Source: a virus
DNA: 25,230 nucleotides
Direction: 5' to 3' (one strand)
IMG/VR virus record: IMGVR_UViG_3300031974_002889
Span: 1 to 25,230 of that record
In this document: positions 1 through 25,230 of the stretch, in pieces
Numbering within the stretch: position 1 is the first letter of the stretch
How the letters are laid out: every line of letters starts with the position of its first letter
The notes under the pieces: generated by a model
Seen by the model: only the letters and a program-made list of their open reading frames with translations
Database searches by the model: none
Told to the model about the DNA's origin: nothing
Made by a program: the position numbers and the translations under genes

Positions 1-609
1 GATAAACCACTTGCTAACACCATCACAATACATAGATAAGGCAACATGAGTACCCTCTATATCATAGGTATTCTGGTGGTCTATTGTTTCTGCACCAGAT
101 CCACTAATAGCAATATGAGTACCACCTGATTTAGATCTGGTTATATCATATTCATCTTTTATTATGATCTGAGTCCCGGGCTTTGTGGAAGCGGCGGAAG
201 GAAGTTCGATAGAAACATACCCACTAGCACTAACTCCTATAATAGCATCATAAGAGTTAACTGTATATGAATTGCTAGTTAATTTGTAATAGTGCCTAGC
301 AAATGCACCAGAAACAATTGTTACAGAACCAGTGAAAACATGGTTATCGCCAGAATCATTACCAAAATTAGAATCTCCACTTGAAGATAATTCGATAACA
401 TTTGTTTGAATTATATCAAATGTATGAGCCGACAATGTTCCACTGACATATACAGACCCTGTAACAAAAAGATTGCTATTGGAGTTATCGAAAGTAAAAT
501 TATGACTACCGGTAAACTCTCCGTCAGCACTTCTTAAAAATTGTACTGCATCGGCTGGTCCGAGTCCTCTTACTGATCCTGTTATGTATGCCCATCCAAA
601 TTCACCCAT
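1..609 (-). CDS. Virion (tail fibre-like) protein, 3' end outside window
   Basis: This open frame starts at ATG 609 (MGEFGWAYITGSV) and runs off the left edge after 203 residues with no stop. It is rich in Gly, Ser, Thr and Asn and carries short beta-type repeats such as FTGSHNF, LFVTGSVYVSGTL and VFTGSVTIVSG. This composition is typical of phage fibre or other exposed virion proteins. A later stretch (PSAASTKPGTQIIIKDE) resembles the beta-rich segments seen in fibre C-terminal regions. It lies 12 bases after the preceding gene and has an AGGA ribosome site, so it belongs to the head operon. The exact virion role is inferred from composition and position only. Confidence 0.6.
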   Translation of the reverse strand, partial: MGEFGWAYITGSVRGLGPADAVQFLRSADGEFTGSHNFTFDNSNSNLFVTGSVYVSGTLSAHTFDIIQTNVIELSSSGDSNFGNDSGDNHVFTGSVTIVSGAFARHYYKLTSNSYTVNSYDAIIGVSASGYVSIELPSAASTKPGTQIIIKDEYDITRSKSGGTHIAISGSGAETIDHQNTYDIEGTHVALSMYCDGVSKWFI

Positions 610-621
610 TATAAAATCCTA

Positions 622-972
622 TTAAAAAGTACTACAAGCAGCAAACAATGTGGTATTACCACCAGTAACAAATCTTACCTGATCAATTCCGTGAATTTCA
701 ACAATCCAAATTCCAACAGCATTGATTGTCGGACCACCTTTTAAGTCTGACCAAGTATCGGAGGCATGCATATACCCTTGCACTTTGAAAGAAGTATTGT
801 ATGCTGTTAGTTGTATAATCAAGTATCTTTGGTTCTCAGTAACGAAACCATCAGAAGTGGCACTGTTAACAGCCAAACCATCGCCATTAGCATTGGTTCC
901 GGCTCTAAACCCGGATAAAATATTTTTCGGTGTTCTTGTTCTTCCCCAACTATTCGGTTTATATGTAGCCAT
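622..972 (-). CDS. Small hypothetical, probably virion, protein (116 aa)
   Basis: A 116-residue frame with a GGAG ribosome site upstream of ATG 972. I do not recognise the family. It has no signal peptide, no membrane segment and few charged residues. It is rich in Gly, Thr, Asn and aromatic residues, which suggests a beta-rich structural protein. It sits between bS21 and a fibre-like gene in the head operon. In T4 the major capsid protein would be expected near here, but 116 residues is far too short for a gp23-type capsid protein. A decoration or minor virion protein is possible by position, but nothing in the sequence proves it. Confidence 0.6.
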   Translation of the reverse strand: MATYKPNSWGRTRTPKNILSGFRAGTNANGDGLAVNSATSDGFVTENQRYLIIQLTAYNTSFKVQGYMHASDTWSDLKGGPTINAVGIWIVEIHGIDQVRFVTGGNTTLFAACSTF

Positions 973-1001
973 AATTAATTCTCCAATCTTCTATAAATAG
1001 T

Positions 1002-1208
1002 CTATCTCTTCTGTTTTGCGAGTTCTTTTGCTCGCCTTCTATCAGAGCGTTTTTTGGCTCTCCTTCTTTTTTCTGAGGGTTTCAGATATCTGGTTGTTTC
1101 TTTGAATTCGTCAATAATTCCAAGCTTTTTAACTTTTTTGTTAAATCTCTTTATTACTCTTTCAATATTTTCGTTGCGTCGTGGACGCACAACTAAATTT
1201 GTAGCCAT
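1002..1208 (-). CDS. rpsU: Phage-encoded small ribosomal subunit protein bS21
   Basis: This 68-residue protein has the full plan of bacterial bS21. It begins with a short beta-strand (NLVVRPRRNENIE), followed by an amphipathic helix (RVIKRFNKKVKKLGII). The middle is the conserved aromatic and basic stretch around YLKPSEKRRRAKKRSDRR, and the Lys/Arg tail ends in KQKR. In bacteria, bS21 binds the 30S platform near the anti-Shine-Dalgarno end of 16S rRNA. The start codon overlaps the upstream stop (TAATG), so it is translationally coupled to the scaffold-like gene and made with the head proteins. Viral bS21 genes are known in aquatic phages. Replacing or supplementing the host copy on ribosomes is the usual proposal, and it is not shown here. 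Confidence 0.9.
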   Translation of the reverse strand: MATNLVVRPRRNENIERVIKRFNKKVKKLGIIDEFKETTRYLKPSEKRRRAKKRSDRRRAKELAKQKR

Positions 1209-1651
1209 TATTTTTTACCCATCATTCTTTCAAAGATAACAGATGATTTGCTGCCAAATATACTAGATATGTCAACACCAGGATCTTGCGGATTTACACC
1301 GGAAAGTGCCCCTTGTGGAGCATTTGGTGATGTTGGAGCAGGAGCAGGTTCGGTACCTTCAAATAAGTCAACACCGCCATAAGAACTCTTGCCAATAGCA
1401 TCTAACAACTTCTTCTTTTGTTCTTTGAGTTGGTTTGATCTTTTTTGCTCATTTTCAAGCATTTTGTTATTAGATCTTAAATTTTCATTAACACGTTGAG
1501 AACTCTCATTCACAATGTTGCTTGCTGAGGGAAAGCTATTAGCCACTTCGCTTATTACATGCGATAGGACCCCCTTCTCCTCAAATAAAACTTCTTTGAT
1601 ACACTCTTTGATAAGAGGCTTCAAAATCTTTTTTAGTTCGTTCTTGTTCAT
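1208..1651 (-). CDS. Prohead scaffold-like protein with N-terminal tag (gp22 position)
   Basis: A 147-residue protein encoded directly after the prohead protease, with TAATG coupling at both ends. This is the place of the T4 gene 22 scaffold, although T4 gp22 is longer (about 269 aa). Residues 3-25 form a charged amphipathic helix (NELKKILKPLIKECIKEVLFEE) similar in style to the tag on four other proteins in the window. Residues 45-85 are a predicted coiled coil. Next comes YGGVDLFEG, where L-F-E followed by G matches the T4 gp21 cleavage rule (I/L-x-E then a small residue). A Pro/Ala linker and a C-terminal segment ending in ERMMGKK follow. Scaffold function is inferred from gene order and coiled coil. 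Confidence 0.6.
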   Translation of the reverse strand: MNKNELKKILKPLIKECIKEVLFEEKGVLSHVISEVANSFPSASNIVNESSQRVNENLRSNNKMLENEQKRSNQLKEQKKKLLDAIGKSSYGGVDLFEGTEPAPAPTSPNAPQGALSGVNPQDPGVDISSIFGSKSSVIFERMMGKK

Positions 1652-2274
1652 TAGTCTCTCAAAATCTTGTTAAATAAATCATCTATAATTAGACCTTTTT
1701 TCTGATTTATTTTGTTTTCGTACACATTAAGTGTTTTTCTTTGCTTTCCTTCCGGAAACATATAGGCATTTGGTGTTGAAGGCTCCGAGACGATGTCAAA
1801 GCATATAAGTTCAAAATCTTCCTGAACCACTGTGCCTTGTGTCGACTCTCTAACTGAACCTAGTCCCCTACTTGAAATCCCAAGTTTAATACCAGAGTTT
1901 ATCAAGCCTTTAAGAATGTTACCAGAAGGAGTGTTAAGAACTTTAATTTTGCCCATAACATCTTTTCCTTCCCACCACATGTCTACAACAACATGAGAAA
2001 CATTTCTCAGATTGATAACAGAATCGTCTGGATGGTCTAATTCTCCGAGTGCTCTGTTATCTTTAATAACGGCTTGATATCTTGTAATCTCTTTTCTCAA
2101 AACTTCACAAGGATAAATTCTGCCATTACCATTTTTAGTTTCACAAGTCTGCATACGTCCAGAAAGATAGATAGCACCTGCTTGTACTTCTTTCTTTTCC
2201 CGTTCAGTTAGGAGGTCTTGGCAGACTCCGTCTTTACATAATTCGTAAAATTCTGTTAATAATTGTTTTGGCAT
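1651..2274 (-). CDS. Prohead core protease, T4 gp21-like (family S80)
   Basis: This 207-residue serine protease is expected to act inside the prohead, cutting scaffold and internal proteins before DNA packaging. The core of the family is visible. GELDHP holds the probable catalytic His81, a strand-rich block follows (HVVVDMWWEG, MGKIKVLNTPSG), and GISSRG holds the probable nucleophile Ser134 or Ser135. The length matches T4 gp21 (212 aa). The N-terminus has two I/L-x-E sites (LLTE at 5-8 and 21-24), consistent with self-processing as in T4. ATG 2274 is preceded by GAGGAAAG. The gene follows a strong hairpin terminator by about 12 bases, so its expression may depend on read-through or on an unseen promoter. 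Confidence 0.9.
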   Translation of the reverse strand: MPKQLLTEFYELCKDGVCQDLLTEREKKEVQAGAIYLSGRMQTCETKNGNGRIYPCEVLRKEITRYQAVIKDNRALGELDHPDDSVINLRNVSHVVVDMWWEGKDVMGKIKVLNTPSGNILKGLINSGIKLGISSRGLGSVRESTQGTVVQEDFELICFDIVSEPSTPNAYMFPEGKQRKTLNVYENKINQKKGLIIDDLFNKILRD

Positions 2275-2285
2275 TATCTTTCCTC

Positions 2286-2313
2286 AAAAAAAAAGTGCGG
2301 GCGTAACCCGCAC
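2286..2313 (-). terminator. Rho-independent terminator between DUF1360-like gene and prohead protease
   Basis: On the minus strand a perfect 7-bp stem (GTGCGGG with CCCGCAC, 5-base loop) is followed at once by nine T. It is oriented to stop leftward transcription inside the head operon, just before the protease gene. No clear promoter lies between it and the protease start, so it may act as a partial terminator that sets gene dosage. Confidence 0.85.
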
Positions 2314-2325
2314 GAGTCAGCTTCC

Positions 2326-2353
2326 GCTACAACAGCGTCGTACAGGTTGTAAC
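2326..2353 (-). other. Second hairpin just upstream of the terminator
   Basis: An 8-bp stem (GTTACAAC with GTTGTAGC, one G-T pair, 12-base loop) lies between the stop of the upstream gene and the terminator hairpin. Together with the terminator it gives an 88-base structured gap in an otherwise gap-free operon. It could protect an RNA end, take part in attenuation or belong to a short RNA. It has no T tract of its own. Confidence 0.45.
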
Positions 2354-2362
2354 ATCCATTTT

Positions 2363-2674
2363 TTAGTCATTATTAGCTCCAAATTGTATGCCGTCATCTT
2401 TTACAATCATTGATAGAAAGTAAGAAGTTCCGGCGGAAATACAACCACAAATAAGCATATTTGCGATCGAATATTCAAAAGTAAATAGTTCGGTGAAACC
2501 ATTTATCAAAAACAGAAAACACCCGACCCAGAAACCTAAACAAAGAGGGCAATGCCATAGGGTATTCCATTTCTTTGTATAGTCTTTCTCGGGACGAATG
2601 TCCTCAAATATCTTGCCGTATACCAGAATAAAAGTCATGCCATATGCGGCAAGAATAAAGTAAAGTAAGTTCAT
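2363..2674 (-). CDS. Conserved phage inner-membrane protein, DUF1360-like
   Basis: This 103-residue protein has about three hydrophobic segments (residues 3-19, 46-60 and 70-90). Between the first and second lie LVYGKIFEDIRP and a WHCPLCLGFWVG motif with a CPLC pair. That pattern matches the small DUF1360-type membrane proteins common in T4-like environmental phages, recognised from memory. ATG 2674 is preceded by GGAG and the gene lies 8 bases from the upstream stop. In this lineage such genes sit between portal and protease. Their role is unknown; head assembly on the membrane would fit the location. The terminator follows directly after its stop. Confidence 0.7.
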   Translation of the reverse strand: MNLLYFILAAYGMTFILVYGKIFEDIRPEKDYTKKWNTLWHCPLCLGFWVGCFLFLINGFTELFTFEYSIANMLICGCISAGTSYFLSMIVKDDGIQFGANND

Positions 2675-2682
2675 TAAGTCTC

Positions 2683-3270
2683 CTAATAAGTATAGCGTCC
2701 ATATAAATAAGGAGCAAACAAACCTCTCTGTAAAATTGATCCTTTTCTTTCCTCGTGAGGCACTTCACCCAGTTCTGTTGAATTTTCCATGTCAGGGTTT
2801 AGAAGTAAATCATTTTCCATATCTTCAAGGGCCTCTACGGATTTCATATAAGGCTTCTCAGAATCAATCCATTGTGCTATTTCGTAAAGTGTTGCTTTGA
2901 TTGAGTCAACATCTTTGGATTCATGAATTTTTGCTTCAAGAGAGCCATAAACATTACCACCTTGAATTGAATCGTAGGCTACAACTCCTTTCTTTTTCAA
3001 ATGCTCAAAGAGGCGAGATTCTGCACCGTAAACCGTTTCTGTCATTAGGTCTTTCGCAAAAGCAACAATCTTCTTTTTCTCTAACATTACAACGATATCA
3101 ATATCAGAATGATCAAAAATCATAAGATCTCCGTTAAGAGCTTTTCTCATCATTAATTGAAATTCAAGCATTTGCTTTTTGTTATTAATAATGTTAATTT
3201 TTAAAGGATCTTTGATTTCGATATCTACTTCTTTGGGCTCATCTTGGTTTATATTTACTTTTATAGACAT
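2683..3270 (-). CDS. Conserved head-region protein of unknown function (195 aa)
   Basis: A soluble 195-residue protein coupled by TAATG to the gene before it. The N-terminus is a hydrophilic strand-rich stretch (IKVNINQDEPKEVDIEIKD). The middle has DIDIVVMLEKKKIVAFAKD and GVVAYDSIQGGNVYGSLEA, which I recall as a conserved block in similarly placed genes of environmental T4-like phages. The C-terminus is acidic and then ends in aromatic and basic residues (LYGRYTY). It lies between portal and protease, where T4 has genes 67 and 68 for prohead core proteins, but I see no sequence match to those. A core or neck protein is possible by position only. Confidence 0.65.
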   Translation of the reverse strand: MSIKVNINQDEPKEVDIEIKDPLKINIINNKKQMLEFQLMMRKALNGDLMIFDHSDIDIVVMLEKKKIVAFAKDLMTETVYGAESRLFEHLKKKGVVAYDSIQGGNVYGSLEAKIHESKDVDSIKATLYEIAQWIDSEKPYMKSVEALEDMENDLLLNPDMENSTELGEVPHEERKGSILQRGLFAPYLYGRYTY

Positions 3271-4085
3271 TACTTTATCATCTCCTCTAGAAGATCTTGA
3301 ATGTAAAAAATCTCTTTAACCATAGTCTCGGTGATTTGGTTTGTTTTATACTCTTCAAGTTTGTTTAAAACACGGTCTGTTTTAGCCAAAACGGCCTCAT
3401 TTTTAGGACTTTTCTCCGAATTGATAACATTAGTAAGGCCTTTTTTAAGACGAGAAATTTCCTCGTTTAAGAACGATTTAAGGCCAAGTCCATTATCTGA
3501 AAAAGAAACAATATAATTCATCAATAAATCTTTCTGCTCACTTCTTAGAGTTTTGGAATAAGTCTCATTAAACTTCTCTGTAAAAGTCTTATAAGTAAGG
3601 TTGTCTATGTGCTTCATCTCTGATTTTGTTTCTTTCTCGGTAGTTAGCAGCTTAACCACCCTGGACTCTACTATTAGTCTGTTTTTGGCTTTCATCTTGT
3701 TGTCTTGTAGGTACTGGCCGATTGAAGCAAGATCTTTATAGTTTGCTATGAAATTGGCAAATGCTGCGGTTGATAGAGTTTCGTTGATTTGCTTAATTAA
3801 TTGTGTTTGCTCATTGAACACTTTTTTTCTGTCGATGTTTTGAAAGTCTTTTTTAGTCTCAACTAAAAACCTATGGGCAAAGTCTTTTTGTAAATTGTCG
3901 CATTCAGTTATGGACTTATAAACATCAAGCTCGGCTTTGAGTGCTGAACCTTTTTTGAAATTTTCCTTTATGATGTTTATAATCTTTGCTTTTTTGTCGT
4001 TTTCTTTTCTAACAATTGCTTTTGTTAATTCCTTTATAAGACATTCATAAAGAAAAGCGGTATTTCTTTTCTTATTGTGTTTCAT
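3270..4085 (-). CDS. Conserved alpha-helical head-region protein (271 aa)
   Basis: The start ATG at 4085 lies inside the end of the portal gene, a 14-base overlap. The 271-residue product is almost wholly helical and charged (Lys, Glu, Asn), with no membrane segment or Cys-rich motif. The beginning (KKRNTAFLYECLIKELTKAI) resembles the start of portal-adjacent genes in other environmental T4-like phages. It has I/L-x-E triplets such as LNEE and LLEE, but these are common in helical proteins and do not prove protease cleavage. A prohead core or scaffold-associated role fits both composition and place. Confidence 0.65.
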   Translation of the reverse strand: MKHNKKRNTAFLYECLIKELTKAIVRKENDKKAKIINIIKENFKKGSALKAELDVYKSITECDNLQKDFAHRFLVETKKDFQNIDRKKVFNEQTQLIKQINETLSTAAFANFIANYKDLASIGQYLQDNKMKAKNRLIVESRVVKLLTTEKETKSEMKHIDNLTYKTFTEKFNETYSKTLRSEQKDLLMNYIVSFSDNGLGLKSFLNEEISRLKKGLTNVINSEKSPKNEAVLAKTDRVLNKLEEYKTNQITETMVKEIFYIQDLLEEMIK

Positions 4086-6027
4086 CTTCTTTTTTCTCCG
4101 TTTTTAATAAACTTTCAAGAAGTTTGTTGACTTCTTTTTTAGTATTAAATAGTTTTCTCTCTTCAACTTTGTGATTTTCAGTAATGCCTTTTGATAATTG
4201 TCTTAGTTCGGAAGCTCCCATAAAAATAGTCCTAGCAGTATTACCGTATTCACCAGTTGCTTGGTTTTTATAATTCTTTTTTCTGCCGCCTTTATCATAA
4301 GTGCTTTGATGCCTTTTATACTTGCCTCTCTTATACTGCGGTGCATCGGGGTGCTTCCATTTAAAATCGTCTCGTTTTGCGGGGGGTTCGGCTAAAACAA
4401 CATCTTCTTCACCAGCAGGCTTCTCAGGTGTAGTCTCTGCCTTAGTTTCTGCGGGCGGTGTTTCATCTCCGCCACCAAGGTCTCCACCAAGGTCTCCACC
4501 AAGATCGCCAAGGCCACCACCCAAGTCTCCTGTTAAGGCTCCACCAGCATCTGCCGGTGCTTCGTCTCCTGCTCCGGCTCCTTCAAGCTGTGTTGTGAAC
4601 TTCTTATCAAAAAACATTTCTCTCTGGTTTCTAAGAAACTCTTCTTCTGAAATTCCCAACATATTCTCGGCAACCCATCGTTTGCTGAAATATCCTTCGG
4701 TAGCATTTCCTGCTGCTTCGAATTTAACTTTCCAATGCTCAAGCTCTTGAAGTTCTGCGATCTTCGATGGGTTATTAAGGTGCAATGAGAAAGACAACAA
4801 ATCGTCCCCTCTATAACCAAGAGTAAAGAGATGAATAATCCCCATCTTTTCCAATTCGGAAATAACAACTCTTTGTAGTCTCTGAATCGTTCTGGAAAAG
4901 CGAATATCTTTTTGTGCAAGAGTGGTCTTATCTTCTTGTGCTCCCTCGCCCATGGTTAAATAAGACTGTGGGATCTTGAGAGCAGCGAACAACTTATCCT
5001 TAAGGTACTTAACATCTTCGACAGTCCCGGTAAATTGACCACCAGGTAAATTGATAATCTCTGATGCGGTTCCACCACGAACAGGAATAAAATAATCTTC
5101 TTCTACTGACATCGGATTATAACGAAGATCAACACGACCAGTAGTAGGATCAACAACTTGATGTCGCTTCATCTGGGTCATAACTTTCTGCATATACTGC
5201 TCTACATCTTGTGGGGCAATGTTACCAACATCAATCTTGAAAACTCGTCGTTCTGGTGATCTAACAATACGATAAGCCATCATAGCATCTTCAAGAAGGG
5301 TCAACTGCCGCCAGATACGTCTTGCTGGTTCCAAAACAGAAGTTCCATATGGGACATGCTTATCATTTCCAAGAACTCTGAAATGGGCAACTTGCCAGTT
5401 CTCAAGTGTTAATCCGGCAGAGTTCCACTGATATTGTACATAATTTGGATTGGTTTCGTCTTCACCTTCTAGTCTTTCAATTTCTTGTGAAGGGATACCA
5501 ATACAACTTCTAATTCCAGTTTCTTCATCAATATCCAAATATAAGAACAAATCACCATACTTACACATTGTGCGAGACCATCCAAATAAGTTATGGTTTA
5601 TATTCAAAACATTAAAATACAAAGATTGTAATACTGACTTAATTTCTTCGTTAGGGCACTTGATCTTAATCATGGGATTGAGACCAGAGTAAGTTGTCAT
5701 TTCATCGGCATAGATATCTAATGCGGAAGCGATAATTGGCTCGTATTCCATTTCATCGAAATCCATGTATCTCTCTGCTCTGTTTCTATTAGAAATCATA
5801 TTAGCAGTTAAAACATTCATTGGATTGTATTCTGCTTTCTTGAATTGCTTTCCAGAGGCAGATTTGAATTTCTTCGCATAAACATCTAAATGCTTTCTTC
5901 GCAGTTGCCGACCTGTTTGAGTCCTTCTGTTGACAATAGGTCCGGAAAACAATTTTGTCAAAGACCTGAAAAGACTGTTTGTTTCGTTATATGGGTTATT
6001 ACCCTTTTTTCTATATTTTCTAGCCAT
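4072..6027 (-). CDS. Portal vertex protein, T4 gp20-like
   Basis: A 651-residue portal protein, which forms the ring through which DNA enters and leaves the head. Diagnostic portions are YEPIIASALDIYADEMTTY near the N-terminus, the crown and wing region with FRVLGNDKHVPYGTSVLEPA, and RIVRSPERRVFKIDVGN. IPQSYLTMGEG leads the stem and tunnel region. All agree with the T4 gp20 family, whose T4 member is about 524 aa. The extra length is at the C-terminus: a flexible Gly/Asp/Ala/Pro linker (about residues 480-550), then a basic segment (KWKHPDAPQYKRGKYKRH) and a helical tail. ATG 6027 follows AAGGAT, 5 bases after the terminase stop. It is the second gene of the terminase-portal pair. Confidence 0.93.
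   Translation of the reverse strand: MARKYRKKGNNPYNETNSLFRSLTKLFSGPIVNRRTQTGRQLRRKHLDVYAKKFKSASGKQFKKAEYNPMNVLTANMISNRNRAERYMDFDEMEYEPIIASALDIYADEMTTYSGLNPMIKIKCPNEEIKSVLQSLYFNVLNINHNLFGWSRTMCKYGDLFLYLDIDEETGIRSCIGIPSQEIERLEGEDETNPNYVQYQWNSAGLTLENWQVAHFRVLGNDKHVPYGTSVLEPARRIWRQLTLLEDAMMAYRIVRSPERRVFKIDVGNIAPQDVEQYMQKVMTQMKRHQVVDPTTGRVDLRYNPMSVEEDYFIPVRGGTASEIINLPGGQFTGTVEDVKYLKDKLFAALKIPQSYLTMGEGAQEDKTTLAQKDIRFSRTIQRLQRVVISELEKMGIIHLFTLGYRGDDLLSFSLHLNNPSKIAELQELEHWKVKFEAAGNATEGYFSKRWVAENMLGISEEEFLRNQREMFFDKKFTTQLEGAGAGDEAPADAGGALTGDLGGGLGDLGGDLGGDLGGGDETPPAETKAETTPEKPAGEEDVVLAEPPAKRDDFKWKHPDAPQYKRGKYKRHQSTYDKGGRKKNYKNQATGEYGNTARTIFMGASELRQLSKGITENHKVEERKLFNTKKEVNKLLESLLKTEKKEDETQ
4474..4509 (-). 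repeat. Three tandem 12-base repeats in the portal gene
   Basis: Three head-to-tail copies of ACCAAGGTCTCC (plus strand; the third has two mismatches) encode repeated LGGD units of the flexible portal linker. The array is in frame, so slippage would change the linker length without breaking the gene. Confidence 0.8.
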
Positions 6028-6032
6028 TTATA

Positions 6033-7619
6033 TTATCCTTTGTAAATCCAAAAAAAATCTTTTGTTTGCTTAATTTCGTCTTTATATTTCTCTTGCTGTG
6101 TTTGGGAAAAACCATTCATCCCTTTTATACTAGTATTTAGTTTTGTCGTATTCAAATACATAGAATTAATCATTGCTTTTTTATACTGTTGATCTTTTTC
6201 ATTAACTTGCAAAGCTGTATCTCTCACCCAACAAGTTATTGCCAAAGCCATCACTAAGTCATCGTTATAACTTCTCATTGCCTGTGGTTTTCCGTTATTC
6301 CAGACAAATGTTTTAAATTCATGATATGATCTAGAAGAATGAATCTTTATTATCTTGTTTCTGATAAACTCTTCTAACTTAGCAACTATCAGTGGTCTTG
6401 TCTTCGTGGAAGTGGTAAAGCCAGCCACAGCATTCTGCATGTTTTCCCCTTGGATTTGAGTTACAAATTCATGAGTTGCCTTGATAGAATAGTAAAGGTT
6501 TTTGTATCCTAAATCTATTAACTTTTCTAAAATAGAGATACCAATACCGTTGTTTTCAACTACCAGTAAACAGTTTCCGTATTCTGCACCCGCAGAGTAT
6601 AACATCTGGGCATACATATCCAGACTTGGCTTTCCCTGATATTCCGCTATGACTTCCATTGTTTCAAGTTTCAAAATATGAAATACAGAACTATCTGCTC
6701 CGTCTCCACGGGCAACATCGGCAACGAGAAGATATGTAAATCCCTCTTGGTACTTTTCCCAAATCCAGAAGTTTCTATCGTGGCCTGTTCGATAATCGGG
6801 CTCTTTGATACACTTGTTGATCCAAGTAAGATCATCTGGGTGTATGACGGTATCTCCTGATGTATTAAAGTTACACAGCAATTCCTGGGCGATTTGTCGC
6901 TTTGACATGTTTTTAGTCTCGCGTTCAAACCACTCAGCATCTCTTTCTGGGTGGACATCCCACATTAGTTCAATTGGGTTAAATTCGTTTTCTCCATCTA
7001 AGGCTTGGGTATATGTTTTGTGAAACCAATTCCCAGTACCTTTGGGTGTGGATAAGGCAATACAGCGACCCCCTGTTGCTAGTGTAGAATAAACAGCAGT
7101 CCAGATTTCAGTCATCTTTTCAATGTGTGCAGCCTCGTCTACAACAAGCAGAGATAGAGCCTCAGAACGACCAGCATCTTCTGATGTCGGAACTGCCTTG
7201 ATAATTGAGCCATTAGATAACTCAAATGAAGTTCTGTTGTCGACTGAGATCTGGGCAACCTTCATCCAATCTGGGAGGTTCTTCATCATACTCTTTACTT
7301 TCTTTACAAGGTTCGCGGCTGTGCTAAACTTTGTGGCAAGAACAACAATGTTCTTTTCTTTGTGAAACAACATAAACCAAACACAATAAGCAGCGGTGAT
7401 CGTAGAGATCCCCAACTGCCTTGCTTTGAGTATTACATTAAAACGAAAATCATTATAATCTTGAAGCAAATCGTTCTGATATGGAAATATCTTGAACGGT
7501 ATTAGCCCCTTCATAGGGTGACTAATTCTACAATAGTTGTTTATAAAGTAAGACGAGTCTTTGCCGGATTTAATGATTTCTTTTATTATGTCTTGCTTTG
7601 ATAGCTTGAAACGAGCCAT
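6033..7619 (-). CDS. Terminase large subunit, T4 gp17-like
   Basis: This is the ATP-driven DNA packaging motor and headful nuclease. ATPase motifs are clear: a Walker A-like KARQLGIST (65-73), Walker B LLVVDEAAH (157-165) and motif III STPKG (190-194). The RNase H-like nuclease domain shows Asp301 in LLVADVARGDGADS, Glu355 in LLVVENNGIG and Asp453/454 in SYNDDLVMALA, so the three acidic positions are intact. At 528 residues it is shorter than T4 gp17 (610 aa). The start overlaps the stop of the 181-residue gene before it, and the portal gene follows 5 bases after its stop. This fixes the packaging module. Confidence 0.95.
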   Translation of the reverse strand: MARFKLSKQDIIKEIIKSGKDSSYFINNYCRISHPMKGLIPFKIFPYQNDLLQDYNDFRFNVILKARQLGISTITAAYCVWFMLFHKEKNIVVLATKFSTAANLVKKVKSMMKNLPDWMKVAQISVDNRTSFELSNGSIIKAVPTSEDAGRSEALSLLVVDEAAHIEKMTEIWTAVYSTLATGGRCIALSTPKGTGNWFHKTYTQALDGENEFNPIELMWDVHPERDAEWFERETKNMSKRQIAQELLCNFNTSGDTVIHPDDLTWINKCIKEPDYRTGHDRNFWIWEKYQEGFTYLLVADVARGDGADSSVFHILKLETMEVIAEYQGKPSLDMYAQMLYSAGAEYGNCLLVVENNGIGISILEKLIDLGYKNLYYSIKATHEFVTQIQGENMQNAVAGFTTSTKTRPLIVAKLEEFIRNKIIKIHSSRSYHEFKTFVWNNGKPQAMRSYNDDLVMALAITCWVRDTALQVNEKDQQYKKAMINSMYLNTTKLNTSIKGMNGFSQTQQEKYKDEIKQTKDFFWIYKG

Positions 7620-8164
7620 TATTTCCTAGTGTCGTTTTGAGGTCTCTTGTTTTTATTAGATAATTCAAGAAAGTTTCTCACAGCATCGTCTACTGTTCTG
7701 ATTTCCGATCCTCCGGCATCAGGATCTTTTTGGATGCCAGAAATCTTAAATACTTGATATGCTTGTACAAAACTTCTAACTCTTGAGACCGAAGAGGCAA
7801 GAATAGAAATATCTCCATCCTTTCTGAGTGTTAGGGAATTACCAGTAATTGCTTTATATTCTTTTTGAAGAAAGTTTTTGATTTTGTTTATCATACTTTC
7901 CATTTCAGATTCAAAGCCACCAGCATAGATTTGTTTAAGCTTAATGTCTGCTTGGTAATCTATGCAAATTCGATCTCCCAAGAATTTTACCTTAAAGCCA
8001 TCCATAACGCGGCTATCCATTATAGGGCAGCCTTCTTCGCGAGCAAGACCAATGCGACGTTCTTCTCCATCATGAGAAAACCTTTTATCGTGAGCACCAT
8101 CATAAGCATTGGAAGCTGCTTGTGCAAGTCCTTGAATTATCTCTAAAATATTTGAATTAGCCAT
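7619..8164 (-). CDS. Conserved protein preceding TerL; small-terminase position (181 aa)
   Basis: I place the start at ATG 8164 (MANSNILEIIQGLAQ), which overlaps the end of the previous gene. The upstream extension of this frame to 8341 only shadows that gene. The 181-residue product includes ARLEE-type helices near the start, then a block with REEGCPIMDSRVMDGFKV and DRICIDYQADIKLKQ. The C-terminal half has a mixed fold with FLQKEYKAITG and SVSRVRSFVQAY. It sits directly before the large terminase, where T4 has the small subunit gp16 (about 164 aa), but I see no clear gp16 signature. Small terminase is the positional guess; a neck or virion protein is an alternative. Confidence 0.65.
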   Translation of the reverse strand: MANSNILEIIQGLAQAASNAYDGAHDKRFSHDGEERRIGLAREEGCPIMDSRVMDGFKVKFLGDRICIDYQADIKLKQIYAGGFESEMESMINKIKNFLQKEYKAITGNSLTLRKDGDISILASSVSRVRSFVQAYQVFKISGIQKDPDAGGSEIRTVDDAVRNFLELSNKNKRPQNDTRK

Positions 8165-8528
8165 TATTTGGTCTCCATCCTTTGTTCCATCTATCTTCGC
8201 GACCCTCAACCCATTGAATGTAGCATTTTTCGCAGCAATCAAACTTAGACATATAAACATCGTCGTTTGATTTAAAGGAATAAGTGTTACAAATCGGGCA
8301 TGAACGCTTCGATTCTCTTGTAAGTAGTTTCTTGGAAACAAAAACTCCGTTGACTAAAACCTCTGGTTGTTGGTCTTTGGAGTACTCTAATTTTTTCAAA
8401 CTACTTAAATATTGCTTTTCTTTCTCATCAGTCCAAGTGCCTTTTGGATTTTGCACTGTTTCTTCACCATATTTTTCTGCTATTGCCTTCTCTACTTTAA
8501 TAGCATAATCAGGGTCTTTACTCTTCAT
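8157..8528 (-). CDS. Zinc-ribbon protein upstream of the terminase (123 aa)
   Basis: A 123-residue protein with ATGA coupling to the gene before it. The first half is charged and helical (DPDYAIKVEKAIAEKYGEE). The second half carries CPIC and CCEKC pairs about 20 residues apart, which fit a zinc ribbon, followed by YIQWVEGREDRW. I recall close relatives in the same position before terminase genes in environmental T4-like phages, with no assigned function. DNA or protein binding during packaging is possible, but that is only an inference from the ribbon and the location. Confidence 0.7.
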   Translation of the reverse strand: MKSKDPDYAIKVEKAIAEKYGEETVQNPKGTWTDEKEKQYLSSLKKLEYSKDQQPEVLVNGVFVSKKLLTRESKRSCPICNTYSFKSNDDVYMSKFDCCEKCYIQWVEGREDRWNKGWRPNNG

Positions 8529-8938
8529 TTTACCGCCTTCATGATACTAATTGATGTAGCAACACCGGCGATAAATCCACCAGCGAGCCACCAAGAACTG
8601 CGATTAGGTTTAATCTGTTTTTGCAGTTCGGCTATCCTATCGTTCCTGATCTCTATAATATTGTTAAGTCTTTCGTCGGCTGCTTCGCATTTGGCCACTT
8701 GAAGATCAAGCTTATACTTCTCTTCTGCTTTTGTTCTGTTCTTGTGGTAGTCGATCTCAACATTGCACTGTTCTGCTTTTAGTCGATTATCAACAATCAG
8801 TTTATTAACCGCAGCATCGTTAAGTAATCTGCCGTCAAACGGGGCTTGTTGTCCTTTATTCAGTTTAATATACTTTGGCTCTTCTCCGTAAGCAGAATTA
8901 GACCAAGCAAACAGAAACCCTATCAAGAAATATTTCAT
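8525..8938 (-). CDS. Exported, membrane-anchored coiled-coil protein, spanin-like candidate
   Basis: This 137-residue protein begins with a signal peptide-like segment (MKYFLIGFLFAWSNSAYG, probable cut before EE at 19). The exported part holds QAPFDGRLL, a motif I know from small phage envelope proteins. A long charged helix follows (about 60-110), and a hydrophobic segment near the C-terminus (WWLAGGFIAGVATSISI). This plan would tether a coiled coil in the periplasm, as expected for a spanin-type lysis factor. There is no lipobox Cys, so it is not a standard o-spanin or u-spanin. ATG 8938 has a very good GGAGG site and is the first gene after the 8983-9011 promoter. Confidence 0.6.
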   Translation of the reverse strand: MKYFLIGFLFAWSNSAYGEEPKYIKLNKGQQAPFDGRLLNDAAVNKLIVDNRLKAEQCNVEIDYHKNRTKAEEKYKLDLQVAKCEAADERLNNIIEIRNDRIAELQKQIKPNRSSWWLAGGFIAGVATSISIMKAVK

Positions 8939-8982
8939 TTAACCTCCAGTAATGATAATCGGATTTATTTCGTTTAATTAAG

Positions 8983-9011
8983 ATTATAATACATTTTCAT
9001 GTATTTGTCAA
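8983..9011 (-). promoter_or_regulatory. Consensus sigma70-type promoter for the packaging/head operon
   Basis: On the minus strand a perfect TTGACA (9006-9011) is 17 bases from a perfect TATAAT (8983-8988). It lies in the 74-base gap before the lysis-type gene, and the -35 box begins one base after the preceding stop codon. About 38 bases of untranslated leader would precede ATG 8938. It reads towards terminase, portal and head genes. Host RNA polymerase should recognise it without a phage sigma factor. Confidence 0.85.
8989..9004. promoter_or_regulatory. Inverted repeat inside the promoter spacer (possible operator)
   Basis: The spacer between -35 and -10 contains a perfect 6-bp inverted repeat, ATACAT and ATGTAT, separated by four bases. 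A dyad here would place a repressor dimer directly across RNA polymerase. No repressor gene is visible in the window, so this is a candidate only. Confidence 0.4.
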
Positions 9012-9012
9012 G

Positions 9013-9420
9013 TTATTTATCAACTTTTTTTATACCAAGTTCTTGCTCCAAGATCCTATCAATCTCGTCTGGATCGTTCTTTGCTTTCTTGGCGAGAGCT
9101 TTGATTTCTTCTTTTCTAGATCGTGTGATGTTTAGTTTGTCTTTCTCATACCTCTCTTCGATCTTCCTTACAGCATCAGAGTATCTCTTGTTGGCTTCTT
9201 CTCTCTTTTGGATTTCAAGCTCGTGAGATCTCTCAATTGCTTCTTTTTCTTTCTTCCAGTCATCTCTTGCTTGATCTGCTTCTAGTTTAACCTTGGCGGC
9301 ACCCTTGCGACCGAGAGAGTAAACAAAAATCAAAACAGAAAAAGCAAGAAGCCATCGCCAATGGTTTTTACACCAGGCGACGGCAAGTCTTGCATATTTA
9401 ATAATGGTGAGCCAAGTCAT
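9013..9420 (-). CDS. Membrane-anchored coiled-coil protein, i-spanin-like candidate
   Basis: A 135-residue protein with one N-terminal transmembrane helix (about residues 20-37, WRWLLAFSVLIFVYSLG) flanked by positive residues. It is followed by an unbroken charged coiled coil to the C-terminus (KKEKEAIERSHELEIQKREE and onward). An N-terminal anchor with a periplasmic coiled coil is the topology of Rz-type inner-membrane spanins, and length is in their range. The next gene downstream is another membrane coiled-coil protein. A membrane protein with two hydrophobic segments lies two genes upstream, so this could be part of a lysis cassette. No endolysin is seen here. ATG 9420 has AAGGA upstream. 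The assignment is topological, not by homology. Confidence 0.6.
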   Translation of the reverse strand: MTWLTIIKYARLAVAWCKNHWRWLLAFSVLIFVYSLGRKGAAKVKLEADQARDDWKKEKEAIERSHELEIQKREEANKRYSDAVRKIEERYEKDKLNITRSRKEEIKALAKKAKNDPDEIDRILEQELGIKKVDK

Positions 9421-9432
9421 TTGTCTTCCTTA

Positions 9433-9891
9433 TTATTTATTAAGCCCTGCTCTCTGTAATAGGGGACTTACTATTTCTTCTCCCAGTTTGTCTATGACAA
9501 ATGCCTCTACATCCCTTCTTAAGAGATCAGCGTCTTTGTCTTTTGCCATGTAAAGCAACAAATTCATCATTGCTTCTGGGTTTTCCTGGGCCTTCTGAAT
9601 TTCTCGGAGAACTTTTTTGGCGGCTGCCCGGATTTCTCCTGGTCCGTGTCCAGAAGCTTGATCTGGATTGTTCAAATAGTAAGCTATTTTACCATTGCTG
9701 TCTTCCAAATCTTTAAGGATAGCATTTACTATCATGGTGGCACCGGAGACTTTGGTGTCACCTTGTTTTCCTAGGTAGTTCATTATAGCAGCTTTATTAG
9801 TATTGAGAAGCCATGTGAAGCCCTCTTTAAGCATCAGTTTATCAAGTTCTTCCTTGATCATTCTTTTTAATGTTTTAGTTGTTAATTTCAT
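9433..9891 (-). CDS. Tagged protein, candidate internal head protein (152 aa)
   Basis: The N-terminus, MKLTTKTLKRMIKEELDKLM then LKEGF, matches the shared tag on proteins at 22149, 22526 and 22894. L-K-E followed by G at 21-24 fits the gp21-type cleavage rule. After the tag the protein is mainly helical, with conserved-looking GDTKVSGATMIVNAIL, GHGPGEIRAAAKKVL and a C-terminal domain VEAFVIDKLGEEIVSPLLQ. It is not strongly basic, unlike the other tagged proteins. I do not recognise the mature part. It lies among envelope-protein genes, far from the other tagged genes. ATG 9891 follows a GGAG site overlapping the previous stop. Confidence 0.65.
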   Translation of the reverse strand: MKLTTKTLKRMIKEELDKLMLKEGFTWLLNTNKAAIMNYLGKQGDTKVSGATMIVNAILKDLEDSNGKIAYYLNNPDQASGHGPGEIRAAAKKVLREIQKAQENPEAMMNLLLYMAKDKDADLLRRDVEAFVIDKLGEEIVSPLLQRAGLNK

Positions 9892-9893
9892 TT

Positions 9894-10220
9894 TTATTCT
9901 CCATATTTATAAGTCTTCACGGCATCAATAACAGATTGACCGCCAACATAAATAATCGCGATTAATCCCCAAGTTTCAGCATCCAATTCAGAAAGAGCCA
10001 ACAAAGCAGTTGCTGTTGAAAAGACAAGAAGCTTACGAGACACAAGCTTTCCGAGAACAGTATCAATCCAGCCAAGCTTACCTTCACTGGTTACTTCCCC
10101 TTGGCTATCAGCACAGCAAGCACAACCGCCCTTACAGCATTGTAGCTTACACTGACATCCTTCTTTGCAGCACTCTGCTCCACAGCATTCTTTATTTTCG
10201 ATATCTGGTTGGTTACTCAT
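9894..10220 (-). CDS. Cys-rich metallothionein-like head fused to a holin-like membrane domain
   Basis: This 108-residue protein has two parts. Residues 12-36 hold 11 Cys, in CC and CxC pairs separated by Gly, Glu and Lys (ECCGAECCKEGCQC then CCKGGCACC). This is a metal-cluster composition like metallothioneins. After a short linker, residues 60-100 have two hydrophobic segments with a small turn (RKLLVFSTATALLAL and WGLIAIIYVGG), which resemble small phage holin-like or membrane proteins I know from marine phages. ATG 10220 is preceded by AAGGAGG. It is the first gene after a terminator and precedes possible spanins, so holin is the best guess. The Cys domain could bind metal or form disulfides. 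Confidence 0.65.
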   Translation of the reverse strand: MSNQPDIENKECCGAECCKEGCQCKLQCCKGGCACCADSQGEVTSEGKLGWIDTVLGKLVSRKLLVFSTATALLALSELDAETWGLIAIIYVGGQSVIDAVKTYKYGE

Positions 10221-10242
10221 TATTGATCCCTCCTTAAATAAT

Positions 10243-10276
10243 AAAAAAACCTATCTAGTTTTATAAACTAAATAGG
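10243..10276 (-). terminator. Terminator after the SbcD-SbcC fusion gene
   Basis: On the minus strand a 12-bp stem with one mismatch (CCTATTTAGTTT with AAACTAGATAGG, 3-base loop) is followed by seven T. It lies directly after the stop of the fused nuclease gene and ends the leftward repair and replication unit. Confidence 0.8.
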
Positions 10277-10286
10277 CTATTATTAT

Positions 10287-13200
10287 CTAAATACTTACAT
10301 TCGCATATCCATTATCTTTCTGAATATCTATCGTCATATCAACGACATCTTTAAGAGAATCTAAATGAGAAATCAGAATAACTGTTTTGAATTGATTCTT
10401 GATAAGTCTCAACAAGTTTGTGAATCCTTCCATGTGATCTTGGTCTAAGGCAGTAGCCGGCTCATCAAGAATGAATAATTCTGATTTTGGCAGATTAGTG
10501 ATCGAGATCAGAGCCAATCGGATAGCCATAGAGGCGAGAGTTTTTTCTGCTCCTGAGCCCATGGACAAAGGCCGTGGATCATAAGAGGGATGCTTAATCA
10601 TAATATCTAAGTTTTTAGCATTATTGATGAAGAATACTTCAAAGTCAACGATATTCTCTAATACTTTGGAAATCTCCTCATTTAACAAAGGAAGCCGCTT
10701 CTTGATAATAGTATAAGGAATTCCGTTAGGATGCATACACTGCATGAATAAATCATAAGCAATCCAGCCTTTTTCGATATCTTCCATCTCTGCTTTGCCT
10801 TCTTGCAAGGATTTAAGAATTTGCTTTGTGGCACCCTCTTCCACCAAAAGGTTTTGCAGTTTGGTTCTGCATTTATCAAGTTTTGCTTCTTTTGAAGATA
10901 GCGAAGATTCTAATCCCGTTCTCTCTCTTAGCAGAGTTTCTAGGTTTTCAATTGCTTCACGGTTTTCCTCATACTCTTTAATTTTCAGACCAAGATCTTC
11001 TATTTCTTTGGCTAGAAGTTTTGATCGATCAACATTTGAAGAATGTTTGAGGGTCTTCGTTTCAACTAGTCTCTTGTGTGTTTCAACTCCACGACTTAAA
11101 TCTTCATACTTACTAATCTGATCTGTTACTGAATCGATGTCTAAATGCCTCAAATCTGATAATAAATCAACTTTCATGCTATCGAGGTTGGCTAACTGGT
11201 CTAAGACCTGAGGTAAAGAATTTGAGGCTTTTTGGGCATCTTTGACAAACTTATTGTCACAACAGTATTGACAGTTTGGATCATACTTGTGGTTATGAAG
11301 CATTTTCATTTTCTTTTCTAGGGAACTCTTTTCTCGTAATAAAGAAGAGCGAGTTTGGTCTAGTTTTTGAATTTGAGCCTGAATAGAGTCATATTCTGCT
11401 TTTTTGTATTTCAATGATTCTAAGTCAATAGATCTAAGTTCCTCTGATATTGAAGAAAGTCTTTCTTTTGATTCTTGTATTTCAGAAAACAAACCTAAGT
11501 TACTTTTCATTAAAATAGTTTTATCTCTCTGCTTTTGTGTAAGAAGCATATTGACTTGGTCAATGTTGATTATCTCTGCTGGTATATTAGCAATCTGTGT
11601 TGTTATAATATCCAGTTCCTGCTTGATAGCATCAAGTTGTGTTGATAAAGTATCACACAAAGAGTTCTGGATTTGTCGGTCTTCTTCAATTTCTTGGAGA
11701 ATCTCTTCGTTCTTTGTTATTTGCTTGTCCCACTGTTTCTCTTGCAATCTCTTGATAACACCCCGCATCTCAGCAGCATCTTTTTTAGCTAGTTTGAATT
11801 TGCTATCAAAGATTTCAAGATCAAGGAATTTGGCAAGAATCTCTTTACGCTTAGTTGAACCTTCTTTAACAAAAGAGAGAGAGTCAAGTTGGCTCGACAT
11901 GGACGTCAGGAGGAAGTCATCTATGGTTCCAAACCTTTTACGAATATTAGCATCTGTTTCGTTCCGGGTGGTTCCATTCAAACTTTCGTCTTCTGATATT
12001 AAAGAAAAGTCTAGATCAATTCTTGCTTCCTGAGTCTCTCTGCCTTTTAATCTTTTTGTGTATTTTTCTATGTTTCGGCAGATTTGATAGGTCTTATCTC
12101 CAACTTCGATTTGAACTTTACCCTTGGCTCTCTCTCGATTTTGGTTAACTATGTGTACGTTCTTTCGCTCTCCTTTCGAGGTTGTATTAAACAATGTGAA
12201 TAGAAGGCTGTCAACAATACTAGACTTACCGGAATAGTTGCGACCGAAGATACCAACAAGCCCGTTGAGTTTCTCAAAATTGATTTTATTCTTTTCTCCG
12301 TAATTAAACAGGTTGTCCCACTCTGCTTCTTTGATTTTCCAAACGACATTTCTTGTAACCTCCTCATTCTGTTGTGCGATGATATCGTACTTCTTATTGT
12401 GTTCTAAGACCTTTGAAATTACACTTTCGTCCAATTCCATTCCCGATAAATAGTCTCTTATGTAGCTTTCTTGCACTGAAAGGTCTCGCATGTTCTCTTT
12501 TAGCACAACATTTGAATAGTTTCCGTCATTTGAGGAGAAAGACTCTTTGCCGTTGATAGTGGTTATTGAGAAAGGCTTCCAGTGAATCTCTGCATATGAT
12601 CGAGCTTTTCGGAGCTTATCAGAAGGCAGGTTAGTTGTTGAAACTAATCGCAATCGACAGTTTCTAGGCACATGTATATCCTTTGGAACTGATCCGTCTT
12701 TCTCAAGCTTCACGGTTATGAAAGGACGAGGATTAGAAAGATACTTCTTTTTAACTGCAAACTTATCCTTTGATTCAATCTCCCAAAGAAGATAACCTTT
12801 AAGAGCAGATTCGCTGAACTTTTGCTGAATCAAGCTACCAGAGTAACGGACTCTTCCTTCGGAATCCAACTCCTGTTGACGATGAATGTCACCAAGCATA
12901 GCATAGTCAAAGTCTTTGAAAATGCTTATGTCGTCATCGCCTTGATCCATGGTCCAGTTGGCTCCGGTCTTGGACCCCATCATGGCACCGTGATACAGGG
13001 CCACATTAACAATGTTCGGGTTTGTTGGCTTAACCCAGTTATCCCGATCAAAGATAGAGAGAACATTGAAGCACAATCCGTCTTCTGGCTGGAATTCACC
13101 AGAGTCTTTTAGATAAATAAGATTAGGGTGTTTGAGGGCATTAACAATCGGAGTTATAGCATCCTGGCGGTCTTCGTTCTTCAAGTTGCCATCATGATTA

Positions 13201-13436
13201 CCTGCGATTATAATTGTTGGTGCTACATTCGCCAAGCCAATAAGAAACTCAGTGCATAACTGAAAATACTCTGGACTTAGCTGGGTCTTGGTGTGAGCGA
13301 TGTCTCCACAGACAGTAACATAGTCTACTTGCTCTTCAAGCAAAGACTCATACATTTTTTTGAAAACTACACGATACTCTTCGTGATATTTAAGGTTGCG
13401 AATGTGAATGTCCGCCATGTGTGCTATTTTGTACAT
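10287..13436 (-). CDS. Single-chain SbcD-SbcC (gp47-gp46, Mre11-Rad50-type) fusion
   Basis: One uninterrupted 1049-residue frame joins a nuclease and an ATPase that are normally separate. The N-terminal metallophosphoesterase has DIH (8-11), GDIAH (44-48), GNHD (79-82), a YHG His and GDIH (182-185). The ATPase follows with Walker A GRNYSGKS (398-405), a long coiled coil, a zinc-hook CQYC (722-725) and a second coiled coil. Signature SMGSGAEK (958-965), Walker B LFILDEP (987-993) and a SH switch complete it. T4 gp47 plus gp46 total about 900 aa. I start at ATG 13436, preceded by GGAGG, rather than 6 codons upstream. The expected role is processing DNA ends for recombination-dependent replication and host DNA degradation. 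Confidence 0.93.
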   Translation of the reverse strand: MYKIAHMADIHIRNLKYHEEYRVVFKKMYESLLEEQVDYVTVCGDIAHTKTQLSPEYFQLCTEFLIGLANVAPTIIIAGNHDGNLKNEDRQDAITPIVNALKHPNLIYLKDSGEFQPEDGLCFNVLSIFDRDNWVKPTNPNIVNVALYHGAMMGSKTGANWTMDQGDDDISIFKDFDYAMLGDIHRQQELDSEGRVRYSGSLIQQKFSESALKGYLLWEIESKDKFAVKKKYLSNPRPFITVKLEKDGSVPKDIHVPRNCRLRLVSTTNLPSDKLRKARSYAEIHWKPFSITTINGKESFSSNDGNYSNVVLKENMRDLSVQESYIRDYLSGMELDESVISKVLEHNKKYDIIAQQNEEVTRNVVWKIKEAEWDNLFNYGEKNKINFEKLNGLVGIFGRNYSGKSSIVDSLLFTLFNTTSKGERKNVHIVNQNRERAKGKVQIEVGDKTYQICRNIEKYTKRLKGRETQEARIDLDFSLISEDESLNGTTRNETDANIRKRFGTIDDFLLTSMSSQLDSLSFVKEGSTKRKEILAKFLDLEIFDSKFKLAKKDAAEMRGVIKRLQEKQWDKQITKNEEILQEIEEDRQIQNSLCDTLSTQLDAIKQELDIITTQIANIPAEIINIDQVNMLLTQKQRDKTILMKSNLGLFSEIQESKERLSSISEELRSIDLESLKYKKAEYDSIQAQIQKLDQTRSSLLREKSSLEKKMKMLHNHKYDPNCQYCCDNKFVKDAQKASNSLPQVLDQLANLDSMKVDLLSDLRHLDIDSVTDQISKYEDLSRGVETHKRLVETKTLKHSSNVDRSKLLAKEIEDLGLKIKEYEENREAIENLETLLRERTGLESSLSSKEAKLDKCRTKLQNLLVEEGATKQILKSLQEGKAEMEDIEKGWIAYDLFMQCMHPNGIPYTIIKKRLPLLNEEISKVLENIVDFEVFFINNAKNLDIMIKHPSYDPRPLSMGSGAEKTLASMAIRLALISITNLPKSELFILDEPATALDQDHMEGFTNLLRLIKNQFKTVILISHLDSLKDVVDMTIDIQKDNGYANVSI

Positions 13437-13627
13437 GTTTCCTCCATTGTACATTTTTCAATCCAATCAGGAAATACATAAATTTTTTCTGATGGACTAG
13501 AAACTACTAAAACAGTTGTTTGTTTGTTTATTGATGTTATAATAAATGCGGTGTCCATTAGAGAGAACCACATAGTTGAATTAAGGCATTTTTCGTTAAG
13601 ATAAACAAGATCTCCTACCTTAAACAT
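13424..13627 (-). CDS. Small VGDLV-family beta-barrel protein (67 aa)
   Basis: A 67-residue protein starting MFKVGDLVYL, the signature of a small family present six times in this window. The pattern of short hydrophobic strands (AFIITSIN, TTVLVVSS, IYVFPDWIEKC) suggests a small SH3-like or KOW-like barrel. It is coupled by TAATG to the Smr gene before it and overlaps the fused nuclease gene by 13 bases. The function is unknown. Nucleic-acid or protein binding would fit the fold but is not shown. Confidence 0.7.
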   Translation of the reverse strand: MFKVGDLVYLNEKCLNSTMWFSLMDTAFIITSINKQTTVLVVSSPSEKIYVFPDWIEKCTMEETCTK

Positions 13628-13878
13628 TATTCTTTCCTATAAATTCTGATATAGCCATAAGTTCCTGTTATTCCTCCGACATTATAGTGTAGTCTATATT
13701 TGTCGATGATCTCAGTTACAATTTCTTTCATTTTTGATGAGTTGCCGGTAATGATATACATATCATGTCCGTAATGATCGTTCAAGAAACGATGACATTT
13801 CGTGACAACTTCTTCATAATTTGATCCGTGAAGATCAAGTGTTCTAAAATTATGAATTCCAAAACCTTCGTTGCTCAC
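13627..13878 (-). CDS. Stand-alone Smr-domain protein
   Basis: This 83-residue protein is a single Smr domain, the unit at the C-terminus of MutS2. It has LDLHG (14-18), a helix (YEEVVTKCHRFLND), the central strand and loop IITGNSSKMKEIV (42-54) in place of the more usual THGxG, and the last strand GYIRIY (75-80). Smr domains nick DNA or RNA in several proteins and act in recombination control or ribosome rescue. The start is GTG at 13878 inside an ATGTGA overlap with the nuclease gene, with AGGAGG 5 bases upstream. The altered THG motif leaves catalytic activity uncertain. Confidence 0.8.
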   Translation of the reverse strand: MSNEGFGIHNFRTLDLHGSNYEEVVTKCHRFLNDHYGHDMYIITGNSSKMKEIVTEIIDKYRLHYNVGGITGTYGYIRIYRKE

Positions 13879-13891
13879 ATTATCCTCCTTA
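13875..13891. repeat. Downstream copy of 17-base junction repeat flanking the nuclease gene
   Basis: TCACATTATCCTCCTTA matches the sequence at 15269-15285 at 15 of 17 positions. On the coding strand it encodes RRIM, the stop, an AGGAGG site and the GTG start of the next gene. The two copies bracket the nuclease gene exactly. Confidence 0.6.
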
Positions 13892-15272
13892 TTTTTTTAT
13901 AGTTTTTATTCCATTTAGGTGTTGAAATGGGGCACTCTATTTTCTTCCTAATTGCATTAATAAATTCTTGCTTTAACACCTCGGCTCCGGACCTGTGGTT
14001 GCTAAACTTAGTAGCGTTAAAAGTCCAATAAATAAGCCCTCTTTGTTGAATAAGGAAGCACTTTATTTTATCTCTTTCAATAACTTTTTCATAAGTTATT
14101 TGTCCACCCCAATAATCTATGGGCTTATAATGTTGGGCTCCCTGAAACTCGACTGCCAACCCAAGATCTTCATTATAACAATCAATTTCAAGTTGACCAC
14201 CTGTTTTGTGGTTTTTTAACCATTTGGGATAACAAGACGGAAAAGGTACTTGAAAAAATTCCTCTAACGCTTCTCTAAGGATAGCTTCTTTTAAGCGACC
14301 AGTGCCGCATGTTGGGCACCGCTTACCAGAAAGAAAATTGCTTAATTTAACACGATATGGCTGATGTCCGTGATCGCATTTAACAATAATATAATCATCT
14401 GATTTGACTTTTTTTATCTTGCCATTATTTGGAAGATCTACCAGAGTATAGCCGGCACCTTCAATTATTTCTTTGACATCAGTTTGGCTTCTAGAATTTT
14501 TAAAACTAAAACAATTATTACAAATAACCCCACTTGAGTTTTCAGCACGAAGTTTACGTTTTATTAATCTTAGTTTTTTGGTCTCTATTGTATCGCACTT
14601 TTTGCATTTGTAAGTTACATAGTCTTCATTCCAGACGACATCAATTGGGTTTTCCGGCAATTTTATTATTTCGACCTGCTTTTCGAGCAGTCTTTCTAAT
14701 CCTATAGAAGTCTCTGAACTGTGTGTTCTAGAGCACATTCCACACCATCTGTTATTTACTTTAATGGTTCTCCATTTAGGTGTCCATGTTTTTTCACAAC
14801 TCTCACATTGGACCTTTATCCTGTGTTCTGTCTGGATGTACGACTTGCCGCCATTCATTGAATCAACCAAAATGCCGCCTCGATTTTTTAATTCTTGTTT
14901 TACAAACTCTACCGAATCTGATTGCCTTTCTTTGAAGCACTCATGGCAGCCTTGTTTCTTGGATGTGTGAGCGGCTGGGGTTTTGAAGAAAGGGCCATGC
15001 TTTGGGCAAATAATTTTAACAGGCTTAGAGTTTTTTATGTATTCAACTTCAGAATAATCATAAAAGTTATTATGAACCATGTTGGCTTTTTCAATAAATG
15101 TTTCTTGCCGTGTAAATCGATTTTCTTCTTGTGCTATTTCTTTTTCTTCAGTCGACAGTGTAGAACACTTTTTACATTGATTCCTATATGTACCTCTGTC
15201 TCTTCTTAAGTGGAAATATTCCGCAGTCGCAGGAAATGTTTCTCCGCATTTTGTACAAGTCTTCTCATTCAC
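13875..15272 (-). CDS. Multi-zinc-ribbon Vsr/EDxHD-like nuclease, probable homing endonuclease
   Basis: This 465-residue protein has a string of CxxC pairs (6/9, 33/36, 110/113, 156/159, 177/180, 223/226, 251/254, 319/322). It also has a FIEKANMVHNNFYDYSEVEY module, typical of phage and viral homing-type proteins. The C-terminal 330-430 looks like a Vsr or PD-(D/E)XK nuclease: a helix with Glu335, QLEIDCYNEDLGLAVEFQG with acidic 362, 364 and 375, then QHYKP and a DKIK segment. The zinc ribbons probably read DNA. Start is GTG 15272 with AGGAGG 5 bases before it, inside ATGTGA of the primase gene. Position between two replication genes and the repeated junction suggest insertion as a selfish gene. 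Confidence 0.75.
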   Translation of the reverse strand: MNEKTCTKCGETFPATAEYFHLRRDRGTYRNQCKKCSTLSTEEKEIAQEENRFTRQETFIEKANMVHNNFYDYSEVEYIKNSKPVKIICPKHGPFFKTPAAHTSKKQGCHECFKERQSDSVEFVKQELKNRGGILVDSMNGGKSYIQTEHRIKVQCESCEKTWTPKWRTIKVNNRWCGMCSRTHSSETSIGLERLLEKQVEIIKLPENPIDVVWNEDYVTYKCKKCDTIETKKLRLIKRKLRAENSSGVICNNCFSFKNSRSQTDVKEIIEGAGYTLVDLPNNGKIKKVKSDDYIIVKCDHGHQPYRVKLSNFLSGKRCPTCGTGRLKEAILREALEEFFQVPFPSCYPKWLKNHKTGGQLEIDCYNEDLGLAVEFQGAQHYKPIDYWGGQITYEKVIERDKIKCFLIQQRGLIYWTFNATKFSNHRSGAEVLKQEFINAIRKKIECPISTPKWNKNYKKIRRIM

Positions 15273-15285
15273 ATGATCCTCCTAA
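15269..15285. repeat. Upstream copy of 17-base junction repeat flanking the nuclease gene
   Basis: TCACATGATCCTCCTAA is the partner of 13875-13891. It covers the last codons of the primase (RRIM, stop) and the start region of the nuclease. Both junctions have the same ATGTGA overlap and the same AGGAGG spacing. Confidence 0.6.
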
Positions 15286-16207
15286 GTTCATCCATCAAGA
15301 AAAAATCATCATTATCAACTGCTTGAGCCATTTGCTTTCTTGATTCAAAAATTCTTCGAGGCATTTCTCCAATATCCTCGAATCCGGTTGTGTCGATCTT
15401 GTAAAGTTCGATATCATAGTATAACATGTTCTTTATAATTTGTCCAGTTTTTTTCTCCGCATCAGTATCAAAGGCTAGGTAAACCGGTGTATCATTGAGA
15501 GCAATCGCTTGAAATAACTTGGCTTTGTCTCGGAGGGTGGAGCCCAATACAGGAACGGCATTTTCCCCGGCGGAAATAGCATCAAAAACTCCTTCTACAA
15601 GGGTCACCGGCTCATCCCAGTCTACATACAATTCGTTGAAAATTATGTCCCTTTCTGCCGGAGGATTGAGGTATCTCCATTTGTGCCCGACATAGGATCT
15701 GGCGATAAAATAATTGATGTTGCCTTTGTTGTTAAAAGAAGGGATAATTATCCGGCCACCATAACGGCCCTCCGGACAATATCCAATCTTCCAACGAAGA
15801 ATCTCCTTAGGCCCTATTCCCCTACTCTGGAGATATTCGAGGGCCTTTTGGGAGGTTCTGGGTAAGTGCTTGTTGCAAAGCGAGATGAATTCGTCTGGTA
15901 AGGAGATCACCTGCTCTTCTTCAATGTTGTTGATTTCATTGAAAATCTGGTCGAACTCTGAGAGATCAAGGCGACCTTCCAATTCAAGCCACTTCTGTCT
16001 CTGCTGATAAGTTCCGAACTTGCGAACGATACGATAAGCATTCTTGCCTCGTTTGTCGCAAACCCAGCAATGCCAGCCTCGTTTGAGATTAATGGCAAGC
16101 TTTTTCTTGTGATGGTTGCAGTAAGGACAATGGAAGTATAACTCTCCACCTTGTGGTGTATTTGGTCTCCCAAGGATGTCCGTTAGGATTCTAATCTTCT
16201 CTTCCAT
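15269..16207 (-). CDS. DnaG-type primase with zinc ribbon and TOPRIM
   Basis: A 312-residue primase that would make RNA primers for lagging-strand DNA synthesis at the phage fork. Residues 27-50 form the zinc-binding domain (CPYC and CWVC, with His-Lys spacing between). The central domain includes LEYLQSRGIGPKEILRWKIGYCPEG and the RNA polymerase basic portion GGRIIIPSFNNKG. The TOPRIM core has VTLVEGVFDAISA (Glu205) and VYLAFDTDAEKKT (Asp247 and Asp249). It is shorter than bacterial DnaG (about 580 aa) because the C-terminal helicase-binding domain is missing, as in T4 gp61. ATG 16207 has GGAGGAG upstream and overlaps the coiled-coil gene. Confidence 0.92.
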   Translation of the reverse strand: MEEKIRILTDILGRPNTPQGGELYFHCPYCNHHKKKLAINLKRGWHCWVCDKRGKNAYRIVRKFGTYQQRQKWLELEGRLDLSEFDQIFNEINNIEEEQVISLPDEFISLCNKHLPRTSQKALEYLQSRGIGPKEILRWKIGYCPEGRYGGRIIIPSFNNKGNINYFIARSYVGHKWRYLNPPAERDIIFNELYVDWDEPVTLVEGVFDAISAGENAVPVLGSTLRDKAKLFQAIALNDTPVYLAFDTDAEKKTGQIIKNMLYYDIELYKIDTTGFEDIGEMPRRIFESRKQMAQAVDNDDFFLMDELRRIM

Positions 16208-16391
16208 TTTTCTCCTCCAACTCTTTTACGATTTCTGTTTCCAACATCTCTGCTTCATGCAGATAGTTTCCAGCAAGCACATGCTTGCCTTTTCTTTGAG
16301 CCTCAAAAGCCTTTTCTCTCAACAGGACAAGTTTATCTTGTTTTTTTTCAAGAGATGTTTTAAAGCCAAACAATTTAAGAATCCAATCCAT
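16191..16391 (-). CDS. Small coiled-coil protein (66 aa)
   Basis: A 66-residue frame with ATG 16391, a GGAGG site and overlaps of 17 bases with each neighbour. The start is hydrophobic (MDWILKLFGF), perhaps a membrane-associated helix, and residues 13-60 are a charged coiled coil (LEKKQDKLVLLREKAFEAQ, then LETEIVKELEEK). I do not recognise a family, though small coiled-coil genes are frequent in phage early regions. The overlaps and ribosome site support it as real. Its role next to the primase is unknown. Confidence 0.6.
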   Translation of the reverse strand: MDWILKLFGFKTSLEKKQDKLVLLREKAFEAQRKGKHVLAGNYLHEAEMLETEIVKELEEKNGRED

Positions 16392-16560
16392 TTACTGCCT
16401 CCAATTCTACTTCGTGAAACCAACCGGCTTGATTATTGTTCCAAACAATTTTATAAAGTATGCCGTCTGGTGTTTCTAACAAATCTATAATAATACCAAT
16501 GTGGTCGGTTGCGTCGAAGATCCATTCGGAATCAAAAAAAACGAGATCACCCACTTGCAT
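16375..16560 (-). CDS. VGDLV-family small protein (61 aa)
   Basis: A 61-residue member starting MQVGDLVFFD. Strand-like segments (HIGIIIDLLE, ILYKIVWNN, WFHEVELEAV) follow the plan of the other five members, with an aromatic W near the end. It is the last of four consecutive copies and overlaps its neighbours by 14-17 bases. Function is unknown. Confidence 0.7.
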   Translation of the reverse strand: MQVGDLVFFDSEWIFDATDHIGIIIDLLETPDGILYKIVWNNNQAGWFHEVELEAVNGLDS

Positions 16561-16750
16561 TTATAATCTCCACATCATCTATTAAACAAATCAGTATATC
16601 CCCATTGAAATCAACACAATCAATATATTTGCCGTTTACAATACGAATGACAATCCCAATCGTTCCCCAGACTCCATGGCCCCCTATATCAGCATACGGA
16701 GGATCTGATGGTATCCTGTTTCTATACTTTATCAAGTCTCCGACTTTCAT
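16547..16750 (-). CDS. VGDLV-family small protein (67 aa)
   Basis: A 67-residue member starting MKVGDLIKYRN. The body has GTIGIVIRIVNGKYIDCVDF and LIDDVEIINA, consistent with a small five-strand barrel. It overlaps the upstream member by 29 bases and the downstream one by 14. The GxxGIVI motif in the middle is shared with other members. Function is unknown. Confidence 0.7.
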   Translation of the reverse strand: MKVGDLIKYRNRIPSDPPYADIGGHGVWGTIGIVIRIVNGKYIDCVDFNGDILICLIDDVEIINASG

Positions 16751-16922
16751 TTATTACCTCAAAAGAATAATCAAATAAAAAGAAATTCTTCTTCTTATCA
16801 TTTATATAAAAAGTAGCCCAATGATTATAATCATTATCTCTTTTGGTTCCCAAAAAGATTCCAAAAATAGAGCTAGCCCCTCCATCCTTAGGAGATATCT
16901 TTACCAAATCTCCAACTTTCAT
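16722..16922 (-). CDS. VGDLV-family small protein (66 aa)
   Basis: A 66-residue member starting MKVGDLVKIS. It is closest to the neighbour at 16957-17160: both carry a GIF(L/I) strand, a segment where a Trp precedes (A/V)-(T/V)-F-(Y/F)-I-N, and a closing LF-x-FDY-x-F-x-V. That similarity points to a recent tandem duplication. ATG 16922 has an excellent AGGAGG site 8 bases upstream. The 34-base gap before it is AT-rich and has no clear terminator. Confidence 0.75.
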   Translation of the reverse strand: MKVGDLVKISPKDGGASSIFGIFLGTKRDNDYNHWATFYINDKKKNFFLFDYSFEVINESRRLDKV

Positions 16923-16956
16923 ATGATAACCTCCTAAAATACTTTTGTCAAATTAA

Positions 16957-17160
16957 TTATAAAACTTTAAATTTATAATCAAACATAAAGAGGCTTATTA
17001 TTTCGTTATTAATAAAAAAGACCCCCCAATCTGGGCAACCCTCTGAGGCTCTGGTTTCAATGAAAATGCCCAAATAAGATTCTTCTGGGAGGGAGATCTG
17101 TTGAAGTTCTACAAGATCACCCCTCTTAAAAGAACAGTTTCCCATGTATTTCTTAAGCAT
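16957..17160 (-). CDS. VGDLV-family small protein (67 aa)
   Basis: A 67-residue member in which the motif is FKRGDLVELQ after an 11-residue N-terminal extension. An internal Met at codon 6 is an alternative start, but the longer start overlaps the UvdE stop by 8 bases and has AGGAAAG upstream. It shares WGVFFINNEI and LFMFDYKFKVL with the next gene, indicating duplication. Function is unknown. Confidence 0.7.
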   Translation of the reverse strand: MLKKYMGNCSFKRGDLVELQQISLPEESYLGIFIETRASEGCPDWGVFFINNEIISLFMFDYKFKVL

Positions 17161-18070
17161 GCTTGAAATCTTTCCTGTATTTAAGAAGTGCCCGTTCTTT
17201 CATCTTGCATTCAAGAACAACATCGACCTCTTCTCCAAAGTTCTCGAAAGGAGTGTAATACCAGTCAGAATGAGCACTAGCTCGCACTGAGCCATCCTCA
17301 TAGTTTTTCTTTGAGTTTGAATGGTGGCATTGTTGTTTGATGCCGCGATTCTGCCAGGTTTCACGAGCCATGAAGAATGCTTCTTTGTATGATACATCTT
17401 GTGGGCCGAGTTCATGGTGATGAGAGTCAAAGACTATAGGGACACCAATCCGAGAAGATAAGCCGTCATACAACATCTTAGTAGAAAACAAAGATTCTCG
17501 ATCATCATTCTCAACCGTGAGTCTAGACTGAGTGCTTGGAGAAAGTCTGGAAAAATTGCTGCAAAACCGGTCAAGAGTTTTGTCATGCTCTCCATAAGCA
17601 CCACCGACATGAATATTGATTTTAGCTTGTGGAGATTGCGGCAAGCCCATAAGGTCCATTTGAACTGAGTGGGCGTCAAGTTCTGCGACAGTTTTGAGAA
17701 CAACTTCATCTTTTGGAGAACCGAGACAATTAAAGGGGCCGGGGTGAAATGATAAACGTTGACCGCCAGACATTGCAATTTCCCCAGCCTCGGACATAAC
17801 ATCAGCAATAGCATCAATATCTGGCAAAGTAAAAATATCGTATTCTGAAAACCATGGAAAGAGGCACGAAGTCATACGATAAACTTTGATGCCGTTAGCA
17901 TTGTTCCATTCGATGATCTTCTTAAGAGCACGAACATTTGACAGTGCGATCTCAGAAGCATACTTGACACCTTTTGCTTGAAAGGTGCGTTTGATCATGC
18001 CCCGATTGCATGATATTTTTTGTTCTTGCAAAGTCATATTGATGCAAGCATAACCCAAGTTTACGGACAT
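17153..18070 (-). CDS. uvdE: UV damage endonuclease UvdE
   Basis: A 305-residue TIM-barrel nuclease that nicks DNA next to UV photoproducts and other lesions. Family marks are LGYACIN at the start, YRMTSCLFPWFSEYD, RLSFHPGPFN, INIHVGGAYGEHD, RLTVENDD and VFDSHHHELG; His, Glu and Asp metal ligands are all present. The length is close to that of bacterial UvdE. I choose ATG 18070 because GGAGG precedes it. The promoter at 18102-18129 lies inside the longer reading frame that starts at 18154. It is the first gene of the repair and replication unit. The likely role is repairing sunlight damage in phage DNA during infection, which fits an aquatic environment. Confidence 0.92.
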   Translation of the reverse strand: MSVNLGYACINMTLQEQKISCNRGMIKRTFQAKGVKYASEIALSNVRALKKIIEWNNANGIKVYRMTSCLFPWFSEYDIFTLPDIDAIADVMSEAGEIAMSGGQRLSFHPGPFNCLGSPKDEVVLKTVAELDAHSVQMDLMGLPQSPQAKINIHVGGAYGEHDKTLDRFCSNFSRLSPSTQSRLTVENDDRESLFSTKMLYDGLSSRIGVPIVFDSHHHELGPQDVSYKEAFFMARETWQNRGIKQQCHHSNSKKNYEDGSVRASAHSDWYYTPFENFGEEVDVVLECKMKERALLKYRKDFKHA

Positions 18071-18101
18071 GGGAACCTCCGTTGTGTGATGTGATACTAC
18101 T

Positions 18102-18129
18102 AATATAACACTATCAGAGATTTTGTCAA
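18102..18129 (-). promoter_or_regulatory. Sigma70-type promoter for uvdE and the replication unit
   Basis: On the minus strand TTGACA (18124-18129) is 16 bases from TATATT (18102-18107), giving a leader of about 25 bases to ATG 18070. It lies in the 80-base gap after the aldolase stop and sets the uvdE start. No terminator separates it from the upstream genes, so read-through transcripts are also likely. Confidence 0.75.
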
Positions 18130-18150
18130 GTATTTTATGTTTCTTTTTTA

Positions 18151-18747
18151 TCAATAAGGGGCTACACCACTCTTTAACACAATTTCACAAATATGCTCTA
18201 ATCTCTCAATATGTTCGTAAGCATCCCATGGATTTGCCCCAACCGCACACACACCGTGCCCTGCTTGGCCTACGATATCATAAACAACCCTATTGTCTTC
18301 GGTCATTGCCGTGTGTGTTGCAACAGCCAATTCTCTGCTAGTAACCGGCAGGATTGGAACCGTTGGGCCCACTTTCGTATATCTGCTAACCTCTGGGAAC
18401 ATCGATGCTAAATCTTGTAGATCCCAGCCAGCGAAAATAGCGGCAATTATATTTGTCGGATGAAGATGGACTACTGCTCTTGTGGGCTTATAGTTTCTCT
18501 GTAAAAGATAATGCATCTCAAGCTCGCCTGATGGCTTGGCACTAGGATCGCCCAGTGTCCTGCAAGCCTGATGATTGAAGACGACTTTTAGCATGTGTTC
18601 TGGGTGAATGATGGTCTTTCTCCAACCCGATGGTGTTATATACATCATCTTTTTTCCACTACGACAAAGAGAGACATTTCCGTCTCTCGTAGTTATCCAC
18701 CCCTTTTCGTAGGCTCGTCGCATTACATCGCCCATTGCTGTTAACAT
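18151..18747 (-). CDS. Class II aldolase/adducin-family enzyme
   Basis: A 198-residue enzyme of the zinc-dependent class II aldolase family, which also includes ribulose-phosphate 4-epimerase and methylthioribulose-phosphate dehydratase. Motifs are DGNVS (22-26) and TPSG (38-41) for phosphate binding, PSGE with Glu75, HLHP with His94 and His96, and AGHG with His164. The three metal His and the catalytic Glu are all in place, so the active site looks intact. It is about 20 residues shorter than E. coli fuculose-phosphate aldolase. It follows a cupin-like gene and structural genes. ATG 18747 has AAGGAAT upstream. The substrate cannot be told; sugar-phosphate conversion, perhaps for a glycan or for host metabolism, is an inference. 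Confidence 0.88.
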   Translation of the reverse strand: MLTAMGDVMRRAYEKGWITTRDGNVSLCRSGKKMMYITPSGWRKTIIHPEHMLKVVFNHQACRTLGDPSAKPSGELEMHYLLQRNYKPTRAVVHLHPTNIIAAIFAGWDLQDLASMFPEVSRYTKVGPTVPILPVTSRELAVATHTAMTEDNRVVYDIVGQAGHGVCAVGANPWDAYEHIERLEHICEIVLKSGVAPY

Positions 18748-18750
18748 ATT

Positions 18751-19023
18751 TTATTCCTTATATAGTCTGATTAAAAGATCAGAGTCGCCCTTAATTAGTC
18801 TATGATATGTCATCTTAGGTATTTTGTATTCTTTTCTTTTCTCTAAAAGTATAGGGAGTTCGTTATCGAGTTGAAGATACCAGTTATCTCCCTTTAAGAC
18901 TTCAACAACTCTGTTCTCTCGATCCATGTGCCAAATCAATTCTTCCGAGATGACATCGTGTTTAAATTCTCGCAAGAATGTCTTATCCCCCACCTTCCGT
19001 TCAGAAAATGGAAATTTTCTCAT
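18751..19023 (-). CDS. Small cupin-like protein (90 aa)
   Basis: A 90-residue single-domain protein coupled by ATGA to the upstream virion gene. It contains LIWHMDRENRVVEVLKGDNWYLQLD, then ELPILLEKRKEYKIP and TYHRLIKG, followed by LLIRLYKE. The order (His in a first strand, G-D-x-W turn, Pro before a second His) matches short cupins, and close relatives are frequent in marine phages by my recollection. Two His and possibly Glu/Asp could bind metal. Its position between virion genes and the aldolase hints at sugar or small-molecule chemistry, but no substrate can be assigned. Confidence 0.65.
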   Translation of the reverse strand: MRKFPFSERKVGDKTFLREFKHDVISEELIWHMDRENRVVEVLKGDNWYLQLDNELPILLEKRKEYKIPKMTYHRLIKGDSDLLIRLYKE

Positions 19024-20552
19024 TGTTGCTCAAACCAGTTTACAGTAATTCCACCAGTAACTGATGCTGTTGTCTTAATAGCAATTATTAATTCTCTACC
19101 AAGGCCAAAAACCAATCTTAAATGAGATAAATTGAGAGATAATGAAGAATCAGATGCTATTACCAATTCGTAGATTGGTGTTAAATCACTTAGATTTGTG
19201 ATTGTATTAGCACCAGCACCAGTTGGGACTAAATTAGCAAAGGAAACAATACTATTTTGTTCCTCAACATATTGATAATCCACTAGTCCAGAAACATCAG
19301 CACCACGGAAGAACCCAAATGTAACCGTTTGATTGTTGACTGTGTTAGATCCTGCTACTCTTAGAATATCAAATTCCCCAAAACAACTTTCATTGTTGAA
19401 AACACGATTAACTTTTAGTCCCGCTAAGGGTCTATAAGTAGCAGTATTTACACCACTAAATGTAAAAGACTTAGAGAATTTGGGATCTAATTCTTCAATG
19501 TGTCCTTCGATAAAAGCAGCAATTGATGCTGCTCTTAGAGTTGTGCTTGTTGTTCCGCCAATATTAGCAGAAGTAGCCAAAGCGGAGACATTTGGGTTTT
19601 TTAAAACCGGTGTTGTTCTGCTATTAGTATTTTTAATTATATGAAAAGTTCTAAACTTTCCCGTTTCTTCATCTTCAATATCAAATTTAGCATTTCCAAA
19701 GCCCAAGTATTGAAACCCGATTTCAAAAACATTGCCCTTAGATTGATCAAGGGTCATACCCGTGGGTCCGTTACCATCTAGTTTATCAACATTGAATGAA
19801 GATTGTGTTATAAAGGTATTTGTTTGGGCTAATCCTGCTTTTGTTCTTGTAAAAGATCCAACGATACTTGACCCTGCAACAGAATATGATCCTGTTGAAG
19901 TGCTATTGGATCTTGCGGCTACATAATAAACAGAGCCGCTAACAGCATCAGCTAACCAACCACCGTTTCCAACCTGTGAATAATCTGCTTTGGCGAGTTG
20001 ATAAGCAGTTTGTTCTGGGCTTGATCCGCCCGTTACAGGCACGACAATCGCATTACCATCTAATGTTACCGTAACATCACCTGTCCCTGCTCCGGTTGTA
20101 ACGGTGAGTTCTCGTATTTCCCTTTGTCCTGTTTGAGAATGAAGAATTCCAAAAGAGGTGCCAAAATACCCAACAAAATAACCACATTCGGCATTACCGC
20201 AACCAACGAATTGGGCATTTCCAGCATTTGGTGTATCATATAAAGCAGTCACTCTCATCAACGAGCCTTGTCCTGCTCTGTATTTTAATCCTCTTCTTAG
20301 TTGGACTGTTGCTGATCCTGCTGGGTTTGTTCCACTAGCAAGCTCGCACAGGCCGTTAGAAGTAGTTGTAGTTCCACCAGCGAAAGAAGAAGTTGTAAAA
20401 ATATCTCCCTGAATACCGTAAACAAAGTCTCCTTGGGCTTGCGGTGTTATAGTTGTTACCCTTACATCTCCAAATGTTGAATTTGGACCATCAATATAAA
20501 CTTTATCTGATCCGTCAATTGTTTGTGGTCCGATTATCTTAGTATAGCCCAT
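19020..20552 (-). CDS. Large virion structural protein (510 aa)
   Basis: I choose ATG 20552 (MGYTKIIGPQTIDGSD) because it overlaps the upstream stop as TAATG; the frame is open for nine more codons upstream, inside the previous gene. The 510-residue product is rich in Gly, Ser, Thr, Asn and Val and has beta-structured repeats (GTGDVTVTLDGNAIVVPVTGG and many GSxSVAGSS stretches). It has no membrane segment or enzyme motif. Composition and gene context suggest an exposed virion protein, for example a tail fibre, baseplate or capsid-decoration protein. I do not recognise the family. Confidence 0.65.
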   Translation of the reverse strand: MGYTKIIGPQTIDGSDKVYIDGPNSTFGDVRVTTITPQAQGDFVYGIQGDIFTTSSFAGGTTTTSNGLCELASGTNPAGSATVQLRRGLKYRAGQGSLMRVTALYDTPNAGNAQFVGCGNAECGYFVGYFGTSFGILHSQTGQREIRELTVTTGAGTGDVTVTLDGNAIVVPVTGGSSPEQTAYQLAKADYSQVGNGGWLADAVSGSVYYVAARSNSTSTGSYSVAGSSIVGSFTRTKAGLAQTNTFITQSSFNVDKLDGNGPTGMTLDQSKGNVFEIGFQYLGFGNAKFDIEDEETGKFRTFHIIKNTNSRTTPVLKNPNVSALATSANIGGTTSTTLRAASIAAFIEGHIEELDPKFSKSFTFSGVNTATYRPLAGLKVNRVFNNESCFGEFDILRVAGSNTVNNQTVTFGFFRGADVSGLVDYQYVEEQNSIVSFANLVPTGAGANTITNLSDLTPIYELVIASDSSLSLNLSHLRLVFGLGRELIIAIKTTASVTGGITVNWFEQQ

Positions 20553-20965
20553 TATCCTACTCCCGATGAGCCAGACCAATTTGTTAATAAATGGCTAGCA
20601 TCAATTCCTGTTAAGCCGGCAATAACAGAAGCAGAGGCTTCGTTTGCCGTATCAGACATTAAATAAACTTTTGTTAATTTAAGCTCTGCTTCAAAAGATT
20701 GTCCGTTTTTTAAAATTCCATAGTTATTATTTTCAATACCCTTAACACCGTTCGCAGAAGCCCCAAATCTAATTGGAGTTGCTGTGGCACCAGTATCTAA
20801 ATCGTTTGTTATAACTATAAAACGAGAAACTGAATCGAAAGAAACCTCTAAAGGTTCAGAGCCTGATGCTGGTACAGTCAATGACGATGTAAGAAACGGC
20901 TTCGCTGAGGTCTGAAAGGATGGAACATGTCCTAATCCAAATGTATATTTGAAGTTACTTGACAT
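20552..20965 (-). CDS. Virion protein (137 aa), coupled to the 510-aa virion protein
   Basis: ATG 20965 (MSSNFKYTFGLGHVPSF) is chosen because it overlaps the upstream stop as TAATG; two more upstream codons are open but unlikely. The 137-residue product is a Ser/Thr/Ala-rich beta protein (SVSRFIVITNDLDTGATATPIRFG). Its close coupling with the next gene suggests the two proteins are made together, perhaps as partners in one structure. No family is recognised. Confidence 0.65.
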   Translation of the reverse strand: MSSNFKYTFGLGHVPSFQTSAKPFLTSSLTVPASGSEPLEVSFDSVSRFIVITNDLDTGATATPIRFGASANGVKGIENNNYGILKNGQSFEAELKLTKVYLMSDTANEASASVIAGLTGIDASHLLTNWSGSSGVG

Positions 20966-22149
20966 TACCAAAATCTCCCCGGTACATTTTTACCAAAATC
21001 TTTATGTGCCCTACAAGCCCAATAACCTGACTTTGTTCTATCTGTCTTGTCGGCACACTTGTGGCGAGCGGCAAATGATTTGCGAGCCTCTGCACTATTC
21101 CAGTTTCCTTTTAGGCCGCCCTTTTTATCGCCATAAGTAATCTTTTTGATGTTTCCGGTCTTGGGATTGCGAACATAAACTTTATATTTTTTTCCGCCAT
21201 CAGTATTCTTTGTTGGTTTACCGATTGGAGGATCTTTTTTCTTTTTCTTTTTTGCTTCATCAATGTCGTCTTCATTTAACATTGGATGATCAAGCGGAAC
21301 TGGCTTTCCCTCGAATACACCGAAATTTCCAATGTCGGTTTCAAGAATATAATGCTTCTCATTTTCGTTTAGTGTATAACGGCCCTCAGAGTGCAATTTT
21401 CGCACTTCCCGGAAGAGCCTATAAAAACTATCACTATCGGGCCGGAAGACATTTTTATCTACCCCTACACCCTCTCTAATGTGGTATTTGAGATGCTTTG
21501 AAACCTTTGGGTCTTTAAGAAGGGCTTTGTTTTCTTCAAGTTTTGCTTTTGATAGCTTGGTGTAATACTCTGGGTCTTCATAGACATGCTCCATCGCAAT
21601 TTCGTGTGCGATTGCTTCGTCATCAGTATGTTCCTTCTCGACTTCAATGCCCTTTGAAAGTTCTTTTTCAATTTCTTCCACAGACACTTTATGCATATCG
21701 GCAAGCTGCTTATGTTGATCTTCCATAGAGCCTTTTAATTTGTCGCCGTAGCCACCGGGAAGTGCATCTTCATCAATTGCATCTTCTATTGCTTTTGCCT
21801 GATTTCCGTGTGCTTTAACGGCTCCCTTTAATTGATCTATAACATCTTCCAACTCATCCTTTTCTTTGTCGGTGATCTCACCTTCGTAAAGGGCCTCATT
21901 CTTCTTGGACTTATTGCCCCAGTTCTTGGCACCAACCTTGCGACATTTTGATAAAGCACCAGAGGCATAAGCCGAAGGCCATACTTTATAGCGAGACTTA
22001 ACTTTGCGATAGCATGCATCCTTTTTGGCTTTCTTTTTCCTTCTTTTTTGCCGCTTTCGCCTTCGTGCTCTCTTAGAAGCTTTCTCGTCAATTACAGATT
22101 CAAGCTCTTCTTTGATAATTTGTTGTAGTTCTTCTGTTGTAATTTTCAT
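20965..22149 (-). CDS. Tagged multi-domain protein, candidate packaged head protein (394 aa)
   Basis: The N-terminal tag (residues 1-22, MKITTEELQQIIKEELESV then IDE) is followed by a very basic patch (24-44). A domain with CYRKVKSRYKVWPSAYASGA and CRKVGAKNWG (46-78) follows. An acidic helical middle contains EKEHTDDEAIAHEIAMEHVY (about 160-200), a block I know as DUF5661-like. After PMLNEDDIDE|AKKKKKK comes a C-terminal domain with KVYVRNPKTG and a Cys-containing end (ARHKCADKTD, YWACRAH). Sites I/L-x-E at 20-22, 87-89 and 296-298 fit gp21-type cleavage, so the product may be cut into pieces. It overlaps the previous tagged gene by ATGA. Function is unknown. Confidence 0.7.
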   Translation of the reverse strand: MKITTEELQQIIKEELESVIDEKASKRARRRKRQKRRKKKAKKDACYRKVKSRYKVWPSAYASGALSKCRKVGAKNWGNKSKKNEALYEGEITDKEKDELEDVIDQLKGAVKAHGNQAKAIEDAIDEDALPGGYGDKLKGSMEDQHKQLADMHKVSVEEIEKELSKGIEVEKEHTDDEAIAHEIAMEHVYEDPEYYTKLSKAKLEENKALLKDPKVSKHLKYHIREGVGVDKNVFRPDSDSFYRLFREVRKLHSEGRYTLNENEKHYILETDIGNFGVFEGKPVPLDHPMLNEDDIDEAKKKKKKDPPIGKPTKNTDGGKKYKVYVRNPKTGNIKKITYGDKKGGLKGNWNSAEARKSFAARHKCADKTDRTKSGYWACRAHKDFGKNVPGRFW

Positions 22150-22526
22150 CGCTTTTTACCTTTCGCTGATTTCTTGCCCCATGATTTACCGCGGCCTCTT
22201 TCGCCACAAGCTCCGGGGGTTGGACGACATGATGGATATTTTGCTCGCTTCTCGCCTTTGGAGCGACCACATGGCTTACACTTTTTACGACCGGTCTTTT
22301 TATTTTTGCGGCATGTGTTACAATCAACCCAGCCGCCCTTCTTACCGGGGGCTCCTTTGCGGCCAAACCAATCACCAAGATTAGACTCTTTTGAAGATTC
22401 AGAACCGGCTTTCTTTTTTCTTTTCTTGGACTTCTTTTTACGTTTCTTTCGCTTTTTCTTTTCATCAAGAACAGAGGCCAATTCTTCTTCAATAATATTG
22501 TATAGTTCTTCAGTTGTCAAATTCAT
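22146..22526 (-). CDS. Tagged, very basic Cys-containing protein (126 aa)
   Basis: Residues 1-22 are the shared tag (MNLTTEELYNIIEEELASVLDE). Residues 23-39 are almost pure Lys/Arg. The rest contains GDWFGRKGAPGKKGGWVDC and Cys at 69, 72, 83, 86, 100 and 107, which would suit one or two zinc sites; a similar module occurs in other viruses by my recollection. With an L-D-E cut at 20-22 the mature protein would be a small, basic, metal-binding DNA-compacting type, like T4 internal proteins in character but not in sequence. AGGA precedes ATG 22526. Confidence 0.75.
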   Translation of the reverse strand: MNLTTEELYNIIEEELASVLDEKKKRKKRKKKSKKRKKKAGSESSKESNLGDWFGRKGAPGKKGGWVDCNTCRKNKKTGRKKCKPCGRSKGEKRAKYPSCRPTPGACGERGRGKSWGKKSAKGKKR

Positions 22527-22549
22527 GATAAAATTCCTAAACTAAATAG

Positions 22550-22894
22550 TTATTTTTCCATCTTTCGTACAACTGTTGCCGTATAGGCATCTGCTGCTTT
22601 TTTCGGAAGCCCCTTAGTTCGCGAAATGCACTTTGATTTACCTTTGAAAGTCTTATTATCAAAGCAGTCTTGTTTCTCTTTCAAGGGCGGAGTTGACTCT
22701 CTGAATTTATTTATTGCTTCGACAAAGGCGGCATATACTTCATCCAACGGGACACCTGCACTGGCTATGATCGCAGAGAACCTCATTTTAATCTGCTCCT
22801 TTTCCAAAGCCGGCAGATTTACAGATGGGCGATATCCCATCATTTCCTCTAATTCTTGTGATATTATTCTTTTGAGATCTTCTTTTGTAAGCAC
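22550..22894 (-). CDS. Tagged small protein (114 aa)
   Basis: The start is GTG 22894, with GAGGAAA upstream. Residues 1-20 (MLTKEDLKRIISQELEEMMG) are a shorter version of the tag. A helical middle (about 30-65) leads to a C-terminal module QDCFDNKTFKGKSKCISRTKG with KKAADAYTATVVRKME, a Lys-rich unit I know from other marine phage proteins. Two Cys (77 and 89) flank the TFKGK segment. It is the first gene of three consecutive tagged genes, which supports shared expression and destination. Confidence 0.7.
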   Translation of the reverse strand: MLTKEDLKRIISQELEEMMGYRPSVNLPALEKEQIKMRFSAIIASAGVPLDEVYAAFVEAINKFRESTPPLKEKQDCFDNKTFKGKSKCISRTKGLPKKAADAYTATVVRKMEK

Positions 22895-22927
22895 TATAAT
22901 TTCCTCGTAATAAATAGTGCTAAATTA

Positions 22928-23119
22928 TTATTCAATCAACTTTACATATCCGATGTTGACCGCTTGGAGATAATCTATTGAAATCCAGTGTACTATGACA
23001 TAATCATGATTTAAAATTTGCATCACAATTCCGTAGCCCAAACAATCTTCTTCATACATCTTGTAAGGGTCACGATCAAATACTAAGTCACCGACACTGA
23101 GAGGGCAATCAAACATCAT
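22928..23119 (-). CDS. VGDLV-family small protein (63 aa)
   Basis: A 63-residue member with the motif LSVGDLVFDRD after a short extension (MMFDCP). Strands GYGIVMQIL, DYVIVHWI and VNIGYVKLIE fit the family plan. The start codon overlaps the end of the small membrane protein gene. It is separate from the tandem cluster but clearly related. Function is unknown. Confidence 0.65.
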   Translation of the reverse strand: MMFDCPLSVGDLVFDRDPYKMYEEDCLGYGIVMQILNHDYVIVHWISIDYLQAVNIGYVKLIE

Positions 23120-23255
23120 CCCGAAGATATGTTATTAGGCACAGAGCAGCACATACAACCGATAATATTATTGAGACATAGCTTATGTTAACTGTTAGGG
23201 CCCATGCTGCGAGAGCGATGTTGATAAAAAAGCAAAGTAAATAAACATTTTTCAT
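23109..23255 (-). CDS. Tiny two-helix membrane protein (48 aa)
   Basis: A short frame from ATG 23255 (MKNVYLLCFFINIALAAWAL) to TGA 23109-23111. Two hydrophobic segments (residues 3-20 and 25-43) end in a charged tail (YLRDDV). AAGGTG lies 8 bases before the start and its stop overlaps the start of the VGDLV gene, which is the coupling seen across this genome. It could be a small holin-like or membrane-modulating protein, but no family is recognised. Confidence 0.55.
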   Translation of the reverse strand: MKNVYLLCFFINIALAAWALTVNISYVSIILSVVCAALCLITYLRDDV

Positions 23256-23291
23256 ATTTGGCACCTTCAATAATAACTAGTCAGTTATGAC

Positions 23292-23843
23292 TCATTCTTT
23301 CTCCATTGATAATCCGGCCCTTGCTATTACAACTGAGTCTGCTTTATCGTCCGTTCCTGGTTTTGGATTTCCATGTCTGGTGTATTCTACAATGAAGTCT
23401 TTTGGATATTCTTTCTGTACCCATTCAATAACTTTCAATTTTGTATTCTCGCCACGTTTTATTTTCAGGCCAATTAAACCTCTGGCTTTATTCGCTGCGA
23501 TCATTACAGGCTCTACTCCGAGAGTTCTTCTTACCATATAAGAAACCATTCCATTGAATCTCTGTAATTTACTCATGGTCATGGCGGTTGTCTTGCCACC
23601 AGAGAACATCATAAATGGAGATTCAATAAATATTTCTTTTATATATAATTTATTATTATTATTTATATAATTATTACCATTTAAATTATCAATAATATTC
23701 TCTAATTCTATACATTTTTCAATTAAAGAATTATTAGAATTTAATTTTATTACTTGACAAATTAAAAGATTATTATTATAATCTATAATAGATAAACCAA
23801 TCTTGCTTGTGCTTACATCTAAGCCTAAAATAACTTCTTTCAT
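23292..23843 (-). CDS. RuvC-like Holliday junction resolvase
   Basis: A 183-residue RNase H-fold resolvase that should cut recombination branches before packaging. It shows GLDVSTSKIGLSII (Asp9), FIESPFMMFSGGKT (Glu74), and DDKADSVVIARAG near the C-terminus with the acidic pair. Poxvirus and phage RuvC proteins share this plan. Residues 22-65 contain an Asn-rich stretch (NNNN and NGNNYINNNN) that is unusual and makes the gene very AT-rich there. The start must be ATG 23843, since the catalytic Asp9 lies just inside it. The promoter ends 8 bases before the start, so the mRNA may be almost leaderless. Confidence 0.85.
   Translation of the reverse strand: MKEVILGLDVSTSKIGLSIIDYNNNLLICQVIKLNSNNSLIEKCIELENIIDNLNGNNYINNNNKLYIKEIFIESPFMMFSGGKTTAMTMSKLQRFNGMVSYMVRRTLGVEPVMIAANKARGLIGLKIKRGENTKLKVIEWVQKEYPKDFIVEYTRHGNPKPGTDDKADSVVIARAGLSMEKE
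23641..23720 (-). repeat. AT-rich, Asn-coding low-complexity tract in the resolvase gene
   Basis: This tract is nearly all A and T with repeated TTATTA units on the plus strand, encoding AAT-type Asn codons. It is the most AT-biased stretch in the window and is in frame. Slippage would add or remove Asn without a frameshift. Confidence 0.6.
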
Positions 23844-23851
23844 AATATCCT

Positions 23852-23880
23852 ATTATAACACATTTTAAATTAAATGTCAA
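23852..23880 (-). promoter_or_regulatory. Consensus sigma70-type promoter for the resolvase gene unit
   Basis: On the minus strand a perfect TTGACA (23875-23880) is 17 bases from a perfect TATAAT (23852-23857). The -35 box overlaps the last codons of the upstream virion gene. Only eight bases separate the -10 box from ATG 23843, so transcription would start at or within one or two bases of the start codon. Confidence 0.8.
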
Positions 23881-25030
23881 GTTTTAATTTAAAAGTAAAA
23901 TCATGATCTTCAGTTTTTCTTACAGGAGTAGCGACTTTTGCAATGCCAATTAAATTTTTATCTTTATCGTATATCCCTATCTTACTAATATACACAGTCT
24001 TTTTAAACTTAGGAGTCTCGTCAGCAAATTGAGAATACACTACATTCTTTATCTTAGGAGGAGTCTCAATATAGGTATAGGACCCAGTTGAAATCTGGAA
24101 GTTTTCTGATCCGGAATAGAATGTTGGGTTATTAGAGTGATTAAGGTCTCCATACTTGGCATGTGCCAGCATAGTCATAGTTTGAATATGGGTAGTCCCA
24201 GAATACTCCAAAAGAAAGCTTGATGATAAAGAGGTCAAAGACGGCGTTGTATTTGTATCATTTGCTCCATAGCCAAAATAGATCCATTTCGACACATCAG
24301 AAGAATCATACGAAATGGTTTCAGGATTTAATTCCCAAGATCCGGTCAGTGCTATAAACCCTTCGTTATATAAAACAACTCCGGCGACTGATCCTGATCC
24401 CGTAGATCCCTCTGGTCCTACTTGTATTAATTCTCCGTCTTCGTTTAAATCTTGCAACTCCCCTATAAGAGAACCAGTATGGTAATACCTAAGTTTAACG
24501 GAACCTTTTTTGATTGACGAGCCAAACAGGATAGATGGAATCGCAATTAAGTTAACATTTTGACTTGCCTTGTCTCCCAAAGAGGAAGAATATTGATAAT
24601 GGGCTGATAAATAAGAATAATGCCTGAGAGCATTCTTTAAAGGCCTCAGGTAAGTTCTTGAACTCTCGGCAACAGTTGTGTTATAATAGTGCCGACTTAT
24701 ACTGGCAGACATGTTGTACGAGGAAGTAATTGTATTACCAGCAAGTTCAAGAGCCTGGTAGTTGATCCTTGTTAGTTTTTTGAATGTGTTTCTATATCCG
24801 TCTTTGGTTAAAAAAGGATAAATATTATTGCCATCTTCTCTGTTTATATTATATTCGTACAAAGACACAAAGCCCTTTGGAACTCCAACAATATTGTCAG
24901 AATAAGAACCAGAAATGGTCGGCTTATCATCAATATAAATTGAGGAACTCTGAATGTAGAATTTGTATTCAGGGTAAGCCTCAATAGTATTGACAAAAAG
25001 ATCGTCTTCTCCGAATTTGAAGAAAGGCAT
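23870..25030 (-). CDS. Virion structural protein, first of two tandem paralogues (386 aa)
   Basis: A 386-residue protein starting MPFFKFGEDDLFVNTIEAYP. It contains SSIYIDDKPTISGSYSD, SLGDKASQNVNLIAIPS, GSSIKKGSVKLRYYHTGSL and AGVVLYNEGFIALTGSWELN, which I recall as a family of large virion proteins in environmental T4-like phages. The C-terminus (VYISKIGIYDKDKNLIGIAKV then TEDHDFTFKLKLDI) is paralogous to the end of the gene beginning beyond the right edge. It is likely part of the tail, baseplate or neck; the exact place in the particle is unknown. Confidence 0.75.
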   Translation of the reverse strand: MPFFKFGEDDLFVNTIEAYPEYKFYIQSSSIYIDDKPTISGSYSDNIVGVPKGFVSLYEYNINREDGNNIYPFLTKDGYRNTFKKLTRINYQALELAGNTITSSYNMSASISRHYYNTTVAESSRTYLRPLKNALRHYSYLSAHYQYSSSLGDKASQNVNLIAIPSILFGSSIKKGSVKLRYYHTGSLIGELQDLNEDGELIQVGPEGSTGSGSVAGVVLYNEGFIALTGSWELNPETISYDSSDVSKWIYFGYGANDTNTTPSLTSLSSSFLLEYSGTTHIQTMTMLAHAKYGDLNHSNNPTFYSGSENFQISTGSYTYIETPPKIKNVVYSQFADETPKFKKTVYISKIGIYDKDKNLIGIAKVATPVRKTEDHDFTFKLKLDI

Positions 25031-25032
25031 GT

Positions 25033-25230
25033 CTAGTAATCCAATCTAACCCTAATGGTGAATTCGTTGTCTGGGGTTTTCTTGAGAGGTTCGCTCAATT
25101 TAGCAACAGCCATCAATTCATTATTGTCGTTGTAAAGACCAACAGTTGTTATGTATGAAACAGGCAAATCAGTTGTCTTGGTCTTAACACGAAGTTTAGA
25201 AGCAGACAGGTATGTTGGGTTTGCTGAGTA
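25033..25230 (-). CDS. C-terminal end of a second, paralogous virion protein (partial)
   Basis: The window cuts this gene; only the last 65 residues and TAG are present. They include SKLRVKTKTTDLPVSYIT, VGLYNDNNELMAVAKLSEPL and PDNEFTIRVRLDY. These align in order with the end of the 23870-25030 protein (IGIYDKDKNLIGIAKV and DHDFTFKLKLDI). The next gene begins 3 bases after its stop, so the two are a tandem pair. Confidence 0.75.
   Translation of the reverse strand, partial: YSANPTYLSASKLRVKTKTTDLPVSYITTVGLYNDNNELMAVAKLSEPLKKTPDNEFTIRVRLDY

Follow-up and report, generated by a model that had tools for sequence, protein, structure and literature searches.

A single-chain Mre11–Rad50 (SbcD–SbcC) fusion in a T4-like phage and the zinc-hook diversity of its relatives

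A 25,230-base virus record, analysed over its whole length and referred to here as the window, contains a long open frame which appears to encode both halves of the Mre11–Rad50 (SbcD–SbcC) complex in one chain, and this raises the questions of whether the fusion is real, how it compares with systems already described, and what such a protein might do for the phage.

Domain anatomy of the fused gene

At 10287..13436 the minus strand encodes a single open frame of 1049 codons, running from ATG 13436 to the stop at 10287; the original prediction had these coordinates right and left the strand unstated. An alternative in-frame ATG at 13454 would give a product of 1055 residues, but we take ATG 13436 as the start because it is directly preceded by the Shine-Dalgarno sequence GGAGG (13441..13445, minus strand, 4 nt ahead of the ATG). 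Pfam finds Metallophos (residues 3–185, 7.7e-10) as well as SMC_N (4.8e-14) and AAA_23 (5.3e-10) in the same protein, the latter two covering residues 368–1041, and the PHROGs match is to SbcC (phrog_77, 1.4e-57).

The N-terminal part of the protein (residues 1–296; 12549..13436, minus strand) corresponds to the Mre11/SbcD nuclease and capping domains, with residues 2–296 of an AF2 model matching the nuclease and capping domains of Staphylococcus aureus SbcD (7dog; Z 24.9, rmsd 3.5, 273 residues aligned), and it is this match that places a capping domain after the nuclease. It is followed by a linker (residues 297–312; 12501..12548, minus strand) where pLDDT falls below 50 and which is, judging from the model, probably disordered. 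Beyond this are two AF2 helices (319–333 and 337–356; region 319–356, 12369..12482, minus strand), a predicted helix-loop-helix which we equate, by position alone, with the Rad50-binding domain of Mre11, and the second helix is separated from the first Rad50 strand by only some seven residues (357–363). The Rad50 N-lobe (residues 364–560; 11757..12347, minus strand) is assigned from AAA_23 and the model and leads into an antiparallel coiled coil of long predicted helices (residues 561–901; 10734..11756, minus strand) with the hook at its apex, a zinc hook of the CX2C type (CQYC, residues 722–725; 11262..11273, minus strand) recognised from the sequence and from hook typing across the family. 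The C-lobe (residues 902–1049; 10290..10733, minus strand), assigned from Pfam, motifs and the model, completes the ATPase, and residues 364–1049 of the model match the Rad50 head 3av0 with a Z of 30.1. The mean pLDDT of the model is 80.7, with a pTM of only 0.50 which leaves the relative placement of the domains unsure.

The motifs of both activities are complete in the one frame, as the original prediction had claimed from the nuclease motifs, both ATPase halves and the hook, and together with Pfam they bear this out. The nuclease residues are D9/H11, D45, H48, N80/H81/D82, H149 and D183/H185 (D183 being Asp in place of His), and these are nearly invariant among 99 fused proteins (D45, N80, H81, H149, D183 and H185 in all 99, D9, H48 and D82 in 98, and H11 in 97). 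The ATPase motifs are a Walker A GRNYSGKSS (398–406), the Q-loop Q516, the signature GSGAEK (960–965), a Walker B ILDEP (989–993) followed by the D-loop, and the H-switch H1024; here K404, G962, D991 and E992 are present in 99/99 proteins and Q516, S961, E964 and H1024 in 98. Membership in the Mre11–Rad50/SbcCD family is thus indicated by the metal ligands, the capping domain, the bipartite ABC ATPase and the CXXC-hooked coiled coil, all of which were found.

The signature had been singled out as SMGSGAEK rather than the common SGGE type, and this reading is accurate but the feature is not distinctive, as SGAE is usual in this family. Of the 99 fused proteins, 84 have A and 12 have M at the third position of the signature, making S-G-(A/M)-E a family rule. 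Nor is a non-SGGE signature a hallmark of fusion, because the split T4 gp46 carries SEGEK and other split phage proteins vary further.

Single-frame relatives and earlier descriptions of the fusion

One scan of IMG/VR gave 33 loci, and a profile scan gave at least 595 stretches encoding a relative. The best 80 of the at least 595 stretches, together with other loci which we had collected, provided 107 full-length single-frame relatives (frames whose coverage starts within the first 25 residues and reaches at least residue 1000), 95 of them distinct, sharing 30–81% identity and coming from many independent contigs. The single-chain homologues that the original prediction proposed to look for are therefore plentiful, and its reading of the locus as one 1049-residue SbcD–SbcC chain is upheld by the open frame, motifs, Pfam and relatives alike. 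A chance open frame is excluded: all 95 distinct relatives keep the fusion in one frame, and comparison with the nearest relative (L002) gives a dN/dS of about 0.03 on both sides of the junction, for the nuclease and linker as well as for the N-lobe. This ratio is rough, because dS has reached saturation in the coil and C-lobe and comes close to it in the nuclease.

A frameshift or a sequencing or assembly join between adjacent sbcD and sbcC genes had been named as the finding that would overturn the fusion, and it is a natural concern since in T4-like phages, Herelleviridae and cyanophages the known pairs consist of two separate genes, adjacent or nearly adjacent to one another. Nevertheless, the 95 distinct relatives from independent contigs are all single-frame, the junction stays open despite high synonymous change, and the fusion recurs in an isolate, Microcystis phage Mel-JY01. 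We reject a join on the basis of the single-frame relatives and regard the chance of one as negligible.

Besides Mel-JY01, isolated phages with the fused architecture include the more distantly related Xanthomonas phage phiXF1, and the proteins of these isolated relatives are annotated merely as 'AAA domain' or 'hypothetical'. Where frames in relatives were incomplete they mostly ran off the end of a contig, with exceptions including two of particular form. One locus on a 52.6 kb contig (L022:7920-10334) encodes a complete 805-residue fusion in which the coil is almost gone and the hook cysteines are absent. In the phage record LR756508 (L036:3944-8169), an endonuclease-like frame of 305 residues with zinc-finger-like cysteines interrupts the fused gene just behind the Mre11 GDIH motif; it is probably a homing endonuclease, carried perhaps by an intron or a split intein. 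A search of plasmids gave no match covering >80% of the query. A scan of bacterial genome contigs found eight loci, of which seven are in metagenome-assembled genomes, several on short contigs, and the eighth, in a Paenibacillus isolate, matches in part and weakly (E 1e-6); we did not accept these as evidence of chromosomal carriage in bacteria. We also note that a 2.8 Mb 'WOR-3' assembly has an N-terminal and a C-terminal part of a fused gene at two far-apart places (L126 and L129), which may reflect an assembly artefact or an integrated phage.

The fused architecture itself has been known since 2011, when Mre11/Rad50 fusions were described by Yoshida, Claverie and Ogata (Virol J; PMC3175470). 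That paper is the source of the claim that the fusion is recurrent, listing as carriers Mimivirus (R555), Bacillus phage 0305phi8-36, bacterial plasmid and chromosomal cases and eukaryotes, and it reports that R555 homologs are abundant in aquatic (ocean) viral metagenomes, with many scaffolds carrying phage genes including primases, although few long metagenome sequences confirmed the fusion itself. The unusualness implied by the original prediction is consequently not sustained, fusions having already been described from aquatic viral metagenomes among other sources (PMC3175470), whereas the rest of its interpretation, a fused Mre11–Rad50 with all motifs and no frame error or join, stands.

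PMC3175470 also describes two departures in R555, the third Asp of GDxxD being replaced by His and His206 of Pyrococcus furiosus Mre11 by Asp, and both substitutions are present in the window protein (GDIAH at 44–48 and GDIH at 182–185). On that description the two proteins are alike in being one chain with Mre11 ahead of Rad50, in their GDxxH motif and Asp at the His206 position, in keeping the capping region and, judged by position, a predicted helix-loop-helix, in being the only copy in the virus, and in their association with aquatic, phage-primase scaffolds; they differ in that R555 is a 1351-residue protein with a longer coil from a giant amoeba virus, compared with 1049 residues in a T4-like phage. 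Giant-virus proteins of similar length rank first in a viral fold search, where the best full-length matches included fusion-size proteins from Tupanvirus, Harvfovirus and Yasminevirus together with Tenacibaculum phage proteins.

Among isolates, the Mel-JY01 protein (WWT39521.1, 1066 residues, annotated solely as 'AAA domain containing protein') is likewise a full-length fusion with 30.6% identity over 99%, a CXXC hook (CKHC) and a primase-like gene directly upstream, but it has an SGME signature and sits on a distant branch. T4 gp47–gp46 has the same two activities (Metallophos plus Rad50 ATPase), a CXXC hook (CPTC), a T4-like background and the gene order 47 then 46 in the direction of transcription; however, it is encoded by two genes (339 and 560 residues) and differs in its SEGEK signature, shorter coil and last metal motif (GHFH, against GDIH in the window protein). 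Escherichia coli SbcD–SbcC shares the fold of both halves and differs in having two genes, a 1048-residue SbcC, an LSGGE signature and GHIH. A tree of the heads placed the window protein and 26 other fused proteins in one group (bootstrap/SH-aLRT 100/99), with long branches making the positions of phiXF1 and a gut phage unsure. A topology holding all of the fused proteins together was not rejected (AU p 0.351), which is compatible with a single fusion event as well as with several.

Gene neighbourhood and proposed function

The window protein belongs to a large group of aquatic (marine) T4-like phages. Its neighbours in the window, a T4-type portal, T4-type terminase, prohead protease, primase and RuvC-like resolvase, provide a T4-like setting, and the synteny is found across related loci, with the RuvC-like gene and primase upstream of the fused gene and the terminase and portal downstream. 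The DnaG-like primase (15269..16207, minus strand; phrog_47, 2.6e-40) is a conserved neighbour, found no more than 3 kb upstream in 60/65 loci with enough DNA, and the RuvC-like Holliday-junction resolvase (23292..23843, minus strand; phrog_159, 5.6e-13) has a counterpart upstream in 60/95 loci. Thirteen long relative contigs (97–204 kb, which may be incomplete genomes) all have a T4-type portal and exactly one SbcC match (phrog_77), in each case inside the fused frame; Metallophos matches once in 11 of them, the other two having an extra frame of some 225–235 residues. RecA is present in 9/13, including all five contigs of at least 184 kb.

Other genes in the window deserve mention in their own right. 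An endonuclease-like gene between the primase and an Smr-like gene (13875-15272, minus strand; phrog_559 HNH endonuclease, 3e-38) was matched in none of the 95 related loci and is for this reason probably a recent mobile insertion. Six small proteins of 61–67 residues starting with a (V/R)GDL(V/I) motif are encoded on the minus strand (16375-17160, 13424-13627, 22928-23119) and are possibly a duplicated SH3-like family. An N-terminal helix resembling MxxTxEELxxIIKEELxxxL is common to otherwise different minus-strand products (9433-9891, 20965-22149, 22146-22526, 22550-22894 and 1208-1651), with similar starts in 11 related loci when a strict pattern was used, and is perhaps a capsid-targeting peptide, the phage having a T4-type prohead protease. 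At 17153-18747 (minus strand) a UvdE-type UV endonuclease adjoins a class II aldolase-like gene, and near the fused gene such matches occur in only 3/95 and 1/95 related loci, respectively.

Because a single frame is conserved, the motifs of nuclease and ATPase are complete, the hook is of the CXXC type and the long relatives lack a second SbcC, we consider it very probable that this protein is the phage's only Mre11–Rad50 (SbcCD, T4 gp47–gp46) DNA-end-processing enzyme, encoded as one chain. Two chains would pair through their Mre11 nuclease domains, their ATP-engaged Rad50 heads and a zinc ion bound jointly by two CXXC hooks, and the helix-loop-helix and short linker would tether each Mre11 to its own Rad50. 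Such tethering would fix nuclease to ATPase at 1:1, and this stoichiometry and the 2:2 assembly, both raised in the original prediction, are reasonable to infer. By analogy with T4 gp46/47, DNA-end resection would feed RecA/UvsX-driven, recombination-dependent replication, and the enzyme perhaps also aids degradation of host DNA.

The chain might instead work as two proteins, either through proteolysis in the linker (297–312) or through an internal start making extra Rad50. The low model confidence and probable disorder of the linker would suit such a scheme, as would a purine-rich stretch upstream of M316 and the presence in these phages of a head maturation protease gene, a type of protease that normally acts on capsid proteins. 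Against it, the linker is flexible in part only, the stretch from the helix-loop-helix to the ATPase is short (357–363), and conservation is lacking at M316, where the family consensus reads ENLRD. Since M316 was the candidate codon, we reject a conserved internal Rad50 start and consider a conserved separate Rad50 from such a start unlikely, and the two-protein reading as a whole is very unlikely.

It is also unlikely, though conceivable, that the main role is counter-defence or destruction of the host genome rather than recombination-dependent replication. T4 gp46/47 is annotated as needed for both recombination and host-DNA degradation, and the hook cassettes described below turn over frequently, as can happen to parts caught in a conflict; on the other hand, the genes kept beside the fused gene across loci serve replication and recombination (primase, RuvC-like), and the frequency of RecA in the long contigs also speaks for the replicative role.

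Zinc-hook diversity and probable exchange

According to PMC9569753 the Rad50 hook is a highly conserved CXXC, but a motif search at the hook divided the 99 fused proteins into 40 with CX2C (the window protein included), 52 with CX6C, four with CX7C, one with CX8C and two with none. The CX2C class has the pattern HEYDPxCxYCxxNxFV and the CX6C class VPCGxxFxxCKFI (consensus VPCGxxFPxCKFIxDA); L113, typed as CX2C, looks unrelated at the hook and was left out of later counts. In a model of a CX6C protein (L064), C713 and C720 lie in a loop at the coil apex between helices 667–710 and 721–756, and the CXXC of the window protein is at the same apex in its own AF2 model. No hook variants are mentioned in the parts of PMC3175470 that were covered.

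Hook class does not follow the phylogeny of the rest of the protein. On a head tree made without the coil and hook it needs 13 changes, 12 of them forced by well-supported branches, and trees of the N part, C-lobe and nuclease alone, with eight long-branch or doubtful rows dropped, each need 11 changes of which 10, 9 and 7 are forced, respectively. Pairs with at least 90% head identity have a mean hook identity of 86% when they share a hook class (12 pairs) and 33% when they do not (3 pairs), while coil identity is alike in the two sets (71% and 69%). Two pairs, L056/L064 and L034/L014, have heads that are 97% identical but unlike hooks. Between L056 (CX2C) and L064 (CX6C) nucleotide identity is mostly 80–98% along the gene and falls to 45–57% at about codons 700–760, and the L064 hook is nearest to that of L060 whereas the L056 hook is nearest to those of distant CX2C proteins. 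An assembly artefact is argued against for L034 because an identical sequence (L032) was recovered from a different metagenome.

Exchange of the hook and nearby coil between relatives as a cassette, by recombination, is well supported by these sequence comparisons, because nearly identical heads (about 97%) carry different hooks. We infer that CX2C and CX6C hooks would both bind zinc and that exchange would alter the choice of partner. The reason for the exchange can only be guessed at; a tentative suggestion, which we rate as less than an even bet, is that hook and coil may form an exchangeable specificity cassette by which co-circulating phages would avoid mixed dimers with each other's Rad50 or with that of the host. 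Within mostly open-access literature, our search found no description of Rad50 hook exchange or of non-CXXC hook types. Hook exchange makes the family more interesting but is a feature of that family rather than of the window sequence in particular, which carries the CXXC type.

Fused Mre11–Rad50 appears to be common in IMG/VR, and offers a compact single-gene form of the complex whose 1:1 stoichiometry is built in and which could lend itself to expression and study. According to the abstract of PMC6969161, the human Rad50 hook is a dimerisation module interchangeable with an SMC hinge; hook exchange among these phages, should it be confirmed, would parallel that interchange in nature and would make the purpose of hook dimerisation directly testable.

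Follow-up and report, generated by a model that had tools for sequence, protein, structure and literature searches.

Many proteins of a group of mostly marine, T4-related viruses of bacteria begin with the same short N-terminal leader of about 22 residues, hereafter the KEEL tag. We consider it likely, from the sequences at hand, that this tag is a cleavable signal that targets proteins to the prohead and is the functional counterpart of the capsid-targeting sequence (CTS) of T4; packaging and cleavage are inferred, and there is no proteomics of KEEL-tagged proteins. Established at the sequence level are the sharing and reuse of the tag, its N-terminal position, its fixed terminal site, the unrelatedness of the bodies behind it, its co-occurrence with gp21 and the interchange of leaders. 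Host defence is a target of the T4 internal proteins, and most genes of T4-like phages from the environment have no known function. Should the tag indeed mark head cargo, a simple N-terminal motif plus [IL]xE would place hundreds of unknown proteins in a single class, whose members travel in the virion and may be delivered to the host. Since proteins with this label are most likely loaded into new heads, with the label then cut off by the protease of the virus, it points to many hidden virus passengers. The breadth of capsid targeting in T4-like phages, and its sequences, thereby become testable on an existing isolate.

Reuse of one N-terminal tag on unrelated proteins

The window, the whole stretch of DNA analysed, is the complete IMG/VR record IMGVR_UViG_3300031974_002889 (25,230 bases). 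Family searches identified part of a T4-like head module on its minus strand, with gp17, gp20 and gp21 followed by the 147-aa protein and the S21-like protein (Table 1). The tag MK[IL]TxxxLxxIIKEELxxxLxE is carried by the genes starting at 9891, 22149 and 22526. The original prediction had also counted the gene starting at 22894 among the bearers of a nearly identical helix, but the tag of that gene proved degenerate. The protein starting at 1651 does have the looser version that had been noticed there. All five leaders lie on the minus strand, and upstream of each is a purine-rich, Shine-Dalgarno-like stretch. When the tagged window bodies were searched against PHROG and Pfam, no function emerged apart from DUF5661 and unknown families, and no relatives of the bodies of 9433-9891 and 22550-22894 were found in IMG/VR.

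Table 1. Tagged genes, leaders and head-module genes of the window
Feature	Position	Strand	Remarks
Ribosomal-S21-like protein	1002-1208		
Putative prohead core protein, 147 aa	1208-1651	-	T4 gp22 position, directly downstream of gp21
Core-type leader MNKNELKKILKPLIKECIKEVLFE of 1208-1651, looser tag	1580-1651	-	next residue E
gp21-type prohead protease	1651-2274	-	Peptidase_S77, PF03420, E 2.9e-32
T4-type portal protein gp20	4072-6027	-	Portal_T4, 7e-80
Terminase large subunit gp17	6033-7619	-	
Tagged protein, 152 aa	9433-9891	-	
Type-I tag MKLTTKTLKRMIKEELDKLMLKE of gene 9433-9891	9823-9891	-	predicted cut after LKE-23; next residue G
Tagged protein, 394 aa	20965-22149	-	basic linker, DACYxKVKxRY domain (PHROG 727), DUF5661, C-terminal domain
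Type-I tag MKITTEELQQIIKEELESVIDE of gene 20965-22149	22084-22149	-	predicted cut after IDE-22; next residue K
Tagged very basic protein, 126 aa	22146-22526	-	pI 10.4; no family match
Type-I tag MNLTTEELYNIIEEELASVLDE of gene 22146-22526	22461-22526	-	predicted cut after LDE-22; next residue K
Protein with degenerate tag, 114 aa	22550-22894	-	
Degenerate tag VLTKEDLKRIISQELEEMM of gene 22550-22894	22838-22894	-	GTG start; no in-register I/L-x-E

We examined the tag in two further sets: 80 gp21-bearing relatives gathered without reference to the tag (the gp21-selected set) and at least 120 stretches from a pattern scan of IMG/VR for the tag (the tag-selected set). With the window added to the 80 gp21 loci, 45 of 81 sequences held 93 tagged frames. 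The two sets together contained at least 286 distinct tagged proteins in IMG/VR, whose tags share the consensus MK[IL]TKEQLKQIIKEELxx[VLI][LM]xE and are close to random beyond it. Under a looser rule, at least 366 tagged proteins fell into at least 260 body clusters, at least 225 of them singletons; the bodies are thus unrelated while the tag is kept, as had been proposed. Many of the loci are related, so these counts are not fully independent. A single 135-kb contig carried as many as 14 tags.

The core motif stood at residues 3 to 8 of the protein in 238 of 248 occurrences and elsewhere in only 10, mostly at mis-called starts (about 620,000 called residues), which excludes a chance origin. 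None of 38 random records, drawn with an arbitrary 15-mer, contained the tag pattern. Bacterial and archaeal genomes (257 billion bases) had it in six stretches, mostly marine metagenome bins, and three of the five such genomes bearing the pattern also encode an S77 protease. A tblastn search of cultured phages with a 37-aa tag returned nothing useful; length and low-complexity filtering are probably to blame, and this is no evidence of absence.

The predicted cut site and the exchange of leaders

T4 gp21 proteases cut after I/L-x-E, and the original prediction placed such a triplet in or near the end of each tag. In the tags of 22526 and 22149 and in the leader of the core protein (1651), the triplet stands in one register, with its E six residues past the last conserved hydrophobic residue of the helix, and in the core protein this E is conserved in nearly every relative; in the 9891 tag the E lies one residue further on. 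The degenerate tag of 22894 departs from this: it has no [ILM]xE at the usual place, and the LEE there is out of register and overlaps the helix. For the larger sets, we scored [ILM]xE with its E at +5 to +7 and shuffled residues +1 to +12. Because no search pattern reached beyond the final helix residue, what follows the helix provides an independent test. An in-register [ILM]xE was present in 57 of 77 tags of the gp21-selected loci, compared with 7.0 (sd 2.4) after shuffling and a maximum of 15 in 500 shuffles, and in 100 of 206 tags of the tag-selected loci, compared with 17 (sd 3.7). At most other offsets the motif occurred in about 1 to 3%. Conservation of the tag ends at this triplet; A, G and S, and also Q and M, are enriched at the residue following E, which is otherwise random.

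Leaders of other head proteins end in the same way (a slash marks the end of the leader). Those of the major capsid proteins of related phages end in LRE/A, LKE/A, LKE/S, IDE/S or IKE/A, directly before the conserved mature start, that of T4 gp23 ends in LTE/A, and that of T4 ipII and ipIII is MKTYQEFIAE/A. Two observations call for caution. A perfect in-register [ILM]xE is missing from many tags (about half of those in the tag-selected set), which counts against cleavage, and the helix itself holds an IKE at residue 14 that is a second possible cut.

Whole leaders are also exchanged in front of one body. The DACYxKVKxRYxVWPSAYASGA body of window protein 22149 has at least five different, unrelated leaders in other phages, for example, MKITTEELQQIIKEELESVIDE, MKKEKLIELIKETLEEQMLDE, MKKELEIWKKFLEESTGSESNLSE, MEDLYEIDEDALEEIALDE and MRSSEFTAKAITE. 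Among 20 leaders of this body, 15 end in [IL]xE just before a linker that is basic or small; shuffled sequences gave 2.3 (sd 1.4), with a maximum of 7. Here, the predicted cut site is kept and the putative docking sequence is variable. Window protein 22149 also ends in a domain that forms the C terminus of a nucleotidyltransferase-like protein from Methylophilales phage Melnitz (39% identity, 8e-27); the Melnitz protein begins with the T4-type leader MKKFSEIIE/A. Likewise, a P-loop kinase encoded upstream of gp21 has a KEEL leader in loci L060 and L062 (MKITNKQLRQIIKEELNRVLRE in L060) and an ESWRRFLKE leader in L027 and L028 (MKTKLIIESWRRFLKE in L028). T4-GC190 of S-SM1, like Melnitz a marine myovirus, starts with MKKFSAFLNE/A, a T4-type CTS, and was found as a virion protein by mass spectrometry of purified S-SM1 (PMC3037559).

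These data bear on the possibility that the helix targets the prohead core and mostly remains uncut, with [I/L]xE being a helix-capping or composition effect. The tag is indeed rich in E, L and I, and the absence of a perfect site from about half of the tag-selected tags would fit; however, composition does not account for a fixed register some 20 standard deviations above within-region shuffles, for a site that is kept even when the whole leader is replaced, or for the same motif at the end of the capsid-protein leader. We therefore regard an uncut helix as unlikely.

Other recurrent leaders were seen in these phages. One, MKLIxENWRxFLxE, stands on unrelated bodies in L027, L028, L042, L045-L051, L054, L057, L058 and L159, with 28 called cases of ENWRxFLxE, and is probably another capsid-targeting leader. 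In a cultured isolate, Flavobacterium phage vB_FspM_immuto_2-6A (immuto; NC_055915), a third leader, ENFDLKKFLxENKLTxNSxxL, begins several unrelated proteins (genes at 1803, 103806, 117631 and 118632) alongside KEEL-like leaders on gp080, gp084, gp094 and gp095; its gp076 and gp077 carry FDLKKFLxEN leaders.

The prohead protease, its neighbours and the tagged proteins

The gp21-type protease that had been predicted at 1651-2274 was confirmed by its family match (Table 1), and its catalytic motifs, GELDHP and GISSRGLGS, are intact when aligned with T4 gp21 (pattern GELxHP and GxSSRGxGS). Its own N terminus reads MPKQLLTE/. Peptidase_S77 was present in 12 of 24 tag-selected records of 20 to 75 kb and in 9 of 12 of 80 kb or more. 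In a control draw with an arbitrary 15-mer, 4 of 26 records had it, namely, three above 170 kb in length and one of the 21 between 28 and 76 kb. Only two of the 15 tag records without S77 contain a portal gene, and in both it lies at the contig edge, where the sequence stops short of gp21; therefore, no tag record extends past the portal without the protease. Contig G009, with 14 tags and no protease, was considered as a refutation and set aside, as it starts inside the tail sheath gene and has no head module.

By our own reading, 31 of the 36 loci in which the gene immediately upstream of gp21 could be called have a tag on that gene; some of the loci are nearly identical. The neighbour immediately downstream is in most cases the 147-aa core-type protein, which is kept beside gp21 in most relatives, and otherwise a tagged gene. 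T4 has the prohead core genes 67 and 68 upstream of gp21 and the scaffold gene 22 downstream, at the same places, and T4 gp22 starts with MLKEQLIAE/A, close to the T4 CTS. One leader common to core and cargo may, by inference, be a general design. An antitoxin identity for the core protein was rejected; the RelB-like match of its leader is weak and below the cutoff.

Microcystis phage Mel-JY01 has the same order of terminase, portal, protease, S21 and capsid protein, and phage immuto has the same frame without an annotated S21. As in Mel-JY01, the S21-like gene of the window lies between the protease and core genes and the expected capsid gene.

Next, we compared the kinds of proteins that are tagged. 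When 131 tagged body families of at least 120 aa were searched in Pfam by one representative each, only ten Pfam families were matched (AAA_33 kinase, exonuclease domains, DUFs, FliG_C and EF-hand). Polymerase- and lysis-type proteins were looked for, and no recognised polymerase, primase, helicase, ligase or lysis enzyme was among these 131 representatives. By comparison, 70 untagged families of these loci gave matches to 47 Pfam families; read together with PHROG names, the matches included all of these kinds. This control is biased to conserved proteins, which inflates its annotation rate; the one result to rely on is that cytoplasmic machinery is absent from the tagged proteins. Tagged bodies are shorter than untagged ones. 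The expectation of extremely basic cargo was met by the window proteins 22149 (pI 9.4) and 22526 but did not extend to tagged proteins generally (strongly basic, 3.4% of tagged versus 4.2% of untagged); the protein with the degenerate tag also has a pI of 9.4. A KEEL-tagged DnaQ-like 3'-5' exonuclease was observed in three loci (L064:101-1156, L065:2210-3274 and L056:1478-2536).

That exonuclease (RNase_T) and the AAA_33 kinase could in principle work in the cytoplasm, which counts against head cargo, and no binding partner of the tag has been shown. The tag could instead be a helix that docks onto a different complex of the phage or the host, such as one for transcription or replication, unconnected to the head. 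We think this quite improbable, as such a helix would not be expected to end in a gp21-type cut site, to stand beside gp21, to co-occur with S77 or to be interchanged with ENWRxFLxE and T4-type leaders. A DNA-level effect, in which a recombination or translation-start cassette shuffles genes and the peptide is incidental, could draw on the 63% codon identity between tags of one locus (against 43% expected from pooled codon usage), from which it follows that some tags are recent copies, but more than one-third of same-residue codons differ though the amino acids are kept, non-homologous leaders retain the [IL]xE end and the core protein has a looser version at the protein level, leaving it hardly credible.

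A model of prohead targeting and its relation to known systems

The best reading of these results is that the tag is a lineage-specific counterpart of the CTS, not recognisably homologous to that of T4, and that gp21 removes it; cleavage is here an inference. An amphipathic helix of about 16 residues would dock into the prohead-building scaffold core, the docking partner again being inferred. Because the core protein beside gp21 has a tag-like leader, cargo may co-assemble with it, like with like. Once the shell is closed, gp21 would cut after [I/L/M]-x-E at residues 20 to 23, and the freed bodies would remain in the head with the DNA, possibly to be ejected into the host (injection is untested). 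The original interpretation of the tagged proteins as head cargo is supported, while packaging, actual cleavage and injection are not established.

A bolder extension is conceivable, and we are somewhat inclined to doubt it. The tag would be a lineage-wide plug-in cargo code that imitates the leader of the core protein, so that any gene gaining it would be loaded, trimmed and delivered to the next host. KEEL, ENWRxFLxE and T4-type leaders would then be interchangeable inputs to the gp21 pathway. In each lineage, dozens of unknown bodies would be injected early effectors, among them the polynucleotide-kinase-like enzyme and the DnaQ-like exonuclease.

The closest known system is the T4 CTS of IPI, IPII and IPIII, which is cut by gp21. 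T4 internal proteins have leaders of 10 to 19 residues. Targeting of the IPIII leader to the core depends on its residues 4 and 7, and cutting requires residues 8 and 10; on its own, the leader brings foreign proteins into the head, which has been shown for T4 only (PMC9026906). IPI is injected along with the DNA (PMC9958956). Both systems have a short N-terminal leader on unrelated bodies with an I/L-x-E end, accompanied by a T4-type protease, portal and terminase encoded in one genome. However, the KEEL tag is longer (about 22 residues), marks many more proteins, with as many as 14 in a single contig, and is unrelated in sequence; read side by side with MKTYQEFIAE, it had no recognisable similarity beyond the IxE end. 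It also differs in its resemblance to the leader that the core protein encoded beside gp21 carries. The leaders of S-SM1 GC190 and the Melnitz protein have the same layout but the T4 kind of sequence, not the KEEL helix. In giant phages, the prohead protease also removes N-terminal leaders; these are long propeptides with A-x-E sites, and the paralogues gp53 and gp54 are identical in their first 15 residues (PMC5694885). Unlike the KEEL tag, the head-protein propeptides of SPN3US and phiKZ (A-x-E or S-x-E sites) mostly exceed 100 residues and do not amount to a single tag that recurs on many unrelated bodies.

We found no earlier description of the KEEL tag. No mention of KEEL or ENWR leaders in phages was found in the literature searched, where text matches to the motifs were unrelated peptides only, nor was any paper found on "capsid targeting sequence" together with metagenomics. 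Novelty is provisional because subscription papers were largely outside this search.

Several other features of the window were observed. A UvdE-type UV endonuclease gene (17153-18154; 4.5e-54) overlaps a class II aldolase-family gene (18151-18747; 9e-28), and a gp47-type phosphoesterase and a gp46-type SMC ATPase are fused in a single 1,055-aa protein (10287-13454). Additionally, the small proteins encoded at 16375-17160, 13424-13627 and 22928-23119 have similar starts (MKVGDLV, MQVGDLV and VGDLVxxxxxP) and look like a local family repeated within the window.
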